64,000 bases of DNA, from contig NZ_RQWN01000001.1 of the NCBI RefSeq assembly GCF_003977755.1, positions 248,001 through 312,000 on the forward strand, written 5' to 3'. The stretch's first letter is position 1. Each line of letters begins with the position of its first letter. Below, in pieces: positions 1-64,000 of the stretch. Made by a program: the position numbers and the translations under genes. The notes beneath the pieces were generated by a model, which worked only from the letters and a program-made list of their open reading frames with translations, had not been told where the DNA came from and ran no database searches. This DNA is from Haloterrigena salifodinae (GTDB lineage Archaea > Halobacteriota > Halobacteria > Halobacteriales > Natrialbaceae).

Positions 1-576
1 CCCCGACGGACCAAACGCCGGTTCGGCCGGCGGGTCGCCGACGACGATCCGCGCGACCATCCCGAAGATCTCGTGGGGCGCACACAGGACGTCGTAGACG
101 CCCGGCTGATCGAAGCGGTAGAGCCAGAACGTTCCCGTGCCCAGCACCGGCGACGAGAACGCCGGGACCCCTTCGGGAACGCGGCGTTGCCGGCCGAGCT
201 GCGGATGATACGCGGTGACGGTGTGGTCGGGCGTTTCCAGATTGAAGCGCACCACGTCGCCGGGCTCGACGGCCAGCCCGGTCGGCTGGAAGAAGAACTC
301 CGGCAGCGGCCGCTCCGATTCCGCATTCGGTGGTCTCGTGATCAGATCGACCTCGTACTGGGGTTGTAGCGGCGCCGGCACCTGCTCTTCGCCCTCGAGG
401 CCCGAGTAGCCGAGCACCGGGTGGATACACTGCGGTTGAGCGCACTCCCGTCGCGCCTGTCCGCGGTCGGAACCGTCGGCCTTCTCGTGCTCACCACTGC
501 GCGCGGCGCCGAGTCCGGACGCGAGGGGAATCGTCGACGTTACACCAGCCGCCTTGAGGATCTGTCTGCGATCCAT
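1..576 (-). CDS. Tat-exported cupredoxin (plastocyanin/halocyanin-like), 3' end outside window
   Basis: Partial gene; the first 192 codons are visible and the frame is still open at the left edge. The N-terminus (MDRRQILKAAG) is a haloarchaeal twin-arginine signal with a hydrophobic stretch ending in Ala residues, so the protein should be exported folded. The remaining part is a cupredoxin fold. Type-1 copper ligands are visible: a histidine near residue 118 or 124, then Cys165, His168 and Met173 in the classic C-x2-H-x4-M loop. This predicts a blue-copper electron carrier or a copper-binding module at the cell surface. It is transcribed leftwards, divergent from the DUF5518 gene. Whether further domains follow cannot be seen. 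Confidence 0.8.
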   Translation of the reverse strand, partial: MDRRQILKAAGVTSTIPLASGLGAARSGEHEKADGSDRGQARRECAQPQCIHPVLGYSGLEGEEQVPAPLQPQYEVDLITRPPNAESERPLPEFFFQPTGLAVEPGDVVRFNLETPDHTVTAYHPQLGRQRRVPEGVPAFSSPVLGTGTFWLYRFDQPGVYDVLCAPHEIFGMVARIVVGDPPAEPAFGPSG

Positions 577-817
577 AGCGGCCACCTGCCCCCATTCCGG
601 ATTAGTTATGAGGTGATATTGCGCTGACAAACGGTTCTTGTGGAGAAACCGTCATCGCCAGTTGGAGATTACTCCCGCGTCGGTTCGCGGGTCGAAATCC
701 GCACCCGGCGGGCGGTCCGACGGGGTCGTCGAGCGGCGCGACCGCGGGTCCGCGCTCGAACCCCCGCGATCGTATCGTCGGCGAACACTTTTTGTCTCAG
801 CAACAGTATCGCGCGGT

Positions 818-1228
818 ATGGACTCCGACACGCCGCCACCGATCGACACCTACGGGACGGACTCGGACGCGAGCTCGGATTCGAACCGGATCGTCAACGC
901 CCTGCTCGGCGGCGGCGTCGGGATCGTGCTGTCGTTCCTCCCGGGATCGACCGTTCTCGGCGGGGCCGTCGCCGGCTACCTCGAGGGCGGCGGGACCGAC
1001 GAGGGACTTCGGGTCGGCGCGCTCGCGGGGCTCGTCATGCTCGTCCCGAAACTGCTGTTCGGGCTGGTCGCGCTCTGGTTTCTCGGGATTCTGGGACCGG
1101 GCGGCTTCGGGGCCGTGATCGTCCTCTTCCTGCTGGGCATCGCGGCGTACACCCTCGCCCTGAGTATCGTCGGCGCGGTGATCGGGACCGTCCTCGAGAG
1201 CGAATTCGGATCGCGGACTCAGTTGTAG
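818..1228 (+). CDS. DUF5518 family membrane protein
   Basis: 136-residue protein; the ATG at 818 is preferred because the preceding 60 codons of the open frame are basic, non-conserved sequence. After a short acidic, Ser/Asp-rich N-terminus come glycine-rich hydrophobic segments (about residues 26-50, 62-85 and 90-125). The combination of a segment like LSFLPGSTVLGGAVAGYLEGG with GLRVGALAG is typical of the haloarchaeal DUF5518 family of small integral membrane proteins. The function is unknown. It converges on the TFS gene with a 10-base overlap of the two 3' ends. Confidence 0.75.
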   Translation: MDSDTPPPIDTYGTDSDASSDSNRIVNALLGGGVGIVLSFLPGSTVLGGAVAGYLEGGGTDEGLRVGALAGLVMLVPKLLFGLVALWFLGILGPGGFGAVIVLFLLGIAAYTLALSIVGAVIGTVLESEFGSRTQL

Positions 1229-1548
1229 CCGCGCCAGCGGTGCCCGCACTCGGTACACTTGAAAAAGCGCGTCGGCGGTTCGTCGGCCGAGGCGGTCTGT
1301 TTGAGGGTGTACCACGCCTCCTGGTTCTCGCACTCGTCGCAGACCACGTCCGTCGCCTTCGGCTTCCCCTCGAAGTTGGCGTTCTCGTCGGACTCGATCA
1401 CGTCGTCGTCGGTCTGGGACTCGGTGGTGATGAACGCGTCCTCCTGCTCGTGGTCGCGTTCGCTCGCGGCGCCGCAGTCGTCGTTCGTACAGACCATGCG
1501 ATCGCCCTGAGCTTTCATCATCGAGCCGCAATCGTCGCAGAACTGCAT
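1219..1548 (-). CDS. Transcription factor S (TFS/TFIIS-like RNA polymerase cleavage factor)
   Basis: 109-residue archaeal TFS, the cleavage-stimulating factor that rescues backtracked RNA polymerase. The N-terminal zinc ribbon uses Cys4, Cys7, Cys20 and Cys25. The C-terminal ribbon uses Cys70, Cys73, Cys98 and Cys101 and carries the acidic SADE dipeptide (Asp89-Glu90) that reaches the polymerase active site in this family. The start at 1548 gives MQFCDDCG, the usual N-terminus; longer upstream frame is not conserved-looking. The linker is acidic as expected for a halophile. It lies downstream of three same-strand genes (1605-3930) and may be co-transcribed with them. Confidence 0.93.
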   Translation of the reverse strand: MQFCDDCGSMMKAQGDRMVCTNDDCGAASERDHEQEDAFITTESQTDDDVIESDENANFEGKPKATDVVCDECENQEAWYTLKQTASADEPPTRFFKCTECGHRWRGYN

Positions 1549-1604
1549 AACCGGGTGTAGCGGATCGAGCAGGAAAAGTGCACCTCTCGCGGGCCCGCGG
1601 GCGA

Positions 1605-2153
1605 TTACTCGCGACCCTCGAGCGCTTCGTCCTCCAAGACGACCGGGCAGTCGGCAACCCGGAACCGATCCAGCGCAGGCATATCGAGGATGTCGGTTCC
1701 CTCGCGGGTACACGCGACGGTCGGCGGCGACGCGAAGTGTTCGCACTGATGGCAGTAGCCGTCCGTCTCGATTTCGCGGATCTCTCGCTCCTCGTCGCGA
1801 GGGGACGCTGCTGGAGCATCGTCGTTCTCGAGGCGCTCCCAGAGTCGGTCGCGGTCGAGCGCCGCGACGTTCTCGCGGTCGAACAGTTCGTCGAAGTCGA
1901 TCCCGTCGGGGTCGGCGTCGTCTCCGGCCGCGCCCTGCCGCTCGTCGACCGCGGTGGCCAAGTCGCCGAGGGGACCGGTTCGGTTGGTGTCGTCGGATTC
2001 AGAGGAGGTCGAACCGCCCGCGGCGTCCGCCTCGAATTCGATCGACCGGTCGGACTCGAGTTCGTCTAGCCGGATCGGCTCGAGGTCGTCCGTCCGACTC
2101 GAGTCGGCCCGCTCCGTCTCGTCCGCCTTGTCGTCCGGCGTATCGTCGGTCAT
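1605..2153 (-). CDS. Conserved haloarchaeal protein with C-terminal zinc finger
   Basis: 182 residues. The first 125 are very acidic and low in complexity and probably disordered. The C-terminal 50 carry a compact cysteine/histidine cluster: Cys134, Cys137, His139, Cys148 and Cys169, consistent with a small zinc finger. No enzyme motif is visible and I do not recognise a named family. Its ATG overlaps the stop codon of the upstream gene (2150-3013) by four bases, which implies translational coupling and a shared job with that second zinc-binding protein. Confidence 0.7.
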   Translation of the reverse strand: MTDDTPDDKADETERADSSRTDDLEPIRLDELESDRSIEFEADAAGGSTSSESDDTNRTGPLGDLATAVDERQGAAGDDADPDGIDFDELFDRENVAALDRDRLWERLENDDAPAASPRDEEREIREIETDGYCHQCEHFASPPTVACTREGTDILDMPALDRFRVADCPVVLEDEALEGRE

Positions 2154-3013
2154 CGGACCGTTTCCTCCGACTCGAAGTCGAGGACGGATGTCGTGTCCGA
2201 GTCGTCGCGGTCCGTCGGATCCGCCTCGAGCGCGTCGAAGATCGGTTCCGCCGACGACGGCGCGTCGTCGCCGGCGTCGACCCGTCCCTCGAGAGCCGGC
2301 GGTTCGCCGGTCACGAGCGTATGGGAGCCGAAGAACGAGGTCTTCTCGGCGACGTCCGTGATCGCCGTCGAGCAGTGGGGACAGGCCGGCTCGGTCAACA
2401 GCGCGAGGTCGACCGCGGCGTCGCAGGCGTCGCAGACGGCGGTGCGAATTCCGAGCTGGTTGGCCGCTCGTTTGAGCCGATCGGCCGCCGCCCGGTGACG
2501 CTCCCGTTCGGCGACGGCGTCCCGGCGGTCGCGGAGGTCCAGCACGGCGTTGGCCAGCGCGGTCGTCCGGTCGTCGAGCGCCGCCGTCTCGTCGACGAGG
2601 GACTCGAGGACGGCCTCGAAGTTCTCGAAGCCATCGTCGACGATCGCCTCGAGGGTCTCGAGTTCCTCCCGGATGGCTGCGAACTCGTCCTCGCCGACGT
2701 GGTCGGCGTGGTCGTGGTCGGCGGGCGCCTTGGCGTCGGTCTCACGTTTGACCTGGACGACGCGACTCCGGACGTCCTCGAGTAATTCCATAAACTCGTC
2801 GCGCTGGGCGTCGATCCGGGCCTGGACGGCAGTGAGGTCGTCGAGATCGCTCGGCTCGATGTCGTCGTCGGTCGCGACGGCGTGGGCCGCCGTAACCAGA
2901 CGACGGCAGACGTCGTCGCGGCTCTCGCCGCGCCGGCTGGCCTCCCGGGCGAGCCAGTCATCGACCTCGCCGGGTGGGGCGAACGAGATGCCGCCGTCGT
3001 CTTCGCTCGACAT
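2150..3013 (-). CDS. Coiled-coil protein with zinc ribbon
   Basis: 287 residues. Residues 10-45 (a GEVDDWL segment followed by a helical stretch) resemble a ribbon-helix-helix-type module. Residues 60-180 are heptad-rich and predicted coiled coil, interrupted by a His/Asp-rich patch near 100. A four-cysteine ribbon follows (Cys194, Cys197, Cys211, Cys214), then an acidic tail. The layout suggests a dimeric DNA- or protein-binding adaptor. The function is not known. It overlaps the next gene by the ATGA junction at 2150-2153. Confidence 0.7.
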   Translation of the reverse strand: MSSEDDGGISFAPPGEVDDWLAREASRRGESRDDVCRRLVTAAHAVATDDDIEPSDLDDLTAVQARIDAQRDEFMELLEDVRSRVVQVKRETDAKAPADHDHADHVGEDEFAAIREELETLEAIVDDGFENFEAVLESLVDETAALDDRTTALANAVLDLRDRRDAVAERERHRAAADRLKRAANQLGIRTAVCDACDAAVDLALLTEPACPHCSTAITDVAEKTSFFGSHTLVTGEPPALEGRVDAGDDAPSSAEPIFDALEADPTDRDDSDTTSVLDFESEETVR

Positions 3014-3093
3014 TTGTTCGATCTACGGTTCGGTCGAAGCGGGCTTAAGGGTTGGTTCGGACTCACCGTTCGATACGCACGGTAGAGGGTCTA

Positions 3094-3930
3094 TTAGCGG
3101 ATTTTTCGAACGTTACTGATGTCGAATCCGCTGTCGTTGATCGCCGTCTCGAACCGGACGATGTCCTCGTCCTCGAGTCGCGAGAGAACCCCGCGGAACT
3201 GTTCGACGACGAGGGTTCGCGCGCGCTCGGAGCCGCCGCTCTCCCACTCGAACAGCAGGGTCCCGTCAGTGGCCTCCTTCAGGCGCCCCAGCTCAGTTGG
3301 TTCGAGGGCCTCCGCGTTGACCAGCAGCAGGATGACGCCGCCCCAGCGGTGGGCGGCGCGTTTGAGCCCCTTCAGCAGGACCGTCAGATCGGCCCAGGCC
3401 AGCCGGTCGTCGGCCGTCGCGACGAGGTCGGTCACGGAGTCGACGACGACGAGGCTCCCCGCCGCGTGCTCGGTCAGGTACTCGCCCAGCGCCTCGAGGA
3501 CGCCGCTGCGATCGGTCCGCTTCCCGAGTTCGGTGATGTCGGTCGCGCGCTCGGCGTACCAGTCCGTCGGTACCGGCGTCAGCTGGAAGTACGACTCCGC
3601 GAGTTCGACGACGGAGACGCCGTCCATCCCCGCGTCGACGAGGTCGCCGTCCATGACCAGCCCCATCTCGTCGGTGATCGCGGCCCGTTCGTCCGTAAAC
3701 GAGATGTAGTGGACCGCGTCGGGGAGTTCGGTCCCCGACTCGAGGTCGCCGTAGTAACGATCGAACTCGCCGGGCGCCGAGCCCGCGAGACCGTTCAACA
3801 CCGCGCTCGTGTAGGCGAACTCCCGCGCGCCGGCCCCGGCCTCACCCGCGAGCAACACGACGCTGCCGGCGGGTGCGCCCCCGCTGATCATCCGGTCGAG
3901 CCTCGAGATTCCGAGGGGCAGCCGTTTCAT
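3094..3930 (-). CDS. RAD55/KaiC-like RecA-fold protein (haloarchaeal HTR-like protein)
   Basis: 278 residues with a RecA-fold ATPase core: LGISRLDRMISGG at the N-terminus is the usual opening of KaiC/RadA-type domains, and a hydrophobic strand ending in VVVDS (about residue 157) fits Walker B. The P-loop is degenerate: residues 29-36 read GEAGAGAR, lacking the Lys-Thr/Ser that bind phosphate. This points to a non-hydrolysing or regulatory member of the RAD55 family, which haloarchaeal annotations often call HTR-like. It is the first gene of the reverse-strand run ending in TFS. Confidence 0.75.
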   Translation of the reverse strand: MKRLPLGISRLDRMISGGAPAGSVVLLAGEAGAGAREFAYTSAVLNGLAGSAPGEFDRYYGDLESGTELPDAVHYISFTDERAAITDEMGLVMDGDLVDAGMDGVSVVELAESYFQLTPVPTDWYAERATDITELGKRTDRSGVLEALGEYLTEHAAGSLVVVDSVTDLVATADDRLAWADLTVLLKGLKRAAHRWGGVILLLVNAEALEPTELGRLKEATDGTLLFEWESGGSERARTLVVEQFRGVLSRLEDEDIVRFETAINDSGFDISNVRKIR

Positions 3931-4272
3931 ACCCGTTCCGTTGGAACGGACCCGCTTACGCGTTGTGGCAGTTCGTCAGGCTGCCCTCGACGGCGTGACT
4001 TCGGAGAGAACGCTGCCTGGGGAGTGGCCACTCCCCCCAACCGATTCGCTCGTTTTACTCGCTCATCCCTCGCACGACGGTATCGATCAGCCCTCACTAT
4101 CGTCACGGGTCACTCCGTTCCCCGTCTACTCACGGGCGCTCCGCGCCCGTTCGTATGGTTCGCGGGACCGTCGGTCCCGCGCTATTCACAGTCGGGGTGC
4201 TCCCGTCGGTCACACCTCGCGTCGCTCGGCCATGATCGACAGCGTGCGCCGCTGCAGAACTACTCGAGCGGG
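3931..4272. repeat. Non-coding gap with three perfect palindromes
   Basis: There is no credible gene. Three perfect dyads lie within 165 bases: an 18-bp palindrome at 4019-4036 (GGGGAGTG then its complement), an 8-bp stem with a 3-base loop at 4132-4150 (arms ACGGGCGC/GCGCCCGT), and a 9-bp stem at 4162-4180 (arms GCGGGACCG/CGGTCCCGC). The surrounding text is rich in CACTCCGTTC and TTCGCTCG words that recur in other gaps of this window. The dyads could be transcription-end hairpins between genes that both read leftwards, or relics of a dispersed repeat. Confidence 0.6.
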
Positions 4273-5259
4273 TTACAATCGCTTGCTATCGGACAGCACT
4301 CGAGCCCCCTCTGAAGCCGGCTTCGACAGAATAACGCGCCCCTCGAGTCCGTTATCGTCCAGCGCGTCTCGAGCCGCCAATTCGGCCTCGGCGGCGTGGC
4401 TGCGGTCGGTCACGCCGTAGACGACGGGGCCCCACGACGACTGGCCGATGCCCGACAGCACCGGGCAGTCCTCGAGCGCCTCGACGAGCGTGCCCGCTGG
4501 CGGGCGGAAGACGCCGCCCTGTGCGTCGGCGTACCAGGCGCCGTTCTTGCGGCCGATCTCGGCGACCGCCTCGCCGAAGGACTCGAGGCGGCCCTCCGCG
4601 GCGGCGGGCAGCAATTTGCGGGTGACGACGCCGGCGATCTCGTCCGCGACGGCGGGGTCGGCGCGCTCGACGACGGCGCGCATGCTCGCGTCCTCGTCGT
4701 CGCCGCTGCGGCCGGGGTCGGCGTCGGGAACCGCGACGAGGAAGCGCCAATCCTCGGGGAGGTCGTGGCGGGCGACGACCGGGGGCACCGTCCAGTCGCC
4801 TTCCGCCGGTGGTTCGGTGGTAAAGCGGTTGGTCGGATGGCCGGCGTCGACGACGAAGCCGCCGTCCTCGAAGGTCGCGACGCCGACGCCGCTGCGTCCG
4901 CCCCGTCCCATCGCCGGCGCGAGGGCTCGAGTCGAGGGCGCGAGGCCGTGGGCCCGCGCCGTCGCGGCGAGGACCGAGAGGGCCAGTTGGGTCCCGCTGC
5001 CGAGGCCGACGTGGCGGGGCAGCCGCTCCTCGAGCGTGACCGCGACTCCCGGAACGTCGAGGGCCTCGACGGCGCGGGCGGCGTACTCCCGGCCCAGCGG
5101 ATCGTCGCTCTCGACGCTGTCGGCAGGTTCGGCGGTGACCGTCACGCGGGGCTCCTCGAGTCCGACGCCGATCCCACCGTAGAGTCGTCTGCGAGCGAGC
5201 GAGAGGTTCTGGAAGCCGACGTGGAGTCGCGCTCCAGCGCTGACGGTCGCGGTCGTCAT
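4273..5259 (-). CDS. Beta-ribofuranosylaminobenzene 5'-phosphate synthase family protein (GHMP kinase superfamily)
   Basis: 328 residues. The enzyme family condenses p-aminobenzoate or a relative with PRPP as the first step of (tetrahydro)methanopterin-type C1 carrier synthesis. The GHMP signature is visible as a glycine/serine motif at residues 83-93 (HVGLGSGTQLA). Asp/Gly-rich segments and a C-terminal GQSSWGPVVYG block also fit the family. The ATG at 5259 begins MTTATVSAGARLHVGF, the usual N-terminus; 31 extra upstream codons are not convincing. Haloarchaea lack methanogenesis, so the product is probably a modified folate or pterin. Confidence 0.82.
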   Translation of the reverse strand: MTTATVSAGARLHVGFQNLSLARRRLYGGIGVGLEEPRVTVTAEPADSVESDDPLGREYAARAVEALDVPGVAVTLEERLPRHVGLGSGTQLALSVLAATARAHGLAPSTRALAPAMGRGGRSGVGVATFEDGGFVVDAGHPTNRFTTEPPAEGDWTVPPVVARHDLPEDWRFLVAVPDADPGRSGDDEDASMRAVVERADPAVADEIAGVVTRKLLPAAAEGRLESFGEAVAEIGRKNGAWYADAQGGVFRPPAGTLVEALEDCPVLSGIGQSSWGPVVYGVTDRSHAAEAELAARDALDDNGLEGRVILSKPASEGARVLSDSKRL

Positions 5260-5472
5260 GCCCGGCCGTAGGAAGGCCCCCGGGAAGGGGGTTTCGACGC
5301 TGGCAACGACTGTCGTCGCAGGCGGTATTGACAGACAGTAACACTGATTCATTCTTCAATGTCTCTGGTGAATGTGGCGCTCAGTACAGGGAATATAGTG
5401 ACCGCGAGTCTATCAAATAAAGACGGGTGTCATTCATTACCACTCGTGACGTAGAGTACATGATCAGTGCTG

Positions 5473-5646
5473 ATGCAAATCCAAGAAACTCGAGAAGTCG
5501 CGTGTCCGAAATGCGGGGAGAACAGTAGCGTTCCAGTCCCAGAACAGGACGTGGAGCTGAAAGTTAGTCCGTATGTCGCCGCGTTCGGCGAGCACACGGA
5601 AATCGACTGTTCGAACGAACATACATTCTGGGTCTACTACTGCTAG
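5473..5646 (+). CDS. 57-residue zinc-finger microprotein
   Basis: A short gene starting at ATG 5473, preceded in frame by GTG and CTG. The protein has a CPKCG knuckle at residues 11-15, a second cysteine in DCSNEH about 30 residues later, and Cys57 as the last residue. This fits the haloarchaeal one-domain zinc-finger microproteins. Codon use is less GC-biased than in neighbouring chromosomal genes, as in the rest of the island to 9.2 kb. The function is unknown; regulation through protein or nucleic acid binding is the usual guess. Confidence 0.65.
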   Translation: MQIQETREVACPKCGENSSVPVPEQDVELKVSPYVAAFGEHTEIDCSNEHTFWVYYC

Positions 5647-5768
5647 CCAAACTCTCCTTCTATCGGTCGTTCAGTTCGTATGACACGGTCTATGGTCTAT
5701 ACCGTTCAGTACTGATATAGACCAATACACAATCCTCCTAGAAGCAGACATATGACTAAGCTCCAAGT

Positions 5769-5975
5769 GTGATAATGATGTCCCAGTCTTCCGGTGAAAC
5801 CACGAATTCTGGACTACTACTGAGTTCAGAATCATCCGAAGTAAGGATGCCCAATCAACAAGAGTACACCTGCCCGAGCTGTGAATTCGTAGCCCCTCAT
5901 AGAGAAGAACTCACACTTCATCTTCGAATAATCCATTCACAGGGTGTATCATACACGAGTCCCCAACCCCCATAA
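5769..5975 (+). CDS. C2H2 zinc-finger microprotein
   Basis: 68 residues with a single classical C2H2 finger: C-x2-C-x12-H-x4-H (CPSCEF, then LHLRIIH). A Ser/Thr-rich N-terminal tail precedes it. ATG codons at 5769, 5778 and 5847 are possible starts; the last would give a 42-residue finger-only protein. A single C2H2 finger binds DNA weakly alone, so a dimer or an accessory role is likely. It lies 122 bases downstream of another zinc microprotein on the same strand, inside an AT-rich island. Confidence 0.65.
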   Translation: MIMMSQSSGETTNSGLLLSSESSEVRMPNQQEYTCPSCEFVAPHREELTLHLRIIHSQGVSYTSPQPP

Positions 5976-6489
5976 TTCGGATCTTCTTTTGTGAATAAAA
6001 CCAACGGCTGGTGAAGTTACTCTATCACTGGAAAAAGAAAACAGGAGGGTGTCATAGAATGGCCCGCGTACCGATTATGTTGACCTCGGCGAGTATTACA
6101 TACAGGTCAAGTAGGTAACGGAGCGGCGACTGATCTGTCTGGAAGATAGCAGAAATTGCGTGCTGAATATAGAGGATCTCTACACCAAACGGACGTTGTT
6201 TATTCCTCACAGTTGGTAGAGAATCAACTACCTGTAGAACCTGACACCTCTATATGGGATCTCGAAACCCTAGCATCGTATGGAGTGACCGCTGAGGCGA
6301 GTATCATCATCATCCTTCATCAATTCGTTATGGAGACAAATGTCGTCTCGAATTCCACGGATATATGGGCTAAAACGCTGGAATGTGCATTTCTAATGTC
6401 TGAAAAAGGAACGAATTAGTTGTTATAATAGTACTTCCCCCATATATCAACAATTCATTTACCGTCTGGAGGTGTAGTCGCAGCTATCT
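5976..6489. other. AT-rich gap with overlapping weak ORFs, probable gene remnants
   Basis: No secure gene. On the minus strand an open frame from a GTG at 6210 to a stop at 6052 encodes 52 residues, with RPFGVEILY and PLRYLLDLYV as its most protein-like stretches. The frame is open back to 6249, and sequence in another minus frame (about 6250-6330) also looks coding, as if a frameshift split one gene. On the plus strand a TTG-started frame (6156-6419, 87 codons) overlaps it. I favour the minus-strand remnant but cannot name it. Confidence 0.35.
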
Positions 6490-7728
6490 ATGGCCGAAGC
6501 TGCTGGGATTGATCTCCTCAACCTTCTGTTGGTAATCACGCTCGCGTGGATATTTGGGACCCTAGTAGAACGTATCGGCTATCCCGCACTCATGGGAGAA
6601 GTCCTCGCGGGAATCCTTTTCGGACCCGCGTTATTAGGCATACTGCAGCCCAGTGAAACACTTGAACTTTTCGCGGAGTTTGGAGTGTTTCTGCTAATGA
6701 TCTACGTTGGTATGGAAGTCGATATTCATGATTTGTTTAAGCTTGGTCCCCAATCACTGATGGTCGCGTTCGGGGGTTTTGTTGTCCCATTCGGTCTTGG
6801 TTATTTAGTCGGAGAAAACATCGGCGTGACGATCGACCAAGCACTGTTCATCGGTATCGCGATGGCTGCTACTTCACTAGCAACAAAATCCAGAATTTTA
6901 GTTGATTTAGATGTCCTCGACACACGGGTTGCAGGTGTTCTCCTTGGGGGTGTGCTACTGTCCGACGTTGGAGTGATGGTCGTGTTTACCGGCGTCATGG
7001 GATTTGTCGAAACAGGGGATGTGATTCCTCTGGGTCTTGGTCTGGTCGCTGGTGAAGCGCTTCTGTATTTTACAGCGGCACTCCTCTTCGGCGATAGGTT
7101 TTTGCCCTATCTCTGGGGTCAGTTAGAAGATTGGATGGAACGGCACGAATATGTTGACAAAACGTCTGTATTCACAGTCGCACTTGTTGTCGCACTTATC
7201 TTCGCCTTTTTCGCAGCGGTCGTCGATCTTCATGTGATAATCGGGGGATTTATTGCAGGCCTGTTTCTTCGGCAGGCCCAGCTTGAACAAGATATCTATA
7301 ACCATATGTACGACGTGATTTACGACTTGGCGATGGGTCTGTTCGCACCGATCTTCTTCGTTACTGTCGCATTCGACCTTACACTTGATGTTTTTATGGA
7401 AAGTCTGGGACTTCTCGTACTGATCGTGATAACTGCATTCGTGAGCAAGATTCTTGGAAGCTGGCTGTTCACCCTTCCAACGAAACTCTCCTCAAAGGAA
7501 GGACTTGTTATCGGCCTTGGAATGAATGGGCGGGGAACTGTCGAAATCGTCATTGTTTCCGTTGCCCTCTCAGCAGGCGTTATCGAGTCAGAACTGTTCT
7601 CAATTCTCGTCTTCACGGCGATTTTCACCACAGCGCTTGTTCCGCCAACTGTGAAATGGGGAATCGACTGGCTCGAGCAGGCAGGCGAACTCGTCCTCAT
7701 GAGTGATCCAGAACTCGAATTCGATTAA
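6490..7728 (+). CDS. Kef-type cation:proton antiporter (CPA2 family), membrane domain only
   Basis: 412 residues, almost entirely hydrophobic, with about 12 membrane segments. Family marks include MGEVLAGILFGP near residues 34-45, GVFLLMIYVGMEVD (the CPA2 substrate-site helix with its acidic residue) near 66-79, and a conserved GMNGRGTVEIV block near 345. No RCK/TrkA-N cytoplasmic domain follows, so regulation must come from elsewhere. The likely job is K+ or Na+ exchange for protons. GC content is visibly lower than in flanking housekeeping genes, which suggests horizontal acquisition. The nearby zinc microproteins are same-strand upstream. Confidence 0.88.
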   Translation: MAEAAGIDLLNLLLVITLAWIFGTLVERIGYPALMGEVLAGILFGPALLGILQPSETLELFAEFGVFLLMIYVGMEVDIHDLFKLGPQSLMVAFGGFVVPFGLGYLVGENIGVTIDQALFIGIAMAATSLATKSRILVDLDVLDTRVAGVLLGGVLLSDVGVMVVFTGVMGFVETGDVIPLGLGLVAGEALLYFTAALLFGDRFLPYLWGQLEDWMERHEYVDKTSVFTVALVVALIFAFFAAVVDLHVIIGGFIAGLFLRQAQLEQDIYNHMYDVIYDLAMGLFAPIFFVTVAFDLTLDVFMESLGLLVLIVITAFVSKILGSWLFTLPTKLSSKEGLVIGLGMNGRGTVEIVIVSVALSAGVIESELFSILVFTAIFTTALVPPTVKWGIDWLEQAGELVLMSDPELEFD

Positions 7729-7821
7729 GTGAAAATGAGGGGCAAAACCTCCAAATACCACATGAAATCAATATATTATTTTGATTCCAAAATATAACCA
7801 TACAAAAGCATGGAGGTATGG

Positions 7822-8151
7822 TTATTCGCTCTCATTCCTGCTGGAAGTCTCTTTCTCAGTAGCATTTCCATTGTCTGATTGCAACTCGTCCTTCTTATTG
7901 ATCATCTTGGGAAGCCGTTCTGTGACCAAATACCTGTGGAACCTGAAAAGAAGGTAGGAGCCAACACTAAATAAGATCAACTCGATAATATACAGCTCAA
8001 TTAATTCGACTATTGACAGTTCACCGAGGGCCAATCCCCCTACAAGCATTAGAAATCCAATTGTGAACCAGAGTATCACGGCTGGGACAATCACGAGGAA
8101 TAATCCAATAAGTATTATTTCTGCCTTATTTATGCCTTCTTTCAACCTCAT
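7822..8151 (-). CDS. Small membrane protein of unknown function
   Basis: 109 residues, AT-rich codon use. Two or three hydrophobic helices (about residues 10-38, 44-68) are followed by a basic, then Asn/Glu-rich tail. There are no recognisable motifs. It converges on the antiporter gene, with about 90 bases between the two stop codons. It may be an accessory of the island. Confidence 0.5.
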   Translation of the reverse strand: MRLKEGINKAEIILIGLFLVIVPAVILWFTIGFLMLVGGLALGELSIVELIELYIIELILFSVGSYLLFRFHRYLVTERLPKMINKKDELQSDNGNATEKETSSRNESE

Positions 8152-8546
8152 ACGGAACCTTTGTGTTCAGAATACAAAGAGATACTGCAACCAAGATGCT
8201 TGGGTCCACCTGATAAGAATCCAAATTGACGGTTATAAAGTTATATTCCTATTGAATACCACACCTGTTACGGATGCAATTTCTACAAAATTAAAATTAT
8301 ATAAACTGGACATTAGGTTAATGGTGGATCTTATCCTAATGCGCGAAGGGTGAGGTAGAGATCATACGGTTTCCCTAGAGACTGTCCGACCCGAGACACA
8401 CTGACCCTCACCGAATTCCGAGACCGTCGTAGCGTGGGACAAGCTGCCATATTATCATCGCATCTCCCCATCACGATTGACATATCGATTCCAGGGGACT
8501 TTAACGCTGACCAGAAGCCAGCGTTTTCTTAGGGCTCAAAGGTAGA
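8152..8546. other. AT-rich intergenic stretch
   Basis: No convincing gene on either strand; a plus frame over 8063-8353 is the antisense shadow of the membrane-protein gene. A 7-bp hairpin (AACGCTG/CAGCGTT, 8503-8525) followed by TTTCTT could act as a transcription end signal. The last 150 bases are closer to the chromosomal composition and lead into the frameshifted gene at 8547. Confidence 0.5.
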
Positions 8547-8823
8547 ATGGCCGGGGATAAAAGGGACACCTCCTTCGCAGATCAAGCCAAATCTCGTGCG
8601 ACATTCGCGCTTTGTATTCAGCACGACTCTTTGAAGAGATACGCTGATTGGTAGGAATCCCAGCGATCGATAAGCATCCACACTTAACGAATTACGTAGA
8701 CTCGAGGACCACGATATGATCGAAGTGAGCGGGTCGACGAATTTGAAAACGTACGATGCCGTCGATCCTGGATTAGAAGCATCTGTCGAGTTCGACCCGC
8801 GAGATACTGCAAAACTGGAGTAG
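8547..8823 (+). pseudogene. Frameshifted small regulator-like gene
   Basis: An ATG at 8547 opens MAGDKRDTSFADQAKSRATF and continues through LCIQHDSLKRYADW to a stop. Reading resumes one frame over with an in-frame stop, then LNELRRLEDHDMIEVSG and a clean end at 8823. The two parts look like one small alpha-helical haloarchaeal protein of about 90 residues, broken by a frameshift near 8652 and a stop near 8668. I recognise no named family; a helix-turn-helix-type regulator is a guess. Confidence 0.4.
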
Positions 8824-8943
8824 CAGGAGAGCGTAACGGGATTTCTTTCTTTAACCATACAAGAGTCCTATGATAAGTATGGGGAGCTAACCGAACAGAG
8901 TAACTCTGAAAAATTATATCATCCCACCCTCTATTTTAGAGGT

Positions 8944-9162
8944 ATGAGAGCCGACCAGAATGTGGTGAATTCACGATTATTGATATCGATTGGAGGACTA
9001 GCTTTGGTAATTCAGTCGATAGTATTTCAAGGCACCTTTGGAATTGTGGAAAATCCCGGAGTTTCCGGAGTCCTTAGAGACGTGCTGAGCGGTGGTCTAT
9101 TGCTGGTGGCAACAATTTTCCTTTTCAGTGGAGTGTATCTACGCCTACGCGATTCTCGATAA
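8944..9162 (+). CDS. Small two-helix membrane protein
   Basis: 72 residues with two hydrophobic helices (about 12-30 and 48-66) and a short charged end. No motif is recognised. An AT-rich patch (AAATTATATC, near 8911-8920) lies about 25-30 bases upstream of the ATG and would suit a leaderless promoter. It is the last low-GC gene before the high-GC chromosome resumes at 9.2 kb. Confidence 0.5.
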   Translation: MRADQNVVNSRLLISIGGLALVIQSIVFQGTFGIVENPGVSGVLRDVLSGGLLLVATIFLFSGVYLRLRDSR

Positions 9163-9258
9163 ATATGCAGACGTAGTTATCGAATCTGGAGACTCACTCT
9201 CACTTCAGATCTCGAGTAAAGAGCACTGTTATATCAATCGCGTCGACAGTCGCTACGC

Positions 9259-9963
9259 ATGGACACCGCCTCGGTCGTCGTCGCCGCCCGCGAGGAAGGG
9301 GAGCGCCTCGAGCGCACGCTGACGTCGCTCGCCCGGCAGTCGTTCGACGGGCAACTTGAGGTAATCGTCGTCGCCAGCGGAACGGCGACCTGCAGGGTCG
9401 CTCGCGAACACGGGGCGGTCGACCGCGTGCTCACCGACGACCGCTGCGACGGTCCCGGCGCGGCGCGCAACCGGGGCGCTGCGGCCGCGACCGGCGACGT
9501 CCTGCTTTTTACCGACGCCGACACGGTCGTCCCGCCGACGTGGGTGCGACGCCACTGGCGCCACTACGCGACGACGGCGGTCGTCGGCGTCGGCGGCCCG
9601 CTCCGGCCGCTCGCCGACGGGCTGGCTCACCGCATCCGCTTTCGGCTCCTCTCGGACTGGTGGTACCGGGCCAGCTGGCCCGTCGGATTCGTCCAGCAGC
9701 CGGGGCCGAACTGCAGCGTGCGCCGGTCGGCGTTCGAGACGGTCGACGGCTTCGACGAGTCGCTTTCTTTCCTCGAGGATACCGACCTCTCCCTACGATT
9801 GTGCGAGGCGGGATCCGTCGTCTACGATTCAGACTGTCCGGTCCGGACGTCGGTTCGACGCCACGAGCGGGAGGGGTATCTCCCGCTCCTGCTGGCGTAC
9901 CTCGTCGGCTACCTCGAGTACGCGCTGCCAGGGCGGTCGCCGACGCGGGATCACTTTTCGTAG
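9259..9963 (+). CDS. Glycosyltransferase family 2
   Basis: 234 residues of a GT-A fold. ASVVVAAREEGERL is the nucleotide-binding N-terminal strand, TDADT (85-89) supplies the metal-binding DxD, and FLEDTDLSLRL holds the acidic catalytic ED pair. A hydrophobic stretch near the C-terminus could touch the membrane. It should transfer a sugar from a nucleotide or dolichol donor to a lipid or glycan; the substrate cannot be read from sequence. It is followed closely by the yqeC-like gene. Confidence 0.85.
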   Translation: MDTASVVVAAREEGERLERTLTSLARQSFDGQLEVIVVASGTATCRVAREHGAVDRVLTDDRCDGPGAARNRGAAAATGDVLLFTDADTVVPPTWVRRHWRHYATTAVVGVGGPLRPLADGLAHRIRFRLLSDWWYRASWPVGFVQQPGPNCSVRRSAFETVDGFDESLSFLEDTDLSLRLCEAGSVVYDSDCPVRTSVRRHEREGYLPLLLAYLVGYLEYALPGRSPTRDHFS

Positions 9964-10010
9964 CGCGACCGACCGTCGGCTCTTTCTCGTCGGCCGTCGT
10001 ACCGACGGCT

Positions 10011-10805
10011 ATGGATTCGGATCTCGTCGACGCCCTCGCGGCCGACGCCTCGCTCACCTGCGTCGTCGGCGCCGGAGGCAAGAAATCGACGCTGTACGAA
10101 CTCGCCGGTCGCCTCGAGCGCACCGTCGTGACGGCGACCGTCCGCATTCCGATCTTCGACCGGCAGGTCGCCGCGGTGCGAGTCACCGAGGACCCGATCG
10201 AGCTGCTCGAGCGGACCGCCGCTGGCGAGCCCGACGGCGCTGCGAACGGCCTCGAGTGGCCCCTGGGCCTGGTCCCGGAACAGGAGCGAGACGATCGCTA
10301 CCTGGGGTACGACACGGCCGTCGTCGACCGGATCGCGGCGGCAACGAGCGTCGATCACGTTCTCGTCAAGGCCGACGGGGCGCGAACGCGGCTGCTGAAG
10401 GCGCCGAACGAGCGCGAGCCGCAGCTTCCGGAGACGGTCGAAACGGTGCTCGCGATCGCCAGCGTCGACGCGGTCGGCCGACCCCTCGACGAGGGGGCCG
10501 TCCACCGGCCGGAGCGCGTCGCGGCCGTTACCGGACGCGATCTCGGCGACCCGATTCGGCCGGACGACGTCGCGACGATCCTCACCAGCCCCGACGGCGG
10601 GTTGAAGGACGTGCCGCCGGACGCGACGTACGTGCCGGTGCTCAACATGGTCGACGACGCCGATGACCGTGCGATCGGCCGCGAGGTCGCGACTCGGATC
10701 CTCGAGCGGAGCGCGGACGCCGATGCGGATGCCCACGGACGAATCTCGCGCGTCGTCCTGACGAGCATGATCGCTGACAAGCCGTTGGTCGACGTCATCG
10801 AGTGA
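10011..10805 (+). CDS. yqeC: YqeC family selenium-dependent hydroxylase accessory protein
   Basis: 264 residues. The N-terminal P-loop-like GAGGKKST (20-27), the central VKADGARTRLLKAP block and a C-terminal NMVDD segment match YqeC, a putative maturation factor of molybdenum hydroxylases. The frame is open further upstream, but the ATG at 10011 starts just before the P-loop as usual. Its neighbour 85 bases downstream is mobA on the same strand, which supports a role in molybdenum cofactor enzymes. Haloarchaea generally lack selenium insertion, so the selenium part of the family name need not apply. Confidence 0.85.
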   Translation: MDSDLVDALAADASLTCVVGAGGKKSTLYELAGRLERTVVTATVRIPIFDRQVAAVRVTEDPIELLERTAAGEPDGAANGLEWPLGLVPEQERDDRYLGYDTAVVDRIAAATSVDHVLVKADGARTRLLKAPNEREPQLPETVETVLAIASVDAVGRPLDEGAVHRPERVAAVTGRDLGDPIRPDDVATILTSPDGGLKDVPPDATYVPVLNMVDDADDRAIGREVATRILERSADADADAHGRISRVVLTSMIADKPLVDVIE

Positions 10806-10890
10806 CGCCGCCGATCCCGACCCGTCTCGAGGTCCCAAATGCGATGGAATGAGGGCGTAGTTTATGGGATAGCTGGTCCTATCGTCGTCC

Positions 10891-11517
10891 GTGACCAGCG
10901 AACGCTCGCTCGGCGGCGTCGTCCTCGCCGGCGGCTACTCCACGCGCTTCGGCGAGTCGGACAAGGCCGTCGCCAACCTCGCGGGAACGCCCATGATCCG
11001 CCGGGTCGTCGACCGACTCGCGACCGTGACCGACGACCTCGTGGTCAACTGTCGCGACGATCAGCTCGAGGCGATTCAAGACGCGCTCGCGGGCAGCGAC
11101 CTTGAGCCCCGGTACGCGACCGATCCCGTCCCGGACAGGGGACCGCTGGCCGGCATTCAGATCGGCCTTGAAGCGGTCGACCGCGAGTACGCGGCCGTCG
11201 TCGCTTGCGACATGCCCTTCGTCGATCCCGCGCTGCTCGAGACGCTCCACGAGCGCGCCCGCGGCCGCGACGGCGCCGTCGTCCGCCTCGGGGACGGCTG
11301 GTACCAGACGACCCAGGCCGTCTACCGAGCCGACGCGATGGCCGAAGCCTGCGCGGAGACGCTCGACTCGGAAGACAAGCGGATCGTCGCCGCGCTCGAG
11401 CGCATCGACGTCGCGGAAGTCGGCGAGGACGCCCTCGAGGGGGTCTCCGAGCGGACGTTCGAGGGGATCGACACGCAGGAGGCGCTCGCGGAAGCCGAGC
11501 GACTGCTCGAGGAGTGA
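10891..11517 (+). CDS. mobA: Molybdenum cofactor guanylyltransferase MobA
   Basis: 208 residues starting from a GTG at 10891. The nucleotidyltransferase signature LAGGYSTRFGESDKA lies at residues 12-26, and DRGPLAGIQIGL and ACDMPFV are the other family blocks. The enzyme attaches GMP to molybdopterin to form the bis- or mono-MGD cofactor in the cytoplasm. It lies downstream of yqeC and may share its transcript. No ATG in frame would retain the complete signature, which supports the GTG start. Confidence 0.88.
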   Translation: MTSERSLGGVVLAGGYSTRFGESDKAVANLAGTPMIRRVVDRLATVTDDLVVNCRDDQLEAIQDALAGSDLEPRYATDPVPDRGPLAGIQIGLEAVDREYAAVVACDMPFVDPALLETLHERARGRDGAVVRLGDGWYQTTQAVYRADAMAEACAETLDSEDKRIVAALERIDVAEVGEDALEGVSERTFEGIDTQEALAEAERLLEE

Positions 11518-11560
11518 AAACGGACGACCGTTCGGGTCGATTGCGGTTCTGTCCCGTCGA

Positions 11561-11767
11561 TCAATCGTCGTCTGCGGGCTCGTACGTGAAGATATCCTCG
11601 ATCCGACAATCGAAGTGCCGCGCCAGTTCGAAAGCGAGCTCGAGGCTCGGATCGTACCGCCCGCGCTCGATGGCGTTGATCGTCTGCCGGGAGACGTCTA
11701 CCTCGTCTGCGAGTTCGGCCTGCGTGACGTCGGCTTTCGCCCGCCAGACCTTGAGATCATTTTCCAT
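11561..11767 (-). CDS. XRE-family helix-turn-helix regulator
   Basis: 68 residues, nearly all of it a Cro/C1-type HTH: TQAELADEVDVSRQTINAIE, then RGRYDPSLELAFELA. This short form is common in archaea next to DUF2178 membrane proteins, exactly as here: the membrane gene is upstream with only 6 bases between them. The pair probably forms a small operon in which the regulator controls the operon or senses membrane state. No ligand domain is present. Confidence 0.88.
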   Translation of the reverse strand: MENDLKVWRAKADVTQAELADEVDVSRQTINAIERGRYDPSLELAFELARHFDCRIEDIFTYEPADDD

Positions 11768-11773
11768 GGGTCC

Positions 11774-12160
11774 TCAAAACTGCCGTTTATACCACACTCT
11801 CGTCGCGATCATGGAGACGGTCCCGAGTACCCAGGCCGTCAGCACGAGCTGAGAGGTCCCCATCGGTAGCTCGTAGCTCATACCGCCGCTCTCGCTCGAG
11901 TTGATTCCGGCCATTGCGAAGACGGTGACGAACCAGTACAGCGCCCAGAACGAAACGTATCCGGCGCGATAGTGGATCGCCATCTGTCGCTCGTCGTTTT
12001 CGCGATCGGCACTCACGTGTTGATACAAGCCGAGGGCAGTTGCTCCGACGAGGCCGCCGCTCAGCGCGAGCAGCGCGTTGCCCTCGCTAACCCCGACGAT
12101 CCCGACGATCAGTCCGAACAGTCCGACGGCGAACGCCGCGTACCGTTTCACTGCTGACAT
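11774..12160 (-). CDS. DUF2178 family membrane protein
   Basis: 128 residues from the ATG at 12160. Four hydrophobic helices are arranged in pairs around a cytoplasmic ENDERQMAIHYRAG segment, the hallmark of DUF2178 proteins. The function is unknown. It forms an operon with the XRE regulator directly downstream. A longer frame to 12250 exists but begins in an AT-rich promoter-like stretch (GTGTAAAGTATATGCG, near 12163-12180). Confidence 0.8.
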   Translation of the reverse strand: MSAVKRYAAFAVGLFGLIVGIVGVSEGNALLALSGGLVGATALGLYQHVSADRENDERQMAIHYRAGYVSFWALYWFVTVFAMAGINSSESGGMSYELPMGTSQLVLTAWVLGTVSMIATRVWYKRQF

Positions 12161-12597
12161 TTTGTGTAAAGTATATGCGACAAAATGGACTAATAAGTTT
12201 CCATAATGACGTGGAATGATACTCGAAACGTCGTCTGTATTTGACAGCATACTGAGAACGAAGTGCGGATCGCGACGCTGACCGTGCAGCGTCGCAGATC
12301 GCTCGAGTCACGCTCCGCTATCGGTCGACGACGAACGCTATCAACGAAGCAAACAGACGGTCCCGGGCGATCCGGTACTTCTCGACGGAAACAGGCGACT
12401 CGATTACTCGTCTTTAGCGCCGGGATTCGTCACGGCACCGTTCGCCGCCGAGCCGAACACCTGGCTGTCCACCGTTTCTCCTCGGGAGGCTCGGAGGCTC
12501 GCCACCCCTCGTCGAAAACCGTGGGCGAAAAAGCCGCTACCTCACTCCGTTCGGCGGCGGTGAAACCGCGCCTTCGGCGCGGGACGCTGCCAACTCG
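12161..12597. other. Intergenic region with ilvD 3'-end relic
   Basis: The left 100 bases hold the promoter of the DUF2178/XRE pair. The middle contains the ilvD 3'-copy described separately. The right end has a hairpin of the form CCGCGCC-TT-GGCGCGG (near 12568-12584) close to the end of ilvD, and words such as CTCACTCCGTTCG that recur in other hairpin islands of the window. No intact gene is seen. Confidence 0.55.
12404..12463 (-). pseudogene. Relic copy of the ilvD 3' end
   Basis: Nineteen codons plus stop read [19 protein letters not shown], matching the C-terminus of the intact ilvD ([19 protein letters not shown]) that ends at 12598. The copy lies 134 bases downstream in the same orientation. 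Upstream of it the match stops abruptly. It looks like what is left of a tandem ilvD paralogue after deletion, or of an unequal exchange at the end of the gene. Confidence 0.75.
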
Positions 12598-14388
12598 TTA
12601 GTCCTGCTTCGCGCCGGGGTTCGTCACGGCGCCGTTGGCCGCCGAGCCGAACATCTGGCCGTACTTCGCCAGCACGCCCGTCGTGTAGTTCGGTTCGGGC
12701 AGGTCGTGTTCCTCGAGTCGCTGTTCGAGTTCCTCGTCGGTGAGGTCTACGGAGAGCTCGTGGTCATCGATGTCGATGGTGATCATGTCGCCGTCCTCGA
12801 GGGCCGCGATGGGGCCGCCGACGGCGGCCTCCGGCGCGACGTGGCCGATGGAAAAGCCGCGGGTGGCACCGGAGAACCGACCGTCGGTAAAGAGCGCGAC
12901 GTCCTCGGCGTGGCCCTGGCCGGCGACCGCGCTCGTGACGCCGAGCATCTCGCGCATGCCGGGGCCGCCCTGGGGGCCCTCGTTGCGGATCCCGATGACG
13001 TCGCCGCTCTCGACGCGTCCCTCTTGGACGTACGCCATCGCGTTCTCCTCCTCCTCGAAGATCCGGACGGGACCCTCGTGGTGGAGGTGGTCCTCGCCGG
13101 TGATCTTGATGACGGCGCCGTCGGGCGCGAGGTTGCCCGTCAGGATGCGGATCGCGCCGCGCTCGTGGATCGGCTCGTCGACGGTGTTGAGGAAGTCCGC
13201 GTCGACTGTTTCTCGCGGCTCATCACCGCTCGAACTATCCGAGGCGCTGCGCGCCTCGCCGTCCTCGATGGCCGGCGGATCGATGCGCTCGAGTCCCTCG
13301 GCGATCGTCTCGCCGGTGACGGTCAGCGCGTCGCCGTGGAGCAGGTCCGCCTCGAGCAGTTCGCGGAGGACGACGGGGACGCCGCCGACCTCGTGGAGGT
13401 CCTTCATGACGCGCTCGCCGCCGGGCTGGAGGTCGGCGATCTTGGGCGTGCGGGCACTGATCTCGTTGAACTCCTCGATGTCGAGGTCGATGCCGGCCTC
13501 GGCGGCCATCGCCAGCAGGTGGAGGACGGCGTTGGTCGAACCGCCGACGGCGACCTGAAGCGCGATGGCGTTCTCGAAGGATTCCTTGGTGAGGAAGTCC
13601 GAGGGCTTGCGTCGCTCCTCGACGGCCTCGACGGCGAGCTCGCCGCTCTCGCGGGCGACCTCGTAGCGATCCTCGTCCTCGGCGAGCGGCGAGGACGACC
13701 CCAGCGGCGCGAAGCCGATGGTCTCGGAGATCGACGCCATCGTGTTGGCGGTGAACATCCCGCCGCAGGAGCCGGCGCCGGGGCAGGCGTTGCGCTCCAT
13801 CTCGTCGAGTTCGTCCCGGGACATCTCGCCGTCGGCGACGGCGCCGACGCCCTCGAAGAGGTTCTGGACCGTGATCTCGCGGCCCTCGTGTTCGCCGGGC
13901 ATAATCGAGCCGCCGTAGAGGAAGACGCTGGGCAGATCAGTTCGGATGGCGGCCATCATCATCCCGGGCATGTTCTTGTCGCAGCCGCCGATGGTGACTA
14001 GCCCGTCCATGCGCTCGCCGAAAGCGACGAGTTCGACGGAGTCGGCGATGACCTCCCGGGAGATGAGGGAGGCCTTCATCCCCTCGGTCCCCATCGAGAT
14101 GGCGTCGGAGATGGTGATGGTCCCGAACTCGATGGGCATCCCGCCGGCCTCGTCGACGGCGTCGTAGGCCGATTGCGCGACGTCGTCTAGGTGAACGTTA
14201 CAGGGCGTGATGTCCGCGGCCGGGTTCGCGACGCCGATCATCGGCGAGTCGAAGTCCTCGTCGTCGTACCCCATCGCGCGGAACATTGCACGGTGGGGCG
14301 CGCGTTCGACCCCTTCCGTGACCTCGTTGCTCGGCAGGTCGTCCGGTTTGCCCTCCGCGGGCGACCGCTGCTCGGGCTGTTGGCTCAT
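12598..14388 (-). CDS. ilvD: Dihydroxy-acid dehydratase
   Basis: 596 residues; converts 2,3-dihydroxy-isovalerate and its homologue to the 2-oxo acids in valine, isoleucine and leucine synthesis. The iron-sulfur cluster cysteines are visible in [16 protein letters not shown] and AGSCGGMF. The C-terminal [14 protein letters not shown] block closes the family. Compared with bacterial enzymes there is an acidic, serine-rich insertion of about 25 residues in the second half (around [13 protein letters not shown]), a halophile-type surface loop. It is a single-gene unit here, with the other branched-chain genes outside the window. Confidence 0.95.
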
Positions 14389-14682
14389 ACCGGGAGATTG
14401 CTACCTCGGCGCTTAAAGTCCTCGGATACCGGTATCGGCCACTATCACGCTCGTAGCGAACACCTTCGGGCGATCGGTGGCGGTCCGATTGACGACCGTT
14501 GCGACTGATACCAACAGTAAACGAAGCTGTCAGAACTGCCGAAAACCGGTTCTGATTCACTCACTTGCACACAACAGCTGAATGCGAACACTGGTGTTCT
14601 CGGCCCTGCATACGCTCGCGCCCTTCGATTTCCTGCACGAACCTTTCCCGCCGCTGTCACAGAGTGACTGACAGAGCCACGA
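14389..14682. other. Intergenic region, possible relic
   Basis: No gene is convincing. A minus-strand frame over 14557-14790 has no family resemblance and would overlap the zinc microprotein. Composition in 14510-14660 is lower in GC than the flanks and looks like inserted or decaying sequence, possibly an insertion sequence end, but I can see neither terminal repeats nor a transposase. Confidence 0.35.
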
Positions 14683-14838
14683 ATGTATAAGTACTGTCTG
14701 AAGTGTGATTGGCAGGCCAGCACCGCTGGGGGCACGACCGAGGCGGAGGTCTCGGAGCAGGCCATCGAACACTTTGTCGAGACGGGCCACACGATCGATT
14801 CGATGCGGCTCCCCCCGCCGGTTATCCTGGAAAACTGA
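14683..14838 (+). CDS. 51-residue zinc-finger microprotein
   Basis: A short gene (ATG 14683, TGA 14836). The protein opens MYKYCLKCDW, a C-x2-C knuckle, and continues with a helix (EAEVSEQAIEHFVETGHTID) that offers two histidines as the remaining ligands, a C2H2-like layout. It ends 23 bases before the convergent FAD synthase gene stops. It belongs to the group of haloarchaeal microproteins without known function. Confidence 0.6.
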   Translation: MYKYCLKCDWQASTAGGTTEAEVSEQAIEHFVETGHTIDSMRLPPPVILEN

Positions 14839-14861
14839 CGGGAGCGCCCGCAGTTCGGCCC

Positions 14862-15293
14862 TCAGCCGCGGCGCTCAAGGATCCGATCGATGATTAGCCG
14901 CGTCGAGAGGATCTCGTCTTCGCGTTCGGGGTCGCGGGCGCTCGCGCGTTCGACGGTGCAGTCGATTCCGCGGCGCTCGAGTTCGGCCTCGATCGCGTCG
15001 TCGTCGTGGTGCTGGTCGTGGCCCAGCGCGATCACGTCGGGGTCGATTTCCTCGATGGGCGCGAAGATATCCTCCTCGTGGCCGACGATCGCGTCGTCGA
15101 CGACCTCGAGGGCGGCGACGACGTCCCGGCGCTGCGCCGCCGGACAGATCGGCTTCTCCTTGTGGTCGACGTTCGACTTCCGGGCGACGATGACGAGCAG
15201 TTCGTCGCCCATCGCCGCAGCTTCCTCGAGGTAGTGGACGTGTCCGGGGTGGAGGATGTCGAAAGTCCCCTGGGCGACGACCGTCCGCGTCAT
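14862..15293 (-). CDS. ribL: Archaeal FAD synthase (RibL type)
   Basis: 143 residues of the nucleotidyltransferase superfamily. [17 protein letters not shown] near the N-terminus has the HxGH motif that binds ATP, and the C-terminal [10 protein letters not shown] block includes the second signature. RibL-type enzymes adenylate FMN to FAD in archaea, which lack the bacterial bifunctional RibF; glycerol-phosphate cytidylyltransferase is the related alternative. It is preceded, 111 bases upstream on the same strand, by a JAMM protease gene. Confidence 0.87.
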
Positions 15294-15404
15294 TGCGCCC
15301 CCCGAAGCCCCGTCGCGGCTCCCTCGGTTGTCGGTCGATCGGTTCGTCGTCTCGGGTTCGCAGTCGGTCCGCGGACCGGACCGGGAGTCGTCTCGAGCAT
15401 CATA

Positions 15405-15899
15405 CTATCGAAGTTCGTCGTCGATATCCGCCTGCGTGAAATCGAAGAAGTCCTCGGTTTCGGGCAGTTCCACGTCGATCACGTTCAGCTGGGTCGGCTC
15501 GCCCCCCGAATCGAAGGCCCGCCAGTCCGAGCGTCGGTACGGCGCGCCGATGATGATGTGGACGCTGCCCCGACCGAACGTCTCCAGATCCGCGCTGCTC
15601 GGGCTGATAACGCCGTTCGGGTGCGAGTGAACGCTGCCGAGGGCCTTCACGTCGTTCGGGATCTGGCTCGTCTTGACGGTCGCGCTGACGCTGTTCGACT
15701 CGGTGCCGGGAATCACGAGAATATCCGTGATGACGAGTCCGTCCCGGTCGATTCCGAGTCGCTCCGCCTCGGTTCCCCGGAGAAATCCCATGTACTCGTC
15801 GGGATGGGCGGCTTCGGAGGACTCGAGGGCGAACTCGAGGGTTTCCTCGGCGATGCCGAGGATCGAACTCGAGCGAAACAGCGCGTCGAACAGCCCCAT
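15405..15899 (-). CDS. JAMM/MPN+ metalloprotease (desampylase-like)
   Basis: 164 residues from the ATG at 15899. The zinc-binding JAMM signature is complete: His91, His93, Ser101 and Asp104 (H-x-H-x7-S-x2-D), with Glu35 in DEYMGFL as the upstream acid. Archaeal JAMM enzymes remove ubiquitin-like SAMP proteins from conjugates or generate them; whether this one is a SAMP isopeptidase is inferred from family. A longer in-frame extension to 16013 is basic and unlikely. It may be co-transcribed with ribL. Confidence 0.85.
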   Translation of the reverse strand: MGLFDALFRSSSILGIAEETLEFALESSEAAHPDEYMGFLRGTEAERLGIDRDGLVITDILVIPGTESNSVSATVKTSQIPNDVKALGSVHSHPNGVISPSSADLETFGRGSVHIIIGAPYRRSDWRAFDSGGEPTQLNVIDVELPETEDFFDFTQADIDDELR

Positions 15900-16105
15900 G
15901 ACACGACCTGCGTGCTTGCGGTTGCTAAACGTTCCGATGGTCGTTTCGGCGACGGCTCCGCGGTGAGCGGCGGGCCGGCGGCTGCGGCTTCGCCGCGTAA
16001 TCGTCCCGATCATCCGTGATATCTGTCGATCGTCAACTAGGTGTGTATATATTATCTATCCCTACTAGCATACTGTTTTTCCGGCGGCTCTCCGTATTCG
16101 CATTT

Positions 16106-18358
16106 ATGTCACTAGACGACGATTCGCTCGAGTACCACCGCGAAGAGCCCCCCGGCAAGATCGAGATCCGCACGACGAAGTCGACGACTACCCAGCGCGA
16201 CCTCTCGCTGGCGTACTCGCCCGGGGTCGCCGCGCCGTGTCGCGAGATCGCCGATCGTGAAGACGACGCCTACCAATACACGGCCAAAGGGAATCTCGTC
16301 GGTGTCGTCTCGAACGGCTCGGCGGTACTCGGGCTGGGCGACATCGGCGCTCAGGCGTCGAAACCCGTCATGGAGGGGAAGGGCGTGCTGTTCAAGCGCT
16401 TCGCCGACATCGACGTCTTCGACATCGAACTCGATCACGACAACGTCGACGCCTTCGTCGAATCGGTCGCGGCGATGGAGCCGACGTTCGGCGGCGTCAA
16501 CATCGAGGACATTGCCGCGCCCGCCTGCTTCACGATCGAGGAGCGACTGCGCGAGCGAATGGACGTCCCGGTCTTTCACGACGACCAGCACGGCACCGCG
16601 ATCATCTCTGGTGCGGCCTTGCTCAACGCCGTCGACATCGCCGGCAAGGATATGGAAGAGCTCTCGGTTACCTTCTCCGGCGCGGGCGCGGCGGCCATCG
16701 CGACCGCCCGGTTTTTCGTCTCGCTGGGCGTCCCGAAGGAGAACATCACGATGGTCGACATCGACGGCATCCTGACGACCAAACGGGCCGAAAGCGGCGA
16801 CCTCGATCCCTACAGCCGCGAGTTCGCCCGCGACGTTCCTCAGGGCGACGTCGCCGACGCGATGGTCGACGCGGACGTCTTCGTCGGCCTCTCCGTCGGC
16901 GGGATTGTCGACCCGGAAATGGTGCGGTCCATGGCCGAGGACCCAATCATCTTTGCGATGGCCAACCCCGACCCGGAAATCGACTACGAGACGGCCAAGA
17001 ACGCCCGGGACGACACGGTCATCATGGCCACTGGGCGCTCGGACTACCCGAACCAGGTCAACAACGTCCTCGGGTTCCCCTTCATCTTCCGGGGCGCGCT
17101 CGACGTCCGGGCCAGCGAGATCAACGAGGAGATGAAGGTCGCCGCCGCGGAGGCCATCGCCGACCTCGCGCGGACCGACGTCCCCGACGCTGTCCGCAAG
17201 GCCTACGGCGACCAGCCGCTGCAGTTCGGCCCCGAGTACATCATTCCGAAACCCCTCGATCCGCGCGTGCTCTTCGAGGTCGCGCCCGCCGTCGCCCGCG
17301 CCGCGGTCGAAAGCGGCGCCGCCCGCACCGACCTCGACTTAGAGACCTACGTCGAGGACCTCGAGGCCCGCCTGGGCAAGTCCCGCGAGATGATGCGAAC
17401 CGTGTTCAACAAGGCCAAGACCGACCCGAAGCGGCTCGCGCTGGCCGAAGGGACCAACGAGAAGATCATCCGGGCGGCGGCCCAGCTCGAGGACCGCGAC
17501 CTCGCGCGGCCGGTGCTGATCGGCGACGCCGAAGAGATCCGGGCCACCGTCGCCGATCTCAACCTCGAGCTCGACCCTGAGATCGTCGACCCGTCGACTG
17601 GCGACTACGAGGAATACGCCGAGGCGCTCTACGAGCGCCGCCGGCGCAAGGGCGTGACGAGGACCGAGGCGCGAGAGCGGATCCGGGACAGCGACTACTT
17701 CGCGTCGGTGATGGTCGACCAGGGCGACGCCGACGCAATGCTCACCGGGCTCACGAACCACTATCCCTCGGCGCTGCGTCCGCCACTGCAGGTGGTCGGC
17801 ACGGCGCCCGACACCGACTACGCCGCGGGCGTCTACATGCTGACGTTCAAGAACCGCGTTGTCTTCCTCGCCGACGCGACGGTCAACCAGGACCCCGACG
17901 AGGACGTGTTAGCAGAGATCACACGCCACACGGCCGACCTCGCGCGGCGGTTCAACGTCGAGCCGCGGGCCGCCCTCCTGTCGTACTCGGACTTCGGCAG
18001 CGTCGACAACCAGGGAACGCGCAAACCCCGCCGGGCGGCACAGCGGCTCCGGGCGGATCCCGACGTCGACTTCCCCGTCGACGGCGAGATGCAGGCCGAC
18101 ACCGCCGTCGTCGAGGAACTGCTCGAGGACAACTACGAGTTCGCCGACCTCGACGAACCTGCGAACGTGCTCGTCCTCCCCAACCTCGAGGCGGGCAACG
18201 TCTGCTACAAGTTGCTCCAGCGGCTGGGCGGCGCCGAGGCGATCGGGCCGATGCTGGTCGGCATGGACCGCCCGGTTCACGTCCTCCAGCGGGACGACGA
18301 GGTCAGCGACATCGTGAACCTCGCGGCCGTCGCGACCGTCGACGCGCAAGGCGAGTAG
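16106..18358 (+). CDS. maeB: NADP-dependent malic enzyme with phosphotransacetylase-like C-terminal domain
   Basis: 750 residues. The first 420 form the malic enzyme: [33 protein letters not shown] and the NAD(P)-binding GAGAAAIA. The last 330 resemble phosphate acetyltransferase, the usual MaeB fusion, which in bacteria serves as a regulatory acetyl-CoA sensor rather than an enzyme. It interconverts malate and pyruvate plus CO2. The ATG at 16106 gives [16 protein letters not shown]; the 30 codons upstream lie in an AT-rich promoter region (TGTATATATTATC near 16042). Confidence 0.94.
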
Positions 18359-19012
18359 CGGAACCGACCCGACTCCGGCGCTGATCTCCGGTCCCACCGC
18401 GTCGATTCGTACTCCGGCGGACCATCCGTTCGCATCGCGTCTGACGGATCAATCGTCAGCGTCGTCCCGGCCGCGTTCCGCCCGTCCAGTATCGTGATTC
18501 CGTTTCTCCGTAACAGGTATCTTCGGTATGCGAACCTGTGGTAGCAACTGCGCCCCGCAACGCCGGTATACCGTATACAAAGTGCGATCAACCCGAGTAT
18601 CGGAACGAGAATGGAGAACAGGAACATACTGACGGTCCAGTGGTATGGGCGGTCACTATCCGTCCTCGGTTCGCGATGAATATCGACCGTTGGGCCCGCT
18701 ACTATCGGTCTCCCTGCCAAATACCCAGTACCAAGAACTCGGTTGTAATGTCTCTAAGCGGAACTCCATCTAAACACTATTGGTAACATCACACTCGATA
18801 GAATCACACGATGTACTAACGTATCGTTGCGTTCGGTAAGCGTTTGCCAGCGGTCTGGCACTGACCGAGATCTTCATGGCCATCTAAATACCGAACCTGT
18901 GCAACGACTTACTGTTACTAACTGATCCGGATATAGCTAGTAAGTCCTGTGTAATAAACCGCAGTATATAGCAGCTGGTTTAATAAGAAGAGCGTCTCAA
19001 GGCCGGAACACA
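18359..19012. other. Long gap, AT-rich on the right, possible small gene on the minus strand
   Basis: A minus-strand frame (18277-18720) opens with one clear membrane helix (MFLFSILVPILGLIALC) followed by about 60 polar residues; its end runs into the antisense of maeB. It could be a decayed small membrane protein, but no family fits. From 18720 to 19012 the sequence is AT-rich with no ORF and carries the promoter of the CDF gene. Confidence 0.4.
18979..18987 (+). promoter_or_regulatory. TATA box of the CDF transporter gene
   Basis: TTTAATAAG centred about 30 bases before the ATG at 19013. With the archaeal 25-base rule, transcription would start at or just before the start codon, so the mRNA would be leaderless. 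No metal-responsive operator can be named from sequence. Confidence 0.5.
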
Positions 19013-19954
19013 ATGACCGATCACGAGTCGGTCCACGGGCACGACCACTCGGACGGCTCGCACGACCACGGCCACGACACGTCCTCGGCGAGCAGTCGGA
19101 AACTGGCCGCGGTCTCCGCCATCAATCTCCTCGGATTCCTCGCCGAGCTCGCGGGCGGCCTGTTGTTCGGGTCGGTCGCCCTGCTCAGCGACGCGTTCCA
19201 CATGCTGTTCGACGCGCTCGCCTATGTGATGGCGTTCGCCGCCGCCTACGTCGCCGCCCGCCACGACGGCGGCGATCGGTGGTCGTACGGCCTCCACCGC
19301 CTCGAGCCGTTCGCCGCGTTCCTCAACGGCCTTCTACTGTTGCCGATGGTCGGATTCATCCTCTGGGAGTCCTATCAGCGATTCCTCCAGCCCGTCGCGA
19401 TTGGGACCGGACCGACGCTCGCCATCGCGACGGGCGGGCTGCTGGTCAACATCGGGTCGGTCTACGTCCTGCACGGCGGCGAGATGAGCCTCAACGAGCG
19501 GGGGGCGTTCTACCACCTCCTCGGCGATGCCGGGGGCTCGGTCGCCGTCATCGTCTCCACGGCCGTCATCGAGGTGACCGGCGTCCACGTCATCGACCCC
19601 GTCATCGCGGCGCTCATCGCCGTCGTCATCACGTGGTCGGCGGTGACGGTGCTGCGCGGCAGCGGAGCGATCTTCTTCCACCGGATGCCCCTCGACGGCG
19701 AGGCTGTCAGGACGGCCCTCGTGGGTATCGACGGAGTCGAGCGTGTCGCGGATTTTCACGCCTGGCAGGTCTGCAGCCAGCTCACCGTCGCCACCGCACA
19801 CCTCGAGACCAACGTCGAGACGCTCGCGGAGGCCGAGGCGGTGACGCGGCGCGTCCACGACCAACTCGAACGGTACGAGGTCGACCACGCGACCGTCGAA
19901 CTCTGTCCCGCAGCCAGCGATCAGATCGTCCATCTCGACACGCACGGTCACTGA
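19013..19954 (+). CDS. Cation diffusion facilitator (zinc/heavy-metal exporter)
   Basis: 313 residues with six membrane helices. The N-terminus is a histidine/aspartate metal-binding tail (residues 8-22, alternating HGHDHSDGSHDH). The transport-site motif SDAFHMLFD in helix 2 (Asp60, His63, Asp67) and HLLGDAGGS in helix 5 give the paired His/Asp sites of Zn-type CDF proteins. A cytoplasmic ferredoxin-like domain of about 90 residues follows. The role is export of Zn2+ or similar divalent ions against protons. Confidence 0.92.
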   Translation: MTDHESVHGHDHSDGSHDHGHDTSSASSRKLAAVSAINLLGFLAELAGGLLFGSVALLSDAFHMLFDALAYVMAFAAAYVAARHDGGDRWSYGLHRLEPFAAFLNGLLLLPMVGFILWESYQRFLQPVAIGTGPTLAIATGGLLVNIGSVYVLHGGEMSLNERGAFYHLLGDAGGSVAVIVSTAVIEVTGVHVIDPVIAALIAVVITWSAVTVLRGSGAIFFHRMPLDGEAVRTALVGIDGVERVADFHAWQVCSQLTVATAHLETNVETLAEAEAVTRRVHDQLERYEVDHATVELCPAASDQIVHLDTHGH

Positions 19955-20077
19955 CTCCGGCTTCCGGTCCGATAGTCGATACGTCTCGGCGAGCGATGAT
20001 TCGGCGGAGATGTTCTCGAGCCGGCGTATCGCTTCTTGACAAGGGTTATACGCGACCGGCTCAAACTACGGTTCAAG

Positions 20078-21982
20078 ATGACACGTGAGTCCGCCGGGGA
20101 ACCCGGCGCAGATGACGGGGATTCCGTCGTCTACGATCTCGCTGCCGAGTGTACGGCAGAGGATGTAGAGCGAAACCGACCGTATCTCGCCGAAATTAAC
20201 GGTATCGTCGATTACGGCGTCTTCGTCGATCTCTCCGAGTCCGTCTCCGGGCTCGTCCACGAATCGGTCCTCGAGGGCACCTTCGCCGTTGGCGACGAGC
20301 TCGTCGTCGAACTCGAGAGCGTCCGCGACAATGGCGACATGGCCTTCGAGCCGGTCGACATCGCGGAGTACACCCTCGAGAACATTGCCCACGACTACGC
20401 CCTGACCGGCACCGACCGGCTCAAGGCGAACATCGGCGACCAGATCCACCTCGAGGGGAAGGTCGTCCAGGTCAAACAGACCGCCGGCCCGACGATCTTC
20501 CACGTCGCCGACGAGTACGGCGTCGTCCCCTGCGCCGCCTTCGAGGAGGCCGGCGTCCGCGCCTACCCCGCCACCGAGGTCGGCGACGTCGTCCGCGTAA
20601 CCGGCACGCCCGAGCGTCGCGAGGGCTCGATCCAGATCGAGGTCGACGGCCTCTCGAAACTCGAGGACGAGGACGCCGACGAGGCCAGCGACCGCCTCGA
20701 GGACGCCCTCGAAGAGCGCGCCGAACCCCACGACGTCGAGCCGCTGATCGACTGGCCCGCCTTCGAGAAGCTGCGGCCGAACCTGCGGGAGGTCGCGAAG
20801 TTGCTTCGCCGGACCGTCCTCGAGGGACGGCCCATCCGCGTCCGCCACCACGCCGACGGCGACGGCATGTGCGCTGCCGTCCCCGTCCAGATCGCTCTCG
20901 AGCGATTCATCGCGGACGTCCACGAGGACGAGAACGCCCCGCGCCACCTCATCAAGCGCCTGCCCGCCAAGGCGCCGTTCTACGAGATGGAAGACGCAAC
21001 GCGGGACTTGAACTTCGCCCTCGAGGACCGCGAGAAACACGGCCAGCAGCTCCCCCTGCTTCTTATGCTGGACAACGGCTCGACGGCCGAGGACGTTCCG
21101 GCCTACGAGACGCTGGCCCACTACGACATCCCGATCGCGGTCGTCGACCACCACCACCCCGATCCCGACGCCGTCGAGGACCTGCTCGACGCCCACGTGA
21201 ACCCCTACCTCCACGACGAGGACTACCGGATCACGACGGGGATGTGCTGCGTCGAACTCGCGCGGATGATCTACCCCGACCTCGGCGACGAACTCCAACA
21301 CGTCCCCGCCGTCGCGGGCCTCTCGGACCGCTCGAAGGCCGACGCGATGGACGACTATCTCGAGCTCGCTTCCGAGGAGGGCTACGACGAGGATCGACTT
21401 CAGGATCTCAGTGAAGCGCTGGATTACGCCGCCTTCTGGCTGCGCTACAACTCCGGCGACCAGCTGATCCAGGACCTGCTCCAGATCGATTCGGCCGACG
21501 AGGACCGCCACCGCGAACTCGTCTCCTTCTTCGCTGACCGGGCCCGCGAGGAGGTCGACGAGCAACTCGACGCAGCGATGCCCCATCTCGAGCACGAGGA
21601 CCTGGACAACGGCGCCCACCTCTACCGGATCGACGTCGAGAACTACGCCCACCGCTTTACCTACCCCGCGCCGGGCAAGACCACGGGCGAAATCCACGAC
21701 CGGAAGATCGAAGAGACCGGCGACCCCGTGATCACGGTCGGTTACGGGCCAGACTTCGCCGTCCTCCGGAGCGACGGTGTGCGGCTGGACATTCCGAACA
21801 TGGTCTCGGAACTCGAGGAGGAGGTTCCCGGCGGCGGCGTCTCCGGCGGCGGCCACCTCGTCGTCGGCTCGATCAAGTTCGTGAAGGGCAAACGCGAGGA
21901 CGTCATCGACGCCTTAGTCGAGAAGATGGAGGACGCGGAGATCGACGAAGCGCTCTCGAGCGCGGCGCCGATCGACGACTAA
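20078..21982 (+). CDS. RecJ-like DHH phosphoesterase with S1 and OB domains
   Basis: 634 residues. An S1-type RNA-binding domain (about 38-92) and a second OB fold (about 120-210) precede a DHH phosphoesterase core with HADGDGMCAAV, LMLDNGST and VVDHHHPD, the metal-binding motifs, and a DHHA1 domain with GGGVSGGGH near the C-terminus. Archaeal proteins of this type are single-strand exonucleases related to RecJ and Cdc45. Starting at ATG 20078 leaves a short acidic leader; the 14 codons before it come from the AT-rich promoter. Confidence 0.88.
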   Translation: MTRESAGEPGADDGDSVVYDLAAECTAEDVERNRPYLAEINGIVDYGVFVDLSESVSGLVHESVLEGTFAVGDELVVELESVRDNGDMAFEPVDIAEYTLENIAHDYALTGTDRLKANIGDQIHLEGKVVQVKQTAGPTIFHVADEYGVVPCAAFEEAGVRAYPATEVGDVVRVTGTPERREGSIQIEVDGLSKLEDEDADEASDRLEDALEERAEPHDVEPLIDWPAFEKLRPNLREVAKLLRRTVLEGRPIRVRHHADGDGMCAAVPVQIALERFIADVHEDENAPRHLIKRLPAKAPFYEMEDATRDLNFALEDREKHGQQLPLLLMLDNGSTAEDVPAYETLAHYDIPIAVVDHHHPDPDAVEDLLDAHVNPYLHDEDYRITTGMCCVELARMIYPDLGDELQHVPAVAGLSDRSKADAMDDYLELASEEGYDEDRLQDLSEALDYAAFWLRYNSGDQLIQDLLQIDSADEDRHRELVSFFADRAREEVDEQLDAAMPHLEHEDLDNGAHLYRIDVENYAHRFTYPAPGKTTGEIHDRKIEETGDPVITVGYGPDFAVLRSDGVRLDIPNMVSELEEEVPGGGVSGGGHLVVGSIKFVKGKREDVIDALVEKMEDAEIDEALSSAAPIDD

Positions 21983-22226
21983 CGGTGACTCGCGACTCGA
22001 GTCCGACTGTCGCCAGCGGGCGTCGACCGGACTCGAACCGAGACGGACGCGGTTCCGAGCAGCGGCCATCGATGAACTGTATCATAACTCTCCCGACACG
22101 AATCGACGTACACCGGGTGACTGACAGTCACAACCGGGGACGAGATACTGCTCTCGAGCGCCCGGTCTCGCCGACGGTCGAGAGCGAGCCCCGAGACGGG
22201 CGATGGGACCGAGGTGACCGGATTCG

Positions 22227-22691
22227 ATGATCGATCGAAGCGAATCAGCGGAACCGGCCGACGTGTTACTCGTCGAACCGTCCGAGGAGCGCGCTCGCCA
22301 CACGAGAGACGGGTTTTCGGACACGGGGGCGACGACCATGCACGTGGTCTCGGACGGTGACGAGGCGCTGGCGTTTCTCGAGGGGCGCGACGACTATGCC
22401 GACGCGCCGGCTCCCTGTCTCGTCGTGCTCCGCCTGGGGCTTCCGGCCCCGGGTCCGGACGGACTCGCGGTGCTCGAGCGGATGGCCGAGCAAACGACGC
22501 TCGCCCGAATTCCGGTCGTCGTGACCGTCGACGAGCCAGAGGATGACGTCGTCACTGATGCCTACAATCGGGGCGCTAACGCCGTCCTGCCGACGCCGTC
22601 CGAACCCGCGGCGCTCGCCGAGACGATGGCGCGAGTCGCCGAGTTCTGGATCGCGACCGCGCGGCTCCCCAACCGGATCGATCGGCTCTGA
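22227..22691 (+). CDS. Degenerate response-regulator receiver protein
   Basis: 154 residues, receiver fold only. The expected phospho-acceptor aspartate is replaced: CLVVLRLGLP carries Arg69 where normal receivers have Asp. The acidic pair after strand 1 is reduced to Glu17-Pro18, and the conserved lysine in strand 5 is Thr123 (LPTPSEP); only the switch threonine (Thr100) is kept. It should therefore not be phosphorylated in the usual way and may act as a protein-binding pseudo-receiver. No kinase gene is next to it. Confidence 0.78.
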   Translation: MIDRSESAEPADVLLVEPSEERARHTRDGFSDTGATTMHVVSDGDEALAFLEGRDDYADAPAPCLVVLRLGLPAPGPDGLAVLERMAEQTTLARIPVVVTVDEPEDDVVTDAYNRGANAVLPTPSEPAALAETMARVAEFWIATARLPNRIDRL

Positions 22692-22763
22692 GGGAGTCGG
22701 TTCCGCGGAGCGACTACTTTCGAATCGCAGCGTACCGCGTCAGCTGCGGGATTCAATTGGAAG

Positions 22764-23087
22764 TTAGAATTGATAGCGCCGCTCGTCGTCCATCGTTGGA
22801 TACTGATCCGCGCCGGTCATCTCCTCAAAGGTCATCCCCGAGAGGTACTCGTCGTAGGTGACGTCGTAGGCCGTTCGCAGCTGGAAGTCCAGCTTTCCAG
22901 TATCGATCGTCGACTGGAAGAGCATGTGAATCGCCCGCCGGACGAGTTCGTCCGTCTCCTCGGGCTCGAGGGCGGTCTCGAGCAGGGCGAGTTCGTTGTG
23001 CGTCTCCCGGTCCAGCGAGACGGTGAGGTCCTCGTCCAGCGCGCTGTAGGCGTCCGTCACGTCGTCGTTAAGATCGTCGAGGCTCAT
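22764..23087 (-). CDS. Small conserved haloarchaeal protein, RHH-like
   Basis: 107 residues. The segment LTVSLDRETHNELALLETAL followed by a helix ending in RRAIHMLFQ reads like a ribbon-helix-helix module (strand, helix, turn, helix). An acidic and aromatic-rich C-terminus with Tyr/Met residues follows. This would suit a small DNA-binding regulator. No named family is recognised. Confidence 0.65.
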   Translation of the reverse strand: MSLDDLNDDVTDAYSALDEDLTVSLDRETHNELALLETALEPEETDELVRRAIHMLFQSTIDTGKLDFQLRTAYDVTYDEYLSGMTFEEMTGADQYPTMDDERRYQF

Positions 23088-23518
23088 ACGGGAGGGGACT
23101 CGAGCCGACGGGATAGGGCTTTCGTGGTCGACTCGCCAGCCGAAGCGGTTGAATCCGTAGCAGTGCGTTCGGTAGTGGACTGCGTCACTCGAGTCGGTCC
23201 ATCGGAGAGATGAGCGGCGAACTCGCTGCTATCGTGGCACCGGGAATTCCCACGATCTTCTCCAGCTGATTCGTTCGCTCCCCATAGTCGCTCCTCATCT
23301 ACTGGAAGACGCACAGCGTCTTCCAAGCCGTTCGCTCGTGACACTCGCGAAGACCTCGCACACAGTCACCGGCGCACCTTCGCAGTGCTCAGGCGCGCCG
23401 TCAGCGCGCCACTGCACGTGGAATAGTCGGCCGAAGCGAGACGGATCGGCGATCGAATTGCCACTGGAATCGATCCCGAACCGCCACCAGTAAGACCGGC
23501 GGGTCGCTAGATCGACCG
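23088..23518. repeat. Gap with long perfect hairpins
   Basis: No credible gene. A 10-bp perfect stem with a 3-base loop lies at 23303-23325 (arms TGGAAGACGC/GCGTCTTCCA). A nested dyad lies at 23382-23415 (outer arms GCAGTG/CACTGC, inner GGCGCGC/GCGCGCC). CGTTCGCTC words like those in other hairpin islands of the window surround them. The final 60 bases serve as the mutY promoter region. Confidence 0.55.
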
Positions 23519-24478
23519 ATGAGTGAGAGCGACGACGATGCCGACGCCGGTTCGGGTGCGGGCGACGGGGACTGGTCGCTCCCCGACGACCTCGAGGCCG
23601 TCCGCGAGGCCCTGATCGCGTGGTACGAGGACGACCACCGCGAGTTCCCGTGGCGGCGGACCGACGATCCCTACGAGATCCTCGTCAGCGAGGTGATGAG
23701 CCAGCAGACCCAACTAGACCGCGTCGTCGAGGCCTGGGAGGAGTTCCTCAAGCGCTGGCCGACGACGGCCGACCTCGCCGCCGCGGATCGAGCGGACGTC
23801 GTCGGCTTCTGGACGGATCATAGCCTCGGCTACAACAACCGGGCGAAGTACCTCCACGAGGCGGCCGGGCAAGTGGAGTCGGAGTACGGCGGCGACTTCC
23901 CCGAAACGCCCGACGAACTGCAGGAACTGATGGGCGTCGGCCCCTACACCGCCAACGCCGTGGCGAGTTTCGCCTTCAACAACGGCGACGCGGTCGTCGA
24001 CACGAACGTCAAGCGTGTCGCCTACCGCGCGTTCTCCGTCCCGGACGACGACGCCGCGTTCGAGACGGCCGCGAGCGAACTCATGCCCGACGGCGAGTCG
24101 CGGGTCTGGAACAACGCGATCATGGAACTCGGCGGCGTCGCCTGCACCCAGACGCCGAAGTGCGACGAGGTCGGCTGCCCCTGGCGCGAGTGGTGTGACG
24201 CCTACGCCAGCGGCGACTTCACCGCGCCTGACGTCCCGACACAGCCGAGCTTCGAGGGGAGTCGCCGCCAGTTCCGCGGACGGGTGATCGGAACCCTGCG
24301 GGAGTACGACGAACTCGAGTTGGACACCCTGGGTCACCGCATCCGCGTCGATTACGTTCCCGACGGCGAGTACGGACGCGAGTGGCTCACGGGGCTGCTG
24401 ACCGACCTCGAGTCCGATGGGTTAGTCGACCTCGAGGAGTCTGCGGACGGCGGACTCGTAGCGCGGCTCCGACGATAG
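23519..24478 (+). CDS. mutY: A/G-specific adenine glycosylase MutY
   Basis: 319 residues; removes adenine mispaired with 8-oxoguanine. The catalytic Glu lies in SEVMSQQTQ, the helix-hairpin-helix is LMGVGPYTANAVASFAF, and the catalytic Asp is in VVDTNVKR. The [4Fe-4S] loop has four cysteines but with spacing C-x5-C-x4-C-x5-C instead of the C-x6-C-x2-C-x5-C of the E. coli enzyme. The C-terminal domain that recognises 8-oxoG is only about 75 residues, shorter than in bacteria. An acidic N-terminal tail fits a halophile. Confidence 0.93.
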   Translation: MSESDDDADAGSGAGDGDWSLPDDLEAVREALIAWYEDDHREFPWRRTDDPYEILVSEVMSQQTQLDRVVEAWEEFLKRWPTTADLAAADRADVVGFWTDHSLGYNNRAKYLHEAAGQVESEYGGDFPETPDELQELMGVGPYTANAVASFAFNNGDAVVDTNVKRVAYRAFSVPDDDAAFETAASELMPDGESRVWNNAIMELGGVACTQTPKCDEVGCPWREWCDAYASGDFTAPDVPTQPSFEGSRRQFRGRVIGTLREYDELELDTLGHRIRVDYVPDGEYGREWLTGLLTDLESDGLVDLEESADGGLVARLRR

Positions 24479-24624
24479 CGAGCGACGGAACGCGAGATTC
24501 TCAAGGAACCGCCCGGCCGTGACCCGGCGGCACCGACCGAACGGAGGATTCCGTTCGGGGGCGGGCAGGGCGATTCCCCTCCAGTTGGGACGCATATATG
24601 GCGCTCGAAGCCCACGATTCGGCC

Positions 24625-25212
24625 ATGTCCGACGTTCACGTCACCGCAGTCTGTGGCAGTCTCCGCGAGGCGAGTACGACCCGCGCCGCCCTCAAGCGCG
24701 TTCTCGAGGCCGCCGAGCGCGGAGGCGCGACGACCGAACTGCTCGACTTGCGCGAGTTCGAGTTGCCGACGTTCGACGCGGATCGAGATCGAGAGGACGC
24801 GGGGGACGCCGAGGAACTGGCGACCCGCCTCCGCGAGGCGGACGCGATCGTTCTCGGCTCGCCGATGTACCACGGCTCCTACTCCTCGCCGCTGAAGACG
24901 GCCCTCGACTACTGCGGGTTCGACGAGTTTCAGGGCAAGACCGTCGGACTGTTGGCGGTTTCCGGCGGCGCCTTCCCTGTCACCGCCCTCGAGCACATGC
25001 GGTCGGTCTGTCGGGCACTGAACGCGTGGGTGATTCCCCACGAGGCGGCCGTCCCGAACTCCCACTCGGCGATCGAGGACGGTGCGTTCGCCGACGAGAA
25101 ACTCGAGGAGCGCGTCGCGACGCTCGGTCGGCGCGCGGTCCAGTACGCCACGATCGAGCCGGATCCGGACTCGTTCCAGAGCGACCAGAACGTCGGCGCC
25201 GAGGGGAAGTGA
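24625..25212 (+). CDS. NADPH-dependent FMN reductase (flavodoxin-like)
   Basis: 195 residues from ATG 24625 (an ATG at 24598 is possible but sits in the likely promoter, CATATATG). The FMN-binding loop GSLREASTTRAAL follows the first strand, and SPMYHGSYSSPLKTALDY is the second flavin-contact block of the chromate/azo-reductase-like family. It reduces FMN or quinones with NAD(P)H. The natural partner is not evident from the neighbours. Confidence 0.86.
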   Translation: MSDVHVTAVCGSLREASTTRAALKRVLEAAERGGATTELLDLREFELPTFDADRDREDAGDAEELATRLREADAIVLGSPMYHGSYSSPLKTALDYCGFDEFQGKTVGLLAVSGGAFPVTALEHMRSVCRALNAWVIPHEAAVPNSHSAIEDGAFADEKLEERVATLGRRAVQYATIEPDPDSFQSDQNVGAEGK

Positions 25213-25863
25213 TCAGGGGCAGGGCTCGAGGAGCCGTTCGAACCGCCGCTGGTGGGCGAGGAAGGCCATGAGGCCGAAGACGACGACGCCAACCTGTACC
25301 GCGTCGACCCGGAGAACGATCGTCGTCGCCTCGAGCGACAGCGGGGGCGTGGCGACCGCCCAGTCGGTAAACCAGGCCGACGCCAGCAGCGCCGCCGCGC
25401 CGACGGCCAGCAACAGGCCGGGCACGATCGGTGCGCGCGTCGTCAGGGACGAGGACTGAAAGCAGAAGGCGCGTCGCTCGAGGACGAACTGCCCGATGAG
25501 GAGGCTGGCGTGTAAGACGGTCGCGACGGCGATCCCCCCGACGCCGCCGATCTGCTGGGCCGCGAGCAGCCAGACGATCCAGCTCCCGGTCAACAGGAGG
25601 GCGACGCCGAGCCGCTGGGGACAGAGGACGTCGCCGATATCGCTGACGGTCGCCCCGAACACGCTCGCCCGGAGCAGTGAGCCGCAGAACAGGATTCCGA
25701 GCGCGGCGAGTGCGGTCGACGCGCTCGGTGATCCGACCACGAGCGCGAACCAGAGCCCGACGGCCACCGCTTCGACGGCGGCCGTCGAAAACGCCGCGGT
25801 CACCCCGACGACGCGGCGTCGGGTCGTTCGACCGAGGACGCCGGGCTGTCGGATGACGCTCAT
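25213..25863 (-). CDS. Polytopic membrane protein of unknown function
   Basis: 216 residues with five or six hydrophobic helices and a basic cytoplasmic loop (RRAFCFQ). No motif of a known transporter is seen. The ATG at 25863 is chosen over one five codons upstream because MSVIRQPGVLGRTTRRR gives a typical positive N-terminus. It converges on the FMN reductase gene with no gap between the stop codons. Confidence 0.65.
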   Translation of the reverse strand: MSVIRQPGVLGRTTRRRVVGVTAAFSTAAVEAVAVGLWFALVVGSPSASTALAALGILFCGSLLRASVFGATVSDIGDVLCPQRLGVALLLTGSWIVWLLAAQQIGGVGGIAVATVLHASLLIGQFVLERRAFCFQSSSLTTRAPIVPGLLLAVGAAALLASAWFTDWAVATPPLSLEATTIVLRVDAVQVGVVVFGLMAFLAHQRRFERLLEPCP

Positions 25864-26318
25864 ACCCGCCCACGTCACAGGCGAGGCCTTTCGTTATGGG
25901 AGTCATTATGTCACATAGTAATGGATTCGTAACGACGCGTTCGTCCGAGCCGAATATATAGGGCGCTAATAGTCCGTTTCTCGAACCGGTTTCGCGAACG
26001 AGTCCGCGAACGAACCGACACCAAGGCGGATACGGGATGATCGGCAAACAGGTACGGGCTGGAAGGGGCGGCAATAGCGTTCCGGAACCGAAGCCACCCG
26101 ACGAACCATCGGGTTCGAGACCGCTACGCCGTCGGTCGAAAACGCGGTATCGATCGCGGTCGACGAACGCTCCGACGCTCGAGTCGCGGGGCCCGAACGT
26201 AGGTAGCAGTTACGACGACGTTCGTCGGTCGGTAGCCGCACCATAACTGGTCAGGAACCGATTCGTTCACTGGAAACTGTGGACAGAACTATTTACGGGG
26301 ATGTGGTCGGGAGCGATT
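25864..26318. other. Intergenic region without a gene
   Basis: Both strands have short frames (for example minus 25966-26244) whose products are Arg/Ser/Pro-rich and lack the acidic bias of real haloarchaeal proteins. The ends hold divergent promoters: an AT-rich patch near 25957-25963 for the leftward side and CTATTTACG at 26289-26297, about 25 bases before the ATG at 26319. Confidence 0.5.
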
Positions 26319-26891
26319 ATGGCCGAAAGCGAGCAACAGGAGAAGATGTTGTCTGAGACTATCGTCAAGGAAGCCGTCGGGCTAGGCATGAAGTCCCCGC
26401 TGCGCGACTCGATCGTCGAAGCCGTCGACGAGGCCGGCGGAGCGGACTCCGGAGGCGGTTCCGGTCTGCCGCTGGCGGGTGCCCTCTTCGGCGCCGGCGC
26501 GGCACTTGGCTTCCTCGCGGGCCGACAGACTCCCGAACTCGAGGAGACGTCCCTCGAGGACATCGAGGAACCGGAGATCATCGAGGAAGTCATGGAAGCG
26601 GGCGGCGACGAGGAGGAGTCGATCACCGAGATGACACCCGAAATGGAGGACGAAACCGAGTCGGAGGGCGGCTCGAGCCGGCTGGTGCAACTCCTGATCA
26701 CCGTCGGCGCGATCGCCGCCGTCGCCGTGCTTCGCCGCCGCCTTTCGGGGGGTGAGGAAGAGGAGTGGGAGCCGATCGAAGAGTTCGAACCCGCGACGGG
26801 CGACGATATCGGAGGCAGTGACGACGAGGAAGAGGAGGAGCCGGTCGAGGCCGAGGCGGAGTCCGAGGACGCAGACGAGGAAGAAGAATAA
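26319..26891 (+). CDS. Acidic two-helix membrane protein, haloarchaeal
   Basis: 190 residues. Two hydrophobic helices (about 46-66 and 126-146) are separated by a strongly acidic segment rich in Glu and Asp, and the C-terminus is a long run of acidic residues. The N-terminal helix (EKMLSETIVKEAVGLGM) is amphipathic. Conserved in haloarchaea as far as I recall, but without a function. A TATA-like element at 26289-26297 suggests a leaderless transcript. Confidence 0.65.
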   Translation: MAESEQQEKMLSETIVKEAVGLGMKSPLRDSIVEAVDEAGGADSGGGSGLPLAGALFGAGAALGFLAGRQTPELEETSLEDIEEPEIIEEVMEAGGDEEESITEMTPEMEDETESEGGSSRLVQLLITVGAIAAVAVLRRRLSGGEEEEWEPIEEFEPATGDDIGGSDDEEEEEPVEAEAESEDADEEEE

Positions 26892-26991
26892 GCCGGCTGA
26901 TTATTCCCGGCGCTGACCGACGCGCTCGATTTTCGATCAGCGGCACCGTCTGACGAAGAAGCTAAGGGGTCGACGCCGACACGTCAAGGCA

Positions 26992-28107
26992 ATGGAGACG
27001 ACCCACCGCGTCTTCGTCGGTGATTCCCGGGATCTCGCCGCGATCGACGACGACTCCGTCGAGCTCGTCGTCACCTCTCCGCCGTACCCCATGATCGAGA
27101 TGTGGGACGACCTCTTTACCCGCCTCGATCCGGCCGTCGGCGACGCGCTCGAGGCCGGCGACGGCCGCGCGGCCTTCGACGCGATGCACGCCCAGCTCGA
27201 CCGCGTCTGGGACGAACTCGAGCGCGTGCTGGTCGACGGCGGCATCGCCTGTATCAACGTCGGCGACGCGACCCGGTCGGTCGACGACAGCTTCCGAGTC
27301 TACGCCAACCACGCGCGGGTCCTCGAGGCCTTCGAGTCGCGGGGGTTCGATCCGCTGCCGGACATCCTCTGGCGCAAGCCGGCCAACAGCGCCGCGAAGT
27401 TCATGGGCAGCGGGATGATCCCGCCCAACGCCTACGTGACCCTCGAACACGAGTACGTGCTGGTCTTCCGCAAGGGCGGCGAGAGCCGGTCGTTCGAACC
27501 TGGCGCCGACCGGCGCTACGAGGCCGCCTACTTCTGGGAGGAGCGCAACCGCTGGTTCACCGACGTCTGGACCGACGTTCGCGGCGAACTGCAGGCGCTT
27601 TCGGACGATCACGACGACCTCCGCAACCGGTCGGCGGCCTACCCCCTCGAGATCCCCTACCGGCTGATCTGCATGTACTCTGCCTACGGCGACACCGTGC
27701 TCGATCCCTTCTGGGGGACCGGCACGACCACGCTTGCGGCGATGTGTGCCGGTCGCAACTCCGTCGGCTCGGAACTCGAGTCGTCGTTCCTCGAGGTGTT
27801 CGACGACCGCCTCGACGACGTGCCGGCGCTCTCGCGGTCGGTCGGGCGACGGCGACTCGAGCGCCACCGGGAGTTCGTCGCTCGCCGCCGCGAGGAGGAG
27901 AAGTCCTTCGAGTACCGGGCCGCGAACTACGAGACGCCGGTCGTCACGAAGATGGAACGGAACCTCCAGCTTCGGGAGGTCGCGGCCGTCGGCACGCTCG
28001 AGGATGCCGACGAGGGAACGGACGATGGGTCCACCGACGAGGCCGCTGCAGACGCGAACGCTGTACACGGGTACCGCGCCGAACACGTACCGCTGACTCT
28101 CGAGTGA
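26992..28107 (+). CDS. zim: Orphan N4-cytosine DNA methyltransferase, probably the CTAG-specific Zim
   Basis: 371 residues of the beta class: catalytic motif IV (TSPPYP, residues 28-33) precedes the AdoMet-binding motif I (DPFWGTGTTTLAA, about residue 240). The SPPY form of motif IV is typical of N4-cytosine enzymes. No restriction gene is adjacent, so it is an orphan. A solitary, highly conserved haloarchaeal methylase of this kind (Zim) modifies CTAG; that specificity is inferred from resemblance. The C-terminal 60 residues are acidic and variable. Confidence 0.82.
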   Translation: METTHRVFVGDSRDLAAIDDDSVELVVTSPPYPMIEMWDDLFTRLDPAVGDALEAGDGRAAFDAMHAQLDRVWDELERVLVDGGIACINVGDATRSVDDSFRVYANHARVLEAFESRGFDPLPDILWRKPANSAAKFMGSGMIPPNAYVTLEHEYVLVFRKGGESRSFEPGADRRYEAAYFWEERNRWFTDVWTDVRGELQALSDDHDDLRNRSAAYPLEIPYRLICMYSAYGDTVLDPFWGTGTTTLAAMCAGRNSVGSELESSFLEVFDDRLDDVPALSRSVGRRRLERHREFVARRREEEKSFEYRAANYETPVVTKMERNLQLREVAAVGTLEDADEGTDDGSTDEAAADANAVHGYRAEHVPLTLE

Positions 28108-28185
28108 CAGCCTCGGCAGGCTCGTCTATCTGGTTAGTTTTACCGCGTCGATGGACATTTGGGACGCTACGTCGAACCGCCGGGT

Positions 28186-28515
28186 ATGACGCTCGACGAA
28201 TACCCCGATGCGGTCGACGCGCTCGAGCCGGCCGACGGCGAGGTCGAAACGGCGGAACTGATCGTCAGCGACGACGTGCTCGTCAAGGCGTTCGCGCTCG
28301 GCCCGGACGCCGAACTCGAGGCTCACGACCATCCGGAGAGTACGAACGTCTTCCACGTCCTCGAGGGGGCGGTCACGGTCGTGCAGGACGGCGAGAGCGA
28401 GACGGTCGACGCGCCGGGCGTCGTCCACCACGAGCGCGGCGCCGTCCACGGCGCGCGAAACGAGACCGACGAGCGCGTCGTCTTCACGGCCAGCCTCTGT
28501 CCGCTCCCCTCGTAA
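28186..28515 (+). CDS. Small cupin-domain protein
   Basis: 109 residues forming one cupin barrel. Motif 1 is visible as EAHDHPESTNVFHVLEG, with two histidines and a glutamate for metal, and motif 2 as PGVVHHERGAVHGARN. The ATG at 28186 places a short acidic leader before the barrel. Small stand-alone cupins may be enzymes or sugar/metal-binding proteins; nothing here decides which. Confidence 0.8.
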   Translation: MTLDEYPDAVDALEPADGEVETAELIVSDDVLVKAFALGPDAELEAHDHPESTNVFHVLEGAVTVVQDGESETVDAPGVVHHERGAVHGARNETDERVVFTASLCPLPS

Positions 28516-28542
28516 TTTGGCGGCGGCGTCCGTAGGTGGCGT

Positions 28543-28922
28543 CTGACCGACGCTATCGTTCTCGATCGGTTCGACTCGCGGCGGTCGACCGTCTACGCCA
28601 ACCGGGGGATGGTCGCGACGAGTCAGCCGCTGGCCGCGGAGGCGGGGCTCTCGATCCTCCGAGACGGCGGGAACGCCTTCGATGCCGCCGTCGCGACGGC
28701 GGCCGCGCTCAAGTCGTCGAACCGACCGCGACCGGGCTCGGCGGCGACGTCTTCGCGCACTACCGGATCGCCGACGGCGAAGTCGGCGCGCTGCGTTCCT
28801 GTGGTCCGGCGCCGGCCGACGCGACGATTGAGACCGTGCAGGCCGCGCTCGAGGAGACCGACGACGAGACGCTCGCGGGCGCGACCGAGCCGCGGAAGGA
28901 CGGCGTCGCGATCGGCTACTGA
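28543..28922 (+). pseudogene. Gamma-glutamyltransferase pseudogene with frameshift and large internal deletion
   Basis: The first part reads [20 protein letters not shown], then [20 protein letters not shown], the N-terminus of haloarchaeal gamma-glutamyltransferases. One base is missing near 28713; in the next frame [20 protein letters not shown] continues it. After about 40 more residues the sequence jumps to [11 protein letters not shown] and a stop, which is the normal C-terminal end. About 400 codons of the middle are therefore lost. The expected ATG is CTG at 28543. It lies directly before the bat-type regulator. Confidence 0.8.
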
Positions 28923-29013
28923 TTTGGATCGCGTTCGTCCCACCGTTGCAGCCGCCCCGGCCGAACCTGTCCGCCCCACGAGGTTTTTATCCGCGCCCCT
29001 CCCATCGATAGCT

Positions 29014-32000
29014 ATGCATCGCGGCCTCGAGGTTCCCGAACAGACCCCGGTACGCGTCCTCGCGGTCGGGACGTTGACGTGGTTGCAACGGGCGACGGCG
29101 GGGATCGACGCGGACGACGACGAGATCGCGATTCGCGGGCCGCTCGATCCGGCGACCGAACTCGAGGACGCGTCCCTCGACGAGACGGACTGCCTGCTCA
29201 CCGACGACCGAGCGGTCCTCGAGCGGGTCGACGGGGAGTGTCCGGTCGTCTACGCGCTCGACTCTTCCGCGGACGAGTCGATCGATCGGCTCCGCGCCGA
29301 CGGGGCGACGGACGTAATCCCCGAAGCCGCGGCCGAGCGGTCGTCGCTGCTCGCCAACCGACTGCGCCGAACCGCCGAGTTCGACGCCGTCCGTCGCACG
29401 GCTGCGCGTCAGGAGACGCGGTTCCGTGCGCTGCTCGAGCACTCTTCGGACGCGGTGTTCGTCGTCGACGACGACGGCACGATCTCGGCCGTCGGTCCGT
29501 CGGCCGAGGGGATCGCCGGCTACGGGCCCGAGACGCTCGTCGGAACCCACTATCTGGACCTCGTTCACCCGGACGACGTCGCGTCGATCCGGACCGCGTT
29601 CGACGACCTCTGTGCGAGCGAGCCGGGGACGACGACGACCGTCGAGTACCGCTGTCAGCACGCCGACGACGCCTGGTACGTCCACGAGGCCGTGCTCACG
29701 AATCGGCTGGCCGCCGAGGACCGCGCCGGCGGCGAGTCGGACACCGAGATCGACGGTATCGTCGCGTCGATCCGCGACGTGACGGCCGTCCACCAGGTCG
29801 AGCGCGAACTCGAGCGCTCGCTCGAACGGATCAGCGACGCGTTCTACGCACTCGATTCGGAGCTGCGGTTCACGTACGTCAACGACCGGGCGGGGACCCT
29901 CCTCAGCGTCGATCCCGCCACGGTGATCGGCCATCCGATCCTCGAGTTGTTTCCGGAGCTCCGGGAGACGCCGTTCCGGACGGCCGCGACCAAGGCGATG
30001 GAAACCCAGGAGCCCGCGTCGATCGAACACTACTACGAACCGACCGACCGCTGGTACGACGTCCGCCTCTACCCGTCGCCGTCCGGACTCTCGGTGTACT
30101 TCCAGGACGTGACCGACCGGGTCGAGCGCGAACGGAAACTGCAGGACCGGACGGAACAGCTGGAGACGATCATCCGGAATGTCCCCGTCGTTCTCTTCGA
30201 GCTCGAGGCCGACGGGACGATCGCGCTGGCGGAAGGGCGCGCCCTCGAGCGCAGCGAGGCGGTCGCCGACGGCATCATCGGCGAGTCGGCGTTCGACGTC
30301 TTCGACGACAAGCCCGCGATTCGCGCCGACTTCAGGGCGGCTCTCGATGGCGTGTCGACCCACTCTTCGATCGAATTCGACGGCCGGGTGTTCGAACAGT
30401 GGTGTCGGCCGATCGTCGAGGACGACACAGTCGACCGCGTGATCGGTATCGCCGCCGACGTCACCGAACGCGCCCAGTATCAGACGGCGTTGAACGCCCT
30501 CCACGAGGCGACGAGCCACCTGCTGACCGTCGAATCGGAGCAGGCCGCCTGCGAGTACGTGGTCGACGTCGCGAACGACGTTCTCGATCTCGAGACCGTC
30601 GTCTACCGGTTCGACGACCGGGAAAACGAACTCGTGCCGACGGCCTACTCGCCAAGCCTCGAGTCGACGGTCGGATCGCCCCCGCGACTCCGTCCCGGCG
30701 AGAGCCTCGCCTGGCGGGCGTTCGTTGACGACAGGCCGGCCCGGTTCGACGACGTCAGGGACGCTCCGCAGGTGTTCGACCCGACCACGGACGCTCGCAG
30801 CGGTCTCTACGTCCCGATCGGCGAACACGGCGTCCTCGTCGCTCTCGATTCCGAACCGGGACGCTACGACGAGGAGACGTTCGAACTCGCCAAACTGTTC
30901 GCCAGGACGGCCGAAGCGGCGCTCGACCGCATCACTCGAACGCGCCGGCTCCACGGCCACGAGTGGGAGCTCAAGCGCCAGAACGAACACCTCGAGCGGC
31001 TCAACGCGGCCGGCCAGGTTCGTCAGGACCTCGAACAGTTGCTCCTGATGGCCGACTCCCGCGCCGAGATCGAACGCGGGATCTGCCAGCGCCTCGCCGA
31101 CCTCGAGTGCTGTTCGTTCGCCTGGATCGGCGAGCCGGACCCGGGCGGGAATCAGCTGTTGCCCCGCCGACGGGCGGGCCACGAACGGGGGTATCTCGAC
31201 GCGGTGTCGGTGACGACCGTCGACGACTCCGCCGCCGAACCGGCGGGTAGAACGGCGCGGACGCGGTCGCCGGTGTTCGTCGAGAACGTCGCCGATTCGA
31301 TCCGCGAGGGGACCTGGCGCGGCGAAGCCCTCTCCCGGAGCTTCCAATCGGTATACGCCGTGCCGCTCGTCTACGACGACTTCCTCTACGGCGTCCTGAC
31401 GCTGTACAGCGACGATCGGGACGCGTTCGACGAGCCGCTCCGATCCATGCTCGCCGAACTCGGCGAAACCGTCGGCTATTCGATCGACGCCGTCAAACGA
31501 AAGACCCCACTGGACAGCGAGAGCGTTCCCGCAGTTGAACTCGAGCTCGCCCTCGAGGGGCCGAATCCGCTGGGTCGCCTCGCCGACCGACTGGACGCGC
31601 GAGTCGAGTTCGAGGGCGGGGCGATCCGCGACGACGGGACGCCGACGGTGTTCGCGGTCGTCGACGAGGCGGACGGCGTCGATCCGGCCGCCGTCGCCGA
31701 ACTAGAGGGAATCGACGACGCGTCCGTGATCGCCGACACCGACGCGGAGACGCTGTTGCAACTCCAGTACGCGGACCCGTTTCTCGGCGCCGCCGTCGAC
31801 GCCCACGGCGGGACGCTGCGGTCGCTCGTCGCCGACGATACCGGGACACGAGCGGTCGTCGAGGTTCCGGAGACGGTCGAGGTCAGGAACGTGCTGTCGC
31901 AACTCAACCGCCGCGAGTTCGCGGTCTCGCTCGTCGCCCGCCGCGAGGGCGCGACGCGGGCGCGATCGACAATCGATGCCGCCGCCCGCAACGCGTTGCT

Positions 32001-32199
32001 CGAGCAACTGACCGATAGGCAACGCGAGGTCGTCCAGACGGCCTACCACGGCGGTTTCTTCGAGTGGCCGCGGGAAACGACCGGGGAATCGATCGCCGAC
32101 TCGCTGGGAATCTCCTCCCCCGCCTTTCAGAAACACGTCCGAGCCACCGAGCGGAAGCTCTTCACCGCGCTGTTCGACGGCCGCTCGCTGGATGGTTAA
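29014..32199 (+). CDS. PAS/GAF multidomain regulator with bat-type helix-turn-helix
   Basis: 1061 residues from ATG 29014, in the AT-rich setting TTTTTATCC. Domain order as read: a receiver-like N-terminal domain (about 1-120), three PAS domains (about 140-260, 265-375, 380-490; each starts with a [13 protein letters not shown]-type helix), two GAF domains (about 495-645 and 690-830), a bacterioopsin-activator central module (about 840-990) and a C-terminal HTH_10 ([20 protein letters not shown], then SPAFQKHVR). It should be a soluble sensor that binds DNA directly, like Bat. The signal is unknown. An open frame extends upstream through the ggt relic but is not part of it. Confidence 0.88.
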
Positions 32200-32312
32200 C
32201 TGTATAACCTACCCCCATCGGTCCGGTTATACAGATAACGATCAGATTCTTTACGACGACCGGTGAAGAACGGCTGTCTTCCCACAGACCGCACTGGGGG
32301 TGCGCGAAATCA

Positions 32313-32612
32313 ATGACTGAGATGACTACACGATCACCGTCCGCGCAAGCGGACGCAGAGTACGTTTCGCAGTACGATCGACTCGATGACGAACCACTGA
32401 GCGTCGCTATCGTCAACGCGGTCGCGGCGTTCGGCAACGAATCGGTAACGGAACTCGAACCGCTTCACTACACGATCAACACCGACGCGCTCGAGCGACT
32501 GTTCGAACCGCGTACGGACGGGGTTCGATCAGGGGGGTCCGTCTCCTTCGAGTACCTCGACTATCTCGTCACCGTCACCGCCGACGGTGAGATCCGCATC
32601 GAAGCGGCGTAA
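32313..32612 (+). CDS. HalOD1 output-domain protein
   Basis: 99 residues. After about 30 variable residues it has the halobacterial output domain 1 pattern: SVAIVNAVAAFGNESVTELEPLHYTINTDALERLF and a final strand pair ending GEIRIEA. These small proteins are restricted to Halobacteria and are thought to act as output modules of two-component systems. It follows the bat-type regulator by 113 bases on the same strand and faces a second HalOD1 gene. Confidence 0.85.
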   Translation: MTEMTTRSPSAQADAEYVSQYDRLDDEPLSVAIVNAVAAFGNESVTELEPLHYTINTDALERLFEPRTDGVRSGGSVSFEYLDYLVTVTADGEIRIEAA

Positions 32613-32824
32613 ATCGACGCCTGCTGACGCGTTTTCCGCCTCTTTATCCGCGACCTCGACAGTACCTACCGACCGGTCGCGTCGCTACTCCGTTCGAGTC
32701 GGTAGCCGCGACCCTCCTCCTCGAGGGCGGATCCCGGTCGCTGTGGCTCTCTCAACGCAGAACGAGACCATCTCGATCACACGACCGCTACTCTACCGTC
32801 CGTCGGGTTGGCGACAGAGACTAC

Positions 32825-33103
32825 TCAGTCGCCGTGTGACTCCTCCGGCGACTCGCCGCTCGGATCGGTATGGTTCGCTGCCGTAATCTCGACGGCTCCG
32901 GAGCCGTCGATGCGAACGCGATGGCCCCGATACGGGAAGGAAATCGAGAGCGCCGCCCTGCTCGAGTCGATCAGCCGCTCGAGCGCGTCGAGATCGACGA
33001 CGGCGTGAAGCGGCGGCTCGAGGTCAGTCGGATCGACGTCCTCGATTTCGGCGATCTGCGTGACGATGCTGTGACTCGGTTTCGATGAGACCCCCGTCCC
33101 CAT
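32825..33103 (-). CDS. HalOD1 output-domain protein
   Basis: 92 residues from the ATG at 33103. It contains SIVTQIAEIEDVDPTDLEPPL, HAVVDLDALERLID and a closing VRIDGSGAVEIT, the same fold as the gene at 32313. The two genes converge across a 210-base gap with no gene. Their sequences are clearly diverged, so this is not a recent duplication. An upstream frame extension is basic and rejected. Confidence 0.85.
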   Translation of the reverse strand: MGTGVSSKPSHSIVTQIAEIEDVDPTDLEPPLHAVVDLDALERLIDSSRAALSISFPYRGHRVRIDGSGAVEITAANHTDPSGESPEESHGD

Positions 33104-33344
33104 ACGCCGCCATGCTATGGTACGTCGGATAAAGCTGGTGATGCGGGCCGAATTGACGGTTCGTTCCGGTTTCTCGACTCGAGTGTGGTGGAAAACCAGG
33201 GCTCCGAACCTCTGGAAGCGCTCCACTCTTCCGTGCCCTCGATCGTTCACTTCGTTCACTCTTGAGGACCTACGGATTCGGAGCGATCCGGTCCTGCTTC
33301 TTAGCGTTGTCACTCGTCTATACTTGTAACGTTCGTGAGAAGCA

Positions 33345-33496
33345 TGCCCGGGGAGGGCTCCGAACCCTCGATCTCCGCATGTCCCAGGTCCGAGGCTCGG
33401 CGGTCCTCGTGGGGGACACGGAGGCTTCCAAGGCGTACCGCACCGAATCTCTGAACCCTATGAGTGCGGCGCTATGTCCAGCTAAGCCACCCGGGC
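33345..33496 (-). tRNA. tRNA-Met (CAT, elongator) with 78-nt intron
   Basis: Exon 1 is 33459-33496 and exon 2 is 33345-33380. Acceptor stem GCCCGGG/CCCGGGC with discriminator A, anticodon stem CCGCA/TGCGG, loop CTCATA|A, T-stem GAGGG/CCCTC with loop TTCGGAG. The intron (33381-33458) sits after position 37, the canonical site cut by the archaeal splicing endonuclease through a bulge-helix-bulge. Haloarchaeal elongator tRNA-Met is known to carry such an intron. CCA is not encoded. Confidence 0.95.
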
Positions 33497-33522
33497 TCAC
33501 TCTTCAGTTGTGCGCTGTGTTT

Positions 33523-33528
33523 CTTTAA
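33523..33528 (-). promoter_or_regulatory. TATA-like box of tRNA-Met
   Basis: TTAAAG on the minus strand, 27-32 bases before the first tRNA nucleotide, in an otherwise GC-rich stretch. This is the spacing expected for an archaeal promoter that starts at the tRNA 5' end. Confidence 0.45.
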
Positions 33529-33599
33529 CCTTCTCATTCCCGATCGCCCTGTAACGCCGACCCACGGATTTATGACATGGCCTTCCCAACTACCCGCGC

Positions 33600-34829
33600 A
33601 TGAGCGTTCCGGAAATCGTCCAATCTACTCTCGACGGCGACGAAATCGCGGCTCGAGTCTCTCTGGGCGGCGAAGACGAACTCTTCATCACGTCCTCGAG
33701 TTCCCTCGTCTACCGATCCGACGGCATCCTGAGCGACGAATCGATCGAGGAATACCCCCACGAGGCCGACCGGCTGACCCTCTCCGAGGGCCGGCGCAAG
33801 ACGAAGTTCACCCTCGAGTACTCCCTCGAAGGGACCAAGGAGTTCACCGTCCCCTCGGACAAGACCGATGCGGTCTTGCATCCGGTGCTGGCCGGCGTGT
33901 TGAACGGCAACGGGATCACCGATCCCGGCGAGACGGTCGTCAAGACCTACCGCTTCAGCGAACTGACGCTGATCATCACCAGCGACCGTCTGGTCAAACA
34001 CATCGGCGGGGCAGTCTGGGACGGCGACTACGAGGGCTACCACTTCGACGACGTGACGAAGCTCGCGTTCGAAGACGGGAGCGTTGCCACCCAAATCGTG
34101 CTCACGGTCGCCGGCCGCCCGGAGCGGATCAAAGCGCCCAACGAGGAGGCGAATGATCTCCGCGAGCGCCTCAAACGGGCCCTCTTCGAGTACCACGGCG
34201 TGACGTCGCTCGCGGAATTCAACGAGACGATCGGCGTCGACGAGGACGGCGGCGGCCGGGACGGCGGCGCGGTCGACTTCGGCGACGGCGTCGATCCGCT
34301 CGACGCCAACCCGCCCGGACCGGAAGACCGAGAGACGGTCACGGCGACCGAGACGGCGGCCGACTCGGACGACTCCCAGCCCCGGCCCCAGCCGCAGTCG
34401 ACCGATCCACTCGCGGCCGCCGGCGAACCGCAGCAGTCACAGCGCACGCAACAGCAGTCCGCCCAGCAGTCGGCGCGCGCCGCCGCGACCGCGACCCAGG
34501 CCGAGCAGTCGTCGGATTCAAACGCGAGCCGCGCCGACACTCCGACCGACGACGTCGAGACGGCCTTCGACGGTGCGTCCGACGCACCGGTCGACGACGA
34601 ACGGGTGCCCGAATCGACGCGGGACGACAGCGGGTTCGTCGCCGACGCGGCGGCCGAATCCGCGTCCGCAGCGTCCGCCACGGCTGCCGCGACCGACGAC
34701 TACGATCCGGCCGAACTCGCCGAACGGATCGACGCGCTCGAGGCGGCCGTGGAGGAACAGTCCGAACTCATCGAACGACAACAGGAGACGATCGAACAGT
34801 TGATCGCCGAACTCCGGCAGGGTCGCTGA
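33600..34829 (+). CDS. Conserved haloarchaeal protein with disordered middle and C-terminal coiled coil
   Basis: 409 residues. Residues 1-200 form a folded beta-rich region with two similar halves (LFITSSSSLVYRSDG, and LIITSDRLVKHIGG), each resembling a PH-like or bPH domain strand pair. Residues 215-365 are low-complexity, acidic and Gln/Ala-rich. The end (about 370-409) is a heptad-patterned helix. No enzymatic motif is visible. I do not recognise a characterised relative. Confidence 0.75.
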   Translation: MSVPEIVQSTLDGDEIAARVSLGGEDELFITSSSSLVYRSDGILSDESIEEYPHEADRLTLSEGRRKTKFTLEYSLEGTKEFTVPSDKTDAVLHPVLAGVLNGNGITDPGETVVKTYRFSELTLIITSDRLVKHIGGAVWDGDYEGYHFDDVTKLAFEDGSVATQIVLTVAGRPERIKAPNEEANDLRERLKRALFEYHGVTSLAEFNETIGVDEDGGGRDGGAVDFGDGVDPLDANPPGPEDRETVTATETAADSDDSQPRPQPQSTDPLAAAGEPQQSQRTQQQSAQQSARAAATATQAEQSSDSNASRADTPTDDVETAFDGASDAPVDDERVPESTRDDSGFVADAAAESASAASATAAATDDYDPAELAERIDALEAAVEEQSELIERQQETIEQLIAELRQGR

Positions 34830-34833
34830 GGCC

Positions 34834-35232
34834 TCACCCGTCCCGTCCCGTCACCTTCCGAATACACGACGAGCCGAACGGCCCCAGTTCGCCGGCGTCG
34901 AGGTCGATGAAGTAGCCGGTCGACAGCCCCGACCCGCAGCGCTGACAGGAGAACTCCCCTTCCTTCGTGATCACGTCCTGATCGAAGCTGACGTACTGGC
35001 GGCTCTTCGGGCGGACGATGCCGTCGTCGCGCTCGATGATTCCCCGCAGTTCCGCCTCGTCGAGGATCGTCCGCGTCACCGCGGGGTCGCTGGTCACCAT
35101 CTCGATCCGGTCGACGACGTCGGCCAGCGCGAGCGATTCGTGCTCGAGTCGCTCGAGCAACGCCAGCCCGCGTTCGACGCGGTCGTCGCTGGCGTCGGCG
35201 GACGTCTCGACCCGACGGTCCTCCCGATCCAT
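34834..35232 (-). CDS. DUF5830 family protein with zinc-binding end
   Basis: 132 residues from ATG 35232. The first 75 read as a helical winged-helix-like domain (RGLALLERLEHESLALADVVDRIEM). The C-terminal part has FSCQRCGSGLSTGYFI and later SSCIRK, three cysteines that could form a zinc site. The pattern matches the haloarchaeal DUF5830 family. A DNA-binding role is plausible but not shown. It converges on 33600-34829 with four bases between stops. Confidence 0.75.
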   Translation of the reverse strand: MDREDRRVETSADASDDRVERGLALLERLEHESLALADVVDRIEMVTSDPAVTRTILDEAELRGIIERDDGIVRPKSRQYVSFDQDVITKEGEFSCQRCGSGLSTGYFIDLDAGELGPFGSSCIRKVTGRDG

Positions 35233-35324
35233 CGGTGAGTGGTGGTCTCTCCGACCGAATAAACGTTCTGTCCCGACCGCCCAGAGACACAAAAGTTTCA
35301 ACGCTCGGTGGGAAACTGCGATCG

Positions 35325-36077
35325 ATGTCGTCCCCCTCGGTGCGAACGCGCGCGGTCGCCGCCGCGGTCGCGATCGGTGCGTTCCTCTGTACGGTCGCGC
35401 TCGTCTCGCCGTCGGCGCTGCTCGCGACCGTCGAATCGGTGTCGGCCGAGCCGCTCCTGTTCGGTCTCGTCGTGACCGGTCTCTACCTTGGGCGACCGTT
35501 GCTGGCCCTGCCGACGACACCGTTGGCCGCCGTCGTCGGCTACGGCTACGGCGTCGCGGTCGGCGTTCCGGTGGCGCTGCTCGGCGTCGTGGTGACGGTC
35601 GTCCCCGTCTTCCTCGCCGTCCGCTGGATCGCCGTCGGCTCGCCCGACGACGATACCGGCGTTCAGCCTGCATCAATCTCTGCATCGGCTCCCGGCCCGT
35701 TCGGATCGATCCTCGAGCGAGCCGGAACCGTCGTCGGACAGTACTACGAGACGGCCGGCCCGATCCGCGGCGTCGTCGCCTCGCGACTGGCGCCGATCCC
35801 GTCGGACGTGGCGACCTGCGCGGCGGCGGTCAGTGATGTGCGACTCCGCCACCTCGTGATCGGGACGGCGATCGGCGAACTCCCCTGGACAATCGCCGCT
35901 GTCGTCGTCGGTGCGTCGGCGGCGACGGTCAGGACCGGTGGGGTCGGCGACCTCGGAGCGGCGCTCACGCTCGCCTGTTTGGCGGCTGCGATCGCGCTGC
36001 TGGCCGCGCCGGCGTATCGACTCGTTCGGGGTCGAGGAGACCAAAGCCGAACGACTGGCCGACCGACGGACAGGTAA
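35325..36077 (+). CDS. TVP38/TMEM64 (DedA-like) membrane protein
   Basis: 250 residues with five or six helices. The region LALPTTPLAAVVGYGYGVAVG is the half-buried conserved segment of this family, and RGVVASRLAPIPSDVATCAAA the second re-entrant part. Members are implicated in lipid scrambling or membrane homeostasis. It lies divergently beside DUF5830 and ends three bases before the convergent HalX regulator. Confidence 0.78.
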   Translation: MSSPSVRTRAVAAAVAIGAFLCTVALVSPSALLATVESVSAEPLLFGLVVTGLYLGRPLLALPTTPLAAVVGYGYGVAVGVPVALLGVVVTVVPVFLAVRWIAVGSPDDDTGVQPASISASAPGPFGSILERAGTVVGQYYETAGPIRGVVASRLAPIPSDVATCAAAVSDVRLRHLVIGTAIGELPWTIAAVVVGASAATVRTGGVGDLGAALTLACLAAAIALLAAPAYRLVRGRGDQSRTTGRPTDR

Positions 36078-36080
36078 CGA

Positions 36081-36608
36081 TCAGCGGTCGCCGTCGTCGA
36101 CTAGCGACTCGCTCATGTCTTTCAGATCCGCTTCCAACTGCTGGTAGCCGTCGGTCTCCGCTAGCTCGTCCGGCCCGTGTTCCTCCTCGAGGGTCTCCAT
36201 CTTGTTCGACAGAGCGGTGAGCTCGCGCCGGCCGTCGCCGCCGTACCGGGACTGGACCCGGAGGTTCTCGATAATCCGCGTCAGCTGCGCGCGAGAGACG
36301 GGTTTGGTGACGTAGTCGTCGATATCGAGCTCGACGATATCGAGTCCGGGATCGACCGCCGTGACCATAATCACCCAGCAGTCGTGGCCCGCGGCCCGGA
36401 TTCGGTTGAGCACCTCGTCGCCGGTCAGATCGGGCATGTGTCGGTCGAGCAGGACGACGTCGACCGTCCCGTTCATCGCCTCGAGCGCCGAGCGACCGTC
36501 GTAAGCGGTGTGTACCTCGTAATCCTCGCTCACCCACGTCGCATAGAGATCGGCCAGTTCGCGCTCGTCCTCGACGACGAGAATCGTCGGTTGCGTAGAC
36601 GTAGACAT
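36081..36608 (-). CDS. Response regulator with receiver and HalX domains
   Basis: 175 residues. An intact receiver domain is present: acidic pair in VVEDERE, phospho-acceptor Asp in VVLLDRHMPD, switch Thr in MVTAV and Lys in VTKPVS. The C-terminal 55 residues form the helical HalX domain (YGGDGRRELTALSNKMETLE), found only in haloarchaea and thought to be a coiled-coil output. In contrast to the receiver at 22227 it should be phosphorylated normally. No histidine kinase is adjacent. Confidence 0.92.
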   Translation of the reverse strand: MSTSTQPTILVVEDERELADLYATWVSEDYEVHTAYDGRSALEAMNGTVDVVLLDRHMPDLTGDEVLNRIRAAGHDCWVIMVTAVDPGLDIVELDIDDYVTKPVSRAQLTRIIENLRVQSRYGGDGRRELTALSNKMETLEEEHGPDELAETDGYQQLEADLKDMSESLVDDGDR

Positions 36609-36742
36609 ACGGATCGTTCGTCCGAGACCACAACGCGTCGTCTTGTAGCAGTACCGGGCGACTCACGCCTCGAGTCGGGCGCCGAACCGCCCTCCGGTGG
36701 GCACGGGAGAATCGAGCCGCCGCTCCCGCACCGGGACCCGGC

Positions 36743-36934
36743 TCAGGTCCAGAACGTATCCGCACAGTCGAAGATGACGCCGTGTTGCGGGCAGACGTAC
36801 TTGCAGTGGCGTTTGAACAGTTCGCCGTCGCAGTGCGGACAGGTCGGGCCGCTCGACCGGGCGGTCGCTCCTCCGCCGTCCGCGTCGGTCTCGGCCGCAT
36901 TCCCGGCGTCGGGTTCGTCGCTGTCGGCTGCCAT
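36743..36934 (-). CDS. HVO_2523-type zinc-finger microprotein
   Basis: 63 residues. An acidic 30-residue tail is followed by a compact finger: CPHCDGELFKRHCKYVCPQH, then GVIFDCADTFW. Cys31 or 32, the next Cys, Cys/His in KRHC and VCPQH provide the ligands. The signature RHCKYVCPxHGV..DC.DTFW is the one I know from the HVO_2523 family of haloarchaeal zinc-finger proteins. Function unknown. Confidence 0.82.
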   Translation of the reverse strand: MAADSDEPDAGNAAETDADGGGATARSSGPTCPHCDGELFKRHCKYVCPQHGVIFDCADTFWT

Positions 36935-37009
36935 ACGGACCCCATTGATCGGCCGGCGCTAAGTCCTGACGGTCCGCTCGAGCGACTCCGCGGCGTTCGG
37001 CGGCGTCTC

Positions 37010-37393
37010 GTTGATCGAACAGGGAAGCGCCGCGGATTCGTCGTCGGAGTGCTCGCCCTCGTCGCCGCGATGCTCGCCGTCGTTCCGCTGACGCGGTCGA
37101 TTCCGGTCGTCTTCGCCGTCATCGGCGTCACGTGGGCCGTCGTCTCCGTCACGACGGGGACGATCGTCACCCAGCTCGCGCCGGCGTCGATCCGCGGCGA
37201 GACGCTGGGTGCTTACAGCGCTCTCATGGCCTTCGCCGGCGGGCTCGACAGCATCATCGGCGGCTGACTCGCCGCCTCGAGTTACAGCCTCGCCTTCGCC
37301 GTCGCGGGCGGACTGGTGGTGGCGGAGACCACCGTCGGCCTGCCGTGGTACCGGACGATGACCGTCCCGGAACCGGATCGGTCCGTCGCCTGA
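37010..37393 (+). pseudogene. C-terminal fragment of an MFS transporter, with in-frame stop
   Basis: From about 37010 the frame reads DRTGKRRGFVVGVLALVA, then two membrane helices and GSALMAFAGG-type MFS sequence (SIRGETLGAYSALMAFAG). A TGA at 37265-37267 interrupts it where tryptophan is likely; the same frame continues with LAASSYSLAFAVAGGLVVA to a stop at 37391. The N-terminal ten or so helices are absent. It is a remnant of a major facilitator superfamily permease. Confidence 0.75.
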
Positions 37394-37478
37394 TCGCTTC
37401 GAAACCGGTGGAAAACGAAACGCGTCGACAAGAAAGACGGTTCGAGACGATTCGGTTGATTTCAGCCGTTAGACTGGA

Positions 37479-40400
37479 TCAACACTCGCTCCAGCCACAG
37501 GACTCGCAGGTCTTGCAGCCTTCGGAGAAGTACAGCGACATCGAGCCGCAGTCGGGACACTCGGGCGACTCGCCGGCCTCGATGAGGTCCTGCGTCGCGT
37601 CGTCTTCGGCGTCCCCGGCGCCGCCCTGAGCGGCCGCCGCGCCGCCGTCAGTCTTCGGCCCGTCGTACTCGATGGCGTCCGCGTCGGCGGACTCCTCGAG
37701 CGTCGCCTGCGTCGGGTATGGCTTGTCGATCTCGTCTTCGAGGTAGCGGCGCATCGCGGTGCCGATGGCGTCCGGGATGGACTGGATCTGCTCGCCCTTG
37801 TCCCAGGCGACCTTCGGCGAGCGGGTGCCACAGAGTTCGTCGACGATCTCCTCGGGATCGACACCCGAGCGCAGCGAGGTCGAGATGACCTTCGCCAGCG
37901 CCTCGGTGAAGGAGTTGGTGAACCCGCCCGAGTGGCCGATGTTGGCGAACAGTTCGAACGGCTGGCCGGTCTCGGGATCCTCGTTGATCGTCACGTAGAC
38001 CTTCCCGTAGCCGGTGTCGATGCGCTGGCTGACGCCCTGCAGGGCGTCGGGGCGCTCGCGCTTCTCGGTGAAGTCGACCTGCACGGGCTCGGCGTCGTCC
38101 GCGTCGCCGGACAGCGAGCCGAGGTCCGCCTCGAGAACGTCCTGTACGTCCTCGTTCTCGAGGAACGCCTCGAAGCCGCCGAAAATCTCATCGATCTGCT
38201 CGGCGAGCGCCTCGGCGGCCTCGGTCTCGTCGGCGAAGTCGGTGTTCTTCGCGCGCGTCGTCAGCACCTGCTTGCTGCGGGTGCCGTCGCGGTAGTAGGT
38301 GACACCCTTCCCGCCGTGCTCGTAGATGTACTCGAAGACGTCCTTGGCGTCCTCGAGCGTGGAGTCGTTGGGCGCGTTGACGGTCTTCGAGATGGCGGAG
38401 TCGACGCCCTGCTGACAGGCGACCTGCACGCCGGCGTGCTCTTTCGCCGAGAGGTCGCCGGTCGTGACGAACAGTTCGCCGATGGCGTCGGGCACCGTCG
38501 AGAGCCCCTCGACGCCGTTGAACTGGTTGGTCGCCATCTGCTCCTGGGCCTCCTCCTTGACGGCGTCGACGTCGATGTCGTTGTCCTCCAGCACGCGGAG
38601 GAAGTAGTCGTCGAACTCGACCAGCATCTCGTCGCCCTGGACGTCGTCGGAGACGTTCTTGTAGTAGGCGACGTTGTAGATCGGTTCACAGCCGCCGGTG
38701 GTGTTGCCGACCATCGAGGTCGTGCCGGTCGGCGCGATGGTCGTCGTGTTGTGGTTCCGGATCGAGAACCCGCCTTCCCACTCATCGGCGTCGAGGCCGG
38801 TCTGTTTCTCGAACCACTCGCGGTACTCGGTCGGGTTCGCGTACTTGGAGTTGTCCCACTCGTCGAAGCTGCCGCGCTCCTCGGCGAGTTCGTGGGACGC
38901 CCACTTCGAGCCGTGGTTAATGTGGCGCATCAGCTGGCGCGCGACCTCGTTGGAGGTCTCGCTGCCGTACTCCATCCCGAGCTGGATGTACAGCTGTGCC
39001 AGCCCCATGATGCCCAGGCCGATCTTGCGCATCTCCCGGACCTTCTGCTCGATCTTCTCGACCGGGAAGTCACTCATCGTGACGACGTTCTCGAGGAACC
39101 GCGTCCCCATCTCGATGCGGCGGTCGAACTCCTCGAAGTCGATCGCCTCCTCGAGGAAGGCATCGACGGCGTCCTCGAGCGACTCGTACTCGTCGCTGTG
39201 CTCGTCGTACCAGACGCGCCAGTCGGGCGCCTCGAAGTCCGCGAGCGTCGAGAGGTTAATGTGCCCGAGGTTACAGGCCTCGTACTCTTCGAGGGGCTGC
39301 TCGCCGCAGGGGTTCGTCGCGAGGATGCGGTGGTCGGGGTGTTTCTCGACGTCGAAGGAGTGCTGTTTGTTGACGCGCTCGAGGTAGATGACGCCGGGTT
39401 CGCCGTTCTCGTGGGCGCCCTCGACGATGTCGTCCCAGAGTTCCTCGGCCGGGATCGACAGCGCTTCGCCGACCTCGACGTGCTCGCCGAGACCGAACAT
39501 GTCGTAGAGCTCTTTCGTCTCTTCCGTCGCGATGTGGGGCTCGCCCGTTCGGGGGTTGGTGAACGTGAACTCCTCGCCGTCCTGCAGCGCTTCCATGAAG
39601 TCGTCGGTGATACCGACGGAGATGTTGAAGTTCGAGAGGTGGCCCTCGACGGCGTTCCGGAGGTATTTGGGGACCTTCCCCTCGTCGTCGATAAGTTCGC
39701 GGGCCTCGTCGAGCGCTTCCTGGAAGGAGTTGTGCGTGAAGTCGTCGGGGTCGTTCAGGCGCAGCGTTTCGGCCAGCGAGACGTCCTTGTTCTTGGCATG
39801 GATGAACTGGATGACGTCCGGGTGGGAGACGCGCATGACGCCCATCTGGGCGCCCCGTCGGGCGCCGCCCTGGGCGATCGTCTCGCACATCTGGTCGTAC
39901 GTGCGCATGAAGGTGATCGGGCCGCTGGCGATGCCGCCGGTCGAACCGACCGCGTCGCCGTAGGGACGAAGCTGCCAGAAGGCATAGCCCATGCCGCCGC
40001 CGCTCTGGAAGACCTGGGCGGCCTCCTTGGCGGTCTGGTGGATGTCGTCGATGTCGTCGTCGGGAGAGTCGACGAAACACGCCGAGAGCTGCTGGAGTTC
40101 GTCGCCCGCGTTCATCAGGGTCGGCGAGTTCGGCATGAAGTCGAGATTCTCCATCATGCCCTGGAACTCGTCGGCGACGTCCTCGACGTGGGTGCGGATC
40201 TCGTCGGGGAGTTCGGGGACGACGGTGTCGTAGGCGAACTTGTTGACGTTGTAGATAGAGAGCGTCGTCTCGTCGTCGTCCTCGGCGGTAGTGCCCGCTC
40301 CGAACACTTCCTCGGCGAGTTCGTCGCGCCGCGGGTGGTCGGGCTTGAGCTGATCGGGCGTGACCGTAATCTCGGTGTCGCGCTTGCGCGCCTCGAAGAC

Positions 40401-40607
40401 GGCCTCGGCAAGGGCGATGTTCTTGCCGACGCGGTCGAAGAGATCCTCCTGGTCCTCGATGAGTTCGCCGTCGGCATCCTTGCGCAGGTATCGCGCGGGT
40501 AGAATGTTGTGGTAGGCGTTGCCGGTCAGGCGCTCCTCGAGCGTGTCGCCGTCGGTGCGCTTGATCGGGAGGGTCAGATCTTCCGCGGAGAGTTCCGATT
40601 CGCTCAT
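37479..40607 (-). CDS. nrdJ: Adenosylcobalamin-dependent (class II) ribonucleoside-diphosphate reductase
   Basis: 1042 residues; reduces ribonucleotides to deoxyribonucleotides using coenzyme B12. Conserved blocks: NSPTLMNAG, LSACFVDSPDD, GGGMGYAFWQLRP, and ATNPCGEQPLEEYEACNLG, which contains an active-site cysteine and glutamate. PTGTTSMVGNTTGG carries the phosphate loop. The C-terminus has a four-cysteine zinc-ribbon-like tail (CPDCGSM then CKTCESCGW) used for thiol exchange. No separate small subunit is needed. The 5' region has an inverted repeat at 40731-40758. Confidence 0.95.
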   Translation of the reverse strand: MSESELSAEDLTLPIKRTDGDTLEERLTGNAYHNILPARYLRKDADGELIEDQEDLFDRVGKNIALAEAVFEARKRDTEITVTPDQLKPDHPRRDELAEEVFGAGTTAEDDDETTLSIYNVNKFAYDTVVPELPDEIRTHVEDVADEFQGMMENLDFMPNSPTLMNAGDELQQLSACFVDSPDDDIDDIHQTAKEAAQVFQSGGGMGYAFWQLRPYGDAVGSTGGIASGPITFMRTYDQMCETIAQGGARRGAQMGVMRVSHPDVIQFIHAKNKDVSLAETLRLNDPDDFTHNSFQEALDEARELIDDEGKVPKYLRNAVEGHLSNFNISVGITDDFMEALQDGEEFTFTNPRTGEPHIATEETKELYDMFGLGEHVEVGEALSIPAEELWDDIVEGAHENGEPGVIYLERVNKQHSFDVEKHPDHRILATNPCGEQPLEEYEACNLGHINLSTLADFEAPDWRVWYDEHSDEYESLEDAVDAFLEEAIDFEEFDRRIEMGTRFLENVVTMSDFPVEKIEQKVREMRKIGLGIMGLAQLYIQLGMEYGSETSNEVARQLMRHINHGSKWASHELAEERGSFDEWDNSKYANPTEYREWFEKQTGLDADEWEGGFSIRNHNTTTIAPTGTTSMVGNTTGGCEPIYNVAYYKNVSDDVQGDEMLVEFDDYFLRVLEDNDIDVDAVKEEAQEQMATNQFNGVEGLSTVPDAIGELFVTTGDLSAKEHAGVQVACQQGVDSAISKTVNAPNDSTLEDAKDVFEYIYEHGGKGVTYYRDGTRSKQVLTTRAKNTDFADETEAAEALAEQIDEIFGGFEAFLENEDVQDVLEADLGSLSGDADDAEPVQVDFTEKRERPDALQGVSQRIDTGYGKVYVTINEDPETGQPFELFANIGHSGGFTNSFTEALAKVISTSLRSGVDPEEIVDELCGTRSPKVAWDKGEQIQSIPDAIGTAMRRYLEDEIDKPYPTQATLEESADADAIEYDGPKTDGGAAAAQGGAGDAEDDATQDLIEAGESPECPDCGSMSLYFSEGCKTCESCGWSEC

Positions 40608-41039
40608 GCGCGGGTCACCTCGTAGTTCCCCCGCCGCAGGGTGGCGATTCTAGCGTGGGTCCGAGTGCTGGCTCGCATCATTCGTGACGAAGGTTCGGTA
40701 GACATCGGTCCATCTTAAAACGTGGTGTTGTTGTCCTACTTTTCTTGTATTAGGACAAGTTCAGTTGGATAGATGTCTCTGGGGTCCTTTCGTATCCTAT
40801 CGTTCCGGGTTCGATCACGGCTACTCGAGACGGCCGTAACCGTGGCTATCAACACCTACAACGCCGACGGTCTTAACGATTTTCAGAGCGTCCTGAAAGT
40901 AATCCTCAGCGGGTATATTCAGCGCGCTGTCGTGTGGTTTTCGGCTCCAAACCGACCTCTCCGCGCTTCGAAGAGTCACGTGATCGATTTGTTCATTCTA
41001 TCCGGAAAGATTACGTCCCTGCAATACGCAGGATTTCCC
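40608..41039. other. Intergenic region upstream of nrdJ
   Basis: No gene is convincing; a plus frame from 40773 is the extension of the small membrane gene at 41040 but begins with non-conserved-looking sequence. A perfect 8-bp inverted repeat (40731-40758) lies in an AT-rich patch, annotated separately. No cobalamin riboswitch structure is recognisable. Confidence 0.5.
40731..40758. promoter_or_regulatory. Perfect inverted repeat, candidate operator of nrdJ
   Basis: Arms TTGTCCTA (40731-40738) and TAGGACAA (40751-40758) with a 12-base AT-rich spacer, 124 bases upstream of the nrdJ start codon. A dimeric regulator or hairpin could use it. It does not match the bacterial NrdR box as I know it. 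Confidence 0.45.
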
Positions 41040-41228
41040 ATGGTCGAACCATTGACCTCGTCGACCGTTCTGCTCGTGCTGGCGGGTCTGGCCGCGCTGG
41101 CGGTCGCCGTCGTCGCAATCAAAATCGCGATCAAACTGGCGATCCGCGTCGGTATCGTCTCCGCTATCGTCCTCGCCGGCCTCTACACGGCCGGCGTCAC
41201 CGACCTGTCGTTCCTGCCGTTCTTCTAA
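41040..41228 (+). CDS. Small hydrophobic membrane protein
   Basis: 62 residues, almost wholly hydrophobic: two helices (about 8-30 and 33-52) with IKIAIKLAIRVGI in between. The ATG at 41040 is supported by the sharp change from non-coding-looking sequence. Similar microproteins are widespread in haloarchaea without known function. It converges on trpG. Confidence 0.6.
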   Translation: MVEPLTSSTVLLVLAGLAALAVAVVAIKIAIKLAIRVGIVSAIVLAGLYTAGVTDLSFLPFF

Positions 41229-41392
41229 CTCGGTATTGGACCCGGTCCGTAGGTATCGCGTCGATGCGAGAGGTTCAGCCGGTGCATCGTTAGTTTCGGT
41301 CTCGACGCTGCGTGGTCTCGAGATGCCCGTCAGTTTCTCGGGTTCGAACTCGGCACACCGACACTCCGTTATGGCCCGCTCGAGGAGACAGC

Positions 41393-42043
41393 TCAGCCGT
41401 CGATCGACTCGAGAAAGTTCTCGATCACGTCGTGACCGACCGCCGTGAGCACGCTCTCGGGGTGGAACTGCACGGCCTCGATCGGATGCTCGCGGTGGCG
41501 GACCCCCATCACGAGCGTCTCGCCGTCGTGTTCCGCCGTCGCCGTCACGTCGAAGCAGTCGGGCACCTCGGTCGCGATCAGCGAGTGATACCGGCCGGCG
41601 CGAAGGCCCTGTTCGAGGCCCGCAAAGACACCCTTGCCGTCGTGGTCGACGGCGGAGGCCTTGCCGTGGATCGGCGCCGGCGCCCGGCCGACGGTCCCGC
41701 CGTACTCGTAGACGGCCGCCTCGAGCCCGAGACAGACGCCCAGCGTCGGCACCTCGGGACTCACTTCCCGGAGCACGTCCATCGTGACGCCGACGTCGCG
41801 GTCGTTCTTCGGGTGGCCAGGTCCCGGGCTGACGATGATCGCGTCGGGGTCGACGGCGCGAACGTCCGCAAGCGAGGCGGTGTTCTTCACGACCGCGGTT
41901 TCGGTGCCCTCGTGCTGGCTGACGTACTCGACTAAGTTGTACGTAAAGGAGTCGTAGTTGTCGACGAACAGCACCGTCAGCGGCTCCGCCTCGCCGCCCG
42001 CGTCCGATTCCTCGGTTTCGGCCGCGTCGTCCATCGTACTCAT
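41393..42043 (-). CDS. trpG: Anthranilate synthase component II (glutamine amidotransferase)
   Basis: 216 residues. Class I glutamine amidotransferase: VDNYDSFTYNL, SPGPGHP, the nucleophile in GVCLGLEA, and HPESVLT with the catalytic His-Glu. The nucleophile elbow has LEA where bacterial TrpG has HQA. It supplies ammonia to TrpE. The first codon overlaps the trpE stop by four bases. An acidic 20-residue leader (MSTMDDAAETEESD) offers a second ATG at codon 4 as an alternative start. It is the last gene of the trpDFEG operon. Confidence 0.93.
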   Translation of the reverse strand: MSTMDDAAETEESDAGGEAEPLTVLFVDNYDSFTYNLVEYVSQHEGTETAVVKNTASLADVRAVDPDAIIVSPGPGHPKNDRDVGVTMDVLREVSPEVPTLGVCLGLEAAVYEYGGTVGRAPAPIHGKASAVDHDGKGVFAGLEQGLRAGRYHSLIATEVPDCFDVTATAEHDGETLVMGVRHREHPIEAVQFHPESVLTAVGHDVIENFLESIDG

Positions 42044-43746
42044 CGGCTCACCTCCGGCGAGGACTCGAGTTCGTCGCCTGCCTCGTCGCCCTCGATCGCC
42101 TCGAGGGCAGCGAGGACGCCGCCCATCTTCTTCTCGGTCTCCTCGTACTCGGCGGTCGGATCGCTGTCGGCGACCAGCCCGGCGCCGGCGCGGACGGTGA
42201 TCCGATCCCGATTTCCTTCGTCCTCTACGGTGGCGGTCCGGATCACGATCGCGAAGTCTGCGTCGCCACACCACGAGTAGTAGCCGACGCCGCCGCCGTA
42301 CAGGCCTCGCGGCTCGGCCTCGAGGTCGTCGATGATCTCCATCGCCCGGATCTTCGGCGCGCCCGAGAGGGTGCCGGCGGGGAACGAGGCCCGCGTCGCG
42401 TCGAAGGCATCGGGAGACGAAGTCTCCCGGCTTGCCGAACGTGGTTCGGCAACGTCCGCGTCGCTCGCGAGGTCGCCCGTCACCGTCGACTCGATGTGCT
42501 GGACGTGGCTGTACTTGAGCACGTTCATGAACTCGTCGACGCGGACCGAGCCCGCTTCCGAGACGCGGCGCACGTCGTTTCGCGCCAGATCGACCAGCAT
42601 CGTGTGCTCGGCCCGCTCCTTCTCGTCGGCCAGCATCTCGCCGGCCAGCCGGCGGTCCTCGACGGGACTCGAGCCCCGATCGCAGGTGCCGGCGATCGGG
42701 TTGGACATGACCTCGCGCCCGCGTACGGAGACCAGCGTCTCGGGGCTCGCGCCGACGACGGTCAGGTCGTCGTGCTCGAGCAGGTACATGTACGGCGACG
42801 GGTTGACGTCGCGCATCGCCTCGTAGAAGCCGAGGGGATCGACGTCGCCGTACAGTTCGCGGGTCCGAGAGACGACGCCCTGGTAGATGTCGCCGTCGAG
42901 GACGTGTTCCTTGGCCCGGCGGACGCTCTCTTCGTACTCGGCTTTCGGCCCGACGACCTCGTCCTCCCGGACGAACCCGCCGGTCTCCGGCGCCGACGCG
43001 GCCCGCAGCGTTTCCGCGACGGCCTCGGCCTCCTCGAGGACGGCGTCGTAGACCGCGTCGGGGTCGTCGTCGGCCTCGATGATCGGCGTACAGTCCAGCG
43101 AGACCGACCCGTCACGCTCGTCAAACGCGAGCGTCTTCGTCGTCAGGACGAACTGCGCGTCCGGGAACCGCGACTCGGGTCGCTCGCGGCCGACCTCCTC
43201 GAGCCAGAGGTCGTAGACGGCGTCGTAGGCGAGGAAGCCGACCAGCCCGCCGGTCAGGTGCTGGCGGTCGTGTTCGGGCGGGTTCGCGAAGCGGACATCC
43301 GGCATCGCCGCCCGGAGCGAGTCGACGGTGTCGCCCTCGGGGTCGGTCTCGATCAGATCCCGAGGCGCGTCGTCCGTGAGTCGCTCGACCGTCGTCTCTT
43401 CGGGATCGACCGTGACGACGGCATCGGGGTCGTAGCCGACGTAGGAGTAGCGCGCGTGGCGGTCCGCGTCCGCCGAACTCGGCCGGAAGGCGCCGTCCGG
43501 GTCGCTCGAGGCGGTCTTTTCGGCGCTCTCGAGCAGGAAGGCGTACGGCGACCGCTCCCGGTCGCTCGAGTCCGAGCGGCCGGTGAGGGCAGCGTAGGCC
43601 TCGAGGGGCGTCGTCTCCACGTCGAGGGTCGCGACGGCGCGGACGACGACCGGTCGGTCCTCGTCCTCGCCCGCGTGCTCGCGGAACGTCTCCCGGTCGA
43701 CGTCGAGCGTCGGCGAAACGTCGGGTTCGGTGTCGGAGTCACTCAT
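42040..43746 (-). CDS. trpE: Anthranilate synthase component I
   Basis: 568 residues; makes anthranilate from chorismate and ammonia. The chorismate-binding core is clear: PSPYMYLLE, SNPIAGTCDRG, DLARNDVRRVSEAGSVRV, FPAGTLSGAPKIRAMEII and GLYGGGVGYYSW. The tryptophan feedback site should lie in the N-terminal part, where the LLESAEK motif is present. Acidic insertions lengthen the protein. Gene order is trpD-trpF-trpE-trpG; a seven-base gap separates it from trpF. Confidence 0.95.
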   Translation of the reverse strand: MSDSDTEPDVSPTLDVDRETFREHAGEDEDRPVVVRAVATLDVETTPLEAYAALTGRSDSSDRERSPYAFLLESAEKTASSDPDGAFRPSSADADRHARYSYVGYDPDAVVTVDPEETTVERLTDDAPRDLIETDPEGDTVDSLRAAMPDVRFANPPEHDRQHLTGGLVGFLAYDAVYDLWLEEVGRERPESRFPDAQFVLTTKTLAFDERDGSVSLDCTPIIEADDDPDAVYDAVLEEAEAVAETLRAASAPETGGFVREDEVVGPKAEYEESVRRAKEHVLDGDIYQGVVSRTRELYGDVDPLGFYEAMRDVNPSPYMYLLEHDDLTVVGASPETLVSVRGREVMSNPIAGTCDRGSSPVEDRRLAGEMLADEKERAEHTMLVDLARNDVRRVSEAGSVRVDEFMNVLKYSHVQHIESTVTGDLASDADVAEPRSASRETSSPDAFDATRASFPAGTLSGAPKIRAMEIIDDLEAEPRGLYGGGVGYYSWCGDADFAIVIRTATVEDEGNRDRITVRAGAGLVADSDPTAEYEETEKKMGGVLAALEAIEGDEAGDELESSPEVSR

Positions 43747-43753
43747 GGGTGGA

Positions 43754-44404
43754 TCACGGCTCCGCCGTTCGTCGGGCGCTCTTGGCTCGGTCGACGAACG
43801 ATCGCACGGCCGTCGGGTCCTTGACGCCGCCTTCGGCCTCGACGCCGCTGGCGACGTCGACCGCGAACGGCTCGACCGTCCGGACGGCGTCCGCGACGTT
43901 GTCGGGCGTGAGTCCCCCCGCGAGGATCAGCGGCGATTCGAGGTCCGCGGTCGCCATCCGCGTCTGGTCCCAGTCGTGGGTCTCGCCGGTGCCGCCGCCG
44001 CCGTCCGCGGCCGGCGTGTCGACGAGGAGCCCGTCGACCAGGTCGTCGTAGGTCTCGGCCCGGACCGCGTCGTCGGCGTCGACGGCGAGCAGGAGTTTGC
44101 TGTCGATCTGCGCGCGGAGGTAGGCGAGGTCCCCCACCTGAATGGTGCCGTGGAACTGGATCGCGTCGGGTTCGACCGTCTCGACCAACTCGATCGTTCG
44201 CTCCAGACTCGAGGGCATCGTCACGAGGACGGTCGTCACGAACGGCGGCGCGGCGTCGACGAGTTCGCGGGCGCGCTCGACCGCAACCTCCCGCGGGGTG
44301 TCGACGGAGACGTCGCAGATGATCCCGAGGGCGTCGGCGCCGGCCGCGACGGCCGTCTCGAGGTCGTCCTCGTTGGTCAGCCCGCAGATCTTCACCCGCG
44401 TCAT
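43754..44404 (-). CDS. trpF: Phosphoribosylanthranilate isomerase
   Basis: 216 residues of a TIM barrel. MTRVKICGLTNEDDL carries the conserved Cys-Gly motif and catalytic cysteine (Cys7), and ILAGGLTPDNVADAV is the phosphate-binding end. The catalytic Asp is in the VDTPAADGGGG loop region. It converts N-(5-phosphoribosyl)anthranilate to CdRP. The start overlaps the stop of trpD by four bases. Confidence 0.94.
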   Translation of the reverse strand: MTRVKICGLTNEDDLETAVAAGADALGIICDVSVDTPREVAVERARELVDAAPPFVTTVLVTMPSSLERTIELVETVEPDAIQFHGTIQVGDLAYLRAQIDSKLLLAVDADDAVRAETYDDLVDGLLVDTPAADGGGGTGETHDWDQTRMATADLESPLILAGGLTPDNVADAVRTVEPFAVDVASGVEAEGGVKDPTAVRSFVDRAKSARRTAEP

Positions 44405-45417
44405 CGTCCACCGGGTTCGGCCACTTCGCCCCGGAGGTGGTCGAGTTTCGTCGCGGCGTCGCCGGACTCGATCGCCTCGCGAGCGGCGTCGGCACCGGCC
44501 TCGAGCGAGTCGGCTTCGCCGGCGACGTAGATCGCCGCGCCGGCGTTCGCGAGGATGACGTCCCGTTTCGCACCCGTGACGTCACCCGCGACGATGCCGC
44601 GCATGTCGGCGGCGTTCTCCGCGGGCGAACCGCCCGAGATGGCTTCGATGTCGTGTTCCTCGAGGCCGAGGTCAGCGGGCTCGAGAGTGTACTCCTCGAC
44701 GTCCGAACCGGTCACTTCTGCGGCGACGGTCTCGCCGTGGATTGCGATCTCGTCGGTACCCGCGCCGTGGACGACTAAGGCGCGCTCGACGTCCATCCGC
44801 GAGAGAGCGTCCGCGAGGACGGGGACGAGATCGGGGTCGTAGACGCCGATGACCTGTGCGTTCGCGCCGGCAGGGTTCGTCAGCGGGCCGAGAGCGTTGA
44901 AAATCGTCCGCATGCCGAGTTCCTTGCGCGGACCGATGACGGCCTTCATCGCGGGGTGGAAGACGGGCGCGAGCATGAAGCCGATGCCGTCGCGCTCGAT
45001 CGCTTCCTCGACTGCGGGGGGTTCAGCCTCGACGTCGACGCCGACCTCCTCCAGGACGTCCGCGCTGCCCGACGACGACGACACGGAGTAGTTGCCGTGT
45101 TTAGCGACCGGAACGCCGGCCCCGGCGGCGACGATCGCGCTGGTCGTCGAGACGTTGATCGTATCGTAGTCGTCCCCGCCGGTGCCGCAGGTGTCGACCA
45201 GCGGCTCGCGGTCCGGCGTGATCGTCCTGGCTGCGTTGCGCATTCCTTCGGCGAAGCCGGCGATTTCGGCTTCCGTCTCCCCTTTCGCTCGCAGCGCCGC
45301 CAGCAGCGCGCCGATCTGTGCCTCCGTCGCGCCCTCGAAGACGGCCGTCGAGGCCGCTCGAGCGTCTTCCTGTGTAAGATCCTCGCCCTCGGTCACCCGT
45401 TCGACGTACTCCTGCAT
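44401..45417 (-). CDS. trpD: Anthranilate phosphoribosyltransferase
   Basis: 338 residues from ATG 45417, giving MQEYVERVTEGEDLTQEDA. The PRPP-binding DTCGTGGDDYDTINVSTT, GNYSVSSSSGSADVLEEVG and FHPAMKAVIGPRKELG are family signatures. It joins anthranilate to PRPP. First gene of the operon; the remaining trp genes (trpCBA) are elsewhere, as is usual in haloarchaea. Confidence 0.95.
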   Translation of the reverse strand: MQEYVERVTEGEDLTQEDARAASTAVFEGATEAQIGALLAALRAKGETEAEIAGFAEGMRNAARTITPDREPLVDTCGTGGDDYDTINVSTTSAIVAAGAGVPVAKHGNYSVSSSSGSADVLEEVGVDVEAEPPAVEEAIERDGIGFMLAPVFHPAMKAVIGPRKELGMRTIFNALGPLTNPAGANAQVIGVYDPDLVPVLADALSRMDVERALVVHGAGTDEIAIHGETVAAEVTGSDVEEYTLEPADLGLEEHDIEAISGGSPAENAADMRGIVAGDVTGAKRDVILANAGAAIYVAGEADSLEAGADAAREAIESGDAATKLDHLRGEVAEPGGR

Positions 45418-45428
45418 AGTGATCACCA

Positions 45429-45475
45429 ATGTACGTAGTTGTCTTGTAATGACCAAATGAGTACATCGACTTAAG
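45429..45475 (-). promoter_or_regulatory. trp operon promoter with inverted repeat
   Basis: CTTAAGT (45469-45475 on the minus strand) is a TATA-like box about 55 bases before the trpD ATG. Between it and the start codon lies a 6-bp inverted repeat (ATGTAC at 45429-45434 and GTACAT at 45461-45466) that straddles the expected transcription start, a place where a repressor could act. No attenuator-like leader peptide is visible. Confidence 0.4.
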
Positions 45476-45600
45476 CGTGTCGGAGGTCATCGTGCGGTGG
45501 TGTCGCGTACGGCGTCCGATTCGAAACCTTCAATTATGGTGGCCAGCAAGGATTGAGTGCAGGCGAGGTGGCGACGGACGCCACGCAAGCGAAACCAGGC

Positions 45601-45675
45601 GGGTTGGTGGTCTAGTCTGGTTATGACACCTCCTTGACATGGAGGAGGCCGGCAGTTCAAATCTGCCCCAACCCA
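45601..45675 (+). tRNA. tRNA-Val (GAC)
   Basis: 75 nt. Acceptor GGGTTGG/CCAACCC with discriminator A; anticodon stem CCTCC/GGAGG around loop TTGACAT, anticodon GAC; T-stem GGCAG/CTGCC with loop TTCAAAT. CCA is not encoded. Its 3' end is duplicated 142 bases downstream, so it has served as an integration site. Confidence 0.95.
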
Positions 45676-45845
45676 TTTCTGACGGAACAACAGCCGACGA
45701 GCGGAGCGTGACGATACCGTCACGCGACGCGAGTCGTTTGTTCCGTAGAAATTGTTACGGGAGATTTGAACTAGACGAGTCACGCGCAGCGAACGCGAGT
45801 GAGCGAGCACGTCTCGGCGTAGTTCAAATCTGCCCCAACCCATTT
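45654..45845. repeat. Duplicated tRNA-Val 3' end (att-like direct repeat)
   Basis: A 25-base sequence covering the tRNA T-arm, acceptor and four following bases (45654-45678) is repeated exactly at 45821-45845. Such duplication of a tRNA 3' end is the footprint of tyrosine-recombinase integration. The second copy joins the repeat unit 45749-45834. Confidence 0.85.
45749..45834. repeat. Direct repeat, left copy, with T-arm-mimic dyad
   Basis: 86 bases nearly identical to 48497-48583. It contains inverted arms GATTTGAACTA (45762-45772) and TAGTTCAAATC (45820-45830) around a spacer of CGAACGCGAG/TGAGCGAGC type. The right arm is the T-loop sequence of tRNA-Val, so both strands present a T-arm-like word. 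Confidence 0.8.
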
Positions 45846-45861
45846 TCCTTCCGCTGATATC

Positions 45862-46185
45862 CTAACTAGCAGACGCGGCCGGGTTCTTATCAGAAGTCGC
45901 TTTTCGTGGGTGAGTCACGTCGGGTGGCCTACCGTTGTTGATGTGGGATTGTCGTCCCGTCTCGTGGTTCAGATACCCCGTATCGGCTTCAAGGACACAA
46001 ACTATTCCTGCCTCCGTTAGCGCGTAGAGGTGTTCACCGATCTCTCTCGCGCCGAGGGATCGGTTCATGTATGTTCACTCTTCGAACGAGGGTGCGCCCT
46101 GTGGGTGGCCGACAATGTCTGCGATGATATCTGCACGCGGTTTCACGTTGGTGACCACGTCGATATCGGGCCGGTCAGTCGTCAT
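45862..46185 (-). pseudogene. Winged-helix regulator of a mobile element, interrupted by a stop codon
   Basis: The frame from ATG 46185 reads MTTDRPDIDVVTNVKPRADI, then IADIVGHPQGAPSFEE and a TGA. In the same frame it continues TYMNRSLGAREIGEHLYAL, TEAGIVCVLE to a stop at 45862. Together this resembles the winged-helix domain of small haloarchaeal virus/plasmid regulators, cut short at the C-terminus. A start at 46068 could still give a 68-residue fragment. Confidence 0.6.
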
Positions 46186-46381
46186 GGATAGAAAGTCAGT
46201 GTAGATAAGCAAGATAGTACCGCTCGTACACTAGCTCGCTAGCGCATCAGGGGCGCTACCGCTTATTCCAATATAGTTCGGAATCAGGCGCTTTCAGACT
46301 GGTTCTTCCTGCTACCTTCGCTACGACCATGCCAGACATCAGCGAGTGCTCCGGAACACTGTAGAGTGTTGGAACTACGTG
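46186..46381. other. Gap inside the integrated element
   Basis: About 200 bases without a reading frame of note. The sequence is of intermediate GC content and carries no clear repeat. Confidence 0.5.
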
Positions 46382-47191
46382 TTAGGCCTCCGGCAACATC
46401 GTCGGGTTAAGAGGCTTCGCCTCAGCACGGTAGTCCTCATAGAGTGATCTCGCCCACGAGACAACGGCTGGATCATCAGTTACCACCAACCCTTCAACTC
46501 CATTCTGGTCGTCCTCGCTCAACCAGAACCCGACTGTTCTATCGATTATATGAAAACTTATCGGAACGTCCCCATCGTATACAAGAACATCTCCTCTCTC
46601 CGCACGTGTCTGCCAGATTGGAATCTGTTTCGGCTCTGCGCCAAGGGTGTCGAACCAACTGGCTTCAATCACGGATTCAGTATCCAGTTGTCCCTGTACT
46701 GACTGATCGTGGATTAATTCCACAAACCGGCTGACGGCGAGTCGGGCAAGCGAACGCTTCTTGTTCGCAGCACGGATCCACTCCGCTAAGTAATCGAACG
46801 GCTTAACGGGATTCGTCTCGGTCGGCGTTATGATGTCGGCATCGCGGAGATAGCGGGGATCGAGTTCACGAGCAGGCGGCGGAAGGAATCGGATCATCTC
46901 TCCGAGATGCCGGATCCCTTTGACGGTCTGTAGGAAGTCGTGGAACTCGTTGGTCATGGTTTCTCCCATGTCCGTGAGTTCGTATTGACTGCCCTCTGAG
47001 TCGATCCACCCCCGTGATTCCCCCTTGGTGAGGATGCGAGAAACGGTTGACCGCGAGGCACCAGTCTGCTCTGCGAGGGCGCGACCTGTCGTCGGCCCAT
47101 CGGTGAGTACTTCGAAGACCTGTACACTATACGGCGAATTTGCGAAGATTTGAATCTCTTCCAGCGCCCCTCCCGTGTCAGATGTTGGCAT
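46382..47191 (-). CDS. Winged-helix transcriptional regulator (FilR1-like family)
   Basis: 269 residues from ATG 47191. Residues 10-75 are a winged helix: LEEIQIFANSPYSVQVFEVL, then SRSTVSRILTKGESRGWI as recognition helix and wing. The remainder (about 110-265) is a mixed domain resembling the middle/C-terminal part of archaeal FilR1-type regulators, ending in SLYEDYRAEAKPL. The gene at 48764 is a diverged paralogue with the same plan. Codon use is less GC-rich than in the core genes. Confidence 0.75.
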   Translation of the reverse strand: MPTSDTGGALEEIQIFANSPYSVQVFEVLTDGPTTGRALAEQTGASRSTVSRILTKGESRGWIDSEGSQYELTDMGETMTNEFHDFLQTVKGIRHLGEMIRFLPPPARELDPRYLRDADIITPTETNPVKPFDYLAEWIRAANKKRSLARLAVSRFVELIHDQSVQGQLDTESVIEASWFDTLGAEPKQIPIWQTRAERGDVLVYDGDVPISFHIIDRTVGFWLSEDDQNGVEGLVVTDDPAVVSWARSLYEDYRAEAKPLNPTMLPEA

Positions 47192-47502
47192 AAGCCACCA
47201 CCCCTCTATTTCGATTACTATCTCCACGGACTTGCTAATAGCTTGTGCAGGGGGTGGAAACCGTTGCAAGGTTTCGAAAACTTCTCAACGAATAGGGCTA
47301 TGAATAATACACTGGTATATGTTGCCGAAGGGCAAGGGATGAGAATGAACGATCGAGTACGAGGAATACCGAACCGAAGGACAGCCGAGACAAGTAATCA
47401 GGAATACGCCGATAAGATCGTTATCAAATAGATTGTAAGGGTTACAAACATGAGCCGACGCACGGTGTTACGAACCAGTGGATGGCGTATGAGGCTGTAA
47501 CA
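47192..47502. other. Divergent promoter region inside the element
   Basis: About 310 bases between the divergent regulator and DUF1330 genes. AT-rich patches such as AATAATACAC (near 47303) and TTATCAAATAG (near 47421) can serve the two promoters. No gene is supported here. Confidence 0.45.
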
Positions 47503-47976
47503 ATGACCAACGAGCCGAATCCAGATCATGTCTTGCGCCGAACGCTGTTGAAAGCGGGAGCAGTCATAATGGGCGCAGTCGAGATGCTCCCGCCTGCAAC
47601 AGCTAGTGGCAGTGGGGATGAGACGCAGACTGACGAAACGACCACAAGCGAACCTGCACAATCCCAGAAGGGGTATGTAATTACTGTTGAGAGGATAACC
47701 GACAGGGAGCGGTTTATGAACGAGTACCTCCCTGTTGCTGGAGAGAGAATTGAAGCGCATGGCGGAGAGGCGCTCGTTCTCTCATTTGATCCGACCGTGC
47801 TTGACGGTGAATGGGTTCATGATATGACGTCCGTCTTGGAATTCCCGTCCGTTCAAGCAGCGAAGGAGTGGTATGCCGATGACGCCTTACAAGAAGTCCG
47901 GCAGATTCGCCACGAGACTACCGCCTACTCCAATAAGATCGTCACCTCTCAGTACTCCCCTGAAGGTCGTGCGTAA
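47503..47976 (+). CDS. Tat-exported DUF1330 family protein
   Basis: 157 residues from ATG 47503. RRTLLKAGAVIMGAV is a twin-arginine signal, followed by a Thr/Ser/Glu-rich linker typical of haloarchaeal surface proteins. The folded part (about 58-150) shows the DUF1330 pattern: YVITVERITDRERFMNEYLP, SFDPTVLDGEW and SVQAAKEWYADDALQEVRQIR. DUF1330 is a ferredoxin-like ABM-type fold usually found in the cytoplasm; an exported version is unusual. It is divergent from the regulator at 46382. Confidence 0.78.
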   Translation: MTNEPNPDHVLRRTLLKAGAVIMGAVEMLPPATASGSGDETQTDETTTSEPAQSQKGYVITVERITDRERFMNEYLPVAGERIEAHGGEALVLSFDPTVLDGEWVHDMTSVLEFPSVQAAKEWYADDALQEVRQIRHETTAYSNKIVTSQYSPEGRA

Positions 47977-48210
47977 GGAATATCATCTTCTTTCCTCCCG
48001 GTAAATCGGAAGCATTCTCTCCATGTGATGTGGTAGAGAATTCCCAGAAGGGGTGTGACTTCACTGAACACCACCATATCTCCTCTCCGATACATTTGCC
48101 TGTCCAGTACGATGTTCCTGCCCTACACTGCACAGGACTTTCGTGATCCGTTTCAAAAAGGAACCACATGCCGATTATTCTCAAATGATTAGCTGTCCAT
48201 TCCAAACTCC

Positions 48211-48393
48211 TCACGTCTCAATTGGCGCTTTTCTGCCTCTGTACGCTTCGTAGTGCTCTTCCATCGTCCGGACTGACATATCTACCCGATCTGCGACTAA
48301 CTCTCTCCGGTGGCCTTCATCCAGTAAGTACGTCACGCTGGATCGACGGAGATCACGTGGCGCGATAGAGCTTGGGCAGCGTGCGGCGTGCAA
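48211..48393 (-). pseudogene. C-terminal fragment of a tyrosine recombinase (integrase)
   Basis: The frame reads APRDLRRSSVTYLLDEGHRR, ELVADRVDMSV, MEEHYEAYRG. This matches the last catalytic part of haloarchaeal integrases: an H-x-x-R-type box in which the His is Arg (PRDLR), then the region ending in the nucleophile tyrosine (HY). The N-terminal two thirds are missing. It lies just inside the right copy of the element's direct repeat, where an integrase gene is expected. Confidence 0.7.
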
Positions 48394-48496
48394 TCGCGTT
48401 GTGGCTTCGCAGCCGGTGATTTCACGGCTATGTTGAACACTTGCGTGTGTAGTCGCATGGGCGCGTTATTTGGTTACGACGAGCGCGTTGCTCGGA

Positions 48497-48583
48497 AAAT
48501 TGTTACGGGAGATTTGAACTACGCCGAGTCGCGCGCAGCGAACGCGAGTGAGCGAGCACGTCTCGGCGTAGTTCAAATCTGCC
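48497..48583. repeat. Direct repeat, right copy, with 18-bp perfect inverted repeat
   Basis: 87 bases nearly identical to 45749-45834. Arms GATTTGAACTACGCCGAG (48511-48528) and CTCGGCGTAGTTCAAATC (48562-48579) are perfectly complementary over 18 bases with a 33-base spacer. The match with the tRNA side stops after CTGCC. It marks the right limit of the decayed element. Confidence 0.8.
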
Positions 48584-48763
48584 TCCGCTCTCTTGTTCAA
48601 CTCGAGCAAACACGCTCTTCGACCGCACCAGAACTGTCCAGTCCGCCACTCGAGCGTGAAGAGCGATCGCAGTGCGGGACCACGACCGCTCGGGGACCCG
48701 TTTGGAGATGCCGTAAGGACGCCCTACTGGAACAGCTATACCTCCAGCGTGCGTACTTCACCC

Positions 48764-49570
48764 ATGACACACAGCACCACTGACGAGCCGCTCGAGGAGA
48801 TCGAGTTCCTCGCGCGGTCGGAACACCGCGTCGCCGTGCTCGAGGCGCTGGCCGAGCGGCCGACGAGTCGAGCCGCGCTCCGGACGAAGACGGGAGCATC
48901 GGCGTCGACGATCGGACGGACGCTGCGCGCGTTCGACGAACGCAACTGGATCAGACGGGACGGGGACCGGTACGAAGCGACGCAGTTGGGTGCGTTCGTC
49001 GCGGCCGGACTGCGGGAGCTGCTCGCCCGGCTCGAGACCGAGCGGGCGCTCCGTGACAGCTGGCAGTTTCTCCCGGAGGAGAGCGGGTTCACCGTCGAGA
49101 TGGCTAGCCGTGCGGTCGTGACGGCCGCCGAGCCCGAGGCCCCGTACCGGCCGGTGAACAGATTCGCGGCGCTGCTCGAGCGGACGAACCGGTTCCGGTT
49201 CGTCGGCGCCGACATCGCCCTGCTCGAGCCCTGCAAGGACGAACTTCGGCGGTTGATCGTCGACGGCATGGAAGCGGAAATCGTCGATCCGCCGGGCGTC
49301 GCCGAATACATCCTCTCAAACTACCGGGAACACTGCTCGGCCGCCCTCGAGAGCGGGAACCTCTCGATCAGCGTGCACGACGACGTGCCGCCCTGCGGCG
49401 TCAGTCTCTTCGACGACCGGATCGCCGTCAGTTGCTACGATCCGGACAGCGGGATGGTTCGGCTGTTGATCGACACCGACGCGCCGGCGGCGCGCGACTG
49501 GGCGGAATCGACGTTCGCGTCCTACCGACGCGACGCCCGGCCGCTCGCGCTCGAGCCGGTGGTCGGATAG
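48764..49570 (+). CDS. Winged-helix transcriptional regulator (FilR1-like), chromosomal paralogue
   Basis: 268 residues from ATG 48764 (TATA-like AGCTATACC near 48733). LEEIEFLARSEHRVAVLEAL and SASTIGRTLRAFDERNWI form the winged helix; the C-terminal domain ends STFASYRRDARPL, parallel to the element-borne gene at 46382. The two share layout and many residues but differ strongly in codon use; this one is high-GC. The ligand is unknown. Confidence 0.78.
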   Translation: MTHSTTDEPLEEIEFLARSEHRVAVLEALAERPTSRAALRTKTGASASTIGRTLRAFDERNWIRRDGDRYEATQLGAFVAAGLRELLARLETERALRDSWQFLPEESGFTVEMASRAVVTAAEPEAPYRPVNRFAALLERTNRFRFVGADIALLEPCKDELRRLIVDGMEAEIVDPPGVAEYILSNYREHCSAALESGNLSISVHDDVPPCGVSLFDDRIAVSCYDPDSGMVRLLIDTDAPAARDWAESTFASYRRDARPLALEPVVG

Positions 49571-49751
49571 TTCGGCCCCGCCGTCGCAGTGAGCGTCCAG
49601 CCGCGATGGTGCGAGGGGCGGCCGGGTCGCCGGCTTGCAGCCGGTGACTGCCGTGCATCGTCTGCACGGCTGTCATCCGCTGCCCGAAACCCGCTAGATG
49701 CCTCCATAGGTCTACGCAGTGTACGCTCTTTCGAGGAGGCGAAACCAAACC

Positions 49752-49964
49752 ATGGCAGACACACACCAAAGCGACGAGAAACTGACGGCCCTGGAAGTAG
49801 CGTGCGATACCGAAGTATCGGGCTGCGTCTTCCGCATGCGGACGGAGGTGGACAACCGGGACCGATTGCTCGAAATCACGCGCGACCACGTCAGCGAACA
49901 GCACGGCACGGAGTACTCCCTCGAGGAGATCAACGACCGGCACGTGACCGAAGTCGAGGTCTGA
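49752..49964 (+). CDS. DUF1059 family small protein
   Basis: 70 residues from ATG 49752. VACDTEVSGCVFRMRTEVDN, two cysteines eight apart, and a helix ending in LLEITRDHVSEQH match DUF1059, a small family of unknown function. Acidic as expected. It precedes a membrane-protein gene by 37 bases on the same strand. Confidence 0.82.
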   Translation: MADTHQSDEKLTALEVACDTEVSGCVFRMRTEVDNRDRLLEITRDHVSEQHGTEYSLEEINDRHVTEVEV

Positions 49965-50001
49965 ACCGGCACGAGACAACACACGACGGCCCGATCTGAC
50001 T

Positions 50002-50541
50002 ATGAGCACAGACCAAGCGACTGTCGACCACCACGAGACCGATTACGAACTCGGACGCAGCGTGCGGACCGGAGCGCTCCTGATGGCGCTCGCCGGCGTC
50101 GCGTTCGTCGGCTACGGGGTCGTGTTCCTCGCCAGGACGTTCTTCGGCACCGGCTTCGAGCTCGGCGTCGCGACCCTCAACGGCATCACGCCGGCGGAAC
50201 TGAACGCGATCGATCCGGCGATCATGCACTACATCAATCACCTCCACGTCGCGACCGCGGCGTTCATCATCGCGACCGGGATCGCCGTCGCGGCGCTGGC
50301 GTGGTACGGCGTTCGCGCCGGCCTGCTGTGGGCGTGGGCGACGGCGGTCGTCGCCGCCGTGACCGGCCTGGCGCTCGCGCTTCCGATGCACTACATGGAC
50401 CTCTTCGCGCACGAGTGGCTGACCCACCTCGGACCGATCTACCTCGCGACGATCGTGTTCGTGGCGGGCGCCGCGCTCGCGTTCCGGGGACTGCGAGCCG
50501 ATCCGCAGTTGTCGGATCCCGGCGACGACGCCGGAGTCTAG
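50002..50541 (+). CDS. Four-helix membrane protein
   Basis: 179 residues. Helices at about 22-44, 78-102, 106-128 and 140-162. Histidines flank the membrane (HYINHLH and HYMDLFAHEWLTH), which could bind metal or haem. No named family is recognised. It may be co-transcribed with the DUF1059 gene. Confidence 0.65.
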   Translation: MSTDQATVDHHETDYELGRSVRTGALLMALAGVAFVGYGVVFLARTFFGTGFELGVATLNGITPAELNAIDPAIMHYINHLHVATAAFIIATGIAVAALAWYGVRAGLLWAWATAVVAAVTGLALALPMHYMDLFAHEWLTHLGPIYLATIVFVAGAALAFRGLRADPQLSDPGDDAGV

Positions 50542-50659
50542 GGGTCCGGTACGAATTTTCGACGGCGGTTCACCGCTTCGTCCGCCCGCGAATTCGGCTC
50601 ACTCGACCCCGGACGGATTCAGGCTCAACCGCTTTTCGTCCTGCGACCGAACGAACCGT

Positions 50660-51688
50660 ATGGACGGTCCGTTCTCGAGGGATACGCTTCGCGGGCGAAC
50701 CGGTGAAAACCCCGTCGCACACTGGTTCTTGCTCGATGCGAACCGATGGGTGTTGGCTGGGCTACTGTCCGCCGTGGCCTTCGCTACGTTCGTCGTTCTC
50801 GGCACAATATCGCTTCCGATGCGGGAGATGATGGACAGCGGCACGCCCATCGACACGGCGTTTCAGGCGCTGATCGCCGCGGTTCTCACCGGCGTGACGC
50901 TCGTCGTCTCGATCAACCAGCTCGTGCTCTCCCAGGAACTCGGGCGGCTCGGCGACCAGCACACGTGGATGAACGAGGCGATGGCCTACCGCCACGACGT
51001 CGAGGAACTGTTCGGATCGGTCGGACCGCCTGATCCCGCGCAATTCCTGCAGGCGCTCGTGCAGACCAGCAGCGACCGCGCCGAAGCGCTTCGCGAGGCC
51101 GTCGCCGACACCGACGACGAGATCCTTCGGCAACGGACCGACCGACTGGTCGAGAACGTCTGCCGGAACTCCGATGAGATCGAGTCCCAACTCGAGACGT
51201 CCCAGTTCGGCGAGTTCGGCGTCCTTCGATCTGGACTGAACTACAACTACTCCTGGAAGATCTACGCGGTCCGTCGGCTGCGCGACGAGCACGGCGACAG
51301 CCTCGACGACGACCAACTGGCGGCGTTCGACGAGTTGATTGACAGTCTACGGCTGTTCGGGCCGGCCCTCGAGCACTTCAAGTCGCTGTACTTCCAGTGG
51401 GAACTCGTCCACCTCACGCGATCGATGCTCTACTCGGGGCTACCGGGCGTCGTCGCCGCGACGGCGACGGTGCTGTATCTCGATCCCGAACTGGTTCAGG
51501 GAACGATCCTCGGTGTCGATACCATGGTGTGGCTCGTGGGCGCCAGCGCGACGATCACCCTCGTTCCGTTCTTCCTGCTGACGACCTACGTTCTTCGAAT
51601 CGCGACGATATCGAAGCGGACCGGCTCGCTCGGCCCGTTCATCCTCCGCCGCGCGGAACGGACGGAGGCGATCGACTGGGACGAATAA
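50660..51688 (+). CDS. Polytopic membrane protein with large cytoplasmic helical domain
   Basis: 342 residues. Two helices (about 30-52 and 68-90), then a 170-residue soluble helical part, then two more helices (about 262-282 and 287-312). The plan (two helices, coiled region, two helices) recalls bestrophin-like or DUF4239-type channels, but I see no diagnostic motif. Located between unrelated genes. Confidence 0.6.
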   Translation: MDGPFSRDTLRGRTGENPVAHWFLLDANRWVLAGLLSAVAFATFVVLGTISLPMREMMDSGTPIDTAFQALIAAVLTGVTLVVSINQLVLSQELGRLGDQHTWMNEAMAYRHDVEELFGSVGPPDPAQFLQALVQTSSDRAEALREAVADTDDEILRQRTDRLVENVCRNSDEIESQLETSQFGEFGVLRSGLNYNYSWKIYAVRRLRDEHGDSLDDDQLAAFDELIDSLRLFGPALEHFKSLYFQWELVHLTRSMLYSGLPGVVAATATVLYLDPELVQGTILGVDTMVWLVGASATITLVPFFLLTTYVLRIATISKRTGSLGPFILRRAERTEAIDWDE

Positions 51689-51851
51689 CTGCATCGACGT
51701 CCGGCCGCCGATTCGAACTCGAGCGTCGAAGTCGGCGGGAACTCCCGATCGAAACGACGGAAGCGCGGGCGAACCACTCGAGTGGTGCTACCGAGACACA
51801 GTGACCTCGCCGATCGAACGGTAGAAAAGTCCGAATCGACTCGAGGGTCGT

Positions 51852-52760
51852 ATGGAACTGTTCGTCCGGTTGTCGGGATTGTTGGTCGTGCTCCTGCTGG
51901 GAGCCGGGCTCCGAACGACGGGGCTGCTCGACGCCCGACGGACGACGCGGTTGAACGCGGTCGCCTACTACGTCGCCCTGCCGGCGCTGATCTTCGTCTC
52001 GACGTACGATCGAGCGATCGGCGAGTTGCTCTCGCTGACGCTGCTGGGTGGCTTGCTGTTCGTGCTGTTCGCGACGGTCGGGCTGGCGTGGCTCGTTCAC
52101 CGCAACCAGGGGTCGATCGGCCGGCGGAGCGTGGCGGTCGTCCAGTCGTACCACTCGAATCTCGGCTATCTCGGCCTGCCCCTGGTCGCAGCGACGTTCG
52201 ACGCCGAGGTGACCGCGACCGCGAGCGTCGTTCTGGGCGTCGTCACGCTGACCCAGTTGCCCCTGTCGGTCCTCCTCCTCTCGATGCTCAACGGGGCCGA
52301 CGCCGCGCTTGGCGACGAACTGCTGGGGCTGGCGAAAAACCCCGTCCTGGGGTCGCTGATCGCCGGACTCGCCGTCGGCTCGCTGGGGATCACGCTTCCC
52401 GGGCCGGCCGCGACCGGCCTCGACCTCCTCGGTTCGGTCGCCCTCCCGCTGGCCCTCCTCTGTGTCGGCGCGTCACTCGAGGTTGATCTCCCGTCGATCG
52501 ATCTCGGCGCGACCGGGTCCGTCATCGGGCTGAAAATCGTCTGTATGCCCGCGCTCGCGTGGGCCGTCTTCTCGGTACTCGCCGTCGACGCGGCGACGTT
52601 CACCGCGGCGGTCGTCATGCTCGGAACGCCGACGGCCGTCTCGACGTTCGTCTTCGCGGCCGAACTCGGCGGCGACGAGGAGTTCGCGTCGCTGAACGTC
52701 TTCGCGACGACGCTGGTCTCGATGCTGACCCTGTTCGTGCTGATCACGCTCGTGAGCTAG
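51852..52760 (+). CDS. AEC family (auxin efflux carrier-like) transporter
   Basis: 302 residues with about ten helices in two inverted halves. N-terminal RTTGLLDARRTTRLNAVAYYVALPALIF and the half-site YHSNLGYLGLPLVAATF, then VCMPALAWAVF and GTPTAVSTFVFAAELGG in the second half, are the AEC family signatures. Substrates in prokaryotes include malate and other organic acids; the local genes give no hint. Confidence 0.88.
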   Translation: MELFVRLSGLLVVLLLGAGLRTTGLLDARRTTRLNAVAYYVALPALIFVSTYDRAIGELLSLTLLGGLLFVLFATVGLAWLVHRNQGSIGRRSVAVVQSYHSNLGYLGLPLVAATFDAEVTATASVVLGVVTLTQLPLSVLLLSMLNGADAALGDELLGLAKNPVLGSLIAGLAVGSLGITLPGPAATGLDLLGSVALPLALLCVGASLEVDLPSIDLGATGSVIGLKIVCMPALAWAVFSVLAVDAATFTAAVVMLGTPTAVSTFVFAAELGGDEEFASLNVFATTLVSMLTLFVLITLVS

Positions 52761-52872
52761 GCCCACTCGAGCGTGGCGCGGTCGAACGACCTACTGGGAG
52801 ACTCGAGAACGGCGAACGTGAGCGTTCGAACACTCGGAGAACGGAACCGATTGATCGCTGCGATCCCGACGG

Positions 52873-53835
52873 CTAGCCGCCGAAGAACCGCTTGATCCGA
52901 CCGAGCAAGCCCGGCGAGTCGTCGCCGTCCGCGTCGTCGTCGCTCGAGTCCTCGCCGGCTCCGACCGACCCCGCGAGCGGGCCAGTATCGTCGGGAACGT
53001 CGGGTGCACCGTTGCTTCCAGCCGCGGACGTCGTCGCTGCCTGGGTTTCTTCCAAGTCGTCCATCGAGAGTTCGATCTCGTCGACGTCGGGCGTGGACTC
53101 GCGTCCCTCGCCCGCTTCGGCGGCCCGGACGTCCGCCCCGGTGACGGCGCCGTCCTCGATGCGGGCGGCCAGTTCCTCGAGGGAGGCGTCGTCGTCCGAG
53201 AGATCCTCGAGCGACGCAGCGTCGTCTGGGAGGTCCTCGAGCGACGTCGCGGCGGAGTCGATCGACGACTCGTCGGTACTGCTCCCGGTCGTGCTCGCGG
53301 AGTCCGTCGTCCTCGCAGCGTCGGTCACGTCGGCGGACGCAGCCGTTTCGATCGACTCGATCGGGTCCGCCGATTCCGCTACCGAGCCGACGGCGACTTC
53401 GTCGGTTCCTCGCTCGTCGGTCGACGGGATCTCTTCCTCGTCGAACGCGGTCGTGACGTCGCCGTCCGTCTCGGTCGGCCCGTCCGCTGTCGCGGCCGTT
53501 TCGTCGTCCGCTTCCGTCGTGCTATCGGTCGGTTCGCTCGGCGCCGATGCAGCCGTCGGTTCGTCGGCCGCCGACGCGGCGTCGTCCGGCTCGGATTCGT
53601 TCCCTGCTCCCGTCGGCTCGTCCCCGTCCGTCGCGTCCTCGTCTGCGTCCGCCGACCCGGATTTCGTCGCGTCGAGCGAGTCGAGGATGTCGTCGACGCT
53701 CTGGTCGGAGACGATCCGCTGCGGGCCGCCGCCCGGCTCGAGGCTTCCGCTCGAGGCGCCGGCGTCGTCGACCGACTCGCTCGAGTCGGAGGCCGAATCG
53801 GCCGCGGAGGGTTGGTTCGAAGACTGGTCACTCAT
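52873..53835 (-). CDS. Long acidic low-complexity protein
   Basis: 320 residues from ATG 53835. Almost entirely Asp, Glu, Ser, Thr and Ala in short imperfect repeats such as SLEDLPDDAASLEDLSDDDA. The last 12 residues (LLGRIKRFFGG) form a basic amphipathic helix that may touch the membrane. RIVSDQSVDDILDSLD near residue 40 is the only other part that looks structured. The function is unknown; a disordered scaffold is the likeliest guess. It follows the YihY gene on the same strand. Confidence 0.65.
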   Translation of the reverse strand: MSDQSSNQPSAADSASDSSESVDDAGASSGSLEPGGGPQRIVSDQSVDDILDSLDATKSGSADADEDATDGDEPTGAGNESEPDDAASAADEPTAASAPSEPTDSTTEADDETAATADGPTETDGDVTTAFDEEEIPSTDERGTDEVAVGSVAESADPIESIETAASADVTDAARTTDSASTTGSSTDESSIDSAATSLEDLPDDAASLEDLSDDDASLEELAARIEDGAVTGADVRAAEAGEGRESTPDVDEIELSMDDLEETQAATTSAAGSNGAPDVPDDTGPLAGSVGAGEDSSDDDADGDDSPGLLGRIKRFFGG

Positions 53836-53914
53836 TGTGGAGGTCTGGCCGTGCCGAGACCATAATCTTTCCCCCCTGTGGTCGGTGCGGCGTCCGGCGC
53901 CGGCGGCCGAGTCG

Positions 53915-54697
53915 TCACTCTGCCAGCGGCGGCTCCGAGAGGACGACGTTGAGCACTGCGCCGAAGAGGATGAGCATGCCGGCGAAGTAGAGCCAGGTGA
54001 CGAACAGCAAGACGGCACCGACGGCGCCGTAGGCCTGGTACTGGCCGGCGTTGGATGCGTACAGCTGAAAACCGGCCTGCAGGATCGTCCAGCCGACCGC
54101 GGCGAAGGCGGCGCCGGGGAGTACGTCGGCAAACGCGACGGAAATCGGCGGCAACACGTAGTAGATCGGTAGAAATACGAGGACGAGCCCGATCAGTAGC
54201 GTCAGCCAGCTCAGGACGCCGGCGAAGGGGAGTACTTTGGCGGCGAAGCCGACGATCCATCCGATCACGATCATCAGTCCCATCGCGCCCGCGCCCGCGA
54301 CGATGACGACGAGGCCGTCCCTGAGCTGGTCGACCAGCGACTCGTCGACGACCTCGCCGTAGACCTTGTTGAAGGCGAGGCTGAGCCCGCGAAAGACCTT
54401 CAGCGCGCCCCAGACCGAGACGGCGAGCGCGACGACGGTCGCCTGCGCGCGGCCGGATTCGGTCGTCAACGCGTCGGTGACCAGCTCCTCGCCCGCCGCC
54501 GGGAGGAAGTCGCCGGCGACCGTGATCAACCGCTGGGCGGCGTCCTCGCCGCCGAGCAGCGACCCGACGACGAGCGCGAGCAACACCAGCGGGATCAGCG
54601 AAACGAACGCGTAGTACGCGACGGCGGCCGCGAGAAAGGAAACGTCGCGGTCGCTCGCCGTTCGATAGACTGCAGTGAGCGTCTCTCGAGCGTCCAT
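53915..54697 (-). CDS. YihY/BrkB family membrane protein
   Basis: 260 residues with six helices. VSFLAAAVAYYAFVSLIPL at the N-terminus, VWGALKVFRGLSLAFNKVYG in the middle and GAVLLFVTWLYFAGMLILFGA near the end are the landmarks of the YihY/BrkB family (once thought to be RNase BN). Role uncertain; transport or envelope function is proposed. Confidence 0.88.
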   Translation of the reverse strand: MDARETLTAVYRTASDRDVSFLAAAVAYYAFVSLIPLVLLALVVGSLLGGEDAAQRLITVAGDFLPAAGEELVTDALTTESGRAQATVVALAVSVWGALKVFRGLSLAFNKVYGEVVDESLVDQLRDGLVVIVAGAGAMGLMIVIGWIVGFAAKVLPFAGVLSWLTLLIGLVLVFLPIYYVLPPISVAFADVLPGAAFAAVGWTILQAGFQLYASNAGQYQAYGAVGAVLLFVTWLYFAGMLILFGAVLNVVLSEPPLAE

Positions 54698-54821
54698 ACC
54701 GGACCGAGAACGGCCGCGGGTAAATGACTATCAGTCCACCGTAGTTTCAGAATCGCTGTTCGGTTCGCCGGATGAGAGGTCGGCCCGTACGCTCGCTCCG
54801 ATTGCGGCTCGCTCCCGGCCG

Positions 54822-55589
54822 TCACCGCTCGCGACAGAAGTTGTGCGACGCGTAGACCGCGCCGTCGTCGGCGATGTAGACGCCGACGCCGCCGCGATCC
54901 CAATCGGGCGTCCCCTGCTCGAGGATCGCGCGTCGGTGGTCGGTGGAGTTCATCCACTGGTTGACCAGTCCCTCGGCGAGTCCCTCTGCAGTCCGGTAGC
55001 GGACGGTCTCGTCTGTCTCCGAATTCTCGACCGGACGGTCGACCCACGTCAGGGCGATGTTCTCGCCGTAGCCCCGACAGTAGTTGTCGACGTCTCGAAA
55101 GCGATCCATCGGCGCCTCGTCGTCGGGATTGATATGGGCGAAGTACTCCCGCTGGGCCATGTCGTAGCTGTGGGCGCGGCCGACAGAGGCGATCGTTCCG
55201 TCCCACTCCAGGGGCTCGAGGCCGTGTTCGGCCCGGCGGTCGTTGACCTCGGCGTGGACGAAGTCCTCGACGGTCGCCGAGCCGACGGTCTCGACGTCGG
55301 TTTCGTAGCTCGAGTTCCCTGGATCGTCGGGATCGGTGACGGCGGGGTTGCGCTCGCCCGCCGGCGGCGGGTCGGAACTCGGCGTCACCTCGCTACCGAT
55401 GCCGCTGGGCCCCTCGAGATCGCCCGTGTCGACGCTCTCGAGGATTCCCGGGGCGAGGACGGTGGTTCCGAAGGCGAGAACGCCGATCAGGGCGACGGCG
55501 ACGAGCAGGCGAAACAGCGACCGCAGAACGGCCCTATCGTCGGAATCGGCACGATCGGATCCGGTGGTCGACCGGGACCGGGGACACAT
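54822..55589 (-). CDS. CAP-domain (SCP/PR-1) protein, membrane-anchored
   Basis: 255 residues. One N-terminal helix (about 23-47) acts as an uncleaved signal anchor, followed by a proline/serine-rich linker and a CAP domain (about 105-255). The domain's marks are DFVHAEVNDRRAEHGLEPL, GRAHSYDMAQREYFAHIN and YGENIAL, with the His and Glu residues of the conserved cleft; VGVYIADDGAVYASHNFC closes it. It should face the outside. In prokaryotes the CAP role is unclear. Confidence 0.87.
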   Translation of the reverse strand: MCPRSRSTTGSDRADSDDRAVLRSLFRLLVAVALIGVLAFGTTVLAPGILESVDTGDLEGPSGIGSEVTPSSDPPPAGERNPAVTDPDDPGNSSYETDVETVGSATVEDFVHAEVNDRRAEHGLEPLEWDGTIASVGRAHSYDMAQREYFAHINPDDEAPMDRFRDVDNYCRGYGENIALTWVDRPVENSETDETVRYRTAEGLAEGLVNQWMNSTDHRRAILEQGTPDWDRGGVGVYIADDGAVYASHNFCRER

Positions 55590-55701
55590 CGTTCGAAACG
55601 AATAGATCGCAGGGTAAGTGTTCCGCGTTCGATTGCAGCCGTTGATACGTTACTGGATGAGTGACTATCAACGTAACCGATAGGTATCGAGTATCCTGTG
55701 G

Positions 55702-56001
55702 TCATTCGCCGAAGATCGTCTCGTGAATCCCGATCACGAGGCCGGGAACGACCGCCATGAACAGGTGTTCCTCGAGCGGGATGCCGGCGATATCGATCCC
55801 GGTTCGGAGCTTGATGTCGAAAACGCCGACGGCGAGCGTGTAGCGGTCCCAGAGGTACGCGATCGGGTACAGCGCGAGGATCGTGACGCCGGCTTTCCGG
55901 AGCGCGTTCGCCCGGCGGAGGAGGACGGCGGCGACGGCTCCCCAGAACAGTTCCGTCGCGAGGTAGGTGTATCGGCCGAAAACGCTGATATCGGGCACCA
56001 T
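55702..56001 (-). CDS. Lycopene-cyclase-domain membrane protein, single unit
   Basis: 99 residues with three helices, from ATG 56001 (an ATG five codons earlier at 56016 is the alternative). The motif GIPLEEHLFM matches the P-L/E-E-E-H-x-F signature of the CarR/CrtYcd-type lycopene cyclase domain. Cyclases have two such domains; this protein has one, so it may work as a homodimer or have another function. No carotenoid genes are next to it. Confidence 0.7.
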   Translation of the reverse strand: MVPDISVFGRYTYLATELFWGAVAAVLLRRANALRKAGVTILALYPIAYLWDRYTLAVGVFDIKLRTGIDIAGIPLEEHLFMAVVPGLVIGIHETIFGE

Positions 56002-56106
56002 ACGGAAGATATCCATTCCAGCCCTCAAAACGGTCACCCCTGCGCCCACCCGGCTAAAACGTGCGGTATGTTCAAAAGCCCGGCGGCAGTATACTCCCCC
56101 AGAAGG

Positions 56107-57264
56107 ATGAATATCGCTGATATCGCCACCACGGAGTTCATCGAAGTCGACGTCGGGACGCGAATGGGGAAAGTCCGATCCATGTTCGAGGACGGCAACC
56201 CCAAGGGGATCATCGTCACCGACGACGGGGAGTACGAGGGCGTCATCAGCGAGCGCGAGGTCCTCCAGTCCCACGTCGAAGACGACGCCAAGGTGGCGGC
56301 ACTCATGAAACCCAGTCGGAACGCGCCGGCCCCGCAGGTCGACCGCAACGAGGACGTCCGAGAGACGGCCCGCGTGCTCGTCGAGAGTAACGCGAAGGTC
56401 GCCCCGGTCTTCGAGAACGACGATCTCTGGGGCGTCATCACCGACGACGCCATCCTCGAGGCAGTCCTCGAGAACCTCGATACGCTGACGGTCGAGGACA
56501 TCTACACCGCCGATCCGGTCACGCTCGAGGAGGACGACGGGATCGGGCGGGCGATCAACCAGCTTCGCGAACACGGCATCTCCCGACTGCCCGTGCTCAA
56601 CGAGAACGGCTACCTCTCGGGCGTCGTGACGACCCACGACATCGCCGACTTCGTTATCCGGGAAAACCACACGACGACGACCGGCGACCGGGTCGGCGAC
56701 ACCCAGCGACTGCTCGACGTTCCCGTCTACGACATCATGGCCAGCCCCGTCGAGACGACGACGCTGGACACCACCGCTCAGGAGGCCGTCGAGACGATGC
56801 TCGATAACGACTACTCGGGTCTGATCGTCACCCCCGAAGACGACGACCGGATGGTCATCGGCGTCATCACCAAGACCGACGTCCTGCGCGCGCTGACGTT
56901 CACCGAAGAACAGCGCATGGACGTCCAGATCACCAACATCTCGATGCTCGATACGATCACTCGAGAAGGGATCGTCGAGAACATCGAGAACGTCGTCGAC
57001 AAGTACCAGGACATGCAGGTCCAGCACGCCCACGTCCGGTTCAAGGAACACCAGGAAAAGCTCCGCGGGACGCCGCTGATCCACTGCCAGATCCGCCTGC
57101 GAACCAATAAGGGACAGATCGCCGGCACCGGCGAAGGCTACGGCTCCGAGAACGCCTTCCGCGTCGCCATCGACAAACTCGAGCGCAACGTCCTGGAGGT
57201 CAAGGGCGTCACCAGCGACGAGGAGTACCGCGGCCAGTTGCTCCGAAAGCTGAACGAACTCTAG
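56107..57264 (+). CDS. CBS-domain protein fused to a ribosome-hibernation-factor-like domain
   Basis: 385 residues from ATG 56107. Two tandem CBS pairs fill residues 1-275 (repeats of the type ADIATTEFIEVD..M..MFEDGNPKGIIVTDDG). The last 100 residues (HVRFKEHQEKLRG, HCQIRLRTNKGQIAGTGEGYG, AFRVAIDKLERNV) resemble the beta-alpha-beta HPF/YfiA fold that binds the ribosomal A site. CBS domains bind adenine nucleotides, so the protein may couple energy state to ribosome hibernation. That coupling is inference. Confidence 0.85.
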   Translation: MNIADIATTEFIEVDVGTRMGKVRSMFEDGNPKGIIVTDDGEYEGVISEREVLQSHVEDDAKVAALMKPSRNAPAPQVDRNEDVRETARVLVESNAKVAPVFENDDLWGVITDDAILEAVLENLDTLTVEDIYTADPVTLEEDDGIGRAINQLREHGISRLPVLNENGYLSGVVTTHDIADFVIRENHTTTTGDRVGDTQRLLDVPVYDIMASPVETTTLDTTAQEAVETMLDNDYSGLIVTPEDDDRMVIGVITKTDVLRALTFTEEQRMDVQITNISMLDTITREGIVENIENVVDKYQDMQVQHAHVRFKEHQEKLRGTPLIHCQIRLRTNKGQIAGTGEGYGSENAFRVAIDKLERNVLEVKGVTSDEEYRGQLLRKLNEL

Positions 57265-57291
57265 AGCGCGGTCGTTTCCGCGGACCGCGCG

Positions 57292-59541
57292 TTACGGCGT
57301 CGTGCCGTCCTCGAACTCGAGATCGACCGTTTTTCGCACGTCCCGCGCCGAGCGGGCCAGTTCGACAGTGTAGGTTCCGGAATCGATCACCCAGCCGTCG
57401 GCCGCGTCGTACCGGCCGAGCGCCCGGTCGGCGAGGGTGACGTCGACCGTCCGCGTCTCGCCGGCGGGGACGGCGACCGACTCGAAGCCGGCGAGTTCTC
57501 GCGTCGGCCGCTCGACCGCGGTCGATTCGGGGGGACGGACGTACACCTGCACGACCTCGCGACCGTCCCGGTCGGCGCCGTTCTCGACGGTGACGCGGAC
57601 CGTCCGGTCGTCGACGACCGCGGCGTCGCGGTACGCGAAGTCGGCGTAGGAGCGGCCGTGACCGAACGGGTACGTGGGCTCGGCGTCAACGGAGTCGCGG
57701 TCGAAGTGGCGGTAGCCGACGAACAGTCCCTCCTCGTAGTGCGCTTCGTCCTCGATCCCGGGATACCGGCGCTCGTCGGCCGTCGGGTACATCCCTTCGG
57801 GGGCGAACGTAACCGGCAGGCGCCCCGACGGATCGCGGTCGCCGTACAGCACCGACGCGACCGCCGCGCCGTCGGACTGTCCGGGGTACCACGCCTCGAG
57901 GACGGCGTCGACCGCGTCGCGCCACGGGAGTCTGACGGGACCACTCGACTGCACCACGACGACCGTCGCCGCGGCCGCGTCGGCGACCGCTTCGACGAGT
58001 TCGTCCTGCCGGCCGGGCAACCGCAGCGAGTCCCGGTCCTTCCCTTCGGTCGTCCGGTCGCGGACGAAGACAACCGCGACATCGGCGTCGGCGGCGGCTC
58101 GGACCGCGGCGTCGATAGCGGGCTCGTCAGCGTCGATTCCGACCCCCGCGTCCGCCTCCGGCTCGTCGGGCACCTCGCCGTCGACGAACGGCAGCGCGTC
58201 GAACAGCGAGAGGTCCGGAATCGGCTCGCAGCCGCGGGCGACCGTCACCGCACCGTCGGCCCGCGACTCCATCCCGGCCGCCGGACTCGTCGACCGGAAC
58301 GGCGTCGTCTCCGAGGAGCCGCCGCCCCCGAGTTTCGCCTCGTGGACGTTCGGGCCGACGACGGAGATGTCGGCCCCATCCTCGAGCGGGAGAACGCCGT
58401 CGTTCTCGAGCAGGACGGTCCCCCGGACGGCGATCCGCTCGGCGAGGTCACGGTGGGCGGGCGTATCGATCGCTCCGGCGTCGTCGCCGTCGCCATCGCC
58501 GTCACCGTCACTGCCGGCGCTTCGATCGCCGGCGTCGTTCTCGAGGCGACCGATCCGCTCGAGTTGCCCGAGAATCCGCCGAACCATGTCGTCCAGCCGC
58601 TCGGCCGGCACCTCGCCGGCGTCGATGGCGTCGGCCAGCGGGTCGCCGAACAAGTCGCCCCGCGTTCCGTCGGGGAGTCCGCCCATTATCTCGGCGGCCT
58701 CGCCCTCGAGGTCGGCCCCGTCGAACGAGCCGTCCTCCTCGTCTCCATCGTCCCCATTGTCCCCGTCGCCATCGAATCCGCCATCGATCGCGACCCCGGG
58801 CATCTCGAGGTCCAGGCCGGCGTTCGCGGCGCCGACGGTGCTTTCGGTGCCGTACCAGTCCGAGACGACGTAGCCGTCGAACTCCCACTCGCCCTTGAGT
58901 ACGTCGTCGACGAGGCGGTCGTGGTCGCTCATGTACGCCCCGTTGACGCGGTTGTAGGCGGTCATCACGGAGCCGGCACCGGCTTCGACGGCCGCCCGGA
59001 ACGGTCGCAGATATAGTTCCCGAAGCGTCCGTTCGTCGACCTCGCTGCTGACGCGGACGCGGTCGGTCTCCTGGTTGTTCGCGACGTAGTGTTTGACCGT
59101 CGCGACGACGTCCTCGTTCTGGATCCCGTCGACCGCGCCCGCTGTCGTTTCGGCGGCCAGCAGCGGCTCCTCCGAGTAGTACTCGAAATTCCGTCCGCAG
59201 TGGGGGACCCGGATCAGGTTCGCGCCAGGCGCGAGCAGCGCGTCCTGCTCGAGCGCCCGCGCCTCGCGGGCCATCGCCGCGCCCTTCTCGCGCGCGAGGT
59301 CGGGGTCGAACGTCGCCGCGACGGCGATCGACGCCGGAAACGCCGTCGCCCGCTCTCCCTCGGCGCGAACCCCGAGCGGGCCGTCGACCAGCCGGAAGGG
59401 CGGAACGTCGAGTCGCTCGACGCCGGGCAGGTAGCCCGTCGCCGTCCCCGCGGGATCGTCGCGGCCGCTCACGAGGCGCAGTTTCTCCTCGCGGGTCATC
59501 GATGCGAGTAGTTCCTCGACGCGTCCGGAACCGCCTATCAT
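57292..59541 (-). CDS. Glycoside hydrolase family 3 beta-glucosidase-type enzyme
   Basis: 749 residues from ATG 59541 (a TTG three codons upstream is possible). The family-3 N-terminal barrel has LVDGPLGVRA, KHYVANNQETDR and the nucleophile Asp228 in VVSDWYGTES. The second domain and a C-terminal fibronectin-III-like domain (VVQVYVRPPESTAVERPTRE) follow. Two Gly/Asp-rich acidic insertions (about 253-283 and 345-365) are halophile-type loops longer than usual. No signal peptide, so it should act in the cytoplasm on imported oligosaccharides. Confidence 0.9.
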   Translation of the reverse strand: MIGGSGRVEELLASMTREEKLRLVSGRDDPAGTATGYLPGVERLDVPPFRLVDGPLGVRAEGERATAFPASIAVAATFDPDLAREKGAAMAREARALEQDALLAPGANLIRVPHCGRNFEYYSEEPLLAAETTAGAVDGIQNEDVVATVKHYVANNQETDRVRVSSEVDERTLRELYLRPFRAAVEAGAGSVMTAYNRVNGAYMSDHDRLVDDVLKGEWEFDGYVVSDWYGTESTVGAANAGLDLEMPGVAIDGGFDGDGDNGDDGDEEDGSFDGADLEGEAAEIMGGLPDGTRGDLFGDPLADAIDAGEVPAERLDDMVRRILGQLERIGRLENDAGDRSAGSDGDGDGDGDDAGAIDTPAHRDLAERIAVRGTVLLENDGVLPLEDGADISVVGPNVHEAKLGGGGSSETTPFRSTSPAAGMESRADGAVTVARGCEPIPDLSLFDALPFVDGEVPDEPEADAGVGIDADEPAIDAAVRAAADADVAVVFVRDRTTEGKDRDSLRLPGRQDELVEAVADAAAATVVVVQSSGPVRLPWRDAVDAVLEAWYPGQSDGAAVASVLYGDRDPSGRLPVTFAPEGMYPTADERRYPGIEDEAHYEEGLFVGYRHFDRDSVDAEPTYPFGHGRSYADFAYRDAAVVDDRTVRVTVENGADRDGREVVQVYVRPPESTAVERPTRELAGFESVAVPAGETRTVDVTLADRALGRYDAADGWVIDSGTYTVELARSARDVRKTVDLEFEDGTTP

Positions 59542-59607
59542 GTAATCCAATTGGTTGGTCGGCCCGGTAACTGTTTGGGAGGCGGCTATCGTAACCGAAA
59601 GCTCGCG

Positions 59608-60315
59608 TTACTGACGCATCGACTCGTCGCCACCCTCGAGTCCCCGATCCGTAATTCGGAACTGGACGGACTCGCCGACCGCCTTCGAGCGGTGTTTCTC
59701 CAGCGTCGCCCGTCGGTTCCCGCCCCGGAACCGCTCGAGGCGGAGGACGACGCCGGTCCAGTGCTCTAACGTGTTGCCGCCGAGCGCGCGCGTGCGGTCG
59801 GCGTCGGGATCGGCGAAGACCTGGTTCGTCAGGACCACCGCGAGGTCGTGCTTGCGGGCCAACGAGAGGAGGTGAGTCACCTGTCGGGCGACGCTGCGCA
59901 GCGCCTCGCCGCCGTCGCTCTCGCCGGTGCGCTCGAGGCGGTAGAAACCGGTCGCGCTGTCGAGGACGATCAGGTCCGCGCGTTCGGCGAACTCCTCGGT
60001 GTCCCGGACGGCCTCGGACTGTTCCTCGAAGTCGACGGCGTCCTCGATGACGATCCGCGAGGCGACGGCCTCGACGTCCTCGTCGTCGACCCGGGCCGAT
60101 AGCAGTTGCTGGAAGCGGTCGACCGAGACGCCCTCGGTGTCGACGTAGACCGCGGTCCCGCCGGCGACGGCCGTCTCGACGGCCGCCGACAGCGCGAGGT
60201 TGGTCTTCCCCGCCGCGGGCGGGCCGTACACCTGCGTGACGGTTCCGCGTTCGAACCCCCCGCCGAGTAACTCGTCGACCGGCCCACAGCCGGTCGGTAT
60301 CGCCTCGTCGTTCAC
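59608..60315 (-). CDS. radB: DNA repair and recombination protein RadB
   Basis: 235 residues, the short archaeal RecA/Rad51 paralogue. TGCGPVDELLGGGFERGTV, Walker A GPPAAGKT (31-38), Walker B LIVLDSATGFYR and LTNQVFADP match RadB. It lacks the N-terminal HhH domain of RadA. RadB assists RadA filament formation in homologous recombination. Confidence 0.94.
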   Translation of the reverse strand: MNDEAIPTGCGPVDELLGGGFERGTVTQVYGPPAAGKTNLALSAAVETAVAGGTAVYVDTEGVSVDRFQQLLSARVDDEDVEAVASRIVIEDAVDFEEQSEAVRDTEEFAERADLIVLDSATGFYRLERTGESDGGEALRSVARQVTHLLSLARKHDLAVVLTNQVFADPDADRTRALGGNTLEHWTGVVLRLERFRGGNRRATLEKHRSKAVGESVQFRITDRGLEGGDESMRQ

Positions 60316-60512
60316 GGTTCGAGTTGGCAGGTGGCCCGCAAAAAGCCCCCGAAACGGGCCGGTGAGCGATCGCGGACAGTCGAGCGGCCTCGAGCGGACG
60401 TGAGACGGTCCTGATCGCCAAGTCGCGACAGAGGACCGAACGGACGCTTCGGTGGGACCGATACGCGTTCGCTATCGGACGCGAGAGCGCTCGCGAGAAG
60501 ACGATTAATCGT
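60316..60512. other. Gap without a gene
   Basis: About 200 bases; short frames only. Contains the upstream region of radB and the downstream end of the zinc microprotein. Confidence 0.5.
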
Positions 60513-60665
60513 TCATCCGGCCGGTGAACGACCGATGCCGGTGGTTCCGACGCGACCACAGTTCGGGCAGTTATAGTACGTTTCGGGCCCTCGATGTGCC
60601 GTTTCGCTCCGCTTGATTTCGGCGGATCCGCAGAAAGGACAGTAACTAATCTCGCTGACGGTCAT
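60513..60665 (-). CDS. 50-residue zinc-ribbon microprotein
   Basis: A short gene (ATG at 60665, TGA at 60513). The protein is a clean two-knuckle ribbon: YCPFCG (9-13) and NCPNCG (33-37) separated by about 20 residues. This is the classical rubredoxin-like CPxCG arrangement of haloarchaeal microproteins. It is divergent from the RNase H-fold gene and upstream of radB. Confidence 0.75.
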   Translation of the reverse strand: MTVSEISYCPFCGSAEIKRSETAHRGPETYYNCPNCGRVGTTGIGRSPAG

Positions 60666-60797
60666 CTGTAGTGGAAAATCGTCGAGTCAAGATATATACG
60701 TTGAGACGATATCGAACGATGAGCCGCGGACGGGTGCGTCGAACGACGCGTGAGCGGTTGCTGTACGTTTATTCCTCCGGAAGACGAACCTCGAGGC

Positions 60798-61628
60798 GTG
60801 ATCGTCGTCGCCACAGCAGATTTCGAGGTGTACCACGGCGTCGTCAACGAGCTCCGGGAGCGCGGGACCCAGTTCACGACCGTCGAGCCCGACGAGGAAC
60901 TCCCGGAGCGGACGTCGGTGGTCGTCACCGGCGCCGACCACGCCGACGACTTCGCGACCGTGACGACTGTCGTCGCCGATCCGGACCATCCGCGACGCGC
61001 CGTCGACCAGGCCCTGACCGCGGTTCGGGGCAACGGCGGCCGAACCATCATCGGCGTCGATCCGGGCCGGAAACCCGGTATCGCCGTCCTCGCGGGGGAG
61101 ATGGTCGTCGCCGCCTTTCAGGTGCCCCTTTCCGACGCCGTGGACGTGATCCAGCGCGAGGCCGACGAGGCGACCAATCCGGTAGTTCGCGTCGGGGACG
61201 GCGCCCGCCTCCAGAGCGCCAAACTCGTCAACGAACTCGAGGACGTGACGGTCGAACTCGTCGACGAGACGGGGACGACGCCGTACCTCGGAACCGGTTC
61301 GCGGGGGATGGGCGACGTCCTCGCGGCGGCCAACATCGCTCGGCTCGAGGGGGAGGTCATCGACTCGCGGGATATCGAACCGACCGCCGGCGAGTTACAG
61401 GTGATCAAGGATCGCTCGCGCGAGCAAAGCGAGGAGAACCGGGCGATCGACGAGGTGCTGGCTCGACGGGTCGCGGCCGGCGAGTTGACGATCGACGAAG
61501 CGCTCTCGGAGCACCGCACCGATGACGATAGCGACGACACCGGCACCACCGACGACGGTACGGACGACACCGGCACCACCGACGACGCAACCTCGAAGTC
61601 GTCGGATGCGGACGTAGACGGAGACTGA
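60798..61628 (+). CDS. RNase H-fold (RuvX/RuvC-like) protein
   Basis: 276 residues starting from GTG 60798, which directly opens the first strand (MIVVATADFEVYHG). A central strand TIIGVDPGRKPGIAVL with Asp88 is the first catalytic strand of the RuvC/YqgF RNase H fold. VRVGDGARLQ and VELVDETGTTPY would hold the next acids. The fold suggests a nuclease or Holliday-junction-related role, but the family is uncharacterised. The C-terminus has a short tandem repeat (DDTGTTDD twice) in an acidic tail. Confidence 0.75.
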   Translation: MIVVATADFEVYHGVVNELRERGTQFTTVEPDEELPERTSVVVTGADHADDFATVTTVVADPDHPRRAVDQALTAVRGNGGRTIIGVDPGRKPGIAVLAGEMVVAAFQVPLSDAVDVIQREADEATNPVVRVGDGARLQSAKLVNELEDVTVELVDETGTTPYLGTGSRGMGDVLAAANIARLEGEVIDSRDIEPTAGELQVIKDRSREQSEENRAIDEVLARRVAAGELTIDEALSEHRTDDDSDDTGTTDDGTDDTGTTDDATSKSSDADVDGD

Positions 61629-61835
61629 GAGTAACAGCGGCTGCTAACCGACTTCTGACGATCGAGACTGATTCGCTCGTCCCGGTTCGGATCGACTCGA
61701 GTCGGAGTCGTCCCAATTACGATCGGCTCGGTCGGGCTCGTCTCGGTTCGGCTCGAGTCAGGGTCGTCTCGACTCGAGGCGCTACGTCGGCGACGCGGTC
61801 GTCGAAGAGAAAAAGCGATCGATCGGGAATCGCCG
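61629..61835. other. Gap with CTCGAGTC-type repeats
   Basis: About 200 bases between two convergent genes. The words GACTCGAG and GGCTCG/GTCTCG recur six or more times between 61690 and 61785, a simple imperfect repeat. No gene. Confidence 0.5.
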
Positions 61836-63350
61836 TTACGGCGCGATCCAGACGTTCGTCGCGGCGACGGCGGACATCTGGACGTTCTCGTTCTCCTGCA
61901 TGCTCACCTGCGTCGCGGCGGCGTCCCCGTCATCCTCGGCGACGGCGATCGCCGAGTGCTGTTCGTTGACGTTCTCCTGGGTCACGAACTGGGTCTGCTC
62001 GAGGGCGGCCGTCGCGTCCTGCGTGACGTCGCTGTTCTGCTCGGCGCTGGTGTCGTAGTCGTAGGACATCCCCGGCGCGTTCTCGACGTCGTTGCCGCCG
62101 ATGGTGACGGTCGTACTCGAGGTCTGCGCCTCGGAGTCGTACGTGTACCCCGGCGACGCGTACACGTTGAGCGCAGCGGCGGTGCCAATCTGTGCGTTGT
62201 AGTTCTGCTGGGAGGCCATCTGGACGGCCTCGGCCTCGCTGTCGTTGACAGCGATGGCAACCGCGGTGTTCTGGAGGTTGATATTAAGCTGCTCGACGGC
62301 CTGCTCCTGCTCGACGCTGGTCGTCGCGGTCTGGGAGTCGTCCTTGTCCTTCTTGTTCTTCGACGGCGTCTCCGTGTCGACGACGCTGCTGTCGCCGGCG
62401 GACGCGACGTTCATTTCTCCCATCGAGGCGAGCAGGTTGGCGGCGTTGGCGGAGCCGGTCTGTTCGTTGAGATTGGTCTGGTCGGTGACCTGGATCGCCG
62501 TCGCGGTGCTGTTCTCGCCGACGGCGATGGCGACGGCGGCACCCTGTTCGTTGACGTTCGTCTGTTCGACGGCCTGCTGCTGAGTCAGCCAACTGTTCGC
62601 GTTCTGCTCGGTGTATTCACCCTGGCCGGCGTAGATGTTCGACGCGTTGGCGGCACCTTCCTGCAGGTTCTGGTTGTGCTGGTCGGTCTGCTGAAGGGCC
62701 GTCGCCGAACTGTTCTCCGCGGCGAGGGCGAAGGCGACGCTTTGTTCGTTGTAGTTCCCCTGCGCGACGTCCTGGGTCTGGGTCACGCTGGCCTCGGCGG
62801 ACTGCGTGACGGTCTTTTTGTCGCCTTTCTCCGTGGCGACGCCCCAGCCGTTGAACTGCTGGCTGCCGTCGTCGCCCATGATCATGTAAACGGTGCCGAC
62901 GTCTTCGAACTGAGTCGTCTGGCTGCTGACGACGTTGTTCTCGGCCGACGCCTCGCCGGTCTGGGAGTTGGCGTTGAGCTGGTTGGCTTCCTGGATGGCG
63001 GTCGCCTCGCCGCCGTCGATCGCGATCGACACCGCCTCACCCTGCTCGTTGATGTTCACCTGGTCGACGTTCTGGTGCTGGACGACCTCGGTGTTGCTCA
63101 TCTGGTCCGCGTTCAGTTCCTCGGACGCGTGAGCGTCGATATACTCCTCAAGGCTCGTTTCGTTGAGATCGGCGCCGAAGACCAGGTAGAGGTCTTCGCC
63201 GTCCTCGAGCGCGTGAACCGAATCGGCCTGAACGTCGTCGTTGCCGCCCGCCATCGCGGCTGGCGCGCCGGCGGCCAGCATCGATATGGAAACGATACAG
63301 GCCATCAATACTGTCGTATACCGTGAGCGTCTCGTGTCTTCTTCTGTCAT
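61836..63350 (-). CDS. Secreted curlin-like Q/N-rich repeat protein, candidate functional amyloid
   Basis: 504 residues. A Sec-type signal peptide (basic start, hydrophobic core about 12-30, Ala-x-Ala near 32-34) is followed by a short acidic region and five repeats of about 55 residues starting near 91, 191, 257, 348 and 452. Each begins Q-x-Q-x-V-x-Q-x-N-x-N-x-Q and goes on to alternating Ala/Ile/Val (AVAIAV), then A-x-Q-x3-Q-x-N-x-N, Q-x-G-x-A and N. This is the spacing of curlin repeats (Q-x-G-x2-N-x-A-x3-Q) that stack as a beta-solenoid in CsgA. Linkers between repeats are polar and variable. No curli export gene is adjacent. Confidence 0.75.
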   Translation of the reverse strand: MTEEDTRRSRYTTVLMACIVSISMLAAGAPAAMAGGNDDVQADSVHALEDGEDLYLVFGADLNETSLEEYIDAHASEELNADQMSNTEVVQHQNVDQVNINEQGEAVSIAIDGGEATAIQEANQLNANSQTGEASAENNVVSSQTTQFEDVGTVYMIMGDDGSQQFNGWGVATEKGDKKTVTQSAEASVTQTQDVAQGNYNEQSVAFALAAENSSATALQQTDQHNQNLQEGAANASNIYAGQGEYTEQNANSWLTQQQAVEQTNVNEQGAAVAIAVGENSTATAIQVTDQTNLNEQTGSANAANLLASMGEMNVASAGDSSVVDTETPSKNKKDKDDSQTATTSVEQEQAVEQLNINLQNTAVAIAVNDSEAEAVQMASQQNYNAQIGTAAALNVYASPGYTYDSEAQTSSTTVTIGGNDVENAPGMSYDYDTSAEQNSDVTQDATAALEQTQFVTQENVNEQHSAIAVAEDDGDAAATQVSMQENENVQMSAVAATNVWIAP

Positions 63351-64000
63351 GGTAGCTCTGATTTTCGATCGTGAGTTTGTTCTGTTGCTGAACGATTCGA
63401 CGCGAACGGTCCTATCCCAAAGACAGACTTTGTTATCTACAGGTTGGAAAACGTATTAGTCGCCCTACTAACTAGAACTCCGCCGCTACTCGCGGAAACG
63501 ACCGTCTACCTCCGTCAGACGACCACTCGAACGGTAGATTACGCGCCGCCGTCCGGAGGTATCGACGGATCGACACGCGATACGCCACTACAGTCGACTT
63601 GCGCTCGAAATTCTTTGGTTCGAGAAGCTTCGTCGACAGCGAAATCCAAAACTACCGACGGTAGTAGTGATCGAATGACCGTTTCACGATCGAAGGGAGA
63701 TCCAGCGCGCGGTAATCGACAGTGAACGTGAACGGTTATCATCGATGGCGAGGAGAGGTCGGCTTCAACGGCGGCCGCGATCAGCACGGCGCGACGGCTG
63801 TCGTGGGAGCGATCGCGGCGCCTCTCGACGCGATGCGGTCCGACGCTCACCGGACGGGCCGAGAAGGGGACACCGACGATCAGCGCCGGGGACGGGAGCC
63901 GCGGGTCTCGGAGCCGATCGATCCATCACCGCTGCCGGACCAGCAATTCTCGCGCGATGAGTCCCAGTGTGTAGACGCGACGATGCCGGCATCACGCGAC
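63351..64000. other. Right-hand edge without a secure gene
   Basis: 63351-63460 is the promoter region of the curlin-like gene (AT-rich, with CTAATACG near 63453-63460 on the minus strand). A 6-bp hairpin (CTACCG/CGGTAG, 63652-63664) is followed on the minus strand by TTTT. From GTG 63722 a plus-strand frame stays open to the window edge (93 codons, acidic in its second half); it may be the start of a gene that continues outside. A minus frame over 63539-63850 is less convincing. Confidence 0.35.

Follow-up and report, generated by a model that had tools for sequence, protein, structure and literature searches.

Does the five-repeat gene near the end of this window, the 64,000-nucleotide stretch of the Haloterrigena salifodinae genome analysed here, encode a functional amyloid, and if so, of which kind? 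An earlier note had read the gene as a secreted protein made of curlin-like repeats. Archaea are known to form functional amyloid-like polymers, namely the sheaths of methanogens (PMC10593813), and curli-like repeats were noted in a single archaeal protein in 2012 (PMC3521004). For biofilms of Haloferax volcanii, staining with amyloid dyes has been reported, and the gene put forward there is homologous to a factor from Sulfolobus (PMC4180959). A search of open-licence papers returned no account of this protein family, or of a repeat-encoded two-component haloarchaeal system such as the one described below. The gene and its parts, in positions of the window, are:

61836..63350, minus strand: five-repeat secreted protein of 504 aa with an ATG start (open reading frame, repeat HMM, AlphaFold2)
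63249..63350, minus strand: likely secretory signal, residues 1-34, MTEEDTRRSRYTTVLMACIVSISMLAAGAPAAMA (read by eye from the sequence)
62928..63101, minus strand: repeat unit 1, residues 84-141 (AlphaFold2, repeat alignment and repeat HMM, as for units 2 to 5)
62808..62927, minus strand: linker between units 1 and 2, residues 142-181 (conserved non-repeat motif TQFEDVG...GW, low pLDDT)
62622..62807, minus strand: repeat unit 2, residues 182-243
62421..62609, minus strand: repeat unit 3, residues 248-310
62154..62333, minus strand: repeat unit 4, residues 340-399
61845..62021, minus strand: repeat unit 5, residues 444-502

That the protein is secreted and carries five repeats, as first proposed, is borne out by the likely signal, by the pairwise repeat alignments (10/10 lie 8.6-16.5 s.d. 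above shuffled repeats) and by the repeat HMM, which finds five domains at 322 bits. The hydrophobic N-terminus is also kept in homologues by sequence comparison. The motifs singled out at the time (Q-x-N-x-N-x-Q, AVAIAV and Q-x3-Q-x-N-x-N) are all present in the sequence, and the count of five repeats stands; the proposed repeat length of about 55 residues is refined to ~58-63 aa. Linkers between repeats span 1-71 aa across homologues in the repeat alignment, and the one between units 1 and 2 is 36-40 aa long in homologues. No Pfam or NCBIfam family matches the window protein. Two further segments, residues 45-75 (DLYLVFGADL...) and 146-170 (FEDVGxVYxxxG...GW), are conserved, non-repeat and modelled with low confidence, and resemble a small separate motif.

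The window protein and 45 relatives, 46 sequences in all, supply 230 repeats, and their alignment gives a consensus with two arms. The first reads Q-x-A-x-A-x-V-x-Q-x-Q-x-V-x-Q-x-N-x-N-x-Q and the second A-x-A-x-Q-x-s-x-Q-x-N-x-N-x-Q-x-G-x-A-x-A-x-N, and between them lie a short A-h-A-h-A segment and then a D/G/S turn. Every second residue is close to invariant, with a mean entropy of 0.58 and 0.62 bits, against 2.89 and 3.13 bits on the opposite, variable face, a gap reached by 0/100,000 permutations. The conserved face consists of 53% Q/N, 34% A/G/S and 0.4% charged residues, and the variable face is 25% acidic (D/E). This alternation fits two beta strands with an invariant Q/N face that is probably buried. 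Judging from the register, the two arms would face each other across the turn, with Q-N-N-Q set against Q-N-N-Q.

AlphaFold2, run with a 46-sequence alignment as input, places two strand stretches in each repeat (84-111/115-140, 182-211/215-242, 248-277/282-309, 340-368/372-398 and 444-472/476-502 for repeats 1 to 5), so that each ~58-aa repeat has two arms of ~26-30 residues. The prediction is thus one two-armed beta layer per repeat and five layers in total, with disordered linkers; the layers would presumably stack in parallel and in register. Hence beta layers with a Q/N-ladder logic and their stacking, as the earlier note had anticipated, are predicted, but its ten rungs, two curlin-type turns per unit, are replaced by five layers. 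The whole model is modest (mean pLDDT 60.9, pTM 0.51), and most linkers and the N-terminus fall below 50. These values would suit a Q/N-rich protein that is mainly extended or disordered and serves as a spacer or for storage, in which case the beta prediction would be an artefact of the alternating pattern. We consider this improbable, since the repeat cores reach a pLDDT of ~80-93, and a strict two-residue alternation conserved over 84 genomes would not be expected of a disordered spacer.

Structural comparison of the predicted five-layer protein with the PDB (Foldseek) gives only five matches at E<=10. Functional amyloid subunits take the first three places, namely FapC (9nqd, E 0.73), Pontibacter CsgA (8c50, E 0.77) and FapC again (9u4u, E 2.7). 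All of the PDB matches are non-significant, with a TM of ~0.05, and they serve as a pointer rather than proof, to which a common Q/N composition may contribute. A search of viral structures (BFVD) returned nothing at E<=0.001; the best match in this library is an uncharacterised protein (E 0.0076, probability 0.08), and as the library differs in size, E-values are not directly comparable. Such a match indicates how little can be concluded in this case from structural similarity alone. No viral relatives were confirmed in IMG/VR. By sequence, a PDB match to PhoQ (3bqa, E 0.03) covered one short stretch and was judged to be chance.

Is the protein, then, a curlin? A true but highly diverged CsgA/CsgB with ten rungs would account for the spacing of Q, N, A and G, which recalls curlin, and for the presence of Pontibacter CsgA among the top structural matches. 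Like curli subunits, the window protein is secreted and has repeats of Q, N, A and G in which one alternating face is invariant. However, Curlin_rpt (PF07012) matches neither the window protein nor any of 16 homologues. With the repeat HMM, Escherichia coli CsgA reaches 0.5 bits, within the range of shuffled sequences, CsgB is not listed in that search, and the repeat profile does not retrieve CsgA from the PDB. Failure of the search does not explain this negative result, because the same genome holds a true curlin-repeat secreted protein of 207 aa (L001 994-1617, plus strand; G000:C2:944884-945507), which PF07012 matches at 1e-36 over eight stretches. That protein shares secretion and Q/N repeats with ours, but its repeats are ~19 aa long. 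It may be of the type noted in PMC3521004, a curli-like protein of archaea. Across the class, the curlin model matched 2/294 genomes. The geometry differs too: curlin rungs take 22-23 aa (PMC10192328), compared with ~58 aa per haloarchaeal layer, and curli repeat numbers vary, whereas they are near-constant in the haloarchaeal family. The reported lack of csgG extends from the window to the entire genome, in which CsgG was not detected by a search that found the E. coli control, although for an archaeon, which has no outer membrane, this is a weak criterion. Taken as homology, the curlin label is not supported by these searches, and we regard a diverged curlin as very improbable; the earlier note's broader reading, a candidate functional amyloid, is upheld.

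A genome search places the family in 84/394 genomes of the class, 79 of them in the window's own family (Natrialbaceae) and five in three other families. Relatives occur in Haloterrigena, Natrinema, Natronorubrum, Natrialba, Halopiger, Natronococcus, Haladaptatus and similar genera, and a scan of named genomes spanning bacteria and archaea gave matches in haloarchaea only. One species of the same genus (G005) is without the entire family and offers a natural comparison. A single-repeat profile likewise finds 84 genomes, and in almost every case a large gene gives five matches. Five-repeat genes in nearly all matching genomes show that the repeats are not a product of chance or mistranslation, and the near-constant number indicates that it is under constraint.

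The source genome contains 12 repeat matches, five in the window gene, five in a paralogue and two that, by inference, are small partner genes. The paralogue has five repeats and a Tat signal and lies on a separate contig (L033 6431-7993, plus strand; G000:C3:72430-73992). Homologues of the Tat type form a single clade with 100/100 support.

The small genes lie upstream of the large gene's start codon, just past the window end and divergent from it, and encode two tandem secreted proteins of 117 aa:

63351..64000: in-window part of the intergenic region, ~1.1 kb in all, that separates the large gene from the small genes
G000:C1:312454-312807 (L032 1955-2308; start at 64454 in window numbering), plus strand: small partner 1, one repeat, 50 bits against the repeat HMM
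G000:C1:312822-313175 (L032 2323-2676; start at 64822 in window numbering), plus strand: small partner 2, one repeat, likewise 50 bits

The arrangement is conserved. A divergent small secreted Q/N-rich protein is found within 2.5 kb of the large gene at 39/43 Sec-type homologues, counting those loci with enough flank, and at 0/11 Tat-type homologues. The Tat loci include L095, which a script had filed under Sec but which carries RRDYVKG and falls in the Tat clade; their zero count provides an internal control against chance partner calls. Many partners have diverged past detection by the repeat HMM and are tied to the family by position, signal and Q/N motifs only. Modelled alone, the one-repeat partner gives a poor, low-confidence structure (pLDDT 51).

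Other secreted proteins are encoded nearby. Adjoining the small partners is a gene for a 210-aa Ser/Thr-rich acidic secreted protein (L032 3044-3676, plus strand), with a counterpart in another genome, G002 (L034 10165-10803). Neighbouring secreted proteins with GGDGGDGG tracts occur at L027 2167-3027, L050 1538-1912 and L053 2125-2544, and some of these tracts flank repeat motifs.

Several Sec-type relatives of the large protein carry a C-terminal PGF-CTERM. This is an archaeosortase signal for the processing and membrane attachment of surface proteins. That tail (PGF motif, transmembrane segment and basic end) is missing from the window protein, which may be released or retained in some other way. 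Surface residence, as implied by the tail in relatives, would also be expected of a beta-stack that does not polymerise, such as an adhesin, a spacer or an S-layer-associated protein, with the small proteins acting as ligands or caps. The near-constant five repeats suit a finite monomeric solenoid of this kind, and the AlphaFold2 model is itself a self-contained stack. Against this, the conserved one-repeat partners make little sense unless layers are added between molecules, none of the repeats stands out as a cap, and a fixed repeat number does not preclude polymerisation: FapC mostly has three repeats and yet polymerises (PMC12392863). We consider a non-polymerising stack less likely, and prefer to see the window protein and its small partners as a two-component, fibre-forming cross-beta system of the cell surface, to which we assign a probability of about 0.5.

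The closest analogy for such a fibre system is the FapC/FapB pair of Pseudomonas (9U4U, 9NQD). In FapC, imperfect repeats each form one cross-beta layer, joined by variable linkers and held by an Asn/Gln network (PMC12392863). The haloarchaeal proteins share with FapC/FapB imperfect repeats of ~50 residues, variable linkers and a Q/N network, as well as a mostly fixed, small repeat number and a companion subunit; the single two-armed layer that AlphaFold2 predicts for each repeat may correspond to the FapC layer. They differ in having five repeats rather than three, in their motif and in their setting, an archaeon without an outer membrane or outer-membrane pore, with PGF-CTERM in some members. 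With its long imperfect repeats and variable linkers, the plan resembles that of FapC more closely than that of CsgA, which is a resemblance and not membership. FapC (9nqd/9u4u) was not returned by profile or single-sequence searches of the PDB up to E=10; for want of a sequence match, FapC is retained as an analogy only.

Two other systems offer partial parallels. In curli, the genes for the major and minor subunits are adjacent, as are the large and small genes here. The sheath proteins of Methanospirillum and Methanothrix, likened by description, are also archaeal extracellular cross-beta or beta-arch polymers (PMC10593813), but they belong to other lineages, and that of Methanospirillum builds a tubular sheath and includes a cap domain. 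Judged by analogy, the haloarchaeal system probably works like FapC and curli by convergence, being not detectably homologous to either.

How might such a system operate? Sec export and folding into five layers are supported by sequence, structure prediction and gene neighbourhood: the large protein would be exported via Sec, and its five repeats would collapse into a stack of five beta-arch layers, each formed by one ~58-aa repeat. For the orientation of the faces, parallel stacking, polymerisation, the roles of nucleator and subunit and a biofilm or surface role, we infer the following. One face of each arm would form a buried Q/N/A ladder, and the disordered acidic linkers would loop out between the layers. 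The large protein would likely serve as a nucleator or cap, in some lineages anchored to the membrane by PGF-CTERM, and the small one-layer proteins would likely be the polymerising subunits, adding to the edges of the stack. Edge-to-edge stacking of layers would then give a fibre of the surface or matrix. In its most specific form, which we put forward tentatively, this would be a haloarchaeal functional amyloid of an origin independent of curli and Fap, working in near-saturating salt, in which a five-layer surface nucleator is extended by single-layer subunits, one layer per molecule.

The module provides a concrete two-gene fibre candidate in another haloarchaeal family than that of Haloferax volcanii. 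If the fibre is real, it would add a new variant, probably a convergent one, to the functional amyloids. Repeat-encoded amyloid would then have been invented independently in a form that works at high salt and has a natural monomer of one layer. Such a fibre would inform both the minimal requirements for a cross-beta subunit and the design of salt-stable protein materials.
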